A stretch of DNA of 64,000 bases from Flavobacteriaceae bacterium (GTDB lineage Bacteria > Bacteroidota > Bacteroidia > Flavobacteriales > Flavobacteriaceae): positions 1 through 64,000 of the forward strand of contig JABDIV010000069.1 of NCBI GenBank assembly GCA_013003555.1, given 5' to 3'. The position numbers and the translations under genes are program-made. Under the pieces are notes generated by a model. That model was not told where the DNA came from, did not search any database, and worked only from the letters and a program-made list of their open reading frames with translations. The first letter of the stretch is position 1; the number at the start of each line of letters is the position of its first letter. Positions 1-64,000 of the stretch are shown here, piece after piece.

Positions 1-37
1 TGATAATTAGTTTTAGGTAACTTAAAATTCAAAACCG

Positions 38-643
38 ATGAAAACTCTTATCAACTATTTAATTTTACTGTTAAGCATAACAGTGATAAAAGCGCAGGAA
101 GCTCCTATTGAAATTGAAACCAAATCAGTCGATATTGAAGATTTAATTTCTTTTATTGTCAGAACTTATGAAGCTGGCGATATCGAACCACACAACATAT
201 CATTCCTCATACAGGTGAATTCCGGGGAACTGCCAGGTGAGCAACTGGTCATGCTTAAACAGGGCTTTAAGTTGATATCTGAGCGATTAAGTGATGAAAG
301 CAGTATTTCGATTATTACATATTCACATTTCAATGGAATTGCTTTGCAGCCAACAAATGCAAAAAACCTTGAAATGATCCTTCACACTTTAACCGACTTA
401 AAAGGCAATATTGTTGACTTCTATGAGGACGGCATTGGTTTGGGATATGAGCATGCCGAGGAGAACTATAACGATGAAGCATTCAATTCCGTAGTCATGA
501 TACGTGCAGCGAAAAAGGCCGAAAACGAAGTCGTAGATATTGAAAAAAAAGGAAAGAAAGCAAAGCGAAAAAAGAAACGGGACGCCCTAATGGTCACTGC
601 CCTGGCATTACTGCCTGAAATTATCAACCTGATAAAGGATTAA
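38..643 (+). CDS. Exported protein with degenerate VWA-like domain
   Basis: The 201-residue product has an N-terminal signal peptide (hydrophobic residues about 5-18, ending near KAQ). Residues about 50-155 follow the pattern of a von Willebrand A domain of the YfbK type: a beta strand (ISFLIQVNSG), a helix, ISIITYSHFNG, a run on counting down a 'DLKGN' segment, then a glycine-rich 'DGIGLGYEHA' helix and a final SVVMIR strand. The metal-binding DxSxS motif is replaced by QVNSG, so metal binding is doubtful. A lysine/arginine cluster (about 168-183) precedes a hydrophobic C-terminal stretch. It is followed by a strong terminator. Function unknown. The VWA assignment is inferred from the strand/helix pattern only. 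Confidence 0.7.
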   Translation: MKTLINYLILLLSITVIKAQEAPIEIETKSVDIEDLISFIVRTYEAGDIEPHNISFLIQVNSGELPGEQLVMLKQGFKLISERLSDESSISIITYSHFNGIALQPTNAKNLEMILHTLTDLKGNIVDFYEDGIGLGYEHAEENYNDEAFNSVVMIRAAKKAENEVVDIEKKGKKAKRKKKRDALMVTALALLPEIINLIKD

Positions 644-654
644 AATTAACACAT

Positions 655-680
655 AGAGCATCTGAGGATGCTCTTTTTTA
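655..680 (+). terminator. Rho-independent terminator after the VWA-like gene
   Basis: An 8-bp perfect stem (AGAGCATC / GATGCTCT) closes a TGAG loop and is followed by six T residues. It lies just after the stop of the upstream gene and touches the 3' end of the convergent doxX-like gene. Confidence 0.85.
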
Positions 681-1100
681 CTGTTGCATTTTTAAATAAT
701 AATCGGCAGAGTGTTTTCCCGATCCGAAAAAAATAAAGAACACACAAAGAGCGAGTACTACAATTGCCAGGATCAGATTTGTCGTATTCATTTCACCTAT
801 AAAATTAACAATGACGGCTCCCAGGATAATGGGCAATTGCGCAATCAATGCCCATCGGGTTAGAAGACCGAAAACGATCAGTAATCCGCCAACGAGATGT
901 GCCGGTGCAACATAATGCATGGCGATCATTTCACCGCCGATACTTTTGAATGGTTTAATCAATTCTAACAACATCTGGGTGTCACCCATAAAATTCATTC
1001 CTTTTATAAATAGGAAAACACCAAGAGCAACTCGGAGGAGATCGAGCGGATAGTACGAGTGGCGATTGGCCCACTTGTTCCAGGTTTTAACAGTTCCCAT
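678..1100 (-). CDS. DoxX family membrane protein
   Basis: A 140-residue integral membrane protein with four predicted membrane segments (about 18-37, 62-82, 87-104, 108-127) and the DoxX-type opening 'LDLLRVALGVFLFIKGMNF' followed by a conserved glycine-rich second segment (HLVGGLLIVFGLLTRW). DoxX/YphA-type proteins are small membrane proteins often tied to redox or envelope functions, with no firm biochemical role. It is a single gene, divergent from the M24 peptidase at 1207 and convergent with the gene at 38. The start fits the membrane topology and length of the family. Confidence 0.85.
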   Translation of the reverse strand: MGTVKTWNKWANRHSYYPLDLLRVALGVFLFIKGMNFMGDTQMLLELIKPFKSIGGEMIAMHYVAPAHLVGGLLIVFGLLTRWALIAQLPIILGAVIVNFIGEMNTTNLILAIVVLALCVFFIFFGSGKHSADYYLKMQQ

Positions 1101-1206
1101 AATTGACTTATTAAAGTTAGTATTTATAAGATACTGAATTTTAAGTAAATATTAAAACAGGCATGGTTTAAGGCATTTTATTAACTTGGTCATCTAAATA
1201 ATTGTC

Positions 1207-2550
1207 ATGCATAGAATTTTCATTGTTTTACTTTTTGTTTTATTTCAATTTAACGCTTTCGGGCAACAGATCCTGGGTGAAAAAGACAGGGCCAGGGTGG
1301 TTGACGAAATTTTAGCTGATCGCTTCAACAATCTGTTACCGGATCTCATGGACAGGACCGGTTTTGATATGTGGATTCTCATTTCAAGAGAATACAATGA
1401 AGATCCGGTTTTAAAGACGATGTTACCGGCAACCTGGCTCAACGCGAGACGTCGTACCATCATCGTTTTTTACAGGAACAAAGCCAAGAATACAATTGAT
1501 AAGCTCGCCGTTGCCCGATATAATTTCGGAGAGAACATCATATCGGCATGGGACAAGGAAAAAGAACCCAACCAGTGGAAGCGATTAGTTCAATTGATCG
1601 AGGAACGACAACCTGAGCGCATCGGGCTGAATTATTCGACCCATTTTAATATCGCAGACGGTTTAGATAAAACCGATTATGACGAATTTATGACGATCCT
1701 TCCGGACGCTTATAGTAAGCGAGTCGTTTCGGCTGAAAGACTTGCGGTAGCATGGATAGAATCTCGTACGCCCCGGGAAATGATAATTTATGATCAATTG
1801 GTGGATATTACCCACGATATAATAGAGGAGGCTTTTTCAGAAAAAGTGATTACTGCGGGAATAACAACAACCACCGATGTTGAATGGTGGATGCGGGATA
1901 AGGTGACCAAGTTGGGATTGGAGACTTGGTTTCATCCGTCGGTCGATGTTCAGCGAAGTAACGAGGTTCTGGGTAACCACCTGTATTCCTTTTCAAATCG
2001 TCCGGAAAACATGATCATTATGCCGGGCGATCTTTTACATTGTGATTTCGGTATTACCTATTTAAGATTAAATACCGACTGCCAGGAATTGGCCTATGTG
2101 TTAAAACCGAATGAGACCGAGCCACCGGGTTTTTTGGTTAAAGCGCTTCAGGCAGGAAACCGGGTACAGGATATTTTTACATCCAATTTTGAAACAGGCC
2201 GAAGTGGAAATGAGATTTTATCAAAATCCTTAAATGAGGCTAAGGCAGAAGGTTTGCGCCCTTCAATTTACACCCATCCACTAGGTAGTTATGGTCATTC
2301 TTCTGGCCCGACTATCGGTATGTGGGATGCTCAAGGTGGTGTCCCTGGAGCTGGAGATTACCCATTGTTCCCCAATACCGTATACGCCATCGAACTCAAT
2401 ACCACTGTTTATTTGGATGAATGGAAACGAGACATCAGGATTATGCTCGAAGAGGCAGGCTTTTATGGAAATAATGGCTTTCGTTATGTGAATGGAAGGC
2501 AAACTGAATTACTCCTTGTTCCTCGAGTAAAAGAAGCCCAGGGAAACTAA
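1207..2550 (+). CDS. Exported M24 family metallopeptidase (Xaa-Pro aminopeptidase-like)
   Basis: A 447-residue exported protein with a signal peptide at residues 1-20 (FQFNAFGQQ). An N-terminal creatinase-like domain (about 25-190) is followed by a pita-bread M24 catalytic domain (about 190-435). Candidate metal ligands are visible: D280 (HCDFG), D291 (NTDCQE), H357 or H364 (HPLGSYGH), E396 (AIELNT) and E415/E416 (MLEEAG). M24 enzymes remove N-terminal residues, often ahead of proline, using two metal ions. The signal peptide places it in the periplasm or outside. The canonical second-ligand region reads YLRLNTDCQE instead of the common YxxDxxR, so substrate preference is uncertain. It appears monocistronic. 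Confidence 0.85.
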   Translation: MHRIFIVLLFVLFQFNAFGQQILGEKDRARVVDEILADRFNNLLPDLMDRTGFDMWILISREYNEDPVLKTMLPATWLNARRRTIIVFYRNKAKNTIDKLAVARYNFGENIISAWDKEKEPNQWKRLVQLIEERQPERIGLNYSTHFNIADGLDKTDYDEFMTILPDAYSKRVVSAERLAVAWIESRTPREMIIYDQLVDITHDIIEEAFSEKVITAGITTTTDVEWWMRDKVTKLGLETWFHPSVDVQRSNEVLGNHLYSFSNRPENMIIMPGDLLHCDFGITYLRLNTDCQELAYVLKPNETEPPGFLVKALQAGNRVQDIFTSNFETGRSGNEILSKSLNEAKAEGLRPSIYTHPLGSYGHSSGPTIGMWDAQGGVPGAGDYPLFPNTVYAIELNTTVYLDEWKRDIRIMLEEAGFYGNNGFRYVNGRQTELLLVPRVKEAQGN

Positions 2551-2560
2551 AATACCCTAT

Positions 2561-2568
2561 TAATTTTG
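2561..2568 (+). promoter_or_regulatory. Candidate -7 promoter element (TAATTTTG)
   Basis: Exact match to the Bacteroidota TAnnTTTG -7 element, 53 bp before the start of the gene at 2621. No clear -33 TTG is seen at the expected spacing, so support is only moderate. Confidence 0.4.
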
Positions 2569-2620
2569 TAAATTGCGGCATAATTATTGTACGATTATCG
2601 GAATTAAATGACTTTAGAAA

Positions 2621-3079
2621 ATGTTTAGAACAATTGCAATGATCATCATGGCTTGTGCCTTAACCGGATCAACCTTCGCACAGCAAATTGGTAATGTTCA
2701 GCGGGGGCAACGCGGCTATGCACCTTCAATTCAATATAATGAATCAACTTATATCGAAATTAAAGACCCGGTAAAAGAATCGCAACGGATTTTGGAAAAA
2801 TGTCTGGAGGTTTTTGCGCTTGATGCATTCCAACAGGAGATTTTCAAGGGCATGATGACTAAAAAAATAGAGGATGATAACGTTATTTTAAACGATAAAG
2901 TTAATTCGAGAGAAGATCGCCGCAAAAAACTTTCTGAACGCGAAAAGATCTTTTTTAAGGAATTGGGCTCGATACTCAACGACGAGCAGGTTGAAGACTA
3001 TAAACTGATGGATTTTACGGAAACGAAAGAAGATCGTAAAAAGAAGAAAAAACGTAAACGTAAAAACAAATCCGATTAA
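2621..3079 (+). CDS. Exported lysine-rich hypothetical protein
   Basis: A 152-residue protein with a signal peptide (MFRTIAMIIMACALTGSTFAQ). The mature part is mostly helical and charged, and the last 20 residues are almost pure K/R/D (DRKKKKKRKRK). The middle section (residues about 50-120) counts through 'AFQQEIFKGMMTKK...REKIFFKELGSILNDEQVEDYKLM', a layout like small periplasmic helical proteins of the Spy/CpxP type (helices plus 'L(N/T)xEQ'), but no LTxxQ motif is intact. No firm family. It may sit on its own promoter at 2561. Its basic tail recalls that of the gene at 38. Confidence 0.7.
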   Translation: MFRTIAMIIMACALTGSTFAQQIGNVQRGQRGYAPSIQYNESTYIEIKDPVKESQRILEKCLEVFALDAFQQEIFKGMMTKKIEDDNVILNDKVNSREDRRKKLSEREKIFFKELGSILNDEQVEDYKLMDFTETKEDRKKKKKRKRKNKSD

Positions 3080-3207
3080 AATAAAAACTTCATATTTCGG
3101 AGAATTAAAGGCAAGGATTTACATGCCAATTTCACAGTTTTTTAAGATTTAGGGGAGAGAATCTCAGGAATTATTTTCGTAAATTGAGACAATATAAATT
3201 GTTCATT

Positions 3208-5409
3208 ATGAAAAAGCTAACACTTACCCTAACACTGTTGCTGGGATGTTTTCTTGGCCTGGCCCAGAGTTCTGTGGCTGTTTATTGGGATGCATCCTAT
3301 TCGATGAAGGATCGCAATCTCGATAGGGAGTTAAAATTCCTTGACAATTATTTTAAAAAACACACCGACATAAACGTAAAGCTTATCATGTTTAGCAATG
3401 AGATTATTCTTGAGGATAATATCAAAGTTGAAAACAGCGATTGGTCAGCATTGCGAAGAGAACTTCAAAAAACTATTTATGATGGTGCCTCGACCTATGA
3501 TTATTTGTTTAAAGATCAAGTCGACGAATATTTGCTTTTTACAGATGGGGTAGAGAACCTGAGTAAATTAGACCCGCCAACGACTAAGCCTATCCATATC
3601 GTTTCATCTATTGACGATACAAATACGACCGATCTTAAATTAGTATCTGATAAGTCATCGGGACGATTCGTTTATTTGCCCAAGGATTTTGAACCAAAAG
3701 TTAAGGAGAAAAAGGAACTGATGGTCAGCGGTCGCAATGACGGTTTTATTCTCGGAACGATTGAAGGTGCTGAAGGCCGATTGGTTAATGTTAGTGTTGT
3801 GAATCAGACCAACGGGAACGGAGTGGCAAGCACAACAGAGGGAACTTATAATATAGAGGCCTCTGAGGGTGACATTTTGATCTATTCCTACCTTGGAAAA
3901 AAGACGGTGAGTCTGAGAGTGTCGAAGGCTGATATTATCAACATTACAATGTCTGATATCAACCAGAATCTAGAAGAAGTTGTTTTAACTGCCCAGGCTG
4001 AAAAGGAAGAATTTGAAATGGTGAACACCGGAAATACAAAAACCGATGAACGCAGTTTAGGGTATTCGGTCGAATCTATTGACTCAGATGACATTTCTCC
4101 CCTGGATACCGATGTGCAGCAAGCGGTTAAAGGACAGTTTGCAAACTTCCTATTACCGAATGACACCGCTATTGATGATGTTGATCTGAGCCAGTTTCTT
4201 GGCCGGGGCCGTAATATGTCAATCCTGTTAAATCAATATGGATTGGTTGTCGTAGACGGTGTTCCACAGGAACAGTCGACATCAGAATTCGGTGGTTTCA
4301 GAAGTCGAACCGTGAGTACTATGAATCCGGATATAATTGAAAGCATTACATACCTTAAAGGGTTAGCCGCGACCAATAAATATGGAACCCTGGGACGAAA
4401 TGGAGTACTTCTGATTACAACAAAAATGGCAATGGCAAATCCAGGAAGGAATACAAATGAAAATACCGAACCCCTGGGGACTACTGCAACCTATCGCGGA
4501 AATGCTGAGGAATTAAGCGATCTGGCTAACGAGCCATATATCGAGGCCTTAAAACCGGCGAAATCGGTTAATGAGGCCTTTATAATTTATCTCGAACAAC
4601 GTGAGGAATTTGGAGATTCTCCGTTCTTCTTTATCGATGTGCACGATTATTTTAAAGGATGGAATAATCCTTTAATTTCAGAACGGATTCTATCCAACGT
4701 TTTTGAGATCGCATATGATGACGTGAAAGTACTTAAGGTTGTGGCCTTTAAACAACTGGAAAATGGAAAATATCGGGATGCTTTAGCCACTATTGAACGG
4801 ATAGTTCAGATTGAACCTAAACAGTCACAGTCTTATCGTGATCTGGCGCTGGGCTATTCAATGGCAGGGGAGTACCAAAAAGCTTTAGAACTTTATAAGC
4901 GCATTGATAAAAACCTGAATGTTGGAAGTACTGATTTTACAGGACTTAGAAGAACGATTCAGAATGAAATGAAAAATTTGATCGCTCAACATGGTCAGCA
5001 GTTAAATTTGTTAGGTGTTGATGATAAATACAAACGACCGGTAAAATACAGATCGCGAATCGTTTTTGAATGGAATGATCTCGATGTCGAATTCGATCTT
5101 AACATCGTCAATCCTCAAAACAGATTCTTTACCTGGTCGCATACCCAGGCCGAAAATTCACAACGGATATTACAACAGCATCAGGAAGGTTACGGACTCG
5201 AGGAATTCTATCTCACTTCGGGTGATCTCGGTGAATGGAAGTTCAATATGAAATATTATGGTAAGACTTCTAACGATAAAGCACCCGCCTTTATAAAGAT
5301 ATCTACATATAAGAATTTTGGATCACCTAATCAGACCGTTGATATTAAGGTTGTTCGAATGGACAAACAGGATATCGAGCAAACTGTAGCGAAGTTATTG
5401 GTTAATTAA
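3208..5409 (+). CDS. Exported VWA / SusC-like plug / TPR / DUF2135-like multidomain protein
   Basis: The start is taken at the ATG 24 bases inside the open frame because it gives a clean signal peptide (residues 1-19, GCFLGLAQ); 733 residues. Domains in order: a VWA domain (about 22-160) with an intact metal site (D28-x-S30-x-S32, GAST, then LLFTDG); a carboxypeptidase-regulatory-like beta domain (about 180-255, ending in EEVVLTAQ); a SusC-type TonB plug (about 275-415: VVVDGVP, then IESITYLKGLAA, YGTLGRNGVLLITTK); a TPR region (about 510-600); and a C-terminal domain resembling DUF2135 (about 620-710: WNDLDVEFDLNIVNPQ, then YGLEEFYL). No beta-barrel follows the plug. The role is unknown; it may be a surface or periplasmic scaffold. 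It overlaps the convergent carboxylase gene by 4 bp. Confidence 0.8.
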   Translation: MKKLTLTLTLLLGCFLGLAQSSVAVYWDASYSMKDRNLDRELKFLDNYFKKHTDINVKLIMFSNEIILEDNIKVENSDWSALRRELQKTIYDGASTYDYLFKDQVDEYLLFTDGVENLSKLDPPTTKPIHIVSSIDDTNTTDLKLVSDKSSGRFVYLPKDFEPKVKEKKELMVSGRNDGFILGTIEGAEGRLVNVSVVNQTNGNGVASTTEGTYNIEASEGDILIYSYLGKKTVSLRVSKADIINITMSDINQNLEEVVLTAQAEKEEFEMVNTGNTKTDERSLGYSVESIDSDDISPLDTDVQQAVKGQFANFLLPNDTAIDDVDLSQFLGRGRNMSILLNQYGLVVVDGVPQEQSTSEFGGFRSRTVSTMNPDIIESITYLKGLAATNKYGTLGRNGVLLITTKMAMANPGRNTNENTEPLGTTATYRGNAEELSDLANEPYIEALKPAKSVNEAFIIYLEQREEFGDSPFFFIDVHDYFKGWNNPLISERILSNVFEIAYDDVKVLKVVAFKQLENGKYRDALATIERIVQIEPKQSQSYRDLALGYSMAGEYQKALELYKRIDKNLNVGSTDFTGLRRTIQNEMKNLIAQHGQQLNLLGVDDKYKRPVKYRSRIVFEWNDLDVEFDLNIVNPQNRFFTWSHTQAENSQRILQQHQEGYGLEEFYLTSGDLGEWKFNMKYYGKTSNDKAPAFIKISTYKNFGSPNQTVDIKVVRMDKQDIEQTVAKLLVN

Positions 5410-7034
5410 ACCTGCAATAGTCCCATATTGAATGGCCTCGTAATCGGAGCATGATTGGCGGCCTCTATGCCCACGGAAATCCATGTTCGCGTGTCAAGCG
5501 GATCGATAATCGCATCGGTCCAAAGATGAGCTGCGGCATAATAGGGCGATACTTGGGCGTCATAACGGGATTTGATCTCATTATATAATAAGTCTTCTTT
5601 TTCCTTTGTTATGGTTTCACCTTGTTTTTTAAGTGACGCTTTTTCGATTTGCAGTAAAACTTTAGCAGCTGAATTCCCACTCATAACAGCTAATTCAGCA
5701 CTCGGCCAGGAAACAATTAGCCTCGGATCATACGCTTTTCCGCACATAGCATAATTCCCTGCACCATAGCTGTTACCAACAATTATAGTGAATTTCGGGA
5801 CAACACTGTTGCTAACCGCATTTACCATCTTGGCGCCATCCTTTATAATACCACCATGCTCACTTTTGCTTCCAACCATAAAGCCCGTCACATCTTGAAG
5901 AAACACTAACGGAATTTTCTTCTGATTACAATTGGCGATAAATCGGGTGGCCTTATCGGCCGAGTCGGAGTAGATTACACCACCGAACTGCATTTCACCT
6001 TTTTTTGTTTTTACGACCGACCTTTGATTGGCAACAATACCAACCGCCCAGCCATCGATACGGGCATAAGCCGTAATAAGGGTCTTTCCGTAACCAGCCT
6101 TGTATTCGTCAAATTCCGAATTGTCAACAAGTCGTTTTATGATTTCGTGCATGTCATACTGATCCGATCTGGAAGCCGGGATTATCCCATAGATTTCTTC
6201 CGATTTTTCCTTTGGTTGACTCGATTGAACACGATTAAAACCCGCCGTTTCGTAATCGCCCATTTTATCAAGTATGGACTTTATCTTATCTAATGCCGCC
6301 TCGTCGTTCTCTGCTTTGTAATCGGTTACTCCCGAAATCTCGCAATGTGTTGTTGCACCTCCAAGGGTTTCGTTATCAATAGATTCACCGATTGCTGCTT
6401 TCACCAAATAACTGCCGGCAAGAAAAATGCTTCCCGTTTTATCAACAATAAGTGCTTCATCACTCATGATTGGAAGATATGCCCCACCGGCTACACAGCT
6501 TCCCATCACCGCCGCTATTTGTGTGATTCCCATGCTGCTCATAACCGCATTATTTCTAAAAATCCGTCCGAAATGTTCCTTGTCAGGAAAGATCTGGTCT
6601 TGCATTGGCAGGTATACTCCGGCACTGTCAACCAGGTATATTATGGGCAGGCGATTTTCAATGGCTATCTCTTGTGCCCGCAAATTCTTTTTTCCGGTTA
6701 TCGGAAACCAGGCACCGGCCTTTACAGTCGCATCATTTGCCACTACGATACACTGCCGGCCACTTACATAACCGATTTTAATCACAACACCACCGCTGGG
6801 ACAACCACCGTGCTCTTCATACATATCTTCTCCAGCGAATGCTCCGATTTCTATTTGTTTCGATTTCGGATCGAGCAGATAATCAATCCGTTCCCTTGCG
6901 GTCAATTTACCTTTTGCCTTATGTTTTTCAATACGATGTTTACCGCCTCCTAATTTAATTTTGGCGTAACGTTTCCGCAGTTCCGAAAGCAATAATTTAT
7001 TGCGATCCTCATTTTTGTTGAAGGTGATGTCCAT
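5406..7034 (-). CDS. Acyl-CoA carboxylase beta subunit (carboxyltransferase)
   Basis: The 542-residue product has the N- and C-terminal crotonase-like carboxyltransferase halves of the biotin-dependent acyl-CoA carboxylase family. Visible marks are EHGGCPSGGVVIKIG and VCGGAYLPIMSDEAL-type glycine turns in the N half, and QDVTGFMVGSKSEHGGIIKDGAKM and NSYGAGNYAMCGKAYDPR in the C half. The family transfers carboxyl from biotin to an acyl-CoA (methylcrotonyl-, propionyl- or similar). The FMVG-E-HGGI region and length are closest to methylcrotonyl-CoA carboxylase beta (leucine degradation), but no biotin-carboxylase partner lies in the window, so the substrate is unproven. It is divergent from the redox operon at 7169. 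Confidence 0.9.
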   Translation of the reverse strand: MDITFNKNEDRNKLLLSELRKRYAKIKLGGGKHRIEKHKAKGKLTARERIDYLLDPKSKQIEIGAFAGEDMYEEHGGCPSGGVVIKIGYVSGRQCIVVANDATVKAGAWFPITGKKNLRAQEIAIENRLPIIYLVDSAGVYLPMQDQIFPDKEHFGRIFRNNAVMSSMGITQIAAVMGSCVAGGAYLPIMSDEALIVDKTGSIFLAGSYLVKAAIGESIDNETLGGATTHCEISGVTDYKAENDEAALDKIKSILDKMGDYETAGFNRVQSSQPKEKSEEIYGIIPASRSDQYDMHEIIKRLVDNSEFDEYKAGYGKTLITAYARIDGWAVGIVANQRSVVKTKKGEMQFGGVIYSDSADKATRFIANCNQKKIPLVFLQDVTGFMVGSKSEHGGIIKDGAKMVNAVSNSVVPKFTIIVGNSYGAGNYAMCGKAYDPRLIVSWPSAELAVMSGNSAAKVLLQIEKASLKKQGETITKEKEDLLYNEIKSRYDAQVSPYYAAAHLWTDAIIDPLDTRTWISVGIEAANHAPITRPFNMGLLQV

Positions 7035-7066
7035 TAGCTTAACGATTCAGAAAGCTAAATTACGAA

Positions 7067-7084
7067 GAATATCCTTGAATATTC
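7067..7084. repeat. Inverted repeat in the divergent promoter region
   Basis: The perfect 6-bp inverted repeat GAATAT-CCTTGA-ATATTC lies between the carboxylase gene and the redox operon. It could be an operator for either side, but it is short and lies in AT-rich DNA. Confidence 0.35.
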
Positions 7085-7123
7085 AGTCAAACGTTAAAAA
7101 TATGTTACATGGAAATATATTCC

Positions 7124-7154
7124 TTGGAAAATAAATTTAATACATGTATCTTTG
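7124..7154 (+). promoter_or_regulatory. Promoter of the redox/MarR operon with overlapping palindrome
   Basis: TTG at 7124-7126 is followed 20 bp later by an exact TAnnTTTG element (TATCTTTG, 7147-7154), 14 bp before the first gene. A perfect 10-bp palindrome, ATACATGTAT (7140-7149), covers the start of the -7 box, where a bound repressor would block transcription. The MarR protein encoded in the same operon is the obvious candidate (inference). Confidence 0.7.
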
Positions 7155-7168
7155 ACAAAATTTAAATA

Positions 7169-7705
7169 ATGAAAGACATCATCGCCTTTGGGGGAAGTAA
7201 TAGCTCGAAATCAATTAACAAAGCACTAGCTATACATGCGGCAAGCCTGCTAAAGGATGTTGACGTGACTGTGCTTGATCTTAATGATTATAAATTGCCG
7301 GTTTTCAGTATCGATTTAGAAAACGAGTCAGGCATACCCGAAAACGCACAACGTTTTCTCAATCGGTTGCATTCGGCCGATGCGATCGTTCTATCACTTG
7401 CTGAGCATAACGGTGCCTATTCAACGGCTTTTAAAAATATTTTCGACTGGATGTCCAGAATCGATGGAAAATTATGGCATAATACGCCTATGCTACTGAT
7501 GGCGACATCACCGGGAAAACGAGGCGGAAAATCTGTTTTGGAAATTGCCAAATCCCGATTTCCTTTTATGGGCGGAAATATTGTAGCCGATTTTTCCTTA
7601 CCTTCTTTTTATGAAAATTTTAATGATGGAAAAATTACAGATAAAACGCTTCAGGAGGAATTGGCTGCAGCAGTAGATATTTTAGGAAATGAATTAAAAT
7701 CATAA
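7169..7705 (+). CDS. NADPH-dependent FMN reductase family protein
   Basis: A 178-residue flavodoxin-fold reductase. The phosphate-binding loop is GGSNSSKSINKALA (residues about 7-20) and the flavin-contact motif is SLAEHNGAYSTAFKNIFDW (about 75-94), matching the NAD(P)H-dependent FMN reductase/azoreductase group (SsuE/ArsH-like). Such enzymes move electrons from NAD(P)H to flavin or quinone-type acceptors in the cytoplasm. It is the first gene of a tight operon (4 bp to the ferredoxin/CDGSH gene, then MarR, then pirin), which suggests a response to electrophiles, quinones or oxidants. The natural acceptor is unknown. Confidence 0.9.
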   Translation: MKDIIAFGGSNSSKSINKALAIHAASLLKDVDVTVLDLNDYKLPVFSIDLENESGIPENAQRFLNRLHSADAIVLSLAEHNGAYSTAFKNIFDWMSRIDGKLWHNTPMLLMATSPGKRGGKSVLEIAKSRFPFMGGNIVADFSLPSFYENFNDGKITDKTLQEELAAAVDILGNELKS

Positions 7706-7709
7706 GACT

Positions 7710-8141
7710 ATGAGTACAACTAATGAAATTATCAAGGAGTATTCCAATGGTGAACTGACCGTAATCTGGAAACCAAAAACATGTGTTCATGCCGGTGAAT
7801 GCGTCAAACGATTGCCACAGGTCTACCGACCGGATGAAAAGCCCTGGATATCTGTAGATAATGCCACAACCGAACAATTAAAGAATCAGATTGATGCGTG
7901 TCCGTCCGGAGCATTAACTTACCGTATTGAAGGAGAGAAAACAGATGACCGGGAAACTCCTGATATTAAAGTTGCTGTGATGGAAAACGGTCCCCTTTTA
8001 GTTCATGGTACCATAACTGTGTCTGGCATTGATGGAAATGAAGAGCAGAAGAAAAAAACAACAGCTTTCTGCCGATGCGGTGCTTCGGCCAATAAACCTT
8101 ATTGCGATGGTGCGCACAAAGGCGTCGAATTCAAAGGATAG
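7710..8141 (+). CDS. Fer4_19 / CDGSH iron-sulfur protein
   Basis: A 143-residue fusion of two iron-sulfur modules. The N-terminal half has the divergent single-cluster ferredoxin pattern of the YjdI type (CVHAGEC near residues 26-32 and DACPSGA near 69-75). The C-terminal half carries a CDGSH motif, CRCGASANKPYCDGAH, supplying the three cysteines and one histidine of a 2Fe-2S site. Proteins with this layout are widespread and thought to handle electrons or sense redox, but a defined reaction is lacking. It lies between the flavin reductase and the MarR gene with 4-bp and 1-bp gaps, so it is co-translated with both. Confidence 0.9.
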   Translation: MSTTNEIIKEYSNGELTVIWKPKTCVHAGECVKRLPQVYRPDEKPWISVDNATTEQLKNQIDACPSGALTYRIEGEKTDDRETPDIKVAVMENGPLLVHGTITVSGIDGNEEQKKKTTAFCRCGASANKPYCDGAHKGVEFKG

Positions 8142-8142
8142 T

Positions 8143-8580
8143 ATGGGAAATATTGCCGAAGATATTCGATCGTCGTTTCCCAATGCCCGAATTAAAGCAC
8201 TGATCAATATCTTGTACACGGCGAACTGGATAAAGAGCCACCAAAACGAATTTTTCAAGCCCCATGGTATCTCACCTCAGCAATTTAATATCCTTAGGAT
8301 TTTAAGAGGTGCCGACAAACCGGTCAAGGTTCAAGAGATTAAAGAGCGTATGATTGAACGGGCTCCAAATGCAACACGATTAATGGATAAGTTATGCGCG
8401 AAAGGTTTAATTCAGCGCATTCCATGTCCTGAAGATCGAAGGGTTGTTCATATTTTAATTACAGATAATGGACAAGAATTACTCAAGTCTATCGATAAGA
8501 CCTTGCATTTAGATTTTTTAAACAATCTCACTGAAAAGGAAGCTGAAAAGCTAAGTAACCTATTAGATAAAGTACGATAA
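8143..8580 (+). CDS. MarR family transcriptional regulator
   Basis: A 145-residue product from the ATG one base after the previous stop. An upstream in-frame ATG exists, but it would overlap the CDGSH gene by over 100 bp and adds residues unlike the family. It has the MarR winged-helix layout: an N-terminal dimer helix, ISPQQFNILRILRGA, a recognition region (ERAPNATRLMDKLCAKGLIQR), the wing PEDRRVVHILIT with the family's DRR turn, and C-terminal dimer helices (LTEKEAEKLSNLLDKV). MarR proteins are usually repressors released by small phenolic or oxidising ligands. Autoregulation through the palindrome at 7140-7149 is plausible, as inference only. Confidence 0.92.
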   Translation: MGNIAEDIRSSFPNARIKALINILYTANWIKSHQNEFFKPHGISPQQFNILRILRGADKPVKVQEIKERMIERAPNATRLMDKLCAKGLIQRIPCPEDRRVVHILITDNGQELLKSIDKTLHLDFLNNLTEKEAEKLSNLLDKVR

Positions 8581-8615
8581 TTATTAATTAATTAAGGTTT
8601 TTAAAGAAACCGAGA

Positions 8616-8622
8616 AAGGAGT
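8616..8622 (+). promoter_or_regulatory. Strong Shine-Dalgarno before the pirin gene
   Basis: AAAGGAG lies 5 bp before the pirin ATG. Canonical Shine-Dalgarno sequences are uncommon in Bacteroidota genes, so this one is notable and fixes the start. Confidence 0.7.
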
Positions 8623-8627
8623 ATTAA

Positions 8628-9356
8628 ATGAAAAAAGTTGTTCACAGAGCCGAGGAAAGAGGATTTGCAAATCACGGTTGGTTACAGGCCAATCATTCAT
8701 TTAGTTTTGCAAATTTCTATGATCCGGAAAAGATTCATTTTGGGGCACTGCGTGTACTCAATGATGACCTGATCGCTCCGAACATGGGATTTAGTACCCA
8801 TCCACACAACAATATGGAGATTATTACGATCCCTCTAAAAGGAGAATTAAAACACAAAGATTCGATGTCGGATGACTGGCAATCGGTTTTGCCGGGGGAG
8901 GTTCAGGTAATGTCGGCCGGCACGGGAGTTTTTCATTCCGAAATAAATGGTTCGAACAATGAGCACCTCAGTTTATTCCAGATATGGATCATGCCGGAGA
9001 AAGAAAATGTCGAACCGAGATATGATCAGCGAACCTTCAAGGCAGAGGATAGGTTTAATAAATTGCAAACGCTGGTTTCCAGCATGGATTCAGCAGATTC
9101 TGAAGCATTAAAGATCCATCAGAACGCCAGGTTGTCAAGAATCGATATGGAAGCCGGAAAAACCTTTAGATATGAAACGCTTTCTGAATTTCATGGTGTT
9201 TATGTATTGTTGATTCACGGTTCGATTGAAATTGACTCAGAGATGATCAGACCTCGCGATGCAATGGGAATTTCAGAAACATCGTCTTTCGAAATCATTT
9301 CGAAAGAGTCATCAGAATTGTTGTTCATCGAAGTCCCCATGATTAGTCTGAATTAA
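8628..9356 (+). CDS. Pirin family bicupin protein (YhhW-like)
   Basis: A 242-residue bicupin. The N-terminal cupin shows the pirin metal-site pattern: FSTHPHNNMEIITI (two histidines), then VMSAGTGVFHSE, giving the third histidine and the glutamate. The opening NHGWLQANHSFSFANFYDP is the family signature. YhhW-type pirins have been shown to have quercetin 2,3-dioxygenase activity, but the physiological substrate is not settled. It is the last gene of the FMN reductase / CDGSH / MarR operon (47 bp after MarR), followed by a terminator. The context supports a redox or aromatic-compound stress role. Confidence 0.9.
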   Translation: MKKVVHRAEERGFANHGWLQANHSFSFANFYDPEKIHFGALRVLNDDLIAPNMGFSTHPHNNMEIITIPLKGELKHKDSMSDDWQSVLPGEVQVMSAGTGVFHSEINGSNNEHLSLFQIWIMPEKENVEPRYDQRTFKAEDRFNKLQTLVSSMDSADSEALKIHQNARLSRIDMEAGKTFRYETLSEFHGVYVLLIHGSIEIDSEMIRPRDAMGISETSSFEIISKESSELLFIEVPMISLN

Positions 9357-9377
9357 TTTTTTTAATATCATTTGTAT

Positions 9378-9404
9378 AAGCACCTTTTGACAGGTGCTTT
9401 TTTT
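9378..9404 (+). terminator. Terminator of the redox/pirin operon
   Basis: Stem AAGCACCT / AGGTGCTT with a 6-nt loop, followed by a T run, 22 bp after the pirin stop codon. Confidence 0.8.
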
Positions 9405-9450
9405 GTTTAAAAACACGATATTTGTATTTCATCTCAATTATTTAATAATT

Positions 9451-9633
9451 ATGGCAATGAATAAAAATACGGTTTTGGCATGGGCCACGACCATAATGGT
9501 AATAGTTGGTCTTGGATTAATCGCCCTTGGAGCGTTTCGGTATGATGAAGTAGCAGGATGGGGATTCGCATCTGTCGGTGTTGGCTTTTTTGCCATTGCT
9601 TGGGTTTTTGATGCCTTAAAAGGTCGTGTTTAA
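9451..9633 (+). CDS. Small two-segment membrane protein (CAL67264 family-like)
   Basis: A 60-residue protein (MAMNKNTVLA...); a start 6 bases later is also possible. It has two hydrophobic segments (about 8-28 and 34-54) joined by FRYDEVAGWGF, and a short basic end (LKGRV). Sequence and size match the small Flavobacteriia membrane protein family named after locus CAL67264. Function unknown. Its TAA overlaps the ATG of ettA by one base, so the two are co-transcribed and probably translationally coupled. The longer reading frame starting further upstream lies partly over the terminator and is not favoured. Confidence 0.8.
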   Translation: MAMNKNTVLAWATTIMVIVGLGLIALGAFRYDEVAGWGFASVGVGFFAIAWVFDALKGRV

Positions 9634-11324
9634 TGAGTGAGGATAGGAAAATAATCTTTTCAATGGCGGGCGTTTCTAAAACGTTCCCGGGCGCCAATAC
9701 CCCGGTAATAAAAAATATTTATCTCAGTTTCTTTTATGGCGCTAAGATTGGAATCCTGGGCTTGAATGGTTCGGGAAAATCAACCCTATTAAAGATAATT
9801 GCCGGGATCGATAAAAATTTTCAAGGTGACGTTGTGTTTTCTCAGGATTACTCGGTTGGGTATCTCGAACAAGAACCACAGCTTGATGACAGCAAAACAG
9901 TACTCGACATTGTCAAAGAAGGGGTGGCTGATATTGTTGCAATTCTTGATGAATATAATGCCATTAATGATAAGTTTGGTCTACCGGAAGTTTATGAAGA
10001 TGCCGATCGCATGCAGAAACTAATGGATAAGCAGGCTGAATTGCAAGATGAGATCGATGCTTCTAATGCATGGGAACTCGATACCAAATTAGAGATTGCC
10101 ATGGATGCGCTTCGAACACCGGAGGGTGATAAACCTATCGCCGTACTTTCTGGTGGTGAACGCCGACGTGTGGCCTTGTGTAGATTACTCCTACAGGAAC
10201 CCGATGTCTTATTGCTGGATGAACCGACGAACCATCTCGATGCCGAGTCGGTGCATTGGTTAGAACATCACCTCGCTCAATACAAAGGAACAGTCATTGC
10301 TGTAACCCACGACCGGTATTTTCTGGATAACGTGGCTGGTTGGATTCTCGAACTCGATCGTGGTGAAGGTATTCCATGGAAGGGTAATTATTCATCATGG
10401 CTTGAACAGAAATCCACACGACTGGCACAAGAGCAGAAACAAGCGAGTAAGAGACAAAAAACACTTGAACGGGAATTGGAGTGGGTTCGCATGGCACCAA
10501 AAGGACGTCAGGCTAAGCAGAAAGCACGTCTCAATAATTACGAAAAATTAATGAGCCAGGATCAGAAACAGCTTGACGAACGCCTGGAGATCTATATCCC
10601 TAACGGACCACGACTCGGAACAAATGTTATTGAGGCCAAGGGCGTAAGCAAAGCATTCGATGACAGGATTCTGTATGAGGATCTGAACTTTAAGTTACCA
10701 CAGGCGGGTATCGTTGGAATAATTGGTCCCAATGGCGCGGGGAAAACAACTATTTTTAAAATGATCATGGGTGAAATCGAACCGGACAAAGGCGAATTCA
10801 TCGTTGGTGATACGGCTAAAATCGCATATGTCGATCAAAGTCATTCAAACATTGATAGAGAGAAAACCATTTGGCAAAATTTTAGCGATGAGCAGGAGTT
10901 GATCATGATGGGGAATCGACAGGTAAACTCACGGGCATACTTAAGTAGGTTTAATTTCTCGGGAAGTGAACAGAATAAAAAAGTCAATTTATTATCGGGA
11001 GGTGAACGGAACCGGTTGCATCTGGCGATGACCTTAAAAGAAGAAGGCAATGTCCTATTACTTGACGAGCCCACCAATGATCTTGACGTAAATACCCTGC
11101 GTGCACTTGAGGAAGGTCTTGAAAATTTTGCAGGATGTGCCGTGATTATTTCTCATGACCGTTGGTTCCTCGACAGGATATGTACACATATTCTCGCCTT
11201 TGAAGGTGATAGCCAGGTTTATTTCTTTGAGGGTGGTTTTAGCGACTATGAAGAAAATAAAAAGAAACGCATTGGAGCAGATATAATGCCAAAGCGTATT
11301 AAATACAAGAAGCTTATTCGATAA
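9633..11324 (+). CDS. ettA: ABC-F translation factor EttA
   Basis: A 563-residue soluble protein with two ABC ATPase domains and no membrane segments. Walker A motifs are GLNGSGKST (about residues 45-53) and GPNGAGKTT (about 366-374). The ABC signatures are LSGGERRRVALC and LSGGERNRLHLA, and the Walker B motifs LLLDEPTNHLDAES and LLLDEPTNDLDVNT. The linker between domains carries the charged helical region and the KGRQAKQKARLNNYE stretch of the EttA subgroup. EttA binds the ribosomal E site and gates entry to elongation according to the ATP/ADP ratio. It starts inside the stop codon of the preceding small membrane gene. Confidence 0.95.
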   Translation: MSEDRKIIFSMAGVSKTFPGANTPVIKNIYLSFFYGAKIGILGLNGSGKSTLLKIIAGIDKNFQGDVVFSQDYSVGYLEQEPQLDDSKTVLDIVKEGVADIVAILDEYNAINDKFGLPEVYEDADRMQKLMDKQAELQDEIDASNAWELDTKLEIAMDALRTPEGDKPIAVLSGGERRRVALCRLLLQEPDVLLLDEPTNHLDAESVHWLEHHLAQYKGTVIAVTHDRYFLDNVAGWILELDRGEGIPWKGNYSSWLEQKSTRLAQEQKQASKRQKTLERELEWVRMAPKGRQAKQKARLNNYEKLMSQDQKQLDERLEIYIPNGPRLGTNVIEAKGVSKAFDDRILYEDLNFKLPQAGIVGIIGPNGAGKTTIFKMIMGEIEPDKGEFIVGDTAKIAYVDQSHSNIDREKTIWQNFSDEQELIMMGNRQVNSRAYLSRFNFSGSEQNKKVNLLSGGERNRLHLAMTLKEEGNVLLLDEPTNDLDVNTLRALEEGLENFAGCAVIISHDRWFLDRICTHILAFEGDSQVYFFEGGFSDYEENKKKRIGADIMPKRIKYKKLIR

Positions 11325-11364
11325 TCGATACCAGCGTCTTAAAGTTCTACACTATAATACAGTC

Positions 11365-11601
11365 TTAGAAATTATCATATAGGTGTCCTTCCCTGAAGTC
11401 CCTGTAAATCTTGTTGTCTTCATCTGAAGACGATTTAGGTTTACTCAACTTTTCATTTTCGGCTTTAAGCTTGGCAGATTTTAAAATCCCCAGGATAAGA
11501 AGCACCAGGAAAACAGCTAATGTAATCGTTAAAATTGTAATGATATCGATTTGCTGAATAAGAAAGACAGCATGTAGAGCAAGAAGTGAGGTCAATTTCA
11601 T
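11365..11601 (-). CDS. Small single-pass membrane protein
   Basis: A 78-residue protein with one hydrophobic segment (about 20-40, ITILTITLAVFLVLLILGIL) followed by a charged cytoplasmic tail (SAKLKAENEKLSKPKSSSDEDNKIYRDF). The N-terminal 12 residues are also hydrophobic and could be a signal peptide or first membrane segment. Not recognised beyond being a small conserved-looking envelope protein. It lies convergent to ettA with a 40-bp gap. Confidence 0.55.
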   Translation of the reverse strand: MKLTSLLALHAVFLIQQIDIITILTITLAVFLVLLILGILKSAKLKAENEKLSKPKSSSDEDNKIYRDFREGHLYDNF

Positions 11602-12013
11602 ATGAGGCGTATCTGGGTTACTAATGTATCAAAGATAAATATTTTTAGAATTAAATCCTTAGGATTGAGCAAATTATCGTTGAGTGAAAGATAATTACGA
11701 TTAGACAACCAGTTTTATAGACGAATGTCATTTTTGTAAGAAAAAACTTAAAATATAATCCTATTGACTGAAACATTTTTTTGTCTCCATTTATATCATA
11801 AAATTGCGTCTACTGTCGCTTTTTTGATATTAAACTTTAGGATTATCTAATATTATTGATGTTGATTCTTTAGTCTTTGTAACCTAAGTTACATAATTGC
11901 TCAAGAGTGATTTTTGTCATAGTTTTCACTTTTAGGCTGGAGTACTTTTACCCCAAATTAAGATCAAATATTGCAGGTACTAATCCAGGATGTTTGACGT
12001 AAAACTATGTATT
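11602..12013. other. AT-rich intergenic region before the FadL-type gene
   Basis: About 410 bp without a credible gene. It contains a small perfect inverted repeat, GTAAC-CTAA-GTTAC (11879-11892). No exact TAnnTTTG box is seen; the closest is ATGTTTG ending at 11996. The region must hold the promoters of the divergent gene pair, but I cannot place them. Confidence 0.5.
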
Positions 12014-13342
12014 ATGAAAACTAATCTATTAAAATGTATTGTCTTATTGTTTTCCACCTTCATCTATGCCCAATCCGGACATATTATGCAAGGGGTTGGT
12101 TCAGTTAATATGTCGATGGGTGGAGCTGCGACAGGTCAGCCATTAGATATAAGTGGAGCCTTACAATGGAATCCGGCGGCTATATCAAGTTTTGATGAGA
12201 ACATCTTAAAATTCGATATTGGTCTTTTCTTTTCCTCACCAGAATTGAGCTCAACGGTTCCTGAATTTGACAGTATGGGACAACCTACAGGAAACTTCTT
12301 TAGCGGGACTACCGAAGATGATCGCGGTGTTTCTTTCTTACCAAACCTCGCCTATGTTTGGAGTAAACCCGATAGCAAACATACCTTTGGGGCATCTGCT
12401 TTTGGTATTAGTGGATTTGGTGTAACCTTTCCTGAAAACATGTCAAACCCGATTAATGCTCCGCAAAGCATGGGAGGATTCGGTCGAATTGAGTCCAATT
12501 ATATGTTGCTTCAGGTTGGATTTACCTGGGCTTATGAGATTTCTGATAAATTCACAATTGGTTTCCAGCCGAACCTCGACTGGGCCTCCTTGGAATTAAT
12601 GCCTAATCCAACAGCTAATCCGACTATGGCGGGATATCCGTCAACTGATAATAGCTCTGCCTTTGGTTTTGGTGCGCACATCGGTTTGTACTATGATTCC
12701 GGAACCGGATTTAAAGCCGGTGTTGCTTATAAAACGACTCAGTCTTTCGAAGATTTCGAATTTGAAAATACCTATTTAGATAATTCCACAGGAACCAATT
12801 CATTTAACATGGACTATCCTGGAATATACTCCATCGGATTAGGTTACTCTAAAGGCGATTTTGATCTTGCATTGGACTACAGACTGGTAGATTATGAAAA
12901 TACCGATGGATTTGATATCACCGGTTGGACACCCACAGCTTCGGTACGAGGCTTTGGCTGGGAAAATATATCGATAGTTTCAGCCGGGCTTCAATATAAA
13001 GGCATTGACGGTATACCACTCCGATTCGGATATACCTACAGCACAAATCCTATCCCGGAAGAGTTGGCCTTTTTCAATGTTCCTGCGACAGCAATCATTA
13101 AGAATGCCTTCCAGTTCGGATTGAGTATCGATGCCGGTGATAACCTCAGACTTGACGGTGTATTCCATTATGGTACCAGTAGTGGTGAAACAAGCGGACA
13201 ATTATTAAACCCAATGTTTATTCAAAGCTTCCCACCTTATGGAGCAATTCCGGGAAGCGAAGTCTCCTATGACATGACTACTTCAATGGTCATGGTCGGA
13301 TTGAATTATACCTTCCGTTCTAAGGACACGTCTGAAGAATAA
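12014..13342 (+). CDS. OmpP1/FadL/TodX family outer-membrane transporter
   Basis: The start is the ATG at 12014, which gives a clean signal peptide (MKTNLLKCIVLLFSTFIYAQ); a start 24 bases earlier would spoil it. 442 residues. The mature N-terminus (GHIMQGVGSVNMSMGGAATG, then ALQWNPAA) is the FadL/TodX hallmark, followed by alternating beta strands typical of a 14-strand barrel and a C-terminal aromatic strand (SMVMVGLNYTFRSK). The family carries long-chain fatty acids or other hydrophobic compounds across the outer membrane; substrate not predictable. It is monocistronic with its own strong terminator. Confidence 0.9.
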   Translation: MKTNLLKCIVLLFSTFIYAQSGHIMQGVGSVNMSMGGAATGQPLDISGALQWNPAAISSFDENILKFDIGLFFSSPELSSTVPEFDSMGQPTGNFFSGTTEDDRGVSFLPNLAYVWSKPDSKHTFGASAFGISGFGVTFPENMSNPINAPQSMGGFGRIESNYMLLQVGFTWAYEISDKFTIGFQPNLDWASLELMPNPTANPTMAGYPSTDNSSAFGFGAHIGLYYDSGTGFKAGVAYKTTQSFEDFEFENTYLDNSTGTNSFNMDYPGIYSIGLGYSKGDFDLALDYRLVDYENTDGFDITGWTPTASVRGFGWENISIVSAGLQYKGIDGIPLRFGYTYSTNPIPEELAFFNVPATAIIKNAFQFGLSIDAGDNLRLDGVFHYGTSSGETSGQLLNPMFIQSFPPYGAIPGSEVSYDMTTSMVMVGLNYTFRSKDTSEE

Positions 13343-13362
13343 TAGCAACCCCCAATACTAAT

Positions 13363-13397
13363 AAAACGACTCTCCTTGAGGAGAGTCGTTTTTTTTA
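13363..13397 (+). terminator. Strong terminator after the FadL-type gene
   Basis: A 13-bp perfect stem (AAAACGACTCTCC / GGAGAGTCGTTTT) with a TTGA loop and a continuing T run. It insulates the following seven-gene cluster from read-through. Confidence 0.9.
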
Positions 13398-13459
13398 TTG
13401 TAAACGATTGATTTTGTTGTAACAAATATAGCTGGATCGATACTTATATTTTAGCGCGA

Positions 13460-13486
13460 TTAAATTTTTTAACTCATAAAATTTAA
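13460..13486. repeat. AT-rich inverted repeat upstream of the seven-gene cluster
   Basis: Perfect 9-bp arms TTAAATTTT and AAAATTTAA separated by 9 bp, ending 48 bp before the first gene. It may be a regulator site or chance in AT-rich DNA. No exact TAnnTTTG box is visible in this upstream region. Confidence 0.4.
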
Positions 13487-13534
13487 CGAAATTGCTTATC
13501 CGATTTTATACAAAACCATTAAATAAAACAGCAT

Positions 13535-14878
13535 ATGTCAGACGATTTTGATTTATTAGAAACCAACTCGAGTGAGGAACAGGAAAAAGTAGATGTTAAT
13601 TGGGGAAAGACCATCGATCAAATGAAATCGAAACTGGCACAGGAGGACGATCCAGAAATGCGTCAGAAAATCTTAAACGCAACCCTGGATGATGTCGTTC
13701 AAATGGCTGAAAAAGATAGAACAACGCTTTTAGATGCTATAAAAGATTTAACTGATTACCAGGAAGAGGTCGGTATTATTTTTGAAAATTTCTCTACACT
13801 GAATGCCGAGGAACAAAAAATAATCGATAATGCCATAAACCGATTGAAAAGGGCCGAACAGGATTTGAAAGAGGCCGAAAGTAAACCAGATACCTGGTGG
13901 AATAATCTCTGGGGAAGAAAAAGTAAAATCAAGGGAGCACAAGATGAACTCAAAAATGCTCAAAAAGAACGCGATTCGGCTGATAACAGGGCAAAAGCTA
14001 TGTTCCAGCAGCGTATTGAAAGCGCCGATGTGCAGACCTTGTTGAATGAATTGTCCTTTAAAAGCCAGGCTGCGGTGAAACGGCTAAAAGACCGGGAGAT
14101 TGAGATAAAGGAAGTCGAGGATAAGCTTCAGGATGCTATAGTTGAGGCAACAAAGAATCATACCAAGGCCCTCGAAAAGAAAAAGGAGATTGAGGCTAAA
14201 CTTGAAGAACAATATGCCTTGTTGAAACAAGCACGTACCGAACTGGAGGAAATCGTTGATAAACAATCTGCTGAATATGCGCAGGCTGTTGGTAAGGTTA
14301 CCCAACTCGAGCAATCGGTTGAAGAATTGGAAGGACTGAAAAATGCCTACACCACCTTAGCCGCCAGTAAAGATAGCTTTGTACATAAACACAATCTGAC
14401 CATAAAAGTACTGACATCATTACGAAGTAACCTTCAGACTCACAGGGCTAAATTGAAGTCGGATACCGAGGAAAGGCTAAAATATTACGATGGATATATC
14501 GTAGCACTTAAAGCACGCACCGATCAGGAATTTGCTGCCATTCTTGAACATTTGGGTGTAAAAACAGATGAGCATATCGGAGAGACCCTTGCAGCCATGC
14601 ATACGGCAAGTGCGAAGGCACGTCAGGAAATGATGGATAATATTCCCGTTCATGAAAAAGTTATGCAAGGAGTTTATAAAACCTATGCCGAAGCACTTCA
14701 GGAAATCCGGGCAAAGGATTCTGAAATCCAAAAGAATTTTGCTGAACGCTATGGAATTGATATGAAAGAGATTTTCGATGAATATTATAAGGCTGATGCC
14801 GCGATTCCGTCAGGAGGAGGAAGTAGCGAAGGTGATGGATCCGATAAAACCGATAAGGAAGAGGACCTGCTTTCATAG
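13535..14878 (+). CDS. Long coiled-coil protein, first gene of the unknown AAA+ cluster
   Basis: A 447-residue soluble, highly charged protein. After an acidic N-terminus it is almost wholly helical: a helical stretch (about 20-125), a tryptophan-rich interruption (DTWWNNLWGRKSK, about 119-131), a long heptad-like coiled coil (about 130-270) and a second helical region (about 280-420). It ends in a glycine/serine/acidic tail (GGGSSEGDGSDKTDKEEDLLS). No signal peptide, membrane segment or catalytic motif is seen. The shape recalls toxic-anion-resistance (TelA/YceH) helical proteins, but no diagnostic motif supports that. Leading an operon with an AAA+ ATPase suggests a structural or substrate/adaptor role (inference). 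Confidence 0.75.
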   Translation: MSDDFDLLETNSSEEQEKVDVNWGKTIDQMKSKLAQEDDPEMRQKILNATLDDVVQMAEKDRTTLLDAIKDLTDYQEEVGIIFENFSTLNAEEQKIIDNAINRLKRAEQDLKEAESKPDTWWNNLWGRKSKIKGAQDELKNAQKERDSADNRAKAMFQQRIESADVQTLLNELSFKSQAAVKRLKDREIEIKEVEDKLQDAIVEATKNHTKALEKKKEIEAKLEEQYALLKQARTELEEIVDKQSAEYAQAVGKVTQLEQSVEELEGLKNAYTTLAASKDSFVHKHNLTIKVLTSLRSNLQTHRAKLKSDTEERLKYYDGYIVALKARTDQEFAAILEHLGVKTDEHIGETLAAMHTASAKARQEMMDNIPVHEKVMQGVYKTYAEALQEIRAKDSEIQKNFAERYGIDMKEIFDEYYKADAAIPSGGGSSEGDGSDKTDKEEDLLS

Positions 14879-15007
14879 TTTTGATCTAATTTGATAATTC
14901 TGCATCAAAATGACCTGGATAATGGGTCAAATCAGTCGAATTGAATTAGGTTAATCGTTAATCGATCTTAAAAATAACCTGTCACATAAAAAAGGGGACT
15001 GGTAACC
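14879..15007 (+). other. Spacer within the AAA+ cluster with inverted repeats
   Basis: The 129-bp gap is the largest inside the cluster. It has TTTTGAT at 14879-14885 facing ATCAAAA at 14904-14910, and TGACC...GGGTCA around 14911-14929. Neither has a T tract, so they are not terminators. A GGGGA purine stretch lies about 8 bp before the next ATG. A secondary promoter or attenuator may be here. Confidence 0.35.
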
Positions 15008-16060
15008 ATGATTGTAACACCATTAGATTCTGCCGAACTTGATTCCAAGGAACAGTATGTCTTTTACCATAAGATGGTTGATTTTGCTCTTAAGGAATTA
15101 ATCGTCAATGTGCAAAGTCAACAATTATGCAGTCCACAGGAACTAATATTCTTTAAACAATATTGCGATCTCTTTTTGTATTCAATTGAAGCCATGCGTA
15201 TAAAATATATGTATGATGATGAAGACAATATGAAGATCGACCTGACCGATTCCGGCTTTCCGAACTATCTTGAATTCAGGTACCTTTTTAATGATTTGGA
15301 ATTGAGAGATCAATATATTGAGAAGCTACCCGATCTTGATAAGATGAAGGGTGAGTTTTTAGACACCCTCCTCAGGCAAAAAAAGAATATAAGCAAGCGG
15401 AAACTATTTCAGGCAGCCTCGGTAGTGTATTATTCTTCGGTTAAAAAACAGTTTATTTTTAACCGATTTGTTCAGGGAAAAATTCGTGAAGCGCCGGCCG
15501 ATAAAAAACATGAATGGATGACGAGTTGGAGTTTCTATGACGTTTCCCATAATCGTCCCTTTATTTGTTTTATGTATTTCAATTATGATGGTAATAATGT
15601 TTTAAAACATAAAGCGAAGATCTATGAGGCCTTGCGCCAGGCGGCTGACCGCGAGATGCCCCTGGATGCCATGGCCTATGCCATTGACCGGAATTTACCC
15701 GATTTGTTGCCTAAACAGATCAAGCGCATAGATCTTGGTCCGCTGCATAACGTTTTTGCTAAGGATGAAAATGAAAAGACACATGCTATTCTTGATGGGA
15801 TTAGCAAGAAACAAGTACCATTGGAATCCTATGCGCTATCATTAACCATTCATGAGGTGAACTCAGGAGGCGAATTCACCGAAGGTAGTTTTTTCAACAA
15901 ACAACGATTTCAGAAATGGAATCCAATTATAAAACAAGATTATGTTTTTGCCCCACACCGCATTATTCAAATGCTTTACAGCAAAACACCCGAACTGATG
16001 AATAATTTGGCTAAACCGCCAATTCAGGTTGCAGATCTTGTTATTGATAAAATCGAATAA
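15008..16060 (+). CDS. Unrecognised soluble protein, second gene of the AAA+ cluster
   Basis: A 350-residue protein with no signal peptide or membrane segment. It looks like mixed alpha/beta with many aromatic residues (for example SWSFYDVSHNRPFICFMYFNYDG, about 175-200). I see no nucleotide-binding, metal or catalytic motif I can name. The next gene starts 25 bp after its stop, so it is co-transcribed with the AAA+ ATPase. A partner or adaptor of that ATPase is the natural guess, with no direct evidence. Confidence 0.75.
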   Translation: MIVTPLDSAELDSKEQYVFYHKMVDFALKELIVNVQSQQLCSPQELIFFKQYCDLFLYSIEAMRIKYMYDDEDNMKIDLTDSGFPNYLEFRYLFNDLELRDQYIEKLPDLDKMKGEFLDTLLRQKKNISKRKLFQAASVVYYSSVKKQFIFNRFVQGKIREAPADKKHEWMTSWSFYDVSHNRPFICFMYFNYDGNNVLKHKAKIYEALRQAADREMPLDAMAYAIDRNLPDLLPKQIKRIDLGPLHNVFAKDENEKTHAILDGISKKQVPLESYALSLTIHEVNSGGEFTEGSFFNKQRFQKWNPIIKQDYVFAPHRIIQMLYSKTPELMNNLAKPPIQVADLVIDKIE

Positions 16061-16085
16061 GCCCTGCTAAAGGCAACTAAATACT

Positions 16086-18056
16086 ATGGAACACAGTTCA
16101 ACCTTTCCGATAAAACAAAACGAACTCGATCAACTACGAGAAGAAGCGACGTCTTATATAAAAAGTGTTCAGTGGGAGCAAGGTCAGCGCGCACGTAACA
16201 AGGAAAAAGACGATAAAGAGGATTCCATCTTGCTTTATCTGTCAAGGGCCAAAGGCGGGAATGGAGATTTGGATGTTGTTTCTGTTTCTAAAACAATATT
16301 GTCTCTAAAGAAAAGACTTCTGCCCGAATCTGTAGCTATACCGCTTCATCTAAACCAGGCACTTTTTGCCCTGCAAGAAGGCTTGACACTGGGAATCTGG
16401 ATTAAAGACAGCTATTACGATGCGTCAGGACTTTCAAGTTTAACTGAAAGACGTTCAACGCTTGATAATTCGGGTAAGCGCGAGTATGAGAGCAAGATGC
16501 ATACCGCAACGGCCTTTATGCTGTTTTCTGCGGCCTATAAAATTTTACATGATCTTACGCCCTTGGCTTCAGATGATCTCAGCGTCATGAAAAACAAATT
16601 CGCAGGCATTCCCGAAGTCTCAATAATGTCGCCCTTAAAAGGGATCTCCTGTAGCCTTTTTTATTATGATAAATATCTGAGTCATCCGCAAATCATTTTA
16701 AGCGATCAGGATGTTATCGATTTTACTGTAGTCTATTTTGAAGCTTTAATCGACGAAATTCAGCTGAGAAAAAGCACGCTTGAATATACCGACACGATTA
16801 CCGATCGGACCTATAAGCTTGAAGATTCCGATTTTGCGGTTTCTGGCTGGAGCAATGTATTTGCCGGAGCCGCTAAAAGTGTTGAGTTTAATCAAATTCA
16901 ATTCGAACAGATCGTTGGGAACCGTGATGCCAAGCATTTTGCACGTCGATTAACCGAACGCTTATTAAGTTATGATTTTCAGGAGAAGAAAAATCCATTC
17001 CAGGAGCTGGGTGGGTTTATGCCCGTTTTCATGGGATACGGCATACCGGGAACTGGAAAAAGCATGCTTATTGCAGCCATAGCCACGCGGTTGAAAGAAC
17101 ATAGCTCAAACCTGAATATCCCATTCCTTTTCCACCCGATGCCCGACACACTTATAAGTACGTTCCAGGGCGGATCTGCCGAAAAGATGGTCGAATGGAT
17201 GAAACCATTGCAGGATCCTTCGCGTTTGATCTTCGCACCGATTGATGACGCTGAAAATAATTTACAGGAACGTACAGCTCAGGGAGTTTCAGCAGGAGTG
17301 AAGGAAGTTATAGGTGTATTTTTGCGCTATACCGAAGGAGCCTATGCTGTTAACTATGGAAACAGTTCAATTGGTCTTTTTACCAATTTGCCGGAAATGT
17401 TAGACAAGGCCGTAATTTCTCGAGTTCAGGGCCGCTTTAAAATCGATGGTGCTCGAACGGAACATGATTTTGTTGATCAGGACCATTTATGGTGGCGAAA
17501 ATTGGAGAAAACCATGCCTGGATTTATCAATATGGATGATCCGGAAGCCTATGGCTATCTCGATGATCAAAAAATGGCCAGTAACATGGGCGAGATACTC
17601 AAGCTTGTCGAAAAGCCCAGTGACGACGGTGTTCTTGAAATATTCGAAAGGACTGAGAAACGACATGAAGATGATGATCATATGTTTTATGCAAGTCTGT
17701 ATAAGGCCATACAAAAAGATTTTCCATTCTTTTCATCGAGAGATGTGCGTAATATTCAATCAGCGATTTCGCTGAGGTTAACCGATTTCGACCTGGAATC
17801 GGACTGGTTTGAGAATCCTGAGCTGTATTTCAAAAAGGACTATGAGACCAAATTCAACATGCTTCAGGAATTGATGAAGGCCAATATGAAAGGCCTGAAT
17901 TTCTCCGATATCCGTCGTCAGGAGGTGGTGCGCTATTTAGATAATGTCGCAGCCATAGCCGATACAGATTTCAAACGTAAAGTTGATCAACGAATTGCAC
18001 AGATGAACATTGAAGTAGAAGCACGAGACCAATTTGACAAGCAGCAAAACGATTAA
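16086..18056 (+). CDS. Divergent AAA+ ATPase, core of the unknown cluster
   Basis: A 656-residue protein with a helical N-terminal region (1-270), an AAA+ module (about 275-500) and a helical C-terminal region. Walker A is GIPGTGKS (G319-S326, K325). Walker B is the unusual LIFAPIDDAEN (acidic D387/D388 and E390). Sensor 1 and the second region read GLFTNLPEMLDKAVISRVQGRF, with N434 as sensor 1 and R446/R450 as candidate arginine fingers. That pattern (TNxPexLDxAxxSRxxxRF) is the classical AAA clade rather than MoxR. The pore-loop region appears as STFQGGSAEKM. No protease or metal motif follows. Probably a hexameric remodelling ATPase; its substrate is unknown, and neighbours on both sides are probable partners. 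Confidence 0.85.
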   Translation: MEHSSTFPIKQNELDQLREEATSYIKSVQWEQGQRARNKEKDDKEDSILLYLSRAKGGNGDLDVVSVSKTILSLKKRLLPESVAIPLHLNQALFALQEGLTLGIWIKDSYYDASGLSSLTERRSTLDNSGKREYESKMHTATAFMLFSAAYKILHDLTPLASDDLSVMKNKFAGIPEVSIMSPLKGISCSLFYYDKYLSHPQIILSDQDVIDFTVVYFEALIDEIQLRKSTLEYTDTITDRTYKLEDSDFAVSGWSNVFAGAAKSVEFNQIQFEQIVGNRDAKHFARRLTERLLSYDFQEKKNPFQELGGFMPVFMGYGIPGTGKSMLIAAIATRLKEHSSNLNIPFLFHPMPDTLISTFQGGSAEKMVEWMKPLQDPSRLIFAPIDDAENNLQERTAQGVSAGVKEVIGVFLRYTEGAYAVNYGNSSIGLFTNLPEMLDKAVISRVQGRFKIDGARTEHDFVDQDHLWWRKLEKTMPGFINMDDPEAYGYLDDQKMASNMGEILKLVEKPSDDGVLEIFERTEKRHEDDDHMFYASLYKAIQKDFPFFSSRDVRNIQSAISLRLTDFDLESDWFENPELYFKKDYETKFNMLQELMKANMKGLNFSDIRRQEVVRYLDNVAAIADTDFKRKVDQRIAQMNIEVEARDQFDKQQND

Positions 18057-18064
18057 GAGGTTCA

Positions 18065-19300
18065 ATGCAAAAGCTTAAAACTGCCAATCTATACAGAAGC
18101 GAACTTATCCCTATCAGTGGTAAACTGGTGGAGCGTTATAATGAATGCCTTAAAACTCTCGGCTTTAAGCCAACCGATTTAACGAAATTCTCAATCGACG
18201 GGATTGGTTGGAGCCCTGAGATCGCAGAAAAGCGAAACAATGTGAATTACCTGAATCACGGAGACGCCAATCCGCATGGTATTATTGTATCTCCAAAGCA
18301 GAAAGGAAAACCTGTTTATATCCCCTTTCATACATTCGACCGAAACATGATGCTTCATGTGTTTAAAACCTATGGCCAACAGATAAGTGATATTACGCGC
18401 GATTCGGCCATTTGCCTTGATTTCGATCAGGACATCGATGCTTTTTATGATCCCATGGATATTCTTAAATACAAAGATGTGACCATTGGTTTTCGGTTGA
18501 TCAACGACCTTGATAAAGTGCAGCAACAACAAAAGGAGCTTATCGATCTTTTTAATCACGAATCGAATTTCATCGATGAAGCCCTTCATCAAAAATTATT
18601 AGATTCATCTAAGGCTCATGGTGATTTACGAGGTCGGGTTCTGAGTCTTGAACCGATCGCCTTTAGAACAGATTCGTTTTATACAAGGGCCTTTGGAGGA
18701 GTATACGTTTTACGGGATTTTATTACCCCGATATTGGTTTTTGAATCGGAAGAGTCTCATAAAACGGCTATCAAGGACGTTGCCCATGATGTACTGATTT
18801 ACCATATCGACGAACCTGAACTGATGGCTAAACTCAAAGATCACCTGATAATCGATTGTGATTTAGAGAAAGTCGTGAATACAAAACGTTACGATCGTAT
18901 AAAAAAGTTCATGTTATATCAGGAGTTAAAGGAAACCGAACATCCGATAAACGATATTCTTCATGAAAAAGTTCTTTTCCGCAGATATCTGAACAAGATC
19001 GACGTTGATGCTCTTAAACGGGTTAATGGTGTCGAGATCTATTTGGAGCGACTTGAACGAAGTAATGCCTTCAAGATTCGAGACCTTGTTGATCAATCCA
19101 TGTATTTCGCACTACATTATCCGCATTCATCCCTCGAGGCCAGGCATCAGGATCTTATTTGGCGGTTATTGATTAATGTTTCTCCAAAAGACGTATTATT
19201 TCTGTATTGGTATGATAAGGAACAATTTTATAAAAGATATGAATCCTGGAGTGATTCATTCAGGGACTGGGTTATCGAGACCATACGTAACAATATCTAA
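18065..19300 (+). CDS. Unrecognised soluble protein, fourth gene of the AAA+ cluster
   Basis: A 411-residue protein without signal peptide or membrane segments, only 8 bp after the AAA+ gene and with an AAGAGG ribosome-binding-like sequence ahead of the ATG. Charged alpha/beta sequence; a coiled-coil-prone stretch (DKVQQQQKELIDLFN) lies near residues 143-157 and the C-terminal third is helical and aromatic. No known motif. The tight spacing suggests it is made in step with the ATPase, as expected for a subunit or dedicated partner (inference). Confidence 0.75.
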   Translation: MQKLKTANLYRSELIPISGKLVERYNECLKTLGFKPTDLTKFSIDGIGWSPEIAEKRNNVNYLNHGDANPHGIIVSPKQKGKPVYIPFHTFDRNMMLHVFKTYGQQISDITRDSAICLDFDQDIDAFYDPMDILKYKDVTIGFRLINDLDKVQQQQKELIDLFNHESNFIDEALHQKLLDSSKAHGDLRGRVLSLEPIAFRTDSFYTRAFGGVYVLRDFITPILVFESEESHKTAIKDVAHDVLIYHIDEPELMAKLKDHLIIDCDLEKVVNTKRYDRIKKFMLYQELKETEHPINDILHEKVLFRRYLNKIDVDALKRVNGVEIYLERLERSNAFKIRDLVDQSMYFALHYPHSSLEARHQDLIWRLLINVSPKDVLFLYWYDKEQFYKRYESWSDSFRDWVIETIRNNI

Positions 19301-19341
19301 CATTTTTAGACTAACTTTATAAGAACCAACCCTTTGTCATT

Positions 19342-19884
19342 ATGACCTTAGAACTCATAGTATTTGTAGCAGCAATTTTATTCGGTATTCTCCTTTATTG
19401 GCGGGAATCAAATGGAAATGGATTTTATCGTTTCGTCGATAAAATCGTTAATGCGAAGCATCTTCAAATGAAACCAGAAGATAAAACAGGTTTTGTCTTT
19501 AAACAAAAATTTCTTTTGAGGCTTGTTTATGTAACGGCATTCTTTATTGCACTCATGATTGTTCTCAAGTTTCTAATTCCGATAAATTATACAACCATCT
19601 CGATTTTTGCGTCAAGTATCGTAGGAACATTAATTGGCACCTATGTTGCGAATTTTGTTTTGAAATCGGGTAAGATCATCGATGAGAAGGGCGATAGCCT
19701 GGAGGATATAGTAACAGATACGATTGAAAAGGGGAAAGATTTTATTGAAGACCTTACGAATAAAGAAAAAGATCAAGAGGTGGAGATTGAAGAAGAAACG
19801 CCTACAGAAGAAATCGACGATCTGAAAGAACAGGATAAGAAGAGCGCCCGTGAGCGTCTGAAAGATAAAGGATATTTGAAATAA
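19342..19884 (+). CDS. Membrane protein with acidic cytoplasmic tail, AAA+ cluster
   Basis: A 180-residue protein. Three hydrophobic segments are visible: residues about 2-18, 55-75 and 80-105. A long charged tail (about 107-180) is rich in E/D/K (KEKDQEVEIEEETPTEEIDDLKEQDKK) and ends in a basic amphipathic stretch (SARERLKDKGYLK). No enzymatic motif. It could anchor the soluble ATPase and coiled-coil proteins to the inner membrane through its tail (inference). The next gene starts one base after its stop. Confidence 0.7.
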   Translation: MTLELIVFVAAILFGILLYWRESNGNGFYRFVDKIVNAKHLQMKPEDKTGFVFKQKFLLRLVYVTAFFIALMIVLKFLIPINYTTISIFASSIVGTLIGTYVANFVLKSGKIIDEKGDSLEDIVTDTIEKGKDFIEDLTNKEKDQEVEIEEETPTEEIDDLKEQDKKSARERLKDKGYLK

Positions 19885-19885
19885 T

Positions 19886-20077
19886 ATGGATACAACTAGA
19901 ACCAAGGTAATACTGGTAATTATCGCAATTGGACTGCTAATTACCGAACTGGTCATAATGGATTACTCCCGCTTCTGGGCCTGGCGAAATTTTTCAGGCC
20001 TGATTGCCCCATTATTATTAATAATTGTGGCATTAGCCGTTATTAAACACGTTAATCAAGACCGATCTAAAAACTAA
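19886..20077 (+). CDS. Small two-pass membrane protein, AAA+ cluster
   Basis: A 63-residue protein with two hydrophobic helices (about 7-26 and 38-55) linked by a tryptophan/arginine-rich loop (DYSRFWAWRNFSG) and ending in a charged tail (KHVNQDRSKN). The 1-bp gap to the gene before and 14-bp gap to the gene after indicate a membrane sub-operon. No function can be assigned. Confidence 0.7.
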   Translation: MDTTRTKVILVIIAIGLLITELVIMDYSRFWAWRNFSGLIAPLLLIIVALAVIKHVNQDRSKN

Positions 20078-20091
20078 CCTAACCCATTAAA

Positions 20092-21783
20092 ATGATTAAA
20101 AATTATTGGCGACGTGGTTCAAGGCAGAAATCAATAGTCATCTTTTTTTCGATTATTATTCTGTTTGTCTTATTCCTGTTAAGAGATGATTATCAGCCTG
20201 TTTTCCTATTTCTTCGGAAGTTCATATTTATTATTTTACTATGCCTCCTCATTTTATACCTGGGCCTCAAACGATTCAGGAATACTGTGAATACCGGTGG
20301 TCGATTGGGTGTTTTAGTACTTCTAATGGTGTTTTTTGGAATATTGTATCTGGTAGGATGGCATTTCAAAATGTATGATTATATGAAGACCTATAATGTC
20401 TTCAATGATTTGAATCGCATTGAGATCAATGAATTACCTTTAACACAGAACGAACGCATTCAACCTTTACGCAATATCTATTCAATGGCGAATGAATCGG
20501 TTGGAGAGACTAAGGACGTTTCTCTGCCTCATCTGGTTCGAGTTGACGATGAGAACAAATGGACTATGGCCATTCAGCCGACCGAAAAATATATCTGGCA
20601 GCGTATAAGCGATAATACCGAAGAGGTGTTCGCTGTATCCAGTACAACACCATTTCCGAGGTTCTCAGCCGAAAACAGGATTTCTGTTATTTTTTCCATT
20701 GGTGAATCCTTGAAATGGAGCAGGAATACCTATAATGCCGTTGTCCAGCGCTTAAATCCATGGAAATACTTGAACTATGAACCCGGCGATGTGTTCTATA
20801 TGAAAAACGACTCGGGAGAGTGGGTTCAGGTTGTTAGCCTCGTAAAATGGAAGGGATTCTTTTTTCCGTATCCCGCCTTTGGAGGGGTCATGGTTATCGA
20901 TAATGGCGATCATAATTTTGCCGATTATGTGGAACGGCTCCTCATCGGGAAGGGCACCTATATCGGTCTGGACGACATGAAAAATCACGATTATTTGCAA
21001 CGGCAGAACACCTTATCTGAAAAAGTATCACGAGTACAGGCCGAATCCTTGAAATTTTTGGGCGGTTTTAGCGATCCCTTACCCTGGAATATGGAAACAG
21101 CCGTGAAAATCCCTGATCTGCCCGACGATCAGAATCAACAACCTTTTGTGACAGATTTTGTGTTTAGCGACACCCCTTCAAAAACATACGACGGGCTCTA
21201 CCATTGGTTTGGCCTTGAACCGGTAGGAGAGGAGCGAACGAGTTTAAGTTTTAGTGTTTTTATTCCGGCGGATGGTTCCGATGCGGTTTATTATTATGAT
21301 CATGCGACCAAGAAACAAGGCTATGCTGGTGTGTCGGCTATGCCCTTAAAGGTTATTGAATCCCGAAAGGAATTCGATTGGTCGGTAAACAAACCTGTTG
21401 AATTCAGGCCATATATAAAAGATATAGCCGGCCGCAAACGCATGTTCCTTTTGGGCACAGTTTCAGCCATTCGAGAAGATTCTAAAAAATTTGATGGTTC
21501 TGCCACGCCAGACCTTGCTTTAATCGATAGTGAGTATCGCGATGTTGTTTGGATCGATGCCAAACACCCCAGTCAGTGGGACCAAAAAGTATATGATCAG
21601 CTCAATGAAGCATGGCGATCAAGTGAGGGAATCGGTTATTTCTTTGCGGAGGATAAAGAAGCACTCGATCAGTCACAGACTAAAACAGATTCAATTCTGT
21701 CGATTCCGAAGGTTAACAAAAATCAAGAGGCAATCAACAAACTTCAACGGCAAATAGATTCCCTGAAAGCTATAAACAACTAG
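20092..21783 (+). CDS. Membrane-anchored protein with large extracytoplasmic domain, last gene of the AAA+ cluster
   Basis: A 563-residue protein with three N-terminal hydrophobic segments (about 15-31, 37-57, 73-93) and then roughly 430 residues without membrane segments, which by topology should lie outside the cytoplasm if the N-terminus is inside. The soluble part is beta-rich and aromatic, has no cysteines to suggest disulfides, and ends in a short coiled coil (NKLQRQIDSLKAINN). No named domain is recognised. It closes the cluster and overlaps the convergent acetyltransferase gene by 4 bp. A sensor or envelope-side effector is a reasonable guess only. Confidence 0.75.
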   Translation: MIKNYWRRGSRQKSIVIFFSIIILFVLFLLRDDYQPVFLFLRKFIFIILLCLLILYLGLKRFRNTVNTGGRLGVLVLLMVFFGILYLVGWHFKMYDYMKTYNVFNDLNRIEINELPLTQNERIQPLRNIYSMANESVGETKDVSLPHLVRVDDENKWTMAIQPTEKYIWQRISDNTEEVFAVSSTTPFPRFSAENRISVIFSIGESLKWSRNTYNAVVQRLNPWKYLNYEPGDVFYMKNDSGEWVQVVSLVKWKGFFFPYPAFGGVMVIDNGDHNFADYVERLLIGKGTYIGLDDMKNHDYLQRQNTLSEKVSRVQAESLKFLGGFSDPLPWNMETAVKIPDLPDDQNQQPFVTDFVFSDTPSKTYDGLYHWFGLEPVGEERTSLSFSVFIPADGSDAVYYYDHATKKQGYAGVSAMPLKVIESRKEFDWSVNKPVEFRPYIKDIAGRKRMFLLGTVSAIREDSKKFDGSATPDLALIDSEYRDVVWIDAKHPSQWDQKVYDQLNEAWRSSEGIGYFFAEDKEALDQSQTKTDSILSIPKVNKNQEAINKLQRQIDSLKAINN

Positions 21784-22247
21784 CCCAATTTCAGGATCAT
21801 TTTAATGTCTGAACGTTTATACGGACTTTCCGGTTCCAATGGATGTTCAACAAAACCATATTTTCGATAAATATAGATGGCATTTTCGAGCTTGGTATTC
21901 GAGTACAGCAACAGGCCTTTAAATCGATTGCTTTTAGCAAATTCGATTGTGTGGATCATAAGCATTTGTCCGATTTTCTGACCCCGAAAAGCAGGAGAAA
22001 CAGCCATTTTTGTGAGCTCAAAAATATCTGGTTCGTCGGTCGGCATAAGCGCTAAAGTACCAATTGCCTTATCCTTATTGATTACGAAAAAAATATGGCC
22101 ACCTTTGTCGATTATATAGGTTTGGGGATTACCCAAAACCTCTTCATCAAACGGCTCGACGTAAAAAAATGTTTTAAGCCATTCGATATTCAGGGTATAA
22201 AAATCTTTCGAGTACTGTTCATCAAAAGGAATGATCTTTACATCCAT
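21780..22247 (-). CDS. GNAT family N-acetyltransferase
   Basis: A 155-residue protein with the GNAT fold pattern. The acetyl-CoA pyrophosphate loop is FRGQKIGQMLM (residues about 88-98, following the R/Q-x-x-G-x-G/A rule), preceded by the beta-4 strand DIFELTKMAVSP and followed by GLLLYSNTKLENAIYIYRKYGFVE. It probably acetylates a small molecule or protein amine. It is a single gene, convergent with the AAA+ cluster. Confidence 0.9.
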   Translation of the reverse strand: MDVKIIPFDEQYSKDFYTLNIEWLKTFFYVEPFDEEVLGNPQTYIIDKGGHIFFVINKDKAIGTLALMPTDEPDIFELTKMAVSPAFRGQKIGQMLMIHTIEFAKSNRFKGLLLYSNTKLENAIYIYRKYGFVEHPLEPESPYKRSDIKMILKLG

Positions 22248-22301
22248 TGTTAATAAAGAATTAGTTTTCCTGAATAATTTACAAGGTTTGCAGGATGCTG
22301 A

Positions 22302-23327
22302 TTAATGATCGCGAAGCAGATCACATATCAGATAGGCCACGAGTTTACCGTAATACTTTTTTTTACGCTTAGATGTGCGTTCCGGAGCCAAACCACTAAT
22401 ATGAAAATAACGCAGATTCTTTTCATTTGATAGGCGGTAAATCAATCGCCTCACCTGATTAACACTTAATCCGGATGGGGACAGGGTCACAGCAGGAATA
22501 TGTTCCATTACATCACAATCCAATTCAAGACCGAAAGCGGTATCGGAAACAAATGATGTTGCCCGATCTATTTCCTGACCATATTTTAATTTACGTCGGA
22601 TCGATAAATCTTCGAAGGTATTATACTTTATACGCTTCGATAGTTTTTTTAAAGTCGCTGCCAGGTGTTTTGGGATATAATTTTCATGTAGTCCGAAAAT
22701 GAAATATTTTTGAAGAAATCCTTCATTAAAAGCATAACTAAAAGCATTGCCATTATGTCGCCCCTCAGGAATACCAAAGTCGGCGTGTGCATCCAGGTTA
22801 ATCACGTTTACCGACTGGTTTAGAGCCAGGGAGCAACCTTTGATCAACCCATAGGCGTTATTATGGCCACCGCCGATGACAATTGGAATTTTATTCGCGG
22901 AAACGATATCATGAACAAGCTTACTTACTTCTGCATCAATTTTAGATACCAGATCCCTGGCTTTTTTTCTATCGGCTGACTTTTCGATATTTAAGGTTAG
23001 CATCTTTTCTTCTTCTTTCGAGAAATCGAGATAACCCAGGACGGCAACTTTATTGGCATCTATAAAAGGATTATCCGGAAGTTTAAGAAATGCCCGAATT
23101 GTGAGCGCCCAGGTTTCAACACCGCCTCGTTTTCCGTTTTGAGCAAAACTTCCAATATCTTCTGGAATTCCAAAAATCACATAATCGACGTCCAAGCTCT
23201 TAAGTTGATCGTATATAGGAATAGAGTTGGATAAAAACTTGACCTGTTTACCAAGTCTTGGTTCAGATGAACTGGAACGGGAAAGCATTTTGATTTCTGA
23301 CGGAGAAAATGATTTTAATTTTCCCAT
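22302..23327 (-). CDS. Arginase/formimidoylglutamase-like ureohydrolase
   Basis: A 341-residue member of the ureohydrolase superfamily. The manganese-ligand motifs are recognisable but changed from arginase: GGGHNNAYG (for GGDHS), NLDAHADFG (DAHxD), and LELDCDVMEH (for SxDxDxxDP). Formimidoylglutamase hydrolyses N-formimino-glutamate to glutamate and formamide in histidine breakdown. The nearby imidazolonepropionase gene, about 1 kb away on the same strand, supports that reading, although the 23427 gene on the other strand lies between them. Histidine ammonia-lyase and urocanase are not in the window. Confidence 0.8.
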   Translation of the reverse strand: MGKLKSFSPSEIKMLSRSSSSEPRLGKQVKFLSNSIPIYDQLKSLDVDYVIFGIPEDIGSFAQNGKRGGVETWALTIRAFLKLPDNPFIDANKVAVLGYLDFSKEEEKMLTLNIEKSADRKKARDLVSKIDAEVSKLVHDIVSANKIPIVIGGGHNNAYGLIKGCSLALNQSVNVINLDAHADFGIPEGRHNGNAFSYAFNEGFLQKYFIFGLHENYIPKHLAATLKKLSKRIKYNTFEDLSIRRKLKYGQEIDRATSFVSDTAFGLELDCDVMEHIPAVTLSPSGLSVNQVRRLIYRLSNEKNLRYFHISGLAPERTSKRKKKYYGKLVAYLICDLLRDH

Positions 23328-23426
23328 AAAAAATGAGGTTTTGGTGCAACAACTAAATTACAATTATTTTAATTTGCAGTAATAAAAATTACGAAATACA
23401 TTTAACAGATAAATTATAATACAGGA

Positions 23427-24317
23427 ATGGAAAACAAGAATGAAAGTTCAAACAAAAGCCTAAAGGTCATTTTAGGAGTCGTAGTTGTATTACTACTTGC
23501 CACGGCATTTTATACCTTTAAACTCTTTAATGACGGTAAAGAAACGGCCCAGCAGCTTCGTGATGAGAAAGCTCTCGTCTTAAAAGACCTCAATAACATG
23601 GCTGAACAATATGATATCGCTATAGGAGAAAACCAAACGGCAAATGCAAAATTGGTTGAAGCGCGCGAGCGAATTAAAGGTCTCATCGATTCTTTACAAG
23701 TATCAGAAAACAGTGTAAAGAGCCTGTGGCGCTATAAAAAGAAATATATGGCCCTGGAGGAAGAAATGGATGACTTATTAGCCGAAAACGACTCTTTAAA
23801 AGTTGAAAACCAATTGTTGGCAACGTCGCTCGACAGTACAAAAATTCAACTTGAAGAGCGAACCATATTCACCGATTCATTGTTGGCGCAAAATACCGAG
23901 TTAGCCGATATAGTTGAAACAGCAGCCGTTTTATCTACTGTAAATTTGAATGGATTTGGTGTAATCGTCAGAAGCTCCGGAAAATTGATTCCTACGGAAC
24001 GGGCTCGCCGTACCGATAAAATCAGGGTGTGTTACACCGTTACGAAGAATACGCTGGTTTTACCCGGGGACAAAGAATTCTTTATTCAGGTTATAGATCC
24101 CAAAAATAATGTTCTCGGCTCGAATCAGCAGATACAGTATGACGACAAGGTATTGAATTACAGTCTTGTCAGTAAATTCAATTATGAAAACATGAACTTA
24201 GATGTTTGTGAATTCATTACGGCCGCTGAAGATCAAAGTTTTGAAAAAGGCCGGTATGTTGTCAATGTCTTCAATCAGGGTAATCTGGTTTCAAATTCTG
24301 AATTCACTCTGAAATAA
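23427..24317 (+). CDS. Membrane-anchored coiled-coil protein of unknown function
   Basis: A 296-residue protein with one N-terminal hydrophobic segment (about 11-32). A coiled coil follows (about 35-165), rich in ALxEExDxLLAENDSL-type heptads, and then a globular beta-rich C-terminal domain (about 170-296, VNLNGFGVIVRSSGKLIPTE...VCYTVTKN...). Presumably anchored in the inner membrane with the rest in the periplasm. I recognise it only as a conserved-looking Bacteroidota protein. It has its own terminator, which sits on the tail of hutI. Confidence 0.7.
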   Translation: MENKNESSNKSLKVILGVVVVLLLATAFYTFKLFNDGKETAQQLRDEKALVLKDLNNMAEQYDIAIGENQTANAKLVEARERIKGLIDSLQVSENSVKSLWRYKKKYMALEEEMDDLLAENDSLKVENQLLATSLDSTKIQLEERTIFTDSLLAQNTELADIVETAAVLSTVNLNGFGVIVRSSGKLIPTERARRTDKIRVCYTVTKNTLVLPGDKEFFIQVIDPKNNVLGSNQQIQYDDKVLNYSLVSKFNYENMNLDVCEFITAAEDQSFEKGRYVVNVFNQGNLVSNSEFTLK

Positions 24318-24359
24318 AATATTTTAGCACTTTTCTTAATTGATCAGTAGCCATAAAGA

Positions 24360-24386
24360 CCTCAGGATTTTTCCTGAGGTTTTTTT
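24360..24386 (+). terminator. Terminator embedded in the 3' end of hutI
   Basis: Stem CCTCAGG / CCTGAGG with a 6-nt loop followed by seven T residues. It terminates the plus-strand gene at 23427, but the same bases encode the last residues and stop codon (24362-24364) of the minus-strand hutI. Confidence 0.85.
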
Positions 24387-25618
24387 ATGATCTCTCCGTT
24401 TATCATCACCTCTTCAATATGATTGGTTCCGAAGGCATATGGCAGAATTTCATATCCCGAAAGCGGTTTCGTTATGATCAAATTTGCTCGTTTACCCCGT
24501 GTAATACTGCCGTATTGACTTTCAATGCCCATGGCATATGCACCGTTTATGGTTGCAGCGTTTATAGCTTCGGCAGGCGTCATTTTTAATCGGATACAAG
24601 CGGTGCTGATCACAAAGTTCATGTTGCCGCTCGGCGCTGAGCCCGGATTGAAATCGGTTGCAATCGCCAGAGGCAAACCCGAATCGATAATACGTCGTGC
24701 CGGCGTGTATGGAATACCCAGAAAAAATGAGCAGGCCGGTAAAGCAACCGGAATGGTAGTTGTACCCTGAAGTACATCGATATCCTCCTGGTTCAACTCT
24801 TCTAAATGATCTACAGAAAGGGCATTATGTTTAACCGCTATGGCTACTCCTCCAAAAGCGTTAAATTGATTGACATGAACCTTTGGCCTTAAACCATACT
24901 TTGCTGCTTCAGTTAGGATGCGATCGGTATCTCCAAGATCGAAATACCCTTTCTCACAAAATACATCGATGTATTTTGCCAAACGTTCCTCACCAACTTT
25001 GGGAAGGATGTGGCTTATAACAAGATCGACGTAGGCTTGTCGATTGTTTTTATAATTCTCCGGGATAGCATGGGCCCCTAAAAATGTAGGAATAACTTTT
25101 AACGGAAATTCTTTTTTTATGCGCTTAATAACACGAAGCATTTTTATCTCTGCTTCAGGTGTAAGGCCATAACCTGATTTGATCTCGATAGCTCCGGTTC
25201 CCAATGCCATGACCTCTCTGATTCGATCGGCGGCTAAATTGAATAATTGGTCTTCCGATTGCTTTGCGAGCATCTTCGCCGAGTTTAAAATCCCTCCGCC
25301 ACGCTCTGCGATTTCCTCATAGCTTAAGCCGTTGATCCGATCAACGAATTCACGCTCACGATGACCGGCAAAGACAATATGCGTATGACTGTCGCACCAG
25401 GCGGGTAAAATTATTTTTCCTGTTGCATCGATTTCATGATCGGCGGTAAGTCCGTGCATTGACTCCATCGAACCATAGTCGGCAATGGTATCGTGTTCGA
25501 TAAGCAAATAGGCGTTATTCAATTTAGGCAGATCATTCATTGCTGAGCCGGAGACAAACTTTTGGGGTTGGTCTCTGACTTGCAGGAGTTGCTTGATGTT
25601 TTTTATCAGAATGCTCAT
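24362..25618 (-). CDS. hutI: Imidazolonepropionase
   Basis: A 418-residue amidohydrolase. The metal-binding motif DSHTHIVFAGHRE follows the N-terminal beta domain. Further marks are IEIKSGYGLTPEAE, FLGAHAIPENYK, the HVNQFNAFGG loop (histidine ligand), SVDHLEELN, and ATDFNPGSAPSGNM, all typical of HutI. It hydrolyses 4-imidazolone-5-propanoate to N-formimino-L-glutamate, the substrate for the ureohydrolase-like gene at 22302. The last codons (KPQEKS) coincide with the terminator of the opposite-strand gene. Confidence 0.95.
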   Translation of the reverse strand: MSILIKNIKQLLQVRDQPQKFVSGSAMNDLPKLNNAYLLIEHDTIADYGSMESMHGLTADHEIDATGKIILPAWCDSHTHIVFAGHREREFVDRINGLSYEEIAERGGGILNSAKMLAKQSEDQLFNLAADRIREVMALGTGAIEIKSGYGLTPEAEIKMLRVIKRIKKEFPLKVIPTFLGAHAIPENYKNNRQAYVDLVISHILPKVGEERLAKYIDVFCEKGYFDLGDTDRILTEAAKYGLRPKVHVNQFNAFGGVAIAVKHNALSVDHLEELNQEDIDVLQGTTTIPVALPACSFFLGIPYTPARRIIDSGLPLAIATDFNPGSAPSGNMNFVISTACIRLKMTPAEAINAATINGAYAMGIESQYGSITRGKRANLIITKPLSGYEILPYAFGTNHIEEVMINGEIIKKPQEKS

Positions 25619-25707
25619 CGACTGAAAGTTATTTTATAGATAATCGTGATAAATGTATGAAAATTATGGAACCAAGGATATTGTATTAGAACTGCTATTC
25701 AACGTAA

Positions 25708-25742
25708 TAAAAAAGCAGACGATTTCTCATCTGCTTTTTTAT
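25708..25742. terminator. Bidirectional terminator-like hairpin
   Basis: Arms AAAAAAGCAGA and TCTGCTTTTTT around a 10-nt loop, usable from either strand. On the minus strand it follows the FG-GAP gene at 25760. Confidence 0.75.
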
Positions 25743-25759
25743 TTAATATTTTTATTTTG

Positions 25760-27193
25760 TTATTCTTTTACAATTTTAAAGGTTTTATTTATACCATTTA
25801 TTTTTAAAATATAGACTCCACTTTTTAAATTAGAAACATCTATTGAATGACCAACTTCAATGTCGGAAGTCAATATTTTCTTACCAAGAATATCAAAAAC
25901 TGAAACTTCGATATTTTCATAAATTCCTTTGAAATTCAGTCGATTTGAAGTTGGATTAGGATAAATACTAACCGCGGAGAAAATACTTTCATCAATCCCT
26001 AAAGTATTATAAAACAAATTATCAAACCAATTTAAATCGTCTTGATTATAGGCTAAACTAGCAATATCAGGATCACCGTCCAGATCAAAATCTGCTAGCG
26101 AATAAACGAATACTTGACTCTGTGTTGTATCAATAATATTTTCCGTTCCGAATCTGGTAGCGGTATCTTCTCCGCTTCCAGTATTCTTGAACCAAACAAG
26201 GTCAGTATTACCATTTTGAATAGCTTCAGCCTGTCCATTACTTATTAAAATATCTTTCAATCCATCTTCATCCACATCTATAAATTGCATCACAGACGGA
26301 TTCGCAATGGTTGTTGTAAACTGTTTTTCATCATAAGTCGCTCCATTAAACTCATACCAATAAGCACCAGCCGGATTATCATTATAAGAAACATCTGTGG
26401 CTAAAATATCAAGATTAGCATCGCCGTCAACATCAGCAAAATTAGCATTGAACATATAATACTTATTAGTGGTAACAGGAGGGCTATCTTTGGTATATCC
26501 GTTAACCATTCCATCTTGAGTAAATGTACTTCTTAATATATTTACCTGACATAAATCGAAATTGGAATTACTTACTACAGCATCAAGATCATTGTCTGCA
26601 TCGATATCTTTAAAATTGATCGATCCAGGAGCCGTGATAGTATTATCCAAAACACCTCCATAAGTAAAGATACCGGTGCCATTATTTGAGAACCAAACAA
26701 TTTCATTGCCAGTATTCGCCGTAACTGCGACATCAGGAGTATTATTATTATCCAGATCAGCAACTGCTATTCCTGCAGCACCACTAACTGTCGTAGATAG
26801 GTTTGCTTCAAAAGTAAAAACGCCTAGTCCATTATTTGAAAACCATGCAACCGTATCATTCTCATAACCTGTAAGTACAATATCATTAAAAGTATCATTA
26901 TTTAAATCAACTAATTTTAATCCGCCAATACCTAATATTGAGTTGGCAATCAATGGTTGAGAGGTAAATGTACCATCACCATTATTTTTATACCATTCAA
27001 TTTCGGATGATGTTTCGTTATAGTTGGCAATAATAATATCAGGAAGAGCATCACCATCAATGATTCCAGTCGCAATATTATAGGGTCGATCTCCTGTGAG
27101 ACCATTAATTGTATTTTTTGTTGTAAATAATTGTCCAAACAAAATAGTGTGAAAACAAAAGACTGATATACAGCTAAGTAAAGTTCGTTTCAT
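25760..27193 (-). CDS. T9SS-exported FG-GAP/VCBS repeat protein
   Basis: A 477-residue secreted protein: a signal peptide (MKRTLLSCISVFCFHTILFG), then about seven FG-GAP/VCBS-type repeats (about 40-395) each with a calcium-loop pattern such as DLNNDTFNDIVLTG, DLDNNNTPDVAVTA, DVDEDGLKDILISN and DFDLDGDPDIASLA, forming a beta-propeller. The C-terminal 75 residues are a type A T9SS sorting domain (YPNPTSNRLNFKG, then VFDILGKKILTS, LKSGVYILKI, KTFKIVKE). It is therefore exported to the surface or medium; probably an adhesin or binding protein. The gene looks clearly AT-richer than hutI and fumC on either side, a possible sign of transfer. Confidence 0.92.
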   Translation of the reverse strand: MKRTLLSCISVFCFHTILFGQLFTTKNTINGLTGDRPYNIATGIIDGDALPDIIIANYNETSSEIEWYKNNGDGTFTSQPLIANSILGIGGLKLVDLNNDTFNDIVLTGYENDTVAWFSNNGLGVFTFEANLSTTVSGAAGIAVADLDNNNTPDVAVTANTGNEIVWFSNNGTGIFTYGGVLDNTITAPGSINFKDIDADNDLDAVVSNSNFDLCQVNILRSTFTQDGMVNGYTKDSPPVTTNKYYMFNANFADVDGDANLDILATDVSYNDNPAGAYWYEFNGATYDEKQFTTTIANPSVMQFIDVDEDGLKDILISNGQAEAIQNGNTDLVWFKNTGSGEDTATRFGTENIIDTTQSQVFVYSLADFDLDGDPDIASLAYNQDDLNWFDNLFYNTLGIDESIFSAVSIYPNPTSNRLNFKGIYENIEVSVFDILGKKILTSDIEVGHSIDVSNLKSGVYILKINGINKTFKIVKE

Positions 27194-27226
27194 TATGATA
27201 GATTTAGTTTTGTTAAAGTTAATAAT

Positions 27227-28624
27227 TTATTTAATACTGCCGACCATATCTTCTGGCTTCACCCAACTATCGTATTCATCCTCAGTCACATAGCCAAGAT
27301 TGATGGCCTCCTCCTTTAAAGTGGTTCCGTTTTTATGGGCTGTATTTGCGATTTCTGCAGCTTTGTAGTACCCGATTTTGGTATTCAATGCCGTTACTAA
27401 CATCAGTGAATTGTTTAAAAGCTCTTTAATAACAGCATGATTGGGTTCAATTCCACAGGCGCAATTCAATTCGAAACTCATACAAGCATCTCCCAATAAA
27501 CGGGCCGATTGTAAAATATTTGCCGCCATTAACGGCTTAAAGACGTTTAATTCATAATGTCCCTGGGTTCCACCAACACTTATGGCAACATCATTCCCCA
27601 TAACCTGGGCGCAAACCATCGTTAATGCCTCACACTGGGTTGGATTTACCTTGCCTGGCATAATCGAACTTCCCGGCTCATTCGCTGGTAGAATAATTTC
27701 ACCAATGCCACTTCTTGGACCAGAGGCCAACATCCTGATATCGTTGGCGATTTTATTTAATGAAACAGCCAATTGTTTTAATGCACCATGGCTCTCAACT
27801 AAGGCATCATGCGCTGCAAGTGCCTCAAATTTATTTTCAGCAGTAATAAATGGTAATCCCGTGAATTCAGCGATGAACTCAGCAACCCGTTTTGCGTAGC
27901 CTTTAGGTGTGTTCAATCCGGTTCCAACAGCCGTGCCTCCCAGAGCCAATTCACTCAAATGAGGCAATGTATTACTTAACGCCCTGAGGCCGTGATCTAA
28001 TTGAGAGACATAACCCGAAAATTCTTGTCCGAGTGTCAAAGGCGTTGCATCCATCAAATGTGTCCGACCAATTTTCACCACCGCCTTAAACTCTTCGCTT
28101 TTATCCTTGAGGGTGTCCCGGAGCTTCTCGATTCCCGGAATTGTTGTTTCTACAATCATTTTATAGGCAGCGATATGCATGCCCGTAGGGAAGGTATCAT
28201 TTGAGGATTGCGATTTGTTCACATCATCATTTGGCTGAATTATTTTTTCGCCTTCGCCAATGGTCATTCCTGCCAGTTGATGCGCCCGATTAGCAATAAC
28301 TTCATTAACATTCATATTGCTCTGAGTTCCCGAGCCGGTTTGCCAAATCACCAGGGGAAATTGATCATCATGATCACCTGCTAGTATTTCATCACAGACC
28401 TTCGCTATGAGATCCCGTTTTTCAATGGGAAGTACGCCCAGTTCGCAATTGGTAAATGCCGCTGCCTTTTTTAAATAAGCAAAGCCATAAATGATCTCGA
28501 TTGGCATTGAGGCAGGTGAACCAATTTTAAAATTATTTCTTGATCGCTCAGTTTGAGCGCCCCAAAGTTTATCGGAAGGTACCTGGACCTCACCCATGGT
28601 ATCTTTTTCAATTCTATAACTCAT
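27227..28624 (-). CDS. fumC: Class II fumarate hydratase
   Basis: A 465-residue protein of the fumarase/aspartase superfamily at the usual FumC length. The superfamily signature [17 protein letters not shown] is present, along with [19 protein letters not shown] and [19 protein letters not shown]. It interconverts fumarate and L-malate in the TCA cycle without an iron-sulfur cluster. It sits behind a minus-strand TAnnTTTG element at 28649-28656. The FG-GAP gene begins 33 bp after its stop on the same strand, but need not share its promoter. Confidence 0.97.
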
Positions 28625-28648
28625 GCTTCATTACATTTAGAAGAAGTA

Positions 28649-28656
28649 CAAAACTA
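28649..28656 (-). promoter_or_regulatory. Candidate fumC -7 promoter element (TAGTTTTG)
   Basis: Exact TAnnTTTG on the minus strand, 24 bp before the fumC ATG. No good -33 TTG is evident. Confidence 0.5.
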
Positions 28657-28756
28657 CGATCTTAAGACTTAAATCCCGCTTCCGATACCGTATTTTCATT
28701 GACCTTTAGACTATTTTTTATTAATATTAGGTTGTTGATAATTCTTATTTCCGGTA

Positions 28757-28787
28757 TTGGAAAACAATTTTGGTTGACTTATCTTTG
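28757..28787 (+). promoter_or_regulatory. Promoter of the 60-residue membrane gene
   Basis: TTG (28757-28759), 20 bp, then TATCTTTG (28780-28787): a complete Bacteroidota-type promoter, 24 bp before the ATG at 28812. Confidence 0.7.
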
Positions 28788-28811
28788 TGCCCAATACAAA
28801 ATAATTCGAAT

Positions 28812-28994
28812 ATGTTTGAATTTGATCAATATTTAGGATTTTTGGCCTTTCTAACCATTTTAACCATTGGTTTTTGGTTGATGATTTTTCTAATCATGTT
28901 CGTTATCCCATATTGGATTGGAGGCTCTTTTATAGAGCGTATGAGAGAAAAGAAGGAAGAAAAGAGGGCCAAGAGAGAAGCTTTGAAAGAATAA
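28812..28994 (+). CDS. Small membrane protein with basic tail
   Basis: A 60-residue protein. The ATG at 28812 is chosen because the longer frame would begin inside the promoter. One or two hydrophobic helices (about 8-40, FLAFLTILTIGFWLMIFLIMFVIPYWIGG) precede a highly charged tail (ERMREKKEEKRAKREALKE). It has a dedicated promoter and terminator, so it is a real single-gene unit. Function unknown. Confidence 0.75.
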   Translation: MFEFDQYLGFLAFLTILTIGFWLMIFLIMFVIPYWIGGSFIERMREKKEEKRAKREALKE

Positions 28995-29012
28995 CAACAC
29001 TATCGATATAAG

Positions 29013-29047
29013 AAAAAAAGGAAGCATTAAATGCTTCCTTTTTTTAT
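29013..29047. terminator. Bidirectional terminator between convergent genes
   Basis: Arms AAAAAAAGGAAGCAT and ATGCTTCCTTTTTTT around a TAA loop. It serves both the small membrane gene and the TonB-dependent receptor gene. Confidence 0.9.
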
Positions 29048-29063
29048 TTCCGTTTGTGAGATT

Positions 29064-31553
29064 CTAGCCCTCAAACTCGAGATCGTCATCGCCGCCATTT
29101 TGTTGTCTGCGTTCCTGTTGCTTTTTCTGGTTAAATCGGTAGGTGAATGATAAATTAAATGTACGTTGACGCCATTGGAATTCACTGTCTGAATTGAATG
29201 TCGGCGTAAAGGATTCGCTTTGACGCTTTCTCGAATTGAACAAATCACTAATGCGAAAGGCGAGAGAAGCCTTGTCTTCAAGAAGATCTTTACTAAATGC
29301 TAAATCGGTCGAAAAAATGCCTTTACTTTTGCTCTGTGCGGTTTCACGAGGTCCTCTATAAAACAAACGTGTTTGCCAATCAATATCAGCCGGGAGGGTG
29401 TATTTGGCATTCAGCCTGGCGAACCAGCTTAAATTTTCCGCATCAAAATTTTGACCGGCAAAATCACCTCGGGTAACCGATTGAAACAGATTAAAATTGG
29501 CATTTAAATTAAATTTTCGACTCGGGCGGTAGGTAGCCGTGATTTCACCGCCATAACGCTCATTCGTCGCCAGGTTAACAGGCGTGCGAATAATTATAGG
29601 TACTTCTGTCCCGCCAACATTAGCCGTTTCACCTGAATCTAAACTTATAAAAGTAAAAATATCGGTTGCTCTTTGATAATAGACAGACCCATTCAGGGTT
29701 AACTTTCCAAGACGCCTCAAGTATCCCAGGTCAAATGCATCGGATAAACTTGGATCAAGATTCGGATTTCCTTGAAATAAATTGGTAGGACTGCTACGCG
29801 AAGGGAAAGGATTGATAAAGCGTGAACGAGGACGTCTGATACGTCTGTTATAACCTAAAGTAATACTCTCATCTTCCGTAATTTCCCATCCGAGATTAAC
29901 AGTGGGAAATAATTGCGTGTAGGTTTTCTTTTCAAAATCACCGCTAGTAACCTGGTCGATAGTAATTCGTGTATCTTCGAGTCTGAGTCCGAGTAAATAG
30001 GATAATTTACCGGCAATTTTGTTTCCATATTGGGTATAAAGGGCGTTGACATCTTGCGAGAATAACAAATTGTTACTCAAATCTGTGCTCAACTCAAAGT
30101 TGTTGCCATCGTCACTAAACAGAACCGCATAGTCGGTGTCGAGAGTTTGAAAATTTCCGCGATATCCTAATTCAAATTGTCCGGTTTCACCGATTGGTTT
30201 TACGTAGTCAGCTTGTAAAAGGATGCGTTTTTGATCTTCGATTGTTGTAACATCTTCTACATCAATTCCATTTTGATTTATAAGTGATTTCTCGGTTTCC
30301 TGACTGTCTTCAAATTGAAAATCCGCCGTTAACTTATGCTGGCTGTCTCCACCAAATTGCTTGTCAAAGTTTAACGAATATTGAATTGTTTTATCCTCTT
30401 CTTGTTCCGGATCAAGTCTTGTCGTTCTGTTAATCAAACTACCGCCAGAATCCAGTTCATCCAGGAAATTCGTGGTGTTACTTTCATTATCACTATCCCG
30501 ATAAACTAACGAGGCCGTGATCGATGATGTTTCGTTAACATACCATTCAACCCCGGTATTGGTGTTGAAACTCTTTCTCGAACGATCAAATTCACGATCT
30601 TCACGTATGAAAGTACTGGGATCGTCACCATTAAAAAATTCAGTGTCAGTAAATGAATTCCCGGGGACATTACGATCGTTATAGCTGGTCGTATTGAATA
30701 CATTGAAGTCGCCATATCGAAAATTAATATTTCCCGATACACCATACGCTTCCGGATAACTTCCATTTACGGTAACAGCACCATTCAAACCTTGTAACTT
30801 CGAGCGCCGTAAAATAATATTTAATATACCTGCCGATCCTTCAGCATCATAACGAGCAGATGGCGAGGTGATAACTTCAACACGTTCAATAGCTTCCGCG
30901 GGTAACTGCCGCAGCGCATCAGTGGAATTCAAGCCTACCAATCCTGAAGGCTTACCATTGATCAGGATGCGCACGTCATCATTTCCTCTCAAGGATACAT
31001 TGCCTTCCACATCAACCGAAACCGATGGTACATTATCAAGCACATCGCTTACTGTACCACCTCGAACTGTTAAATCACTGCCAACATTATATATTTTCTT
31101 ATCAAGTTTAATCTCTACTGTTGTTCTCTCAGCAATGACCATGACTTCATCTAAAGATTCGGCATCGATTTCCATTTCAAATGTGCCTAAATCCTCATTG
31201 CTTTGAATGGAGCGATCGCTTAGTGTAATGGTTTTAAAAGAGATGTACTCCACACGTACATCATATGTTCCCTGAGGAACGCGAATACTGAAATCCCCTT
31301 CAAGATTGGTTATTCCACCGGTAACAATCTTGTTTGAGCGCTTACTGAAAAATGAGACAGTTGCATACTCCAAGGGCTGCTTCGTGTCTTTTTCTATTAC
31401 TTTCCCTGTAATCGTTACATTTCGAACATCATCAGATGCAACTACAGAAGACATTTCAACACTTGGGTTGGAAACTGAGCCAGGAGCTTGCTGACTTAGC
31501 GAGAACTGAACCAATATCAGGCTCAGCAGGATGGTTAGATAGTTACGCCTCAT
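29064..31553 (-). CDS. TonB-dependent outer-membrane receptor (OMP_b-brl_3 type)
   Basis: The start is the ATG giving MRRNYLTILLSLILVQFSLSQQ, a clean signal peptide; a longer frame start would put 10 residues before it. 829 residues. A carboxypeptidase-regulatory-like domain (about 45-140, ITGKVIEKDTKQPLEYATV...) is followed by a TonB plug (about 145-250: VSDVLDNVPSVSVDVEGNVSLRGN, then ILINGKPSGL, IERVEVITSPSARYDAEGSAGILNII) and a beta-barrel. It is of the group with an outer-membrane beta-barrel family C-terminus, not SusC. The charged tail (QQERRQQNGGDDDLEFEG) is unusual for a barrel end. Substrate unknown. Confidence 0.92.
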   Translation of the reverse strand: MRRNYLTILLSLILVQFSLSQQAPGSVSNPSVEMSSVVASDDVRNVTITGKVIEKDTKQPLEYATVSFFSKRSNKIVTGGITNLEGDFSIRVPQGTYDVRVEYISFKTITLSDRSIQSNEDLGTFEMEIDAESLDEVMVIAERTTVEIKLDKKIYNVGSDLTVRGGTVSDVLDNVPSVSVDVEGNVSLRGNDDVRILINGKPSGLVGLNSTDALRQLPAEAIERVEVITSPSARYDAEGSAGILNIILRRSKLQGLNGAVTVNGSYPEAYGVSGNINFRYGDFNVFNTTSYNDRNVPGNSFTDTEFFNGDDPSTFIREDREFDRSRKSFNTNTGVEWYVNETSSITASLVYRDSDNESNTTNFLDELDSGGSLINRTTRLDPEQEEDKTIQYSLNFDKQFGGDSQHKLTADFQFEDSQETEKSLINQNGIDVEDVTTIEDQKRILLQADYVKPIGETGQFELGYRGNFQTLDTDYAVLFSDDGNNFELSTDLSNNLLFSQDVNALYTQYGNKIAGKLSYLLGLRLEDTRITIDQVTSGDFEKKTYTQLFPTVNLGWEITEDESITLGYNRRIRRPRSRFINPFPSRSSPTNLFQGNPNLDPSLSDAFDLGYLRRLGKLTLNGSVYYQRATDIFTFISLDSGETANVGGTEVPIIIRTPVNLATNERYGGEITATYRPSRKFNLNANFNLFQSVTRGDFAGQNFDAENLSWFARLNAKYTLPADIDWQTRLFYRGPRETAQSKSKGIFSTDLAFSKDLLEDKASLAFRISDLFNSRKRQSESFTPTFNSDSEFQWRQRTFNLSFTYRFNQKKQQERRQQNGGDDDLEFEG

Positions 31554-31580
31554 GATAGAGAAGTTTTGCATATTTGATTG

Positions 31581-31588
31581 CAAATCTA
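31581..31588 (-). promoter_or_regulatory. Candidate -7 element of the TonB receptor (TAGATTTG)
   Basis: Exact TAnnTTTG on the minus strand, 27 bp before the chosen start codon. It also argues that the upstream in-frame ATG (31583) is not used. Confidence 0.5.
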
Positions 31589-31653
31589 CCCTATGGTTTA
31601 ATGCTGTCTGGTTAAATTTCTGTTAAAAGAAATTAACGATTCTTTGAACGAAA

Positions 31654-31995
31654 TTAAAGGATATCCAGGATGCGCTGCGGCGGCCTTCCAATTACAGCTT
31701 TATCCCCATTGATCACTATCGGTCTTTCGATAAGTTGGGGGTATTTGGCCATGACTTCTATGAGTTCTTCATCACTGAAATCAAGGTCTTTAAAATTCTC
31801 TTTCCATATCTTTTCGTTCTTCCTGATCAGTTCATCTGGTTTGATTTTTAAGATTTTGATGATTTTCGATAATTTCTCCGCACTCAGCGGAACATCGAGA
31901 TATTTAATAACCTTGTAGTCTGCTTTTTTGGTTTCCAGAATCTCAAGTGTTTCACGTGATTTTCGGCAACGCGGGTTGTGGTAGATAACGATCAT
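31654..31995 (-). CDS. ArsC/Spx family thioredoxin-fold protein (arsenate reductase-like)
   Basis: A 113-residue protein with the ArsC-type opening IYHNPRCRKSRETLEIL (candidate catalytic C10) and the C-terminal RPIVINGDKAVIGRPP motif. This matches the glutaredoxin-linked arsenate reductase family, whose members reduce arsenate using glutathione/glutaredoxin. No ars operon partners are present, so a general thiol-disulfide role (YfgD-like) is equally possible. Confidence 0.88.
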   Translation of the reverse strand: MIVIYHNPRCRKSRETLEILETKKADYKVIKYLDVPLSAEKLSKIIKILKIKPDELIRKNEKIWKENFKDLDFSDEELIEVMAKYPQLIERPIVINGDKAVIGRPPQRILDIL

Positions 31996-32076
31996 ATCTA
32001 TTAATTTTTAGAGGGAACTTAAAGATAAGGAATATGATATAAATGGAAAGGATTAATGTCTTTAACCTTTTTGCAC

Positions 32077-33181
32077 CTACAGATCAGTAGTATTTTTTTG
32101 ACCCATCATCATCAAATAAGACTTCAGAAAGGATTCAAGCCCGCCATTCATTACGGCATCAACATTCCCGGTTTCATGTTGGGTGCGTACATCTTTAACC
32201 AGCTTATACGGATGCATCACGTAGTTTCTGATCTGGCTTCCCCATTCGATTTTCATTTTACCCGCTTCTATATCATCCCGTGCCTCCTGTCGCTTTTTCA
32301 GTTCGATCTCATAAAGCTGAGAACGGAGCATTTGCATCGCGCGCTCACGGTTATCGTGTTGTGATCTTGTTTCAGAACAGGAAATCTGGATTCCCGAAGG
32401 TTTGTGGGTAAGTTGTACTTTAGTCTCAACCTTATTAACATTTTGTCCGCCAGCGCCACTCGATCTGGCCGTTGTTATTTCTATATCGGCCGGACTGATT
32501 TCAATTTCAATCGAATCATCAACAAGAGGATAGACATAAACCGACGCAAAACTGGTGTGTCGTTTAGCATTGCTGTCGAAGGGTGAAATGCGTACCAGCC
32601 GATGGACACCGTTTTCGCCCTTTAACCAACCGAATGCATAGTCGCCATCTATCTGAATCGTGGCCGTTTTAATACCGGCCACATCACCTTCCTGGTAGTT
32701 CAGTTCTTTGATCTTGTATCCCGCGCGTTCAGCAAACATGATATACATGCGCATAAGCATGCTGGCCCAGTCACAGCTTTCTGTACCACCTGCGCCTGCT
32801 GTTATCTGAAGTATCGCACTTAAATTATCGCCCTCATCCGAAAGCATGTTCCGAAATTCCAGATCTTCAATTATTTCAGAACTCTTGTTAAAGTGCGACT
32901 CTAACTCTTCGGGGGAAGCTTCACCTTCTTTGTGAAAGTCATAAAAGACTTCGAGATCTTCGATATGATTCTTTGCCAGTTCATAATCCGACACCCACTT
33001 TTTATTGACCCTAAGGTCTTTCATGAGGCGTTCGGCCGCTTTGGAATCATTCCAAAAATTAGGGTCGAAGGTCTTCTCTTCTTCGTTTTGGATTTCGATG
33101 CGTTTGGCATCTATGTCAAAGATACCTCCTTAACGCGCCAAGGCGTTCAATGAGATCACGTATTTGATCAGACGTTACCAT
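32077..33181 (-). CDS. prfB: Peptide chain release factor 2, with programmed +1 frameshift
   Basis: Translation starts at the ATG whose first base is 33181 ([21 protein letters not shown]), reaches an in-frame TGA at 33118-33116 after 21 codons, and continues after a +1 shift as [14 protein letters not shown], giving 367 residues, the usual RF2 length. The GGQ peptidyl-hydrolysis motif ([16 protein letters not shown]) and the [17 protein letters not shown] region that carries the tripeptide anticodon are present. RF2 ends translation at UGA and UAA. The frame break autoregulates the gene: low RF2 favours shifting at UGA. Annotating from the internal methionine at 33024 loses the N-terminus. 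Confidence 0.95.
33115..33130 (-). promoter_or_regulatory. Programmed frameshift site of prfB
   Basis: Minus-strand AGGAGGTATCTTTGAC: an internal Shine-Dalgarno (AGGAGG), the slippery CTT codon, the in-frame TGA and a following C, in the spacing of bacterial prfB recoding sites. Confidence 0.95.
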
Positions 33182-33261
33182 AAATTATTACTTTATACAA
33201 AAATAGAAGATATAGACATTTATAAAAATAATATGTAGTTTTATGTTCTTAATTTTTCCAC

Positions 33262-35661
33262 ATGAAATATATCATACTTTCCTTCGCTTTTTCCATATTG
33301 GTATTAAATGTAAACGCCCAATTTCTAAAAGATAAAAAACTTACAAAATATGATGGTTATTTCAATTTTCATTATGAAGAGAAACAGGATAAGATTTATT
33401 TGGAAGTTAAAGATTTAGACAAGGATTTTCTCTATGTTAATTCCTTATCGAGCGGAATTGGCAATAATGACCTGGGACTCGATCGCGGTCAGCTCGGAAA
33501 TACACGAATTGTACACTTTAAAAAGGCCGGCAACAAATTACTTCTCATACAACCTAATCAGAATTATCGGGCGAATACCGATAACGAACTGGAACGGAAA
33601 AGTATAGAGCAGGCATTTGCCAAATCGGTACTTTATGGCTTTAAAATACTCGAATCAAATGAAAATGGTCACCTGATTGACTTTACATCATTTCTGATGC
33701 AAGATGCCCATAATGTTGCTAATCGACTAAAGCGGGCAAATGAGGGTTCCTATTCTGTTGACGTCACAAAAAGCGCCCTTTCACTCGAGCGAACCAAAGC
33801 TTTTCCAAAAAATGTTGAATTTGAAGCTTTATTAACCTTTAAGGGACAGCCAGCAGGATCGAAACTTCGATCGGTTACACCAACGGCCTCGTTGGTTACA
33901 GTCATTCAGCATCATTCTTTTATAGAACTGCCGGACAATAATTACAAACCCCGTGAATTCGATGTTAGAAGCGGAGCTATCCCCATATCTTATATGGATT
34001 ATGCGACGCCGGTTCAAGAGCAAATTAGAAAGCGATTCATCAGACGGCATCGACTTGAAAAGAAAAATCCGGCAGCCGAGATTAGCGAAGCTGTTGATCC
34101 CATTATTTATTATTTAGACTCAGGAACACCCGAACCAGTGAGATCAGCCTTGCTGGAAGGTGGGCGTTGGTGGAATCAGGCATTTGAGGCAATTGGATTT
34201 AAAGATGCCTTCCGGGTAAAAATGCTGCCTCCAGGAGCCGATCCATTGGATTGCAGATACAATATGATTCAATGGGTGCATCGTTCAACCCGCGGATGGA
34301 GCTATGGTGCAAGCGTTGTCGATCCTCGAACGGGTGAGATTATAAAGGGTCATGTTAGTCTTGGAAGTTTAAGAATACGACAAGATTTTATGATCGCTCA
34401 AGCTTTGATGGATGGTCCATTCGCTAAAGGTGATTCGAATTATCAACCGATGCTTAATATGGCCATTGCCCGTATTCGACAGTTGAGTGCTCATGAAATC
34501 GGGCATACACTGGGATTTGCTCATAATTTTGCTGCCAGTACGAACGACCGCGCATCTGTGATGGATTATCCACATCCAACTTTAACCCATAACGGAAATG
34601 ATATCGATTTCAGCAATGCCTATGATATCGGAATAGGTGAGTGGGATAAAGTGACTGTTGCATATAGTTATTCGCAATTCGTAGAAGCTACAGATGAAAA
34701 ACAAGCGTTAAATAATATTCTTGAGTCGGCTTATAAAAGCGGATTGCGCTTTATTACAGATAGCGATGCTCGAGCCCAGGGCGGTGCCCATGCGTTAGCG
34801 CATTTATGGGACAACGGAAAAAGTGCAGCGGAGGAGCTACAAAATGTTTTAAAAATCAGGGAAATAGCAATGTCAAATTTTTCTGAAGATAATATCAGAA
34901 CAGATGATCCATACACAGTTCTTGATGATGTTTTTGTGCCACTTTTCTTTTTTCATCGTTATCAAACGGAAGCAACGGCTAAGCTAATCGGCGGCCTTGA
35001 TTACAATTATGCGGTAAAAGGGTCGAGTCAGTTTACTGTTAATCCTATTGATGGTGATAAACAACGGGAGGCACTCAACAGTTTATTAAAAACGCTCGAC
35101 GCAAAAACACTGGCAATACCTGAGGATAAACTTTCCCTGTTTCCACCAAGGGCATTTGCTTATGGTCGTACCCGGGAGTCTATTAAAGGGAAAACAGGCG
35201 TGGCTTTCGATCCGCTGAGTGCAGCTTCAACTGCCAGTGATATGACCCTCGGACTTTTACTTCATCCCGAACGGGCTAATCGATTGATTCAACAACAAAG
35301 CCTTGATCGGAATCAACTTAATTTGGATCAGGTCTTAAATCAACTCGTTGATATGAGATCTTCATACAATTATCCTTCTTATCTGAATGAAGTGGAGTTC
35401 ATGGTACATGAAAATGTTCTTAAGCACATAATGAACCTGGCAAGCTCCGGGCGATCTTTCACTCAGGTTAAAGCGATCGCCTATAGTGCTTTAGACAAGG
35501 CTGAAAAGAACCTGAGTATGAATAAACCGTATGATGCACAATTGCTGCGAATGATTAGTCAGTTTAAAAAAGAACCCGCAAAATTTAAGGTGCAGCCATC
35601 TCCTCAAATTCCGGATGGATCACCAATCGGAAGCGATATTTGTAACTACAACCCTAATTAA
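33262..35661 (+). CDS. Exported zinc-dependent metalloprotease (DUF5117/DUF4953-like)
   Basis: A 799-residue exported protein with a signal peptide (MKYIILSFAFSILVLNVNAQ). The zinc motif HEIGHTLGFAHN (H411, E412, H415, H421) is the metzincin-type HExxHxxGxxH, preceded by a long N-terminal domain of the DUF5117 type (KFLYVNSLSSGIGNNDLGLDRGQ and similar). Bacteroidota carry many such periplasmic or secreted metalloproteases whose substrates are unknown. It is followed 6 bp later by the threonine aldolase gene, so the two may be co-transcribed. Confidence 0.9.
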   Translation: MKYIILSFAFSILVLNVNAQFLKDKKLTKYDGYFNFHYEEKQDKIYLEVKDLDKDFLYVNSLSSGIGNNDLGLDRGQLGNTRIVHFKKAGNKLLLIQPNQNYRANTDNELERKSIEQAFAKSVLYGFKILESNENGHLIDFTSFLMQDAHNVANRLKRANEGSYSVDVTKSALSLERTKAFPKNVEFEALLTFKGQPAGSKLRSVTPTASLVTVIQHHSFIELPDNNYKPREFDVRSGAIPISYMDYATPVQEQIRKRFIRRHRLEKKNPAAEISEAVDPIIYYLDSGTPEPVRSALLEGGRWWNQAFEAIGFKDAFRVKMLPPGADPLDCRYNMIQWVHRSTRGWSYGASVVDPRTGEIIKGHVSLGSLRIRQDFMIAQALMDGPFAKGDSNYQPMLNMAIARIRQLSAHEIGHTLGFAHNFAASTNDRASVMDYPHPTLTHNGNDIDFSNAYDIGIGEWDKVTVAYSYSQFVEATDEKQALNNILESAYKSGLRFITDSDARAQGGAHALAHLWDNGKSAAEELQNVLKIREIAMSNFSEDNIRTDDPYTVLDDVFVPLFFFHRYQTEATAKLIGGLDYNYAVKGSSQFTVNPIDGDKQREALNSLLKTLDAKTLAIPEDKLSLFPPRAFAYGRTRESIKGKTGVAFDPLSAASTASDMTLGLLLHPERANRLIQQQSLDRNQLNLDQVLNQLVDMRSSYNYPSYLNEVEFMVHENVLKHIMNLASSGRSFTQVKAIAYSALDKAEKNLSMNKPYDAQLLRMISQFKKEPAKFKVQPSPQIPDGSPIGSDICNYNPN

Positions 35662-35667
35662 TTCAAA

Positions 35668-36693
35668 ATGACTATTGATCTGAGGAGTGACACGGTAACC
35701 AAGCCCTCAAAAGGCATGCTGGAAGCCATGCTCAAAGCCGATGTTGGTGATGATGTCTATAAAGAAGATCCAACTGTTAATGCCCTTGAAGAACGCGTGG
35801 CCGATATGTTTGGTAAACCACAAGCTTTATTTTTTCCGTCGGGAAGTATGGCAAACCAGGCCGCAATAAAATTGCATACCCGACCCGGTGAACAATTGAT
35901 ATGTGATAAGTATGCTCATGTTTTCAATTATGAAGGCGGTGGTGCGTCATTTAACAGTGGTGTTTCGTGTAAACTCATCGACGGAACTCGTGGGATGTTC
36001 ACAGCAGATCAGGTTAAACAATCTATCAATCCACCTGATTTTTATCACAGTCCGTTTACCCGACTTGTGGCCGTAGAAAACACCACAAATAAAGGCGGTG
36101 GTGCTTGTTGGGATATCGAAGAAATCAAGCGAATTAAAAATGTATGCACCCTGAACAAGTTGGGATTTCATCTGGATGGAGCCCGATTGTGGAATGCCTT
36201 AGTAGCTAAAAATGAAAAACCAAAACAATACGGTGATCTTTTCGAAACCATATCTGTTTGTTTTAGTAAGGGTTTAGGAAGTCCTATCGGATCGATATTA
36301 ACCGGAGATGAAGCCTTAATGGAGGGGGCCATACGGGTGCGGAAAATTTTCGGAGGAGGAATGCGTCAGGTCGGTTATTTGGCAGCAGCAGCGCTTTATG
36401 CCTTAGATCATAATGTTGAACGATTGCTTGAAGATCATCAGAAGGCTGCTGAACTTGCTGATGTCTTGCAACAGCTTCCATTCATAAAAACCGTTGAACC
36501 TACTGAGACCAATATTATAATTTTTGAATTGGTTCCGGAACTCAGTGAGATTGAATTTTGTGATAAACTCGATAAGGCAGGAATTAAAATAATAAGTATG
36601 GGGAGTAATAAGTTACGTATGGTGACGCATCTTGATTATACCGACGAGATGCATGCACACCTTATGAAGATTTTAGGATCGCTTTATTTTTAA
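35668..36693 (+). CDS. Low-specificity L-threonine aldolase
   Basis: A 341-residue PLP enzyme of the GLY1/LtaE family. The opening IDLRSDTVTKPSKGMLEAML and GDDVYKEDPTVNALEERVA are the family signature, followed by HLDGARLWNA and the PLP-lysine segment SVCFSKGLGSPIGSIL. It cleaves L-threonine (and L-allo-threonine) to glycine and acetaldehyde. It ends directly against the convergent YbaB gene with no gap. Confidence 0.95.
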   Translation: MTIDLRSDTVTKPSKGMLEAMLKADVGDDVYKEDPTVNALEERVADMFGKPQALFFPSGSMANQAAIKLHTRPGEQLICDKYAHVFNYEGGGASFNSGVSCKLIDGTRGMFTADQVKQSINPPDFYHSPFTRLVAVENTTNKGGGACWDIEEIKRIKNVCTLNKLGFHLDGARLWNALVAKNEKPKQYGDLFETISVCFSKGLGSPIGSILTGDEALMEGAIRVRKIFGGGMRQVGYLAAAALYALDHNVERLLEDHQKAAELADVLQQLPFIKTVEPTETNIIIFELVPELSEIEFCDKLDKAGIKIISMGSNKLRMVTHLDYTDEMHAHLMKILGSLYF

Positions 36694-37017
36694 CTATTTA
36701 AATAAGTTCATCCCCCCTAAATCAGGCATGCCATCCTTGGCGACAGCTGCCAATTCCGTTTCATGAATCTTGGTGGCATTCGAAATCGCCTTGTTCAACA
36801 CAAGGATTAAATAATCTTCCAATTGTTCTTTATCCTTAAGGAGACTATCGTCAATTTCAATTTTTTTCAATTCTCTATTTGCGGAAAGCCGAACCTTTAG
36901 AAGTCCGTCGGAAGATTCTTCGTCAATATACACCGTATTTAGTCTTTCTTTAGCTGCTTCAACCTTTTTTTGGGTTTCCTGTAATTTACCCATCATACCC
37001 ATTAAATCACCAAACAT
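36694..37017 (-). CDS. YbaB/EbfC family nucleoid-associated protein
   Basis: A 107-residue protein starting at [20 protein letters not shown], the usual YbaB opening; the longer frame adds 16 unrelated residues. It then shows [20 protein letters not shown] and a C-terminal helix, as in YbaB/EbfC DNA-binding dimers. The family binds DNA with little sequence preference and is often encoded next to dnaX/recR in other phyla, which is not the case here. Confidence 0.9.
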
Positions 37018-37082
37018 AATTTTTATTTTATAGTTAAAGCGCAAAATTACTAAATTGCCGATCAATTAATCCTTCGGTAAAT

Positions 37083-39218
37083 ATGAAAACTATAGAATTA
37101 TGGTCTTTGTTATTAGTAATGTTAATAATTTCCTGCAAAAATGATCGCCCAATGACACATGATGCTACTGCCCCTGTTGCAAAAAAAGTTGAAAAGAAAT
37201 TAGAGATTCACGGAGATGCGCGAATTGATAATTATTATTGGCTCAATGATAGGGAAGATCCTGAAGTAATCGATTATTTAAATCAGGAGAACACCTATTT
37301 AAAAGAAACGTTCGATGATCGCACCAAAGCGTTTCAAAATACTTTGTTTGAGGAATTAAAGGCGCGGATCAAAAAGGATGATGAATCGGTTCCGTATAAA
37401 TATAATGGATATTGGTATATCACACGATTTGAAACAGGAAAGGACTATCCTATTTATACTCGTAAAAAGGAATCGCTTGATGCGGAAGAAGAGTTGATCG
37501 TCGATTGCAATGATTTGGCGAAGGGACATTCTTATTTCAGACTTACCGGATTAAACATCAGCCCCAATAATGAAATGGCTGTTTTTGGAATCGATACCGT
37601 AAGCCGTCGTCGATACACCTTGCATATTAAAAATCTTAAGAACGGTGAGATCTATGAGGAAAAAATAGGAAATACAACCGGTGGATCGACATGGGCCAAC
37701 GATAACGAAACATTGTTTTATACGAAAAAGGATACGCAGACTTTGAGATCAGACCGTATTTTCAAACACAAATTAGGCGAAGATCCCGAGAATGACCAAT
37801 TGATTTATTTTGAAGAGGATGACACCTATTTCACCTATGTGTACAAAACCAAGTCAAAAAAGTTTATCGTTATCGGAAGCAGTACGACCTTGGCCAATGA
37901 GTATCGCATTTTGAATGCTGATCAACCCGATGGTGATTTCAAGCTATTCACTGCCAGGCAAAAGAATCTAGAACATGATATCTACCATCATAAGGATCAA
38001 TTTTATGTTTTGACCAATAAAGACGGCGCCAGAAATTTTAAGCTTATGAAGACCCCGGATAACCAAACCTCGGCTGAGAATTGGGTGGATGTCATCCCAC
38101 ATCGGCCGGACGTCCTGCTGCGAGACATAGATATATTTAAGGACTACCTTGTGGTGAGTGAAAGACAGGAAGGTTTGAATAAGATCCAAATTAAACACTG
38201 GAATTCAGGTAAACAGGATTATTACATTCCGTTTGACAGTGAAACTTATACAGCCTTTACCACGGTTAATGTTGAATTTGACACTGAAATTCTGCGTTAC
38301 AATTACACATCTTTAACTACACCGCCAACCGTAATCGATTTTAATATGAGCGATAGGACCAGCGAGGTGAAAAAGGTTAGTGAGGTGCCTGATGGCAAGT
38401 TCAACCCTGATAACTACGAATCGAAGCGTGTTTGGGCAACCGCGCGTGACGGGAAGAAGGTGGCTATTTCAATGGTTTATCGCAAGGGGATGGAGCAAGA
38501 TGGTAAGAATCCGCTTTTACTTTATGCTTACGGTTCGTATGGTTCGACGGTTAGCCCGTCTTTCCGAAGAAATTATTTCAGCTTGATCGATCGCGGTTTC
38601 ATCTTTGCAATTGCTCATATACGTGGAAGCGAATACCTTGGTCGCGACTGGTATGAAGATGGAAAGCTATTCAACAAGATAAATACGTTTACCGATTTTA
38701 TTGATTGCTCAAAATTTCTAATCGATCAGAAGTATACCTCTTCGGAACATCATTATGCTCAGGGAGGCAGTGCCGGTGGATTGCTGATGGGAGCTGTCGT
38801 CAATATGGCACCAGAACTCTATAACGGCGTCTTTGCGGCAGTGCCATTTGTTGATGTTGTAACCACTATGCTCGATGACAGCATACCATTAACAACCTTC
38901 GAATATGATGAGTGGGGAGATCCGAATAATCCGGATTATTACCGCTATATGCTGTCCTATTCACCCTATGACCAGATAAAAAAGCAAAAATACCCTAATA
39001 TACTGGTAACCACTGGCTTACATGATTCTCAGGTTCAATATTGGGAACCTGCAAAATGGGTTGCCAAACTCAGGGAAATGAAGACAGATAATAATATTTT
39101 ATTGCTTCGAACAAACATGGATACCGGGCATGGCGGGGCTTCCGGACGATTTGAGGCCCTAAGGGAGGATGCACAGGAATTTGCCTTTTTCTTAGATTTG
39201 GAAGGCATAACTGAGTAA
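37083..39218 (+). CDS. Prolyl oligopeptidase family serine peptidase (oligopeptidase B-like), lipoprotein
   Basis: A 711-residue S9A peptidase: a beta-propeller domain (about 80-430) and an alpha/beta-hydrolase domain (about 440-705). The catalytic triad is visible: S563 (GGSAGG), D648 (GLHDSQV), H683 (DTGHGG). The N-terminus ends in a lipobox-like LIISC, so it may be lipid-anchored in the periplasm. Oligopeptidase B-type enzymes cut short peptides after basic residues; the substrate here is not provable. Confidence 0.92.
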   Translation: MKTIELWSLLLVMLIISCKNDRPMTHDATAPVAKKVEKKLEIHGDARIDNYYWLNDREDPEVIDYLNQENTYLKETFDDRTKAFQNTLFEELKARIKKDDESVPYKYNGYWYITRFETGKDYPIYTRKKESLDAEEELIVDCNDLAKGHSYFRLTGLNISPNNEMAVFGIDTVSRRRYTLHIKNLKNGEIYEEKIGNTTGGSTWANDNETLFYTKKDTQTLRSDRIFKHKLGEDPENDQLIYFEEDDTYFTYVYKTKSKKFIVIGSSTTLANEYRILNADQPDGDFKLFTARQKNLEHDIYHHKDQFYVLTNKDGARNFKLMKTPDNQTSAENWVDVIPHRPDVLLRDIDIFKDYLVVSERQEGLNKIQIKHWNSGKQDYYIPFDSETYTAFTTVNVEFDTEILRYNYTSLTTPPTVIDFNMSDRTSEVKKVSEVPDGKFNPDNYESKRVWATARDGKKVAISMVYRKGMEQDGKNPLLLYAYGSYGSTVSPSFRRNYFSLIDRGFIFAIAHIRGSEYLGRDWYEDGKLFNKINTFTDFIDCSKFLIDQKYTSSEHHYAQGGSAGGLLMGAVVNMAPELYNGVFAAVPFVDVVTTMLDDSIPLTTFEYDEWGDPNNPDYYRYMLSYSPYDQIKKQKYPNILVTTGLHDSQVQYWEPAKWVAKLREMKTDNNILLLRTNMDTGHGGASGRFEALREDAQEFAFFLDLEGITE

Positions 39219-39234
39219 TTCTAAAAAATTCTTT

Positions 39235-39242
39235 TATTTTTG
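39235..39242 (+). promoter_or_regulatory. Candidate -7 element (TATTTTTG) of the CBS-like gene
   Basis: Exact TAnnTTTG, 48 bp before the ATG at 39291. The sequence TATTTTTGCG is repeated in nearly identical form before the next gene (40448-40455). Confidence 0.5.
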
Positions 39243-39290
39243 CGACGTTTTAGGTTACATTTTATATTTTAGTAACTCATAAAATCTTTT

Positions 39291-40331
39291 ATGAAACAAC
39301 GAAAACAAGTTATTGATAACGTGTTGGACCTCATTGGAAAAACACCGCTTATCAGACTGAATAACATGACTGCGGATTACGATGGAGAATATCTCGCTAA
39401 AGTTGAAGCCTTCAATCCCGGTCACTCCACCAAAGACAGAATCGCCTTATACATCATTGAAGAAGCTGAGAGACGGGGGATTTTAAGTCCGGGAGATACC
39501 ATTATTGAAACGACTTCAGGCAATACCGGATTTAGTTTGGCAATGGTAAGCGTTATTAAAGGCTATGAATGTATTCTGGCGGTTAGTTCAAAATCATCTG
39601 GAGATAAGATCGATATGCTGAAGGCCCTAGGGGCTAAGGTTTATGTTTGTCCGGCTCATGTGAGTGCAGACGATTCGAGATCATATTATCAGGTTGCAAG
39701 ACGTTTACATGAAGAAATTAAAGGTTCGGTTTATATCAATCAATATTTTAATGAATTAAATATTGAGGCCCACTACATGACCACAGGGCCCGAAATATGG
39801 GAACAAACAGCTGGTGAGATTACACATTTGGTTGCTTGTAGTGGTACAGGTGGAACGATTAGTGGTACTGCTAAATACCTGAAGGAAAAAGATCCGAATA
39901 TAAAAGTTATTGGCGTTGATGCGTATGGCTCGGTGCTTAAAAAATATCACGAAACTCGTGAATTTGATGCCAAAGAAATATATCCTTATCGCATTGAAGG
40001 ATTAGGTAAAAATCTAATTCCAACCGCTACAGATTTCGATCTGATCGATCAATTTGTTAAGGTTAGTGATGAGGAAAGCGCTCATACAGCACGTTCGATT
40101 GCCAAGACCGAAGGATTATTTGTCGGTTATACGAGTGGTGCGGTAATGCAGGCTATTAAACAGCTCAATGAAACTGGTGAATTTAGACCGAATGATAAGG
40201 TAATCGTAATTTTTCCGGATCACGGGTCACGTTATATGAGTAAGGTCTTCAGCGATGAATGGATGTCTGATCAAGGATTCTTTGACAGTAAAAACGAAGC
40301 TACTGTTAAAAAAGTTCAGTATATCAAATAA
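39291..40331 (+). CDS. CBS/cysteine-synthase-like PLP enzyme, candidate cysteate synthase
   Basis: A 346-residue fold-type II PLP enzyme. Motifs: [12 protein letters not shown], the PLP lysine K48 (NPGHSTKDR), [11 protein letters not shown], and the PLP-phosphate loop [13 protein letters not shown]. Length and sequence resemble the catalytic core of cystathionine beta-synthase more than CysK, with extra C-terminal residues but no CBS regulatory domains. The next gene is an AONS/SPT-like acyltransferase; in sulfonolipid-making Bacteroidota such a pair makes cysteate (from sulfite and an activated serine) and then condenses it with a fatty acyl group. The cysteate synthase role is inference; cysteine synthase or cystathionine beta-synthase remain alternatives. 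Confidence 0.8.
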
Positions 40332-40351
40332 AAATATTTAATTACAGTTTA

Positions 40352-40388
40352 AAGCCTATGATGTTAACAATATCGTAGGCTTTTTTTT
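40352..40388 (+). terminator. Terminator after the CBS-like gene
   Basis: Stem AAAGCCTATGAT / ATCGTAGGCTTT (one G-T wobble), 9-nt loop, then a run of T. The following gene therefore needs its own promoter. Confidence 0.8.
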
Positions 40389-40447
40389 ATAAGTGTATGA
40401 ACAATTTCCTGTTAAAGAAATAATTATGCGATGACGTTTAAATTCTA

Positions 40448-40455
40448 TATTTTTG
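40448..40455 (+). promoter_or_regulatory. Candidate -7 element (TATTTTTG) of the SPT-like gene
   Basis: Exact TAnnTTTG, 27 bp before the ATG at 40483, with the same TTTTGCG context as the promoter of the preceding gene, which suggests common control of the pair. Confidence 0.55.
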
Positions 40456-40482
40456 CGTCATCTAACCAAGACTAACAAAAGA

Positions 40483-41742
40483 ATGAACGATCTTTTTGAT
40501 AAAATATATCGTGATAGGGGACCATTGGGCCGTTGGGCTTCACATGCCGAAGGGTATTTCATCTTTCCAAAACTCGAAGGTCAAATCTCGAACCGAATGA
40601 AATTTCAGGGAAAAGATGTGATTACCTGGAGCATTAATGATTATCTCGGACTCGCGAATCACCCTGAAGTTCGGAAAGTTGACGCCGAAGCGTCAAAACT
40701 ATATGGATCTGCTTACCCAATGGGTGCTCGTATGATGTCTGGTCATACCTCTCTTCATGAACGGCTTCAAAATGAATTAGCAGAATTTGTAAATAAGGAA
40801 GCAACGTATTTACTGAATTTTGGCTATCAAGGTATGGTATCAACTATCGATGCTCTTGTAGCCAAGAATGATATCATAGTTTATGACGTGGATTCCCATG
40901 CTTGTATAATCGATGGTGTTCGATTGCACATGGGCAAGCGATTTACCTATAAGCATAATGATGTAGTTAGCCTGGAGAAAAACCTTGAACGTGCAACAAA
41001 ACTGGCTGAACAGTCCGGTGGCGGTATATTGGTGATTTCTGAAGGTGTATTCGGTATGCGCGGGGAGCAGGGACGATTAAAAGAAATCATAGAACTTAAA
41101 AAGAAATTTAAATTCAGGCTATTAGTTGATGATGCCCACGGTTTTGGTACCCTCGGAAAAACGGGTGCCGGAGCAGGTGAAGAGCAAGGCGTACAGGACG
41201 ACATCGATGTCTATTTTGCGACTTTTGCTAAATCGATGGCCAGTACCGGTGCCTTCATAGCGGCGGATGAAGAAATAATCAATTACCTCAAATATAATCT
41301 TAGGTCACAAATGTTTGCAAAATCATTGCAAATGCAGCTTGTTGTCGGTGCTTTAAAACGTCTTGACATGCTGAGGACCATGCCTGAATTAAAAGAGAAT
41401 CTCTGGAACATTGTAAACGCGCTTCAATCCGGGTTAAAAGAACGAGGATTTGATATAGGAACTACTCAAAGTTGCGTTACACCGGTTTATTTGAAGGGCA
41501 GTATTCCCGAAGCCATGGCGCTGGTAAAAGATTTACGAGAAAATCATGGTATATTCTGTTCGATTGTGGTCTATCCCGTTATTCCAAAAGGGCTCATCTT
41601 GTTACGAATGATCCCGACTGCAACCCATACACTTGAAGATGTTGAGATTACCCTGAACGCCTTCTCAGCCATACGGGAGAGACTTCAAAACGGCACCTAT
41701 AAGCGATTGTCAGCTGCCGTGTCAAAGGCCATGGGAGAATAA
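40483..41742 (+). CDS. AONS/serine palmitoyltransferase-like PLP enzyme, candidate cysteate acyltransferase
   Basis: The ATG at 40483 is chosen over a TTG start 30 bases earlier that would overlap the promoter. 419 residues. Alpha-oxoamine synthase family (AONS, KBL, SPT): ITWSINDYLGLANHPEV, GSAYPMGARMMSGHTSLHERLQNELAEF, VDDAHGFGTLG and the PLP-lysine K250 (ATFAKSMASTG). These enzymes condense an amino acid with an acyl thioester while decarboxylating it. In Bacteroidota, close relatives make sphingolipid bases from serine or capnine from cysteate. The upstream CBS-like gene favours cysteate, hence sulfonolipids (inference). KBL or AONS is less likely because no biotin or threonine-pathway genes are near. 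Confidence 0.85.
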   Translation: MNDLFDKIYRDRGPLGRWASHAEGYFIFPKLEGQISNRMKFQGKDVITWSINDYLGLANHPEVRKVDAEASKLYGSAYPMGARMMSGHTSLHERLQNELAEFVNKEATYLLNFGYQGMVSTIDALVAKNDIIVYDVDSHACIIDGVRLHMGKRFTYKHNDVVSLEKNLERATKLAEQSGGGILVISEGVFGMRGEQGRLKEIIELKKKFKFRLLVDDAHGFGTLGKTGAGAGEEQGVQDDIDVYFATFAKSMASTGAFIAADEEIINYLKYNLRSQMFAKSLQMQLVVGALKRLDMLRTMPELKENLWNIVNALQSGLKERGFDIGTTQSCVTPVYLKGSIPEAMALVKDLRENHGIFCSIVVYPVIPKGLILLRMIPTATHTLEDVEITLNAFSAIRERLQNGTYKRLSAAVSKAMGE

Positions 41743-41762
41743 ACTCTGCAAGATTCATTATA

Positions 41763-41793
41763 AAAAAACCATATCCGAACGGGTATGGTTTTT
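41763..41793. terminator. Bidirectional terminator between convergent genes
   Basis: Arms AAAAACCATATCC and GGGTATGGTTTTT (one wobble) with a GAAC loop, serving both the SPT-like gene and the GNAT-type gene at 41798. Confidence 0.8.
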
Positions 41794-41797
41794 AGTT

Positions 41798-42919
41798 TTA
41801 TTGAATCGCTTTTCGATAGGTGCATCGGCGTTTAAAGATCACCGGATTAAAATGCTTCCAGATTTGTTGAATGGCAATGTTATCTTCCAATTCCGGTCCA
41901 CGAATAAATTCCTTGACTTTTTTCTTTTTAACTTCCTTGTAGAATTCATTAAAGATAATGGCGGTCACACCTTTGTTTTGATACTCTGGTAGTATGCCTA
42001 TGAGGTAGAAAACGGCTTTTTCGTTATGCTTTTTTGCACGTAACAAATGTCGAATTCCAAATGGGAATATTCGCCCGTTAATTTTCTTTAAGGCATTGGC
42101 ATAGGATGGCGTGATAATAGCAAATGCAATAAGCTCACCGGCTTCATTTACCACGAATTTGACATATTCAGGATTTAGAAATTTGACGAATTTCTTTTTG
42201 AAATATTCTCGTTGTTTTTCATTGATTTCAACGAAAGAAGACAAGGTTGCATGCGACTTTGTAAATACCTTGAACATGTCATCGGTATATGCCATGATCT
42301 CTTTTGTACTTTTGAAATTCAAACACTCAAGTTTATACCGCCTTTTTATCAGTTCTTGTGCTTTGAGAAAGGTTTCCGGTTTGATATCGTCGAAGTAAAA
42401 ATGGCTTTCCTGATATCGTTTTTCCACGGTAAAACCATGTTTCTCAAAATGATCAACATAATAGGGGTGATTATACCAGGTTATCATACTTCCGGGATAT
42501 TCGAAACCTTCGGTCATGACGCCTACTTTATCAAGATTTGAAAATCCGACCGGGCCTTCCATAAACGTAAGTCCATTTTGACGACCGATCTCCTCAACTT
42601 TACCCAATAAGGCTTTAGAAACGGCTAAGTCATCGATAAAATCGAACCATCCGAACCGCATTTTTTTTATGTTCTTTCCATTGACTTCAAGCCAGTTTAT
42701 AATAGCGGTCACCCGTCCGACAACTTCCGTGTCTTTAAAGGCCAGAAAAAAATAAGCATCGGCGTTTTCAAATACCGGATTTAGTGACTTATTAAAGGTC
42801 TTCATTTCTTGATTGATAATTGGAGGAATCCAATTCTCTGAGTCCTTATATAGATCAAAGGGAAATTTTACAAAGGTTCGTAAGTCCTTTTTCGATTGAA
42901 CTTCTTTAACTGTAATCAT
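41798..42919 (-). CDS. GNAT-fold acyltransferase-like protein, candidate lipid N-acyltransferase
   Basis: A 373-residue protein often mislabelled in databases as 'GTP cyclohydrolase', with no sign of that fold. The N-terminal segment KFVKFPFDLYKDSENWIPPI and the C-terminal part YLIGILPEYQNKGVTAIIFNEFY (an acyl-CoA loop of the Q-x-x-G-x type) indicate a GNAT/FemX-like acyltransferase. Relatives of this type in sphingolipid-making bacteria serve as ceramide-forming N-acyltransferases. Its place next to the candidate capnine genes suggests it adds the second acyl chain; this is inference. It is convergent with the SPT-like gene. Confidence 0.75.
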   Translation of the reverse strand: MITVKEVQSKKDLRTFVKFPFDLYKDSENWIPPIINQEMKTFNKSLNPVFENADAYFFLAFKDTEVVGRVTAIINWLEVNGKNIKKMRFGWFDFIDDLAVSKALLGKVEEIGRQNGLTFMEGPVGFSNLDKVGVMTEGFEYPGSMITWYNHPYYVDHFEKHGFTVEKRYQESHFYFDDIKPETFLKAQELIKRRYKLECLNFKSTKEIMAYTDDMFKVFTKSHATLSSFVEINEKQREYFKKKFVKFLNPEYVKFVVNEAGELIAFAIITPSYANALKKINGRIFPFGIRHLLRAKKHNEKAVFYLIGILPEYQNKGVTAIIFNEFYKEVKKKKVKEFIRGPELEDNIAIQQIWKHFNPVIFKRRCTYRKAIQ

Positions 42920-43020
42920 AGTTTATTGTCCCCTGTCATTTTTTGTTTTATGAGATTATCAGATTCTCATTTTAGGGTCTCAATTCATTTATCAATTCTG
43001 ATTGTTGGTAAATTCGCATT

Positions 43021-43908
43021 CTACTCCTGCTCAGGATCTTCATGCCAGTCCAATCTGTATGAGAGTCCGAAATTAATACTAAAAACCGATGGTGTGTCTT
43101 TGGTATTAAAGGTTACAGCTGTGTCTAACTGAAAATCTTTGTTCCAAAGATATGCGCCACCAAGTCTAAAAAGGTTGTCGGCATAAAAATCGCTGGAAAT
43201 GCCTTGAGCTTCACCAAAAACCGCCCACTGTTGTCCAACCGATTTTGTAAGCGTAACTATATATTGAAAATCGGAATAGTCACTTCCAATGCGATCTTTT
43301 AACAGATTGATGACGAATACCCAACCACCGGTGAAGTTATGTTGGGTAGCAACCATAACTTTTGCACTGATGCCTTCTACATCTGGCGCGGTATATGGGT
43401 TGTTTTTAGTATCATAATTCATGCCGGCATATACCGAAACTGCCGGGATTAGGAATTTCCATTTAAATCCGCGATTCGCATGATAACTGTATAGATTCGG
43501 TTTTTCTTCCTCGCTGTTTTTATAAGGATCATAAAGGAGGTATTTAGCACCGAATGTGAAATTTTTAAAATTACTGCGATTGATTTCCTGATCGATGCTC
43601 GAACGTTTATCTGTGAAAGTATCGTTTTGATAGGTGCCTTCGATATTTACTTCCAGTTGTTCCAGGAAGAGGCCGTATCGCGCTGAGAAATCAATTCCGA
43701 AACCACGTACATCGTAACGTAACGGGGTATGTTCTTCGTTGACTATATATGGCCCGGCTTCAAATTGTAGCACGTTCTTTCCAACCGAAAAGGCGCTTCG
43801 GGATACACCGGGTCTGTTTGAATTAATTTGGTCGGTATATTGACTGTAAACAGGTGATAGCGTAATCAGGGCAAGGACAATTGCGAGATAGGTATGAATT
43901 GTTTTCAT
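43021..43908 (-). CDS. Outer-membrane transporter-like protein (phenol MetA pathway type)
   Basis: Start at the ATG giving MKTIHTYLAIVLALITLSPVYSQ, a clean signal peptide; the longer frame adds seven residues. 295 residues. The mature protein (IQSNRPGVSRSAFSVGKNVLQFEAG-like opening, then repeated aromatic strands to a C-terminal FGLSYRLDW) matches the MetA-pathway-of-phenol-degradation 'transporter' beta-barrel family. Substrate unknown; despite the family name no aromatic degradation genes are here. Confidence 0.8.
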   Translation of the reverse strand: MKTIHTYLAIVLALITLSPVYSQYTDQINSNRPGVSRSAFSVGKNVLQFEAGPYIVNEEHTPLRYDVRGFGIDFSARYGLFLEQLEVNIEGTYQNDTFTDKRSSIDQEINRSNFKNFTFGAKYLLYDPYKNSEEEKPNLYSYHANRGFKWKFLIPAVSVYAGMNYDTKNNPYTAPDVEGISAKVMVATQHNFTGGWVFVINLLKDRIGSDYSDFQYIVTLTKSVGQQWAVFGEAQGISSDFYADNLFRLGGAYLWNKDFQLDTAVTFNTKDTPSVFSINFGLSYRLDWHEDPEQE

Positions 43909-43926
43909 AAGAGGTTCGTTAATCAT

Positions 43927-43934
43927 CAAATATA
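43927..43934 (-). promoter_or_regulatory. Candidate -7 element (TATATTTG) of the outer-membrane gene
   Basis: Exact TAnnTTTG on the minus strand, 18 bp before the chosen start; the longer upstream ATG (43929) lies within the box and so is unlikely. Confidence 0.5.
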
Positions 43935-43987
43935 TAATTTTATTACTTTTTTATGATATTAAAACGACTTTAAAGTCTTAAGAATTG

Positions 43988-43995
43988 TATTTTTG
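43988..43995 (+). promoter_or_regulatory. Candidate -7 element (TATTTTTG) of the DUF4834/YfhO operon
   Basis: Exact TAnnTTTG, 15 bp before the ATG at 44011, divergent from the minus-strand promoter at 43927. Confidence 0.5.
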
Positions 43996-44010
43996 GCCAA
44001 ATACACGATC

Positions 44011-44292
44011 ATGGTTCAAATGGCCTCAATTCCGGGATTTTTGCGCACCATACTGATCATTTTATTGATCTATTATGGGGCTAAGATCATTTCTCGTTTG
44101 CTTGCGCCTTATTTTTTGAAATACCTTTCTAAGAAGGCTGAAAAGCGATTTGGGCAGCAATTTGAAAATCATCAAACACATAATCAAAGCCAGCACAAAG
44201 AAGGAGAGACCGTAATCGATAAAATGCCTGCAGAGGAAAAAGGCCCAAATAAAGAGATTGGTGAATATGTTGATTACGAAGAAATTGATTAA
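44011..44292 (+). CDS. DUF4834 family membrane protein
   Basis: 93 residues from the ATG at 44011; the ATG at 44020 is also possible. One hydrophobic helix near the N-terminus (about 8-33, FLRTILIILLIYYGAKIISRLLAPYFL) precedes a soluble charged tail ending in VDYEEID, the DUF4834 layout. Function unknown. It is the first gene before YfhO (28-bp gap), so probably co-transcribed. Confidence 0.8.
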   Translation: MVQMASIPGFLRTILIILLIYYGAKIISRLLAPYFLKYLSKKAEKRFGQQFENHQTHNQSQHKEGETVIDKMPAEEKGPNKEIGEYVDYEEID

Positions 44293-44320
44293 TTTTCTGG
44301 CTTAAAGCCGATCTTATTTC

Positions 44321-46747
44321 ATGAATCCCATCCTAAAGACTTTTCTACCGCACATTGTTGTTGTTTTTATCTTTGGCCTGGCTTCATTAATTTATTTCTA
44401 TCCGGTATTACAGGGCAAGCAAATTTACCAGAGCGATATTGTACAATATACCGGAATGGCAAAGCAGCAGAATGATTTTCGTGATTCTACCGGTGAAGAA
44501 ACCTATTGGACCAACAGTGCATTTGGAGGTATGCCAACCTACCAGTTGGGTGCACATTACCCTAATAGTTTTATAAAGTCGATCGACCGATTCTTTCGTT
44601 TCCTGCCTCGCCCGGCAGATTATGTTTTTCTTTATTTTCTGGGATTTTATTTGTTGCTACTTGTTTTAAAACTCGATTATCGCCTGGCCGCTCTCGGGGC
44701 TCTGGCTTTCGGTTTTTCAACTTATCTAATCATTATTCTCGGTGTCGGACATAATTCAAAAGCACATGCGATAGCCTATATGCCGTGGGTGCTGTCGGGA
44801 ATTCTCCTGACATTTCAGAAAAAATATATTACGGGTTTTTTGTTTACAGCTTTGGCTCTCGGACTTGAGATTGCGGCAAACCACTTTCAAATGACTTATT
44901 ACCTGCTTCTGTTGGTGCTGGTTTTAGGGCTGGCCTATATGATTGATGCACATAATAAGAAGCAATGGCCACATTTTTGGAAATCAACGGGTCTATTGGT
45001 TGTTTCTGTGATCCTGGCGATCGGTATGAATGCGACAAATTTGATGGCTACCCAGGAATACGTGAAAGAAAGTACACGAGGGAAAAGCGAATTGACCATC
45101 AATGCCGATGGTTCACCAAAAGAAGCTACCACCGGATTAAGCAAGGACTATATAACCGAATACAGCTATGGCATTCTTGAGAGTCTAAATTTATTCATTC
45201 CGAGATTTATGGGTGGCGGAAGCTATGAAGATGTCGGTAAGGATTCAGAGACCTATAACGCGTTTAGAAAGCTGGGTGCTGATCCGGTTCAGGCGCTTCA
45301 GGAATCAAGGCGCACACCGACCTATTGGGGTGATCAGCCCATTGTAGAAGCTCCGGCTTATCTCGGAGCGGTAATCGTATTTCTGTTTATAATGGCTTTG
45401 TTCCTGGTGGAGGGACGACTTAAATGGTGGCTTTTAGGCGGAACCTTATTATCGTTATTGCTTTCCTATGGAAAAAATCTTGGTTTACTTACAGATCTAT
45501 TTATCGATTATGTACCATTATACAACCGGTTCCGGGCGGTAAGTTCTATTCAGGTTATACTGGAACTTTGCATACCCGTTCTCGCGATTTTTGGGTTATC
45601 ACGAATATTTAATGATTTCGAACAAAAAGAAAGAAAAATGAAAGCGTTAAAAATAGCTTTCGGTATCACAGCAGGACTAGCTATGGTCTTGATTTTAGGA
45701 AAGGATATGTTTTTCGACTTTAGCGGTTTGAATGATGATGCTTTTAGCCAGGCCTATGGTCCTGATTTTATCGAAGCGGTTAAAGCAGACCGGAAAGCAC
45801 TTTTTACAGCCGACACCTGGAGAAGTTTAATTTTTGTCTGTCTGGCCGGTGGAATCATTTGGGCATATCTGCGCAAGGCCATCACAGAAAATATAACCAT
45901 TATTGGTTTTGCGGCCCTGATTTTATTTGACCTGGTGGCAGTAAACTGGCGATATGTTAATCAGGATGATTTTCAAAACGCCTCATTGATACAACAACCT
46001 TATCGTGCAAACGAATTCGACCGGGCTATTCTGCAGGATACAACTCATTTCAGGGTATTTGATTTAACATCAAATACGACTAAGACCTCTTATTTTCATA
46101 ATTCGATTAATGGTTATCACGCGGCCAAAATGCGCCGTTTTGATGAATTATTTGATTTCCATATTACCAAAAATAATATGGAAGTGCTTCATATGCTCAA
46201 TACTAAGTATATAATAGGAAATGATGAAAAGCGTCAGGTCGTGGTTTATGATAACCCTGAGGCCAATGGCAATGGTTGGTTTATAAGTAATTTAAAATGG
46301 GTTGATACGGCTGATGAGGAGATCAAAGCTCTGGATAGCATAAATACCAAATCAAGTGCTATAGTAAATCGCACCCAGTTTAAGTTATATTTCGGAAATG
46401 ACGAACCCAATTCGTTTCAACGCGATTCTTTATCCAGGATTGAGCTGGTGTCGTATCGTCCGAATGAATTGATTTATGAGACTGATAACCGGAATGATGG
46501 TTTTGCAGTCTTTTCAGAAAATTATTATCCGCATGGTTGGACGAGTGAATTAGATGGTGTTTCAGTCGACCATATCAGGGTGAATTATGTGTTGCGAGGT
46601 ATGATAATTCCTAAAGGAAAACACACCATTCGATTTGTTTTCGAACCTGAAGTTGTGAAAACCGGTAGCACGATTACCCTAGCTACCTCTATTATATTTG
46701 TACTTCTGGTTTTGGGTGGACTTATCATTCAATTTAAAAAGCGATGA
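44321..46747 (+). CDS. YfhO family membrane protein
   Basis: An 808-residue polytopic membrane protein: about 12 hydrophobic segments in the first 550 residues, a large extracytoplasmic part (about 560-770), and a last C-terminal membrane segment. Motifs include QSDIVQYTGMAKQ, FWTNSAFGGMPTYQLG-like (YWTNSAFGGMPTYQ) and ENYYPHGWTSELDG, as in YfhO/DUF6044 proteins. Members resemble GT-C glycosyltransferases and in Gram-positives take part in decorating teichoic acid; here envelope glycan or lipid-linked sugar modification is likely. It overlaps the glycosyltransferase gene by 4 bp. Confidence 0.9.
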   Translation: MNPILKTFLPHIVVVFIFGLASLIYFYPVLQGKQIYQSDIVQYTGMAKQQNDFRDSTGEETYWTNSAFGGMPTYQLGAHYPNSFIKSIDRFFRFLPRPADYVFLYFLGFYLLLLVLKLDYRLAALGALAFGFSTYLIIILGVGHNSKAHAIAYMPWVLSGILLTFQKKYITGFLFTALALGLEIAANHFQMTYYLLLLVLVLGLAYMIDAHNKKQWPHFWKSTGLLVVSVILAIGMNATNLMATQEYVKESTRGKSELTINADGSPKEATTGLSKDYITEYSYGILESLNLFIPRFMGGGSYEDVGKDSETYNAFRKLGADPVQALQESRRTPTYWGDQPIVEAPAYLGAVIVFLFIMALFLVEGRLKWWLLGGTLLSLLLSYGKNLGLLTDLFIDYVPLYNRFRAVSSIQVILELCIPVLAIFGLSRIFNDFEQKERKMKALKIAFGITAGLAMVLILGKDMFFDFSGLNDDAFSQAYGPDFIEAVKADRKALFTADTWRSLIFVCLAGGIIWAYLRKAITENITIIGFAALILFDLVAVNWRYVNQDDFQNASLIQQPYRANEFDRAILQDTTHFRVFDLTSNTTKTSYFHNSINGYHAAKMRRFDELFDFHITKNNMEVLHMLNTKYIIGNDEKRQVVVYDNPEANGNGWFISNLKWVDTADEEIKALDSINTKSSAIVNRTQFKLYFGNDEPNSFQRDSLSRIELVSYRPNELIYETDNRNDGFAVFSENYYPHGWTSELDGVSVDHIRVNYVLRGMIIPKGKHTIRFVFEPEVVKTGSTITLATSIIFVLLVLGGLIIQFKKR

Positions 46748-48024
46748 AGAAAACGCTTATCATAGCCTATTATTGGCCTCCCGCAGGCGGACCGGGTGTA
46801 CAGCGTTGGCTTAAATTCGTAAAATACCTGAGAGAGTTCGATATTGAACCCGTGTTGTATGTACCCGAAAACCCGAGTTATCCGATAATCGATGAGTCGC
46901 TTATGGCCGAGGTTCCTGCCGATATCACAATTATTCGAAAACCAATTGTCGAACCCTATAAACTGGCACAGAGACTATCGAAGGATAGTACAAATACGAT
47001 AAGAAAGGGGATTATTCCCTCAAAAGAAAAGCAAGGATTCATTCAACAATTGATGATCTTTATAAGAGGTAATTTTTTTATTCCAGACGCGAGAAAGCGT
47101 TGGGTCAAACCTTCTGTCGAATTTTTATCACCTTTCCTTATTGAAAATGAGATTTCGTCTTTCATAACAACCGGTCCACCTCACAGCTTGCATTTAATCG
47201 GACAAGCACTTAAAGAGCGCACCGGATTGAGGTGGATTGCCGATTTCAGAGATCCCTGGACGGGCATTGGTTATCATAATAAATTGAAACTGCTCCCTTG
47301 GGCCAAGTATAGGCATAAAGCTTTAGAAAAAAAGGTTCTTAACACCGCCGATGAAGTTGTGGTTACGAGTCCGATCACCAAAACTCAATTCGAAAAGATA
47401 AGAACCGAAGCGGTCACCGTTATAACCAACGGCTATGATGATGTTCAAACCGGGGAGATCCAACTTGATAAACGTTTTACCATCTCCCATATCGGAACAT
47501 TGCTTACCGATAGAAATCCTGATATACTCTGGGATGTGCTTCATGAGCTGGTTTTAGAAAACAACACCTTCAAATCCTTGCTTCAAATAAATTTAATCGG
47601 CCAGGTAGGTGTCGAGATCATTCAAAAATTAGAGGAATACCATCTTACACGATTTATTAACCTTAAAGGGTATGTCCCACATCAGGAGGCGGTAAAATAT
47701 CAACGGCAATCGCAGTTGTTGTTGCTTATCGAGATCGATTCGGAAGAAACCCGCTGCATCATTCCGGGTAAATTATTCGAGTATATGGCATCAAACCGAC
47801 CCATTATCGCATTGGGACCTGAGAATTCCGATGTTGAACAAATCATCACTAAAACCAATACAGGTTCTTACTTCAAATACGACCAGCGAAAAGATTTAAA
47901 GAAGACAATTATATCTTCGTTTGAATCGTTTAGAAAAGGAGAATTAAAAAGCCATGGTGTTGGGATTCAGGCATACCACCGACGAAATTTGACCAAGCTG
48001 CTCGCTGATTTAATCGCAAAATAA
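46744..48024 (+). CDS. Glycosyltransferase family 4-type protein
   Basis: A 426-residue protein. It opens with YYWPPAGGPGVQRWLKFVKYL, the N-terminal motif of a GT4-type group, followed by ADFRDPWTGIGYH and a C-terminal Rossmann half with LFEYMASNRPIIALGPENSDVEQII, the donor-binding E region. It transfers a sugar in surface polysaccharide or glycolipid synthesis. Start overlaps the YfhO stop by 4 bp and the flippase gene follows 3 bp after, forming one envelope operon. Confidence 0.9.
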   Translation: MKKTLIIAYYWPPAGGPGVQRWLKFVKYLREFDIEPVLYVPENPSYPIIDESLMAEVPADITIIRKPIVEPYKLAQRLSKDSTNTIRKGIIPSKEKQGFIQQLMIFIRGNFFIPDARKRWVKPSVEFLSPFLIENEISSFITTGPPHSLHLIGQALKERTGLRWIADFRDPWTGIGYHNKLKLLPWAKYRHKALEKKVLNTADEVVVTSPITKTQFEKIRTEAVTVITNGYDDVQTGEIQLDKRFTISHIGTLLTDRNPDILWDVLHELVLENNTFKSLLQINLIGQVGVEIIQKLEEYHLTRFINLKGYVPHQEAVKYQRQSQLLLLIEIDSEETRCIIPGKLFEYMASNRPIIALGPENSDVEQIITKTNTGSYFKYDQRKDLKKTIISSFESFRKGELKSHGVGIQAYHRRNLTKLLADLIAK

Positions 48025-48027
48025 TAC

Positions 48028-49485
48028 ATGGGAGTTGTTAAAAACCAATCGTTTTATAATACCCTTACAACCTATATTGGATTTGGGATTGGTGCTTTTA
48101 ATGTTCTTATTTTATTTACACATTTTCTTGACGATGCCTATCACGGACTAGTTGCATTTGTGCTATCGACTGCAAATATTATGATGCCGCTTTTTGCCTT
48201 AGGCGTTCACAATTCCATAATTAAATATTACTCGTCATTCAAATCGAGGATTGACAGAAACCGTTTTCTGACCTTAATGCTGTTATTTCCTTTAGTCTTG
48301 ATTATACCAATTGGTTTGTTAGGTTCATTTGCGTACGATACTATTGTCCGAATTTTGACGAATCAAAATGAGATTATCAAGGAATACGTTTGGCTAATCT
48401 ATGTTGCGGCAATTTGTTTTTCGTATTTCGAAATCTTTTATTCATGGGCCAAAGTGCAGATGCAAAGCGTCTTTGGAAACTTTATGAAAGAGGTATTTCA
48501 TCGTATCTGTATCACAGGTTTATTCGGCTTGATCTATCTCGAGGTAATGGCTGTAGACACTTTCATTTATGCCGTTATTGCCGTATATGTTGTACGTTCA
48601 CTCATCATGATGATCTATGCATTTGATGTAAGACGCCCGGTATTTCGACTTGGCACTATACCTAATCTTAAAAGTATTATTCAATATTCACTCTTGATAA
48701 TTATCGCCGGGTCTGTTGCCACTATTATTCTCGAGATCGACAAATTCATGATTGGTGAACTTCTCATCATTGAAAATGTAGCCTACTATGGCGTTGCGAT
48801 TTATATTGCCACCGTTATCGGAGTGCCTGCGCGATCCATGCATCAAATTACTAATCCCATAACAGCTAAATTGTTAAATGAGAACAATCGTCAAGGACTC
48901 GAATCTCTTTATAAGAAAAGTTCCATCAACCTGTTTGTTATCAGTGGATTGATTTTTCTACTAATCATATCCAATATTAATCAGTTGTATGATTTAATTC
49001 CCGAGAAATTTGGCGGAGCATTACTTGTAGTGGTCCTTGTTAGCCTGGCAAAATTGTCGGATAATATTATAGGAAATAATAACTCCATCCTTTTTAACAG
49101 TAAGTATTATGTCGCTGTATTGATATTTGGCGTTGTACTCGCGCTGGTGGCGGTTGGTCTGAATTGGTGGCTAATTCCAAAATATGGTATCAACGGAGCG
49201 GCTATCGCTACCGTAATATCAATTTTCGGTTATAATACAACCAAATTGCTTTTTGTTTTTTTGAAATTTAAATTATCGCCGTTTACAATGAATACGGTCA
49301 AGACTATTGTTTTGATTTTAGTCCTTGCCGGCGCGTTTTATTTCTGGGAATTCGGATTTCATCCTCTAATAAACATTGCGATGAAATCACTGCTGATCTT
49401 TTTGCTGTACACCCTGGTTGTTTATGTCTTAAATCTTTCTGATGATATCACAGCGATTTTAGATAAGTATGTGCCACGGCTTTAA
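48028..49485 (+). CDS. Polysaccharide flippase (Wzx/MVF-type)
   Basis: A 485-residue protein with about 12-14 hydrophobic segments in the pattern of the polysaccharide-biosynthesis exporter (MATE/MOP) superfamily, including the central basic loop (KLLNENNRQGLESLYKKS) and a C-terminal NINGAAIATVIS-like turn (YGINGAAIATVISIFG). It would move lipid-linked sugar units across the inner membrane. It closes the DUF4834-YfhO-GT operon. Confidence 0.9.
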   Translation: MGVVKNQSFYNTLTTYIGFGIGAFNVLILFTHFLDDAYHGLVAFVLSTANIMMPLFALGVHNSIIKYYSSFKSRIDRNRFLTLMLLFPLVLIIPIGLLGSFAYDTIVRILTNQNEIIKEYVWLIYVAAICFSYFEIFYSWAKVQMQSVFGNFMKEVFHRICITGLFGLIYLEVMAVDTFIYAVIAVYVVRSLIMMIYAFDVRRPVFRLGTIPNLKSIIQYSLLIIIAGSVATIILEIDKFMIGELLIIENVAYYGVAIYIATVIGVPARSMHQITNPITAKLLNENNRQGLESLYKKSSINLFVISGLIFLLIISNINQLYDLIPEKFGGALLVVVLVSLAKLSDNIIGNNNSILFNSKYYVAVLIFGVVLALVAVGLNWWLIPKYGINGAAIATVISIFGYNTTKLLFVFLKFKLSPFTMNTVKTIVLILVLAGAFYFWEFGFHPLINIAMKSLLIFLLYTLVVYVLNLSDDITAILDKYVPRL

Positions 49486-49557
49486 AGAGAAAATCCCGCA
49501 AGGTGCTTTGAGGCATACGACATGCAGGACTTTCCAACTAACCAACCAAAAAAATTA

Positions 49558-50775
49558 TTATTGTCTACTTCGTCTAGTAGCAGACCGCTTGTTTTGAGAG
49601 CCCGGTCTAGAGACTCTTGCTTGTTTAGAATTACTCTTTCTATTTCGATCGACCGAACTTGTTCGGCTTTTCATCTTTTGAGCCGACCGGTTACCACTAT
49701 ATTTAGAACGTTTCGCAACCGTATTTGTTTTACGCATTGTTTTGCTGCTCACGCGTTTCATTTCACCTTTTCGGGATTTGGGTTTTGACTGACTCGCAAC
49801 AGGCCTTGTTCTGTTGACGCTGTTTCTTGATGTCGTTGCCGGACGGGTTTTAACAGTACCTCTGGGTTTGGCCTTTTCCGAACGGTCGGAACGCGGTTTT
49901 GCCATAGGTCGTGATTGTCCGTTGCGCGGTTTCTGACGCTCTACTTTATCACCTCGAGAGTTTGAAATGGGACGTGTTCTTTCTGTATTCAACTTGTCAC
50001 CGCGTCGATTTTTTTGACGATCTAATCGGGTAGAGGTAGCTGCGAGATCACCGCGTCTTGATACGCCATCTTGGCGATAGCGATCCTTTCTTACTGATGA
50101 TAGACGGGCCACGTCACCACGACGTCCGCGGTTATAGCTTATCGCTGAACGCGGTCTAGCATTATTTCGGTACGGTCTGTAATAATCATAACGAACAGGA
50201 GTATAGTATTGACGATAAGGTCTGTTATATACGATACAGAAATTGATGGCCGGGATTACATAATATGAATGCCATGGTCGATAGACGTAATGTCGGTTAT
50301 ATACATTTATAAATCCTGAACAGTGTGAGAATCGGTTATACCTGTTGTAATGAACGAACAGACCACCAACGCGATATACCCGGCCGAAATTATTATAACT
50401 GATACGAACATTACCGGCCTGATTAATCCTGCCATAATAATCGTAATAGATCGGGATATTCTCGATCTGGATTACGGCACCATAGCTGTCATATTGAACA
50501 TATGCGTCATAGCTATAACCTGTATTATAACTAATTCCGAGACCACCAAAGTCGGCATAAGCGCTAAAGTTTGGCCCATAGCGATCTACATTAAAATCGA
50601 ATTGACCATCAGGGAAAACCGCGAATTCGATACCCTGTTCAACAAATATGAATGAATTACCATATCCTCGATTGTATCGGTTTATGTGATTAACATTGTC
50701 GGCTGTCGTTGTAGCGGCAAACGCAGTACCTCCACTGAGAAGTAAACCTGCGAGAATATAGACTAATTTTTTCAT
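49558..50775 (-). CDS. Exported repeat protein with RGD-containing, very basic tail
   Basis: Start at the ATG giving MKKLVYILAGLLLSGGTAFAA, a clean signal peptide; the longer frame runs over the sigma-54-type promoter. 405 residues. The N-terminal domain (about 25-200) has the shared segment GIEFAVFPDGQFDFN followed by tyrosine-rich tandem repeats of about 20 residues with a (Y)GR(I/V)xxxGxVxIxYN pattern, reminiscent of YD/RHS-type beta repeats. The C-terminal half (about 215-405) is almost entirely R/K/S/T/Q/P with four RGD triplets and no predicted fold. Paralogue of the neighbouring gene at 50946. Likely surface or matrix protein binding an acidic polymer (inference). Function unknown. Confidence 0.75.
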   Translation of the reverse strand: MKKLVYILAGLLLSGGTAFAATTTADNVNHINRYNRGYGNSFIFVEQGIEFAVFPDGQFDFNVDRYGPNFSAYADFGGLGISYNTGYSYDAYVQYDSYGAVIQIENIPIYYDYYGRINQAGNVRISYNNFGRVYRVGGLFVHYNRYNRFSHCSGFINVYNRHYVYRPWHSYYVIPAINFCIVYNRPYRQYYTPVRYDYYRPYRNNARPRSAISYNRGRRGDVARLSSVRKDRYRQDGVSRRGDLAATSTRLDRQKNRRGDKLNTERTRPISNSRGDKVERQKPRNGQSRPMAKPRSDRSEKAKPRGTVKTRPATTSRNSVNRTRPVASQSKPKSRKGEMKRVSSKTMRKTNTVAKRSKYSGNRSAQKMKSRTSSVDRNRKSNSKQARVSRPGSQNKRSATRRSRQ

Positions 50776-50811
50776 AACTGTTCGTTTAAGAATTTGATTC
50801 ACTTTATATTT

Positions 50812-50827
50812 AGCAAACAGCATGCCA
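50812..50827 (-). promoter_or_regulatory. Sigma-54-type promoter of the RGD repeat protein
   Basis: Minus strand TGGCATG-N4-TTGCT: a -24 GG and -12 GC at the correct 10-bp separation, with the pyrimidine/T-rich stretch ahead. It lies about 37 bp before the start codon. The paralogous gene has the same -24 motif (51723-51729). Confidence 0.7.
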
Positions 50828-50892
50828 AAAAATTTTTAGAAAGGCCAATCAACTGAAAATGAAATATTTAAATAATTGGGATTGGAATAAAA

Positions 50893-50924
50893 TAAAACCC
50901 ACCCAGTATTTGCTGGGTGGGTTT
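50893..50924 (-). terminator. Terminator of the second repeat-protein gene
   Basis: Stem AAAACCCACCCAG / CTGGGTGGGTTT (strong GC core) with a 6-nt loop, then T-rich sequence on the minus strand. It separates the two paralogous genes transcriptionally. Confidence 0.85.
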
Positions 50925-50945
50925 CGTAACTTAAATTGATAAGGT

Positions 50946-51647
50946 TTATCTGTTTTTAAAGGATCGCTTTTTTTTGCGTTTTTTCATTTTGCCATCCTTC
51001 TTTCTGTAGTAATAATAATCATCGTCATAACCACCAAAGTCGTCATTGAACCAATCGTTGTCCCAATCGTTGTGGAAGTGATCGGCTGTGCATCCGGTCA
51101 TACCGCAAATACCACAAGACTGGTTTCTGAAATTTACAAAACCATGGGTCCCAACCATATCACCCCAGCGATTATACTGGATGGTCAATCCGCCTACTTG
51201 CTTCAATTGGCCGTGGCGATATCGCATATAAACAGATCCGATACGCTTAACCCGCCCGCGATGATCATAATTGATAAATACATTTCCAACACGTCTAACT
51301 CTTCCATAGCGATCGTGTAGAACGAGTGTACCTCGAAAGGAATTATAACCGATATGTCTTCCCGGGGCGCCGAGAGTTCGGTTAATCGTATTTCGTCTGG
51401 AATTGTTGCCACGATAATAATAATCATCTGAAATGGGTTGATTCATCAACTCCGTATTAAAATCGAATTCACCATTAGGAAAGACTAAGAATTCCACACC
51501 ACGCTCCACGAACAAAATAGGTTGCGTATAACGATAGCGTTTCGTAATTCCTAAATCTTTACCATCGAGATCAAAAGCTTTTTCAGCTGCTGTTGCCCCT
51601 GTCATTCCCAAGATCAGAAAGGCAAAAAATAGAGTCATTTTTTTCAT
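50946..51647 (-). CDS. Exported repeat protein with Cys cluster and charged tail
   Basis: A 233-residue paralogue of the gene at 49558. It has a signal peptide (MKKMTLFFAFLILGMTGATAA), the shared segment GVEFLVFPNGEFDFN, and clearer tandem repeats: GRVRRVGNVFINYDHRGR, VKRIGSVYMRYRHGQL, KQVGGLTIQYNRWG. Then comes a cysteine cluster (CGICGMTGC) with nearby histidines and aspartates (HFHNDWDNDWFNDDF), which could bind metal, and a lysine-rich tail (KMKKRKKKR). Function unknown. Preceded by a partial sigma-54-like promoter. Confidence 0.75.
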   Translation of the reverse strand: MKKMTLFFAFLILGMTGATAAEKAFDLDGKDLGITKRYRYTQPILFVERGVEFLVFPNGEFDFNTELMNQPISDDYYYRGNNSRRNTINRTLGAPGRHIGYNSFRGTLVLHDRYGRVRRVGNVFINYDHRGRVKRIGSVYMRYRHGQLKQVGGLTIQYNRWGDMVGTHGFVNFRNQSCGICGMTGCTADHFHNDWDNDWFNDDFGGYDDDYYYYRKKDGKMKKRKKKRSFKNR

Positions 51648-51713
51648 AGTAAAAAAATTTAAGATAATGCCTACTCATTTTTAGCTTTTCGGCTTACGCT
51701 ATGAAAAGGGCGT

Positions 51714-51729
51714 TTCATTTATCGTGCCA
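51714..51729 (-). promoter_or_regulatory. Partial sigma-54-like promoter of the second repeat gene
   Basis: Minus strand TGGCACG (perfect -24 core) then N4 then ATGAA where TTGCA/T is expected. The -12 GC is lost, so it is weaker than the site of the paralogue. About 67 bp before the start codon. Confidence 0.4.
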
Positions 51730-51816
51730 AAAAATGTAAATTATTGTTAATGAGAGCCTTGACTCATTCTTCTAATCGCTCATTTTTTCATAATTTTATA
51801 GGGCTAACCAAATTTC

Positions 51817-52875
51817 ATGTCTGAGAGCACTGTTTCATGTAAAAATTGTAATAAGGAATTTAAGGAAGGCTTTGAGTTTTGTCCGCATTGTGGTCAGAAG
51901 GCAAAGGATGATCTCACCTTGGGCGTCTTGTTTTATAATACCATAAGCAATTACTTTTCCTTCGACGCTAGATTCATCAAGAGTTTTTTACCCTTAATGT
52001 TCAGGCCAGGTTATGTTGCCAAGCAATTTGTAAGTGGAAAAAGGTTACTATATCTCCATCCGGCTCAATATTATTTATTCGTTTCCGTAGTATTCTTTTT
52101 TCTGTTTTCCTTCAAGGTAAGAGAATATAATTCGAACGTCGATAAGGCATTAAAAAAGAGTTTTGATAGTGAATCGGTTGTTCCGGGAATCGATATGAAG
52201 CCGCTTGATTCAATGGCTGCCAAGGAATTGAGTGAATCGATAAAAAAGAACCAGGCAATTACCGGAATGAGTGATGAAGACGTCGCTAAGCTTGATTCAA
52301 TCATGGTAGACGGCAACAACAATCCGGGGAATTTAACCTTCAGTTACGATAAGAACAAAGTTGATTCCCTGATCGCTATTGACGCGAAAGAACCCGAAAT
52401 TCTGAAAGCGATGGGCATGAAGGATAATGCCGGTTTTTTCGTAAAGCGATTTTATCAGCAATTGCTTAAGTTTCAGAAAAATAGCGGGGGCGGGATTGTT
52501 CAGGCCTTTTTTGACAGTATTCCCATTGCCTTATTTATTCTGCTGCCGATTTTCGCCGTTCTCTTGAAGATTTTTTACTGGCGACGGGGACGTTTTTCGC
52601 ACCACCTCGTTTTCAGTTTTTATTTCTTTTCATTCCTGTTTATCCTGATGAGCCTGATTATTGGTGTAAATTATATCGTCGAGATTCCAGACTGGATCGA
52701 CTGGCTAATTATTCTGTCGTCGTTTTTTTACCTTTGGCTGGCCTTGAGGAATTTTTATCAACAAGGACTTTTCCTGAGTTTAATTAAATCGGGATTCATC
52801 TCATTTTTTTATATGCTACTCATTCTCCCATTAGCGCTGACCGTCATGATTACAGCATCATTTTTCTTCTACTAA
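51817..52875 (+). CDS. DUF3667 domain membrane protein with N-terminal zinc ribbon
   Basis: A 352-residue protein. The N-terminus is a zinc-ribbon (C8-x2-C11, then C22-x2-C25: CKNC, CPHCGQ), followed by the DUF3667 core segment (FYNTISNYFSFDARFIKSFLPLMFRPG..., then RLLYLHPAQYYLFVSVVFFFLF), a soluble loop (about 105-225) and four further hydrophobic segments (about 230-352). Function unknown. It overlaps uvrA convergently by 4 bp. A short inverted repeat (AATGAG/CTCATT, 51749-51768) lies upstream. Confidence 0.88.
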   Translation: MSESTVSCKNCNKEFKEGFEFCPHCGQKAKDDLTLGVLFYNTISNYFSFDARFIKSFLPLMFRPGYVAKQFVSGKRLLYLHPAQYYLFVSVVFFFLFSFKVREYNSNVDKALKKSFDSESVVPGIDMKPLDSMAAKELSESIKKNQAITGMSDEDVAKLDSIMVDGNNNPGNLTFSYDKNKVDSLIAIDAKEPEILKAMGMKDNAGFFVKRFYQQLLKFQKNSGGGIVQAFFDSIPIALFILLPIFAVLLKIFYWRRGRFSHHLVFSFYFFSFLFILMSLIIGVNYIVEIPDWIDWLIILSSFFYLWLALRNFYQQGLFLSLIKSGFISFFYMLLILPLALTVMITASFFFY

Positions 52876-55685
52876 AGTTTTTTTTGCAGATATTTACCGG
52901 TGAAAGATTCCTTTATGTGCACCAATTCTTCAGGTGTTCCGGCTGCCATGATCTTTCCACCATGTTCGCCACCTTCCGGTCCGAGATCAATGATATGATC
53001 GGCGCATTTGATGAGTTCGATATTGTGTTCGATAACAATGATTGAATGTCCCTTTTCGATCAGGGCATCAAATGATTTAAGTAATTTTTTAATATCATGA
53101 AAGTGTAGGCCTGTGGTTGGTTCATCAAAAATGAACAAACCTCTATCAGCCGATCTTCCCTTGCCTAAAAAAGATGCCAATTTGATACGCTGGGCCTCGC
53201 CTCCCGAAAGTGTAGATGAACTTTGACCCAGGGTAACATAGCCTAATCCGACATCCTGAAGTGGCTGCAATCGATTTTTGATCTTTTTCTGATTGTGTTC
53301 TGCAAAAAAGCTGATGGCATCATCGATAGTCATATTAAGAATATCGTCGATCGTTTTTTCTTCAAAAGTAACCTCAAGCACATCTTTTTTGAATCGTTTT
53401 CCCTTGCAGGTTTCACATTCTAAATGAACATCGGCCATAAACTGCATTTCAATTGTTACTTCTCCCTCACCTTTGCAAGTCTCGCATCGTCCGCCTTCAA
53501 CATTAAAGGAAAAGTGTTTAGCGAGATATCCGCGAATAAGACTTAGTTTTTGTTTGGCATATAGAGCCCGGATCTCATCATAAGCTTTAATATAAGTGAC
53601 GGGATTTGATCGAGAAGACCGACCAATTGGATTCTGATCTACAAATTCAATGTATTTAACATTGTTGAAATTACCTTCAATGGACGAATATTGTCCGGGT
53701 TTATCGCCGTAACCACCGATTTCCTTAAGTAAGGCAGGATATAGAATGCGTTTAACAAGCGTGCTTTTACCGCTTCCGGAAACGCCGGTAATAACGGTCA
53801 ACATACCTAAAGGAAAACGAACATCGATATTCTTTAGGTTGTTCTCCCGGGCTCCTTTAATATCGACATAATATTTCGATTCTCGCCGGTTCTCCGGCAG
53901 TACTATCTCTAATTTACCATTCAAATATTTGGCGGTTAACGAATCAGACATCAAAATTTCATTAAAGGTGCCCTGTGCAACAATTTCACCACCAAAAGTT
54001 CCCGCTTCGGGTCCGATGTCGATGATAACATCTGCGGCTGCCATAATATTTTCATCGTGTTCAACCACGATTACAGTATTACCAAGGTCTCTTAAAGCCT
54101 TGAGTACTTCAATCAATTGTTCGGTATCCTTGGGATGAAGTCCAATACTGGGTTCATCGAGGATATACATCGATCCAACCAGGCTGCTGCCCAGTGACGT
54201 GGCCAGGTTGATTCGCTGGCTTTCACCACCAGAAAGCGAATTCGATTTGCGATTAAGCGTGAGATAAGATAGACCTACATTATTCAAAAATGATAAGCGC
54301 GAACTGATCTCTTTTAGCAAGCGATCGGCAATGGCCTGATCGTGATCACTAAGCTCCAGCTGCTTAAAAAAGGCAATCAATTTTTGAAGGGGCATTTCTA
54401 CTAGGTCGGTTATGGTAGCATGCCCGACCTTTACATAATTCGCTTCCTCTCTTAGCCGTTTGCCCTGGCAAACCGTACATTTTGTTTTTCCTCTATATCG
54501 TGATAACATCACACGATTTTGAATTTTATATGCTTTTGCCTCCAATTCGGCAAAGAACTGATTAAGTCCTTCGAAAAATTCGTTGCCATCCCAGATAAGT
54601 TGTTTCTGATCAGAGGTTAATTCGAAATAGGATCGATGAATAGGAAAGTCAAACTTATGGGAATTATTTACCAGTTGATCCCTGTACCAACTCATACTTT
54701 CTCCCCGCCAGGGAAAAATTGCGTTCTCATAGACTGAAAGTGCGGTATTAGGAACCACAAGGCCCTCATCGATTCCTATAATATCACCATATCCTTCACA
54801 CTTCGGACAAGCCCCATAGGGATTATTAAAGCTGAATAGGTGTATGTTGGGTTCGAGGAAGGTAAGGCCATCGAGTTCAAACCGGTTACTGAATTGTTTT
54901 GTTGTACCATCCTCAAGGGTTTCGATAAAACATTCTCCTTTTCCTTCAAAGAAAGCCGTTTGGATGGCATCAGCCAATCGGTTATAAAAATCTTCGTCGT
55001 CTTGAACAATAATGCGATCGACAACAAGGAAAATCGATGTAATTGTCTCACTAATTTGCTCGGCTTCTTCAATTCTTACGATATTCTCATTTATTTTAAG
55101 CCGGGCATAGCCTTGTTGCTGTAAAACCTTAAGCTTGTCTTCCATGGCCCGACCCTCTTCTAGATGAATAGGGGCCAGAAGCAGGAGTTTAGTGCGTTCG
55201 GGATGCGATTTTACATAGTCTAATACGTCAGAAACCCTATCTTTTTTAACTTCCTCACCTGATCTCGGTGAATAGGTTTTTCCGATGCGGGCAAACAACA
55301 GTTTAAGATAATCATATATTTCGGTTGTTGTACCTACTGTTGATCTCGGGTTGGTAGAATTGACTTTTTGTTCAATCGCAATAGCAGGAGCGATACCTTT
55401 GATGTAATCAACCTTCGGTTTGTTCAACCGGCCAAGAAACTGCCGCGCGTAGCTCGAAAGGCTTTCCACATAGCGTCTTTGACCTTCTGCGTAAAGGGTA
55501 TCAAAGGCCAAACTTGACTTACCTGAGCCCGATAAGCCGGTTATCACTACCAGTTTATTGCGGGGAATAACGACATCAATATCCTTAAGGTTGTGCAATT
55601 TCGCACCTTTTATGATGATGTTTTCTTTAGGACTTACTCTTGTAATATCAGTGATAGCGGTCATTTGCGGCGAATAATTTTGCAA
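52872..55685 (-). CDS. uvrA: Excinuclease ABC subunit A
   Basis: A 937-residue protein at the normal UvrA length. Two ABC modules: Walker [15 protein letters not shown] near the N-terminus and [13 protein letters not shown] in the C half, signatures [13 protein letters not shown] and [13 protein letters not shown], and zinc ribbons ([31 protein letters not shown]). UvrA finds bulky DNA lesions and loads UvrB for excision repair. The N-terminal methionine 7 residues later is an alternative start. Confidence 0.97.
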
Positions 55686-55757
55686 AGATACGACTTCTAA
55701 TTCAGCTTTAAAAATGAATAAATACCTGAATTATTATGTTAAAAAACTTGGTTTCTT

Positions 55758-55789
55758 TTGTTTTTTAGGAACGATTGTTGTTATCTTTG
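55758..55789 (+). promoter_or_regulatory. Promoter of the ECF sigma factor gene
   Basis: TTG (55758-55760), 21 bp, then TATCTTTG (55782-55789). Transcription from just after this box gives a leader of about 95-100 nt before the sigma gene. Confidence 0.7.
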
Positions 55790-55832
55790 GTTTATAATAA
55801 ACAGCATTATACTCTATTAGCCTATAACGTAA

Positions 55833-55894
55833 CATTACTTTTTAACTTTAATGAACCCCAAGCACGGAAGCTATTCTGTGTATAAAAAGTAATG
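55833..55894 (+). promoter_or_regulatory. Structured 5' leader enclosing the sigma-factor start codon
   Basis: Perfect 12-bp inverted repeat CATTACTTTTTA (55833-55844) / TAAAAAGTAATG (55883-55894) enclosing 38 nt that include a second 6-bp stem (CACGGA 55863-55868 / TCTGTG 55875-55880, one G-T wobble). The 3' arm contains the ATG at 55892 and abuts the ATG at 55898. In RNA this would hide the initiation region; no T tract follows, so it is not a terminator. Confidence 0.6.
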
Positions 55895-56482
55895 ATTATG
55901 AATCGAGAACTTATCTCCGATGCTGTTTTGGTCTCCAGCTACATTAACGGTGATGAACAGGCGCTTGCCTCACTCATCGAAAGGCACAAACAGAAAATTT
56001 ACAGTTTTATTTACTCCAAGGTATATGACCGTGATGTTACCGAGGATATTTTCCAAGATACCTTTATTAAGGTAATTCGGACTCTTAAGCTCGGTAAATA
56101 CAACGAAGAGGGTAAATTTCTTCCCTGGGTAATGCGTATCGCCCATAATTTGGTGATCGATCATTTCCGGAAGAACAATCGTATGCCCAAATTCGATAAT
56201 ACCGACGAATTCAATATTTTTTCAGTAATCAGTGACGCATCCTTAAATGCCGAAAAAAGCATTATAAAATCTCAGGTTGAAGAAGATGTGAGGCGTTTGA
56301 TCGAAGAATTGCCTGAAGATCAAAAACAGGTACTTATCATGCGAATGTACAAGGATATGAGCTTTAAGGAAATATCGGAAAACACCGGTGTTAGTATCAA
56401 TACTGCACTCGGACGAATGCGTTATGCGCTCATAAACCTGAGAAAGGTCATCGATAAACACAATATAATTTTAACAAATTGA
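55892..56482 (+). CDS. ECF-type RNA polymerase sigma factor
   Basis: A 196-residue sigma-70 family protein with only regions 2 and 4. Region 2: LASLIERHKQKIYSFIYSKVYDRDVTEDIFQDTFIKVI with the -10-recognition helix FLPWVMRIAHNLVIDHFRKN. Region 4: LPEDQKQVLIMRMYKDMSFKEISENTGVSINTALGRMRYALINLRK, a helix-turn-helix. The ATG at 55898 (MNRELISD) is an equally good start. No anti-sigma gene is adjacent; instead a 47-residue gene follows. Its 5' leader can form a long hairpin over the start, suggesting post-transcriptional control. Confidence 0.93.
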   Translation: MIMNRELISDAVLVSSYINGDEQALASLIERHKQKIYSFIYSKVYDRDVTEDIFQDTFIKVIRTLKLGKYNEEGKFLPWVMRIAHNLVIDHFRKNNRMPKFDNTDEFNIFSVISDASLNAEKSIIKSQVEEDVRRLIEELPEDQKQVLIMRMYKDMSFKEISENTGVSINTALGRMRYALINLRKVIDKHNIILTN

Positions 56483-56538
56483 TACAATAATAAAAAGTTT
56501 GCCGCGTTAGCTTATTTAAACAAAACAAATACTGCTAT

Positions 56539-56682
56539 ATGGCAAAACTTTACACTAAGAATTTTAAACATTCCAAGACCCTAAAACCGAAAGAAGAAAC
56601 GGTTAATTTTCTTCTAAGTTACTCTCAGGCTTTAAGTGTTATAAATTGTAATAAATTAAAGTTTGAAGCGCTTCTAAACTAA
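56539..56682 (+). CDS. 47-residue small protein downstream of the sigma factor
   Basis: ATG at 56539, TAA at 56680-56682; the product opens MAKLYTKNFKHSKTLKPKEE and ends with a hydrophobic/charged mix (LSYSQALSVINCNKLKFEAL). It has a basic N-terminal third and an amphipathic helix-like centre, and no membrane segment. It is framed by the sigma gene (56 bp upstream) and a near-perfect terminator 10 bp downstream, so the unit looks genuine. A partner or regulator of the sigma factor is conceivable. I recognise it only as a small Flavobacteriia-type protein. Confidence 0.65.
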   Translation: MAKLYTKNFKHSKTLKPKEETVNFLLSYSQALSVINCNKLKFEALLN

Positions 56683-56691
56683 ACTTTGGCG

Positions 56692-56723
56692 AAAAGCTCC
56701 GACGAAAGTCGGAGCTTTTGTTT
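56692..56723 (+). terminator. Terminator of the sigma-factor operon
   Basis: A perfect 12-bp stem (AAAAGCTCCGAC / GTCGGAGCTTTT) closed by a GAAA tetraloop, then T-rich sequence. It reaches the stop codon of the convergent nth gene. Confidence 0.92.
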
Positions 56724-57366
56724 ATAAAACCTTTTTCAGTACAGATTTTCTTCCGATGGTTAAGGTAATAACATCGTTTTCTATTTTCCACCCTCTGGCC
56801 GGTGAAAATTCACGACCGTAATAGATGATCTGCAGATGTAATTTATTCCATAATTCTCGAGGGAATAGACGTTTTGCATCTTTTTCAGTCTGAACAACAT
56901 TTTTCCCATTGCTCAATCCCCAACGGTACATCAACCGATGAATATGAGTATCGACCGGAAAGGCCGGAACTCCAAAAGCCTGCGACATGACTACACTGGC
57001 TGTTTTATGTCCCACGGCCGGCAATTCTTCAAGGTCCTTAAAACTTTGTGGAACTTTTCCGCTGTGTTTCTCGATTAAAATTTGAGAAAGCCCGTGTATG
57101 CCCTTGCTTTTCATTGGAGAAAGCCCGACCGGTTTAATGATTTCACGGATCTCATTCACAGTCAATTTAACCATGTCATACGGATTGTTCGCTCTGGCAA
57201 ACAATATTGGGGTGATTTCATTGACTTTGGAATCGGTACTTTGAGCAGAAAGAACAACAGCTATAAGAAGGGTATATGGATCTTTATGTTGCAGTGGAAT
57301 AGGAGTTTCCGGGTATAATTTTCCTAAAGTTTTAATAACGAAATCTACTTTCTCGGCTTTTGTCAT
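56722..57366 (-). CDS. nth: Endonuclease III-like DNA glycosylase lacking the Fe-S cluster
   Basis: A 214-residue HhH-GPD glycosylase/AP lyase. The helix-hairpin-helix LEELPAVGHKTASVV holds the catalytic lysine K121, and PVDTHIHRLMYRWG gives the catalytic aspartate D139. The family removes oxidised pyrimidines in base excision repair. In most members four cysteines (C-x6-C-x2-C-x5-C) near the C-terminus hold a 4Fe-4S cluster; here the region YYGREFSPARGWKIENDVI has none. The active site is intact, so the enzyme is probably functional. It shares an overlapping divergent promoter with bcp. Confidence 0.9.
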   Translation of the reverse strand: MTKAEKVDFVIKTLGKLYPETPIPLQHKDPYTLLIAVVLSAQSTDSKVNEITPILFARANNPYDMVKLTVNEIREIIKPVGLSPMKSKGIHGLSQILIEKHSGKVPQSFKDLEELPAVGHKTASVVMSQAFGVPAFPVDTHIHRLMYRWGLSNGKNVVQTEKDAKRLFPRELWNKLHLQIIYYGREFSPARGWKIENDVITLTIGRKSVLKKVL

Positions 57367-57394
57367 TATTTTTGAATTCAGAAATTCAAAAGTA
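57367..57394. promoter_or_regulatory. Face-to-face overlapping promoters of nth and bcp
   Basis: Plus strand TATTTTTG (57367-57374) serves bcp (45 bp before its ATG), and minus strand TACTTTTG (57394-57387) serves nth. Together they form an inverted repeat, TTTTGAATT-CAGA-AATTCAAAA (57370-57391). Transcription of the two genes would compete. Confidence 0.6.
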
Positions 57395-57418
57395 ATAATC
57401 TAATCCAATCCTTTTGCT

Positions 57419-57871
57419 ATGAATACCTTAAAAATAGGAGATCCAATTCCAGAAATTACAGTAAATGACGAATCCGGACATGCGGTTAATTTAACCGATT
57501 TCAAAGGTAAAAAGTTAGTCGTATTTTTCTATCCGAAGGCCAATACACCCGGTTGTACGGCCGAGGCCTGTAATTTGAGAGATCACTATAAGGAACTATT
57601 GAATCATGGTTACGCCTTGCTTGGGGTTAGCGCTGATTCAGAGACCAAACAGGCCAATTTTAAGAAGAAATTTGATTTTCCCTTTCCACTTTTAGCAGAT
57701 GTCGATAAAAAAGTTATCGAGGCCTTTGGTGTGTGGGGAGAAAAGAAATTTATGGGTAAAACATACGACGGCATCCATCGAAAAACATTTATCTTCAATA
57801 CAGATGGCCGCGTAGAGCGTGTTATTGATAAAGTGAAAACAAAAGACCACGCTGCTCAGATAATGGAATAA
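57419..57871 (+). CDS. bcp: Thioredoxin-dependent thiol peroxidase (Bcp/PrxQ)
   Basis: A 150-residue peroxiredoxin. The peroxidatic cysteine C46 and resolving cysteine C51 lie in NTPGCTAEACNLRD, the Bcp/PrxQ arrangement; FFYPKAN and FPFPLLAD are also characteristic. It reduces peroxides using thioredoxin. Monocistronic with a perfect terminator. Paired head to head with nth, it places peroxide defence next to oxidised-base repair. Confidence 0.95.
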   Translation: MNTLKIGDPIPEITVNDESGHAVNLTDFKGKKLVVFFYPKANTPGCTAEACNLRDHYKELLNHGYALLGVSADSETKQANFKKKFDFPFPLLADVDKKVIEAFGVWGEKKFMGKTYDGIHRKTFIFNTDGRVERVIDKVKTKDHAAQIME

Positions 57872-57897
57872 AAAAAAACGACCATTGGTCGTTTTTT
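57871..57897. terminator. Terminator between bcp and the unknown 484-residue gene
   Basis: A run of A, then ACGACC-ATT-GGTCGT, then a run of T: near-symmetrical, so it works on both strands. It starts at the bcp stop and reaches the stop codon of the minus-strand gene at 57897. Confidence 0.85.
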
Positions 57898-59351
57898 TAT
57901 TCGTCCTTATGTATGACCTCTTCGGTTTCACAGCCGAACAGGCTTTGCTTTTTAATGATCTCAGCAATACCTTTTGGAAGCATATCATGCCAGCCTTCCT
58001 CGCCACTGGCGATTTTCTTAAGAACTGTTCTCGAGAAAATTTCGAGGATGTTCGGATTGAAATCGGTGATGTCAATTACCTTACCGTTGTATTTAAAGAA
58101 CTTATATAATTCCTTCATCCGGGGATGTACTTTGAGATTTTCGCTAGTGGTAACAGAACCGTCATCGTTTTGCATCGGGTAAAGATAGACACGAAGGTCT
58201 TTAAAGAATAATTTCCCAAAGGCTTCAAGAATTCCACCACTGAGATGGCGATAATACTTTTCATCAAAGATCTCAACCAGGTTATTAACTCCCATGGCCA
58301 AGCCCATTCTATTTTTTGTATACTGAGAGAAATATTCAACCAGTCGATAATACTCTTTAAAATTGGAGATTAGAACAGTCTGGCCCAGTGAGCACAATAA
58401 TTTGGCCCGGTCCATAAAGTCCTGTTCATCGATTTCACCTTCTGCCCGAAGATTAGAAAGCGTAATTTCAAATACCGTTTGGGTTTTTTCAGGATTCACG
58501 CGTGTTTCTTTCAGAAACATTTCAAGCGATCGCTCGTACATATCCATATTAACCTTAGTAACAGGCCGGAAACTACCTCGCAGTGCCAGAATATTTTTCT
58601 TATATAAGATTGAAGCCGGAAGAACATTATTTCCATCGGGAGCAAACATGACCGCATCGGTCATACCATTACGAACCAGTTGTAAGCTCATTAATCGGTT
58701 GTCAACGTCCTCAAAAAGAGGGCCGGAGAAATTGATGGTGTCTATTTCAATCTGGTCCTTATCCAGGTGGTCATAAAGATATCGGAGTAATTTCTTGGGT
58801 TCGTTGTATTTATAAAATGCCCCATAGATCAGATTAGTGCCAAGCATACCCAGGGTTTCCTGTTGGAGCCTGGCATCATTTTCCCGAAATCGGATGTGCA
58901 GAATTATTTCATTATAGTCTTGGTAGGGTTCAATCTGATAGCGAATCCCAACCCAGCCATGACCTTTAAAGCGTTTAGCAAAATCAATAGTCGCTACCGT
59001 ATTGGCATAGGTGAAAAATACTTTATCGGGATGTTTAATTCGGCTGATGCGATCTTCGATGAGATTGATTTCATGATTCAGCATTTTTTTCAGCCGGGCC
59101 TCGGTAACATATCGACCATCAGACTCATGTCCATAGATAGAATCACTAAAGTCCTTGTCATAGGCCGACATCGCCTTTGCGATAGTCCCGGATGCGCCAC
59201 CTGCTCTGAAAAAATTCCTTACGGTTTCCTGGCCGGCGCCGATCTCAGCAAACGTACCATAAATATGTTCATTTAGGTTAATACGAAGTGCCTTCTGCTT
59301 TATTGACGGAATGTTATCAAATTCCCGATCGCCTTTCAACGTGATCTCCAT
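57897..59351 (-). CDS. Large conserved-looking protein of unknown function
   Basis: A 484-residue soluble protein without signal peptide or membrane segments. It opens with KGDREFDNIPSIKQKALRINLNEHIYGTFAEIGAGQE, which looks strongly constrained, and has further conspicuous parts such as GIRYQIEPYQDYNEIILHIRF, FAPDGNNVLPASILYKKNI and MGVNNLVEIFDEKYYRHLSGGI. I know proteins like this only under unhelpful or conflicting database names and see no motif to fix a reaction. It is a single gene in front of the transhydrogenase operon (same strand). Probable cytoplasmic housekeeping or metabolic role. Confidence 0.75.
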   Translation of the reverse strand: MEITLKGDREFDNIPSIKQKALRINLNEHIYGTFAEIGAGQETVRNFFRAGGASGTIAKAMSAYDKDFSDSIYGHESDGRYVTEARLKKMLNHEINLIEDRISRIKHPDKVFFTYANTVATIDFAKRFKGHGWVGIRYQIEPYQDYNEIILHIRFRENDARLQQETLGMLGTNLIYGAFYKYNEPKKLLRYLYDHLDKDQIEIDTINFSGPLFEDVDNRLMSLQLVRNGMTDAVMFAPDGNNVLPASILYKKNILALRGSFRPVTKVNMDMYERSLEMFLKETRVNPEKTQTVFEITLSNLRAEGEIDEQDFMDRAKLLCSLGQTVLISNFKEYYRLVEYFSQYTKNRMGLAMGVNNLVEIFDEKYYRHLSGGILEAFGKLFFKDLRVYLYPMQNDDGSVTTSENLKVHPRMKELYKFFKYNGKVIDITDFNPNILEIFSRTVLKKIASGEEGWHDMLPKGIAEIIKKQSLFGCETEEVIHKDE

Positions 59352-59467
59352 GGTTCAGAATTGGAAAATATTTGTAACAAAGGTATTAAAATAAGGACTT
59401 CTATAAAATATTTAGCCGTTATTTAAAACTCAATATCCGACGAATGGCAGAACATCGGTACCAAGCA

Positions 59468-60853
59468 CTACATGCCTTTCAATTCCGAGATAAGTGCCTG
59501 GATAGTTGTTTTGGCATCACCAAAGAGCATGGAAGTCTTCTGGTTGTAGAATAATTCGTTATCGATTCCCGCATAGCCTGGATTCATACTCCGTTTATTC
59601 ACGATAATTTGTTTGGCCATATCAACATCCAGAATAGGCATACCATAGATTGGGCTGGAGGTGTCATTTCTTGCAGCTGGATTAACAACATCATTAGCAC
59701 CAACAACTAGAACCACGTCTGTATTTTGGAACTCAGGATTCACATCTTCCATTTCTGCCAATTTATCATATTCTACGTTAGTTTCGGCCAGTAATACATT
59801 CATATGGCCCGGCATACGTCCTGCTACAGGATGAATGGCATATTTCACTTCGACGCCTTTATTTTCAAGCAATTGTTCAAGTTCGTGAATGGCATGCTGC
59901 GCTTGAGCAACTGCCAATCCGTAACCCGGGACAAAAATGACTCGTTGAGCATAATTCATAAGAATTGCAACATCACTAACCGTGGCTTTTTTAACTGTTC
60001 CAGTGGTTTGAGCATGATGCTCATCGCCACCAACTTCAGTTGAGCCAAATGCTCCGAACATAACATTAATTAGTGATCGATTCATAGCTTCACACATAGC
60101 GAATGTCAGGATCAATCCAGCAGATCCTACCAGGATACCACCCGCTAACATCACCATATTATCGTAAAGTATACCAGTAATTGCCGCCGCTATACCCGTA
60201 AGGGAATTAAGCAAGGATATCACAACCGGCATATCCGCACCACCAATGGGAATGACCAAAAGGACCCCGTATAAAAGACCAGATAATAAAAGTATCACCG
60301 CGAAAACTAGACTTCCAGTTCCTGTGAAAACCATATAGGTGGCATAAGCGATTATTGCGAGAAGGACGACATTGTTTATTAGATTGTACTTCGGAAGTCG
60401 AATGTCTTTCCACAAAGTGCCATTCAGTTTAGCCCAGGCAATCATACTGCCTGAAAACGTTAAGCTTCCTATTGCAATAGCCGCCAAAATCGTAACGGTC
60501 TGACTTATTTCTCCCGAATTTTGTCCGAATTCTACCAATCCAATGAGGGCAGCACTCGCCCCGCCAAATCCGTTAAACAAGGAAACCAGCTCAGGCATTT
60601 TGGTCATTTTGACCTTAATGGCAATGACATAGCCAATAATACCCCCAAGGAGAATTGCACCGCCAATTAAGCCATAAACAAATCCAGGAACCTCCAGGTC
60701 ATGAAGTAAGATTGTTCCGAGGATGGCGAGTCCCATCCCACCTGCGGCAATCTGATTACCTTTTTTAGCAGTGTCGGGATGTCCGAGAAGTTTGAGTCCT
60801 GTAATGAATGTTACGGTCGCAACCAGGTAAATAATACTTAAGTAGATGTTCAT
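59468..60853 (-). CDS. pntB: NAD(P) transhydrogenase subunit beta
   Basis: A 461-residue protein: about nine membrane segments (1-275) and a C-terminal NADP(H)-binding Rossmann domain (about 285-461) with VPGYGLAVAQAQHAIHEL, YAIHPVAGRMPGHMNVLLAE and VLVVGANDVVNPAARNDTSSPIYGMP, all PntB hallmarks. With the alpha subunits encoded just upstream it couples hydride transfer between NAD(H) and NADP(H) to proton entry. It overlaps the preceding gene by 4 bp. Confidence 0.97.
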   Translation of the reverse strand: MNIYLSIIYLVATVTFITGLKLLGHPDTAKKGNQIAAGGMGLAILGTILLHDLEVPGFVYGLIGGAILLGGIIGYVIAIKVKMTKMPELVSLFNGFGGASAALIGLVEFGQNSGEISQTVTILAAIAIGSLTFSGSMIAWAKLNGTLWKDIRLPKYNLINNVVLLAIIAYATYMVFTGTGSLVFAVILLLSGLLYGVLLVIPIGGADMPVVISLLNSLTGIAAAITGILYDNMVMLAGGILVGSAGLILTFAMCEAMNRSLINVMFGAFGSTEVGGDEHHAQTTGTVKKATVSDVAILMNYAQRVIFVPGYGLAVAQAQHAIHELEQLLENKGVEVKYAIHPVAGRMPGHMNVLLAETNVEYDKLAEMEDVNPEFQNTDVVLVVGANDVVNPAARNDTSSPIYGMPILDVDMAKQIIVNKRSMNPGYAGIDNELFYNQKTSMLFGDAKTTIQALISELKGM

Positions 60854-61158
60854 TTTTTCTTTTTAAACATGTGTAACATTCGGTTAGTTACCGCAAATCC
60901 TCCAACCACATTGATAATACCCAATACTACGGCAACGAATCCCAATCCGAGTGCGATATAATTTTCCGGATCGGCGTTTAACATGACCAGTATGGCACCC
61001 ACGATAACAACACCGCTTAATGCATTAGCACCAGACATCAAGGGCGTATGAAGAACTGCCGGAATATGCTTAATCACTTCTATCCCGATAAAGATTACCA
61101 AGATAAGAATGTAAATCAGCTCCAGATTGTTTTTGATGAATTCAATTATTTCGCTCAT
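60850..61158 (-). CDS. pntAB: NAD(P) transhydrogenase subunit alpha 2 (membrane part)
   Basis: A 102-residue protein with three to four membrane segments, matching the C-terminal membrane portion of PntA encoded as a separate subunit (IKHIPAVLHTPLMSGANALSGVVIVGAI is its signature, given here in pieces: KHIPAVLHTPLMSG, ANALSGVVIVGAI). It overlaps both neighbours by 4 bp, so all three subunits are translationally coupled. Confidence 0.95.
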   Translation of the reverse strand: MSEIIEFIKNNLELIYILILVIFIGIEVIKHIPAVLHTPLMSGANALSGVVIVGAILVMLNADPENYIALGLGFVAVVLGIINVVGGFAVTNRMLHMFKKKK

Positions 61159-62273
61159 GATGCTTGTAAATTTCCATTTTGTCTAACCATACCTTCATGC
61201 ACGATTAAAGTTTCATCAGTAATCTCGTCCTCCAAGTCCCATTTGAATTGTCCTTCTTTTATAAGATGCATGATAAAGTTGAGCATATTCTTACCAAATA
61301 ACTCACTAGCGTTCGTCGATACGCTTTCGGGTGCAATTGTTGTCCCAATGATTTTGACACCGTTTTTTATAACTTCTTTGTTCATTTTACTCAACTCGCA
61401 ATTACCGCCTTGTGTAGCCGCCAAATCAATAATTACCGATCCGTTCTTCATTTGTTCAACCTGTTCTTTTGTTATAAGAACTGGCGATTTCCGTCCGGGC
61501 ACCATCGCGGTGGTGATCACAAGATCGGCTTTGAAAAGAGACTCATTAACGGCCTCTTTCTGGCGTCTGGCGTAGTCTTCCGATGCTACCTTTGCGTAAA
61601 CACCCCCTGTTTCTTCACCATTGTTTTTAACCTCTATGAATTTTGCTCCTAGTGATTCTGTCTGCTCCTTGGTTTCCGGTCTAATATCAGTTGCTTCTAC
61701 TATAGCTCCTAAGCGCTTTGCGGTTGCAATTGCCTGCAATCCGGCTACCCCAACACCATATACCAAAACCCTTGCCGGTGTGATCGTTCCGGCTGCGGTC
61801 ATCATTAAGGGTAAGATTTTCTTCATTTCGTAGGCACCCCGAATTACTGCTTTGTAACCGGCCAGGTTACTTTGCGAACTCAGAACATCCATGTCCTGTG
61901 CCCTTGAAATTCTCGGCATTGCGTCTAATGAGAATGCGGATACTCCGGTTTCCGCAATTTTTTTCATTAATTCAGGATGAGACTTGTGAAATAATTGACT
62001 GATTAAAACCTGTCCCTTCTCCACGAGTATTAAATCATCTTCATCAAAGGGGTTTATTTTTACCAAAATGTCAGATTCTTTATATACAACACCGTGTTTA
62101 TGTGTCTCGGCGCCTACTTTTCTATAATCTGAATTTTTAAAGGATGCCTTTTCTCCGGCGTCTTCTTCAACAATGATTCTGAAGTCCTTGTCGATAAGTT
62201 GCTTGGCGATATTGGGAGAGATGGCAACTCGGGTTTCACCCTTCTGAGTTTCTTTTAGAATGCCAATGGTCAT
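61155..62273 (-). CDS. pntAA: NAD(P) transhydrogenase subunit alpha 1 (NAD-binding)
   Basis: A 372-residue soluble NAD(H)-binding subunit related to alanine dehydrogenase. Visible: IGILKETQKGETRVAISP, SAFSLDAMPRISRAQDMD, the NAD motif VYGVGVAGLQAIATAKRLGA and DLVITTAMVPGRKSPVLIT. It is the first gene of the three-subunit pntAA-pntAB-pntB operon and ends before the membrane part, as in other split transhydrogenases. Confidence 0.97.
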   Translation of the reverse strand: MTIGILKETQKGETRVAISPNIAKQLIDKDFRIIVEEDAGEKASFKNSDYRKVGAETHKHGVVYKESDILVKINPFDEDDLILVEKGQVLISQLFHKSHPELMKKIAETGVSAFSLDAMPRISRAQDMDVLSSQSNLAGYKAVIRGAYEMKKILPLMMTAAGTITPARVLVYGVGVAGLQAIATAKRLGAIVEATDIRPETKEQTESLGAKFIEVKNNGEETGGVYAKVASEDYARRQKEAVNESLFKADLVITTAMVPGRKSPVLITKEQVEQMKNGSVIIDLAATQGGNCELSKMNKEVIKNGVKIIGTTIAPESVSTNASELFGKNMLNFIMHLIKEGQFKWDLEDEITDETLIVHEGMVRQNGNLQAS

Positions 62274-62524
62274 AATTCTGTTTATTTACTTGGGTGTGTA
62301 AATTTAAGATTAAATTTGTGAATGTAATTTGACATTTATCACCTTTTTAAAAATGTTTTAAATGAAATAATGTGATAATATAAATAGCGTTCATTACATC
62401 TTGGAAAGCTATTGAATTTTTCTGAATTATTTTACATTTTAACGTCGACAGGTGTATAAATCAGATGATTTGTAAATAATTTTTTTTGGAGTATCCATCG
62501 AACGAACCATATTGATATAAATTA
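62274..62524. other. Divergent intergenic region pntAA / MBL hydrolase
   Basis: 251 bp of AT-rich DNA with no gene. A palindrome-like AAATCA-GA-TGATTT (62458-62471) lies 54 bp before the plus-strand start. No exact TAnnTTTG box is seen on either strand near the starts, although the region must hold both promoters. Confidence 0.4.
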
Positions 62525-63286
62525 ATGAAAGTCAACTTTTTAGGAACAGGAACTTCTCAAGGCATTCCCGTAATTGGAAGTACACATCCGGTTTGTTTCA
62601 GCGATGATCCGAAGGATAAACGATTACGGGTTTCTGTGCTTATTGAATGGGACGATCATTGTTATGCAATTGATTGCGGACCCGATTTCCGATATCAAAT
62701 GCTTCGTGCAAAATGTAATCGATTAGACGGGATTCTTTTTACGCATGAGCATAGTGACCATGTGGCGGGAATTGATGATATCAGACCCTTTGTTTTTCGG
62801 CAAGGGGATATGCCAATCTATGCTCATAAACGTGTTTTAGAGGCTTTGCATCGACGTTTCGATTATGTTTTCGATACTGAGAACCGATATCCGGGCGCGC
62901 CTTCCGTAAAGGAAATCGAGATAACCGATAGTCCGTTTCAGCTAAAAGGTCTTACGGTATTGCCTATAAATGTGCAGCACAATACATTGAATATTTTTGG
63001 TTTTCGTTTTCGGGATTTCGCTTATATTACCGATGCCAAACACATTGAAGACAAAGAAATCGACAAGTTAAAAGGTGTTAAGGTATTGGTCATCAATGCA
63101 CTTAGGGAAACATCTCATGTCTCGCATTTTAATTTGGAAGAAGCGCTCGAATTTATCGATTTAATAAAGCCAGAGCGCGCTTATTTAACTCATATAAGCC
63201 ATCTTATGGGATTTCATCAAACTGTTCAGGCCAGGCTTCCGGAAGGAGTATATCTGGCATATGACAATCTAAAAATCACAATCTAA
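62525..63286 (+). CDS. MBL fold metal-dependent hydrolase (PhnP/cyclic-phosphodiesterase-like)
   Basis: A 253-residue metallo-beta-lactamase fold protein. It opens with FLGTGTSQGIPVIG, the PhnP-type turn, and contains the metal motif FTHEHSDHVAGIDD (HxHxDH), CGPDFRYQML, and later YITDAKHI, NALRETSHVSHFN and LTHISHLMGFH for the remaining ligands. PhnP hydrolyses cyclic phosphate esters; the substrate of this relative is unknown. The next gene follows after 2 bp. Confidence 0.9.
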   Translation: MKVNFLGTGTSQGIPVIGSTHPVCFSDDPKDKRLRVSVLIEWDDHCYAIDCGPDFRYQMLRAKCNRLDGILFTHEHSDHVAGIDDIRPFVFRQGDMPIYAHKRVLEALHRRFDYVFDTENRYPGAPSVKEIEITDSPFQLKGLTVLPINVQHNTLNIFGFRFRDFAYITDAKHIEDKEIDKLKGVKVLVINALRETSHVSHFNLEEALEFIDLIKPERAYLTHISHLMGFHQTVQARLPEGVYLAYDNLKITI

Positions 63287-63288
63287 TC

Positions 63289-63789
63289 ATGAAGAAAAAT
63301 TTATATCTCTATCTATTTGTGTTTGCCTTATTGCTGGTCATTTTTCAGTTTATCAATTCAAAAAACATTATTGAAAAATACGAGACGGATATAACGTCTT
63401 TGAAAGAGGATCAAAAAACTAGCAAACAAACCATTATGGACCTTGAAGATCAAAACCTCGATCTCCTGTATTTTAATTTAGAGAATAATGATGATGCATT
63501 AACCTATTTCGAGCGTGATGGCTATAATACAGCTGAACTTATTCCATTTCTTAAAGATGAATTGTACAAATTGAACGAATTAAAAGATGATCATCCTTTG
63601 GTGCCTTATGCGTCTATGACCGATAAACCAATGCTTATCAACAAGGTTAGATTATTGAATCATAAATGGATCATCGCCGATTTTTCAGATGGTGAATATT
63701 GGGGAGAAATGTTACTCAACTACGAAATTACCGATGACAGGCAGTTGAAATTTAAAGTAGTTGAATCGCTATTGTATCCGCCGCAATAA
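63289..63789 (+). CDS. Membrane-anchored small protein of unknown function
   Basis: A 166-residue protein with one N-terminal hydrophobic helix (about 4-22), a short coiled coil (about 28-58) and a globular C-terminal part ending in a beta-rich VVESLLYPPQ region. It is co-transcribed with the MBL hydrolase (2-bp gap). The following minus-strand gene ends one base after its stop. Not recognised as a named family. Confidence 0.75.
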   Translation: MKKNLYLYLFVFALLLVIFQFINSKNIIEKYETDITSLKEDQKTSKQTIMDLEDQNLDLLYFNLENNDDALTYFERDGYNTAELIPFLKDELYKLNELKDDHPLVPYASMTDKPMLINKVRLLNHKWIIADFSDGEYWGEMLLNYEITDDRQLKFKVVESLLYPPQ

Positions 63790-64000
63790 TCACTTACGCT
63801 CTTGCAGCCAATTCCTGAAGCTGTAAAAATTCTGTGGTGCCACACCGTGCCCAACGGGAAATTCTTCATAGCTAAAGTCGATCCCTAGTGATTTAAAAAA
63901 GGGAGGTGTTTTCCGGGCCCAATCAACAGGGATTACCTGATCTGCCGAGCCATGAGAGCAATAAAATGAAAGCCTTGAATAATCATTGGATTGATATTCG
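63790..64000 (-). CDS. C-terminal part of an alpha/beta hydrolase (esterase/phospholipase type), cut by the window end
   Basis: Reading from the window end on the minus strand, 69 residues lead to a TGA at 63792-63790. They include SHGSADQVIPVDWARK, holding a candidate catalytic aspartate (HGxxDxVIPV), and EEFPVGHGVAPQN with a candidate catalytic histidine, in the order of carboxylesterase/phospholipase family alpha/beta hydrolases. The nucleophile serine and N-terminus lie outside the window. Confidence 0.8.
   Translation of the reverse strand, partial: EYQSNDYSRLSFYCSHGSADQVIPVDWARKTPPFFKSLGIDFSYEEFPVGHGVAPQNFYSFRNWLQERK

Follow-up and report, generated by a model that had tools for sequence, protein, structure and literature searches.

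The window, that is, the whole analysed stretch of 64,000 nucleotides of a Flavobacteriaceae contig, carries an ECF sigma factor gene whose leader contains a long inverted repeat close to the start codon. The locus raises the question of whether this leader controls the translation of the sigma gene and, if so, what kind of factor acts on it.

The sigma gene and its leader hairpin

The sigma protein consists of Sigma70 regions 2 and 4 only (Pfam, NCBIfam), which identifies it as an ECF factor, a very common stress-type sigma factor of bacteria. An orthologue was found in 373 of 397 Flavobacteriaceae genomes and in 258 of 295 genomes of the class Bacteroidia. In the window, uvrA (52872–55685, minus strand) is oriented divergently to the sigma gene. 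Downstream of the sigma gene come a 47-aa ORF, a terminator-like hairpin and then nth, encoded on the opposite strand. Anti-sigma proteins are the usual restraint on ECF sigma factors, and no classical membrane anti-sigma gene was found among the neighbours of the sigma gene. The features of the locus are as follows:

55756–55789, plus strand: sigma-A type promoter read from the sequence, with TTTTG at 55756–55760 and TATCTTTG at 55782–55789
55799–55808, plus strand: 5' leader segment, a possible outer helix with codons at 55919–55928 (weak co-variation)
55820–55832, plus strand: conserved 5' element GCCTATAACGTAA (class consensus GCCTATNG..TAA), with GCCTATA outside the stem and the last five bases inside it
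55828–55844, plus strand: 5' arm of the outer stem, from the fold (pairing in 93% of the cells of 61 rows)
55854–55863, plus strand: conserved bulge segment AACCCCAAGC (AACC in other families), near-invariant in the 30-sequence alignment
55862–55881, plus strand: nested hairpin of 8 bp, specific to Flavobacteriaceae-type leaders, all 8 pairs with two-sided changes
55883–55900, plus strand: outer stem, 3' arm, in which A55895 is bulged and which covers the start codon as well as the A-rich ribosome-binding region
55898–56482, plus strand: ECF sigma factor of 194 aa, start ATG 55898 (Pfam Sigma70_r2 and r4_2, TIGR02937)
56539–56682, plus strand: conserved microprotein of 47 aa encoded 3' of the sigma gene (Pfam/NCBIfam, no match)
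56692–56722, plus strand: terminator-like hairpin closing the sigma–microprotein unit, a 12-bp perfect repeat followed by a T-run

The TATCTTTG box at 55782–55789 fits the Bacteroidota sigma-A consensus TAnnTTTG, as described for flavobacteria (PMC9723704). In 26 of 30 relatives, a TAnnTTTG box was located 24–31 nt upstream of the conserved 5' element and, because of this near-constant distance, the leader together with the 5' element should be transcribed. Both the match and the kept placement of the box support the good promoter that an earlier sequence-only reading of this DNA had put upstream of the hairpin.

Between the sigma gene and uvrA, the identical TATCTTTG box occurs once in each orientation, at 55683–55690 (minus strand) and 55782–55789 (plus strand), probably as a divergent promoter pair. 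The divergent arrangement of sigma and uvrA was also kept in another family (L041/L066). Moreover, a second copy of the sigma locus was detected in the assembly of the window, on contig C61 (3.5 kb; L002), with 93% protein identity. It probably derives from another strain or species present in the assembly, consistent with the stated contamination of 5%.

The perfect 12-bp inverted repeat on which the sequence-only reading was built was found exactly where it had been placed, at 55833–55844 and 55883–55894, its arms being separated by 38 nt. The window contained seven perfect repeats of 12 bp or more with a loop length of 3–60 nt, compared with 0–1 in ten dinucleotide-shuffled windows. RNA folding, which the same reading had proposed as a check, gave a stable structure for the leader (55797–55930), with −33.2 kcal/mol versus −16.1 ± 3.0 for shuffled sequences (z = −5.8; not reached by any of the 200 shuffles). 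The outer stem of this fold comprised 17 bp, as it ran beyond the repeat: 55828–55844 paired with 55883–55894 and 55896–55900, with A55895 bulged, the pairs outside the repeat being those of 55828–55832 with 55896–55900. The nested stem suggested earlier is present in the fold but has 8 bp including G-U pairing (55862–55869/55874–55881), not 6. A possible further helix between 55799–55808 and 55919–55928 gave z = −2.9 for own versus swapped partners, with 41 of 20,000 permutations as good, and it was confined to close relatives. No T-run followed the leader hairpin and transcription attenuation by the leader stem was therefore set aside. No GGAGG Shine–Dalgarno sequence was present in the leader of the window.

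The conserved start codon, ATG 55898–55900, lies inside the extended stem and pairs with CGU 55828–55830 in the window and with CAU in most relatives. The idea that the distal arm contains or abuts the initiation codon thus holds for the true start, but the start itself had been put 6 nt too early. The codon meant was probably ATG 55892, also inside the stem, which several relatives (L024, L026, L028, L031) either lack or have out of frame. The sigma initiation region had the highest pairing probability among the 41 ORFs in the window with a length of 180 aa or more (0.93 versus a mean of 0.48, sd 0.14). An upstream ORF running from ATG 55851 to the TAA at 55890 was also considered and rejected, as it was not preserved in relatives.

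Upstream adenines and low structure favour translation initiation in Flavobacterium johnsoniae (PMC6847099). Since the stem hides the A-rich region, the closed form would be expected to lower initiation, and a long stem that by default encloses the start codon and the ribosome-binding region would allow little sigma factor to be made.

Co-variation and co-evolution of the stem arms

The leaders of 30 Flavobacteriaceae shared one pattern, GCCTATA – (CATAA)CATTACTTTT – A-rich linker – AACCCCAAGC – variable hairpin – AAAAGTAATGATTATG. In a plain MAFFT alignment of these leaders, 86.6% of the cells in the named structure formed standard pairs, in comparison with slid controls near 39–54% paired. 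Two-sided changes, counted in the same 30 leaders aligned without structure, were found in 43 cells versus 22.8 ± 3.5 (0 of 500 shuffles). A set fitted to a covariance model, with more members of the family, gave 145 two-sided cells versus 45 ± 5, and 21 of 24 pairs had changed on both sides, with an alignment that leans towards the model and includes a few antisense matches. Because of this bias, the MAFFT alignment and the arm-swap test described below carry more weight. The compensatory changes that a start-masking sigma leader should display, and whose absence would have told against the sequence-only reading, were abundant among relatives in both the outer stem and the nested hairpin, which, as far as sequence comparison can tell, speaks for such a leader.

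The same leader architecture was found in other orders of Bacteroidia, where the sequence over the ribosome-binding site differs. The covered site is A-rich in Flavobacteriaceae, GGAGG in several other families and the start codon in Bacteroidales. Many leaders outside Flavobacteriaceae carry a real Shine–Dalgarno sequence (AAAAGGAGG) in the 3' arm, facing CUACYYUUU or ACCUC in the 5' arm. In leaders of the Bacteroidales type, a set including Parabacteroides, Dysgonomonas, Bacteroides, Prevotella and Muribaculaceae, the start codon itself is located in the 3' arm (CAUUAC...GUAAUG). The AACC motif precedes the 3' arm in many leaders of other families. The conserved feature is therefore the covering of the initiation function, not a fixed sequence.

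To compare arms independently of any alignment, each 5' arm was paired with its own 3' arm and with the arms of other families. For 48 families represented by one leader each, the own-arm duplex had −7.6 kcal/mol versus −4.9 kcal/mol for swapped arms, an advantage of 2.7 kcal/mol that none of 20,000 permutations equalled. A composition control with shuffled own 3' arms gave a mean z of −1.84. For the Bacteroidales-type arms (n = 72), the values were −5.5 and −4.0 kcal/mol, respectively (gain of 1.5 kcal/mol; 0 of 20,000 permutations). Judged from the co-evolution of the arms, the initiation region or start codon is conserved in its pairing with the upstream arm, as in a start-occluding leader. 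A few leaders (L085, L108, L114 and L131) had little predicted stem and kept the 5' element. The stem is thus not universal and the 5' element may have a further role.

A strong Shine–Dalgarno sequence (GGAGG) was noticed in the sigma leaders of several other families (L057, L063, L073, L084 and L103, among others). GGAGG is uncommon in Bacteroidia, the ribosomes of which normally hide the anti-Shine–Dalgarno sequence (PMC9976891). The GGAGG-bearing sigma gene is possibly a further gene read preferentially by ribosomes lacking bS21.

The conserved 5' element and its possible reader

In the 5' element, G-C and T-A-T were invariant in the 30 relatives. Among 79 Bacteroidales-type leaders, GCCTAT was present in 77, with G two bases later in 73 (GCCUAU-N-G), and its distance to the YTAC of the 5' arm was 9–10 nt in 70 of the 77. 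Outside Flavobacteriaceae, the combined element exceeded the 99% level of shuffled upstream regions in 44 of 90 leaders, with about one expected by chance, and the other 46 remained below this level in a scan of the positions more than about 25 nt away from the start. Start codons were assigned by rule. All seven exact matches to the element plus arm in 295 class genomes preceded this sigma gene, whereas a reversed control pattern gave five scattered matches. Covariance-model matches in the class sample were confined to sigma leaders, and no second site was found in the genome of the window besides the near-identical sigma locus on C61. The element is thus dedicated to the sigma gene, as every copy detected in the 295 genomes precedes it.

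These data are best accommodated by a cis-acting translational switch dedicated to one gene, closed by default and opened or locked by a factor that reads the unpaired element, and we regard this reading as probable. A trans-acting factor would recognise the unpaired GCCUAUNG located 5' of the stem, probably together with AACC(CC), and shift the balance between the closed and open forms. The earlier proposal of remodelling by a ligand or RNA becomes more specific in this way, and protein can be added to the candidates, since the invariant element immediately precedes the stem and falls outside 55833–55894. The reader would most likely be a protein or other macromolecule dedicated to the sigma gene, a preference that is a matter of judgement and follows from the occurrence of the leader at one gene per genome and from its short conserved core.

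The second route offered by the sequence-only reading, melting of the AU-rich stem by heat, fared less well. A pure RNA thermometer, in which heat alone frees the start codon, would fit the AU-rich stem over the initiation region and the fact that sigma genes such as rpoH are known targets of this kind of control. However, start-codon pairing was predicted to decrease from 0.98 at 37 °C to 0.94 at 50 °C, so that the modelled stem hardly opens, the invariant unpaired GCCUAUNG would be needless, and the element is kept in gut Bacteroidales living at a near-constant body temperature. A thermometer is thus highly improbable.

A conserved unpaired sequence beside a stem over the ribosome-binding region, distributed very widely, could also suggest a metabolite riboswitch whose small-molecule aptamer would consist of GCCUAUNG, AACC and the stem. 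We consider this unlikely, as one gene per genome is unusual for metabolite sensing, the conserved unpaired core is short and neither a conserved junction nor a pseudoknot was found. Somewhat less likely still is the pairing of a small RNA with the 5' element, in the manner of DsrA with rpoS. The rpoS-like architecture and an unpaired conserved 6–8-mer, suitable as a seed, would agree with it, but a seed invariant throughout the class would need an equally invariant small RNA. Among ribosomal RNAs, 16S rRNA contained no complement to the 5' element and 23S rRNA gave isolated matches only; one of the latter, to GCCTATNG at the 3' end of 23S rRNA, was judged to be due to chance.

Tandem sigma paralogues were observed in at least ten Flavobacteriaceae genera (L152–L162, L170–L179). 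In ten genera with tandem sigma genes, copy 1 had in every case kept the promoter box together with a GCCTAT-like element and the stem, while copy 2 lacked both element and stem. The conserved region upstream of copy 2 was a different one, TTTGACAACAT...TCTAGTTTTA, which may represent another type of promoter. The joint loss of element and stem in copy 2 would be expected of one functional unit. This bears on the reading of GCCTATNG as an operator in the DNA, situated immediately downstream of the transcription start, with the stem merely a static brake on translation. Such an operator would account for the palindromic CTATAG, the near-constant distance to the promoter and those leaders that possess the element but not a good stem. 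Against it stand the nearly fixed spacing between element and 5' arm (9–10 nt in most Bacteroidales-type leaders, as given above) and the tandem copies, and we consider it about as doubtful as the small RNA.

The preferred translational switch may also involve the downstream microprotein. In all 30 relatives, its gene directly followed the sigma gene, with which it was co-duplicated, and relatives of the protein, with a C-terminal YSKAL...LN signature, were found across the class Bacteroidia. The microprotein of the window had no match in Pfam or NCBIfam. A longer form in one family (L122) showed a weak likeness to an anti-sigma N-terminus (NCBIfam antisigma, E = 0.00076, far below the curated cut-off). 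From its sequence and position, the microprotein may be a reduced anti-sigma factor or a partner in leader control. As no classical membrane anti-sigma gene accompanies the sigma gene, control at the mRNA level, possibly with the microprotein, may be the main sigma switch. A bolder version would make a class-wide RNA switch the chief means of controlling an ECF sigma factor that lacks a classical anti-sigma. A dedicated RNA-binding regulator, possibly the microprotein, would then recognise GCCUAUNG and subject sigma synthesis to a feedback loop. This version is put forward tentatively, as a speculation with the chances rather against it.

Comparison with known systems

The covariance models of Rfam release 15 gave no match over the window leader at E values up to 5, and 20 leaders of the class gave one hit, to a Listeria sRNA, far below the gathering score. 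No description of the sigma leader was found in a search of the main texts of freely accessible papers. A transcriptome study of F. psychrophilum lists 64 structured leaders in its Table S7 (PMC9723704), and the flavobacterial version of the leader may already figure among them. The elements of that study are likewise conserved flavobacterial leaders without an Rfam match, whereas the examples named there are pheA, hisG, ftsY, acsA, alaS and rimP (PMC9723704). The sigma leader looks like a previously undescribed RNA switch on a major regulator.

Its fold and recognition-like sequence accompany a sigma factor of most Bacteroidia genomes and are kept class-wide, in gut and environmental orders alike. 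Control of this factor at translation would be directly testable in the model species Flavobacterium johnsoniae, Bacteroides and Parabacteroides, and GCCUAUNG provides a sharply defined bait for a regulator search in a phylum in which little is known about regulation by RNA.

A Bacteroidota gene already known to be controlled at translation initiation is rpsU of F. johnsoniae, which is autoregulated through its Shine–Dalgarno sequence by ribosomes lacking bS21 and is reported to be the only strong Shine–Dalgarno gene typical of Flavobacteriales (PMC9976891). Several non-flavobacterial sigma leaders share GGAGG with it. Unlike rpsU, the window leader has no Shine–Dalgarno sequence, and the GGAGG versions of the sigma leader lie inside a stem.

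The sigma protein can be likened, by description only, to SigP (PGN_0274) of Porphyromonas gingivalis, an ECF factor of similar length (193 aa; PMC4800418) with a single homologue in F. johnsoniae (PMC10951265). The 80 loci gathered for the Bacteroidales-type leaders contained none of P. gingivalis. SigP is a regulator of type IX secretion (T9SS), whereas the orthologue of the class sigma factor also occurs in gut Bacteroidales. Many gut Bacteroidales lack type IX secretion.

Among sigma genes, the E. coli rpoS leader offers a close parallel in architecture. There, a leader hairpin masks the start region of the sigma gene and sets its translation, with the participation of Hfq and several small RNAs. 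The rpoS leader is much longer and no sequence relation to it was seen; the invariant unpaired GCCUAUNG and class-wide co-variation belong to the Bacteroidia sigma leader. In the E. coli rpoH thermosensor, structure likewise covers the initiation region of a sigma gene, with the coding region heavily involved, and is opened by heat, whereas the main stem of the Bacteroidia gene lies in the leader and is predicted to be closed at 50 °C. By analogy, the leader resembles the known start-occluding sigma leaders of rpoS and rpoH but has a conserved element of its own.
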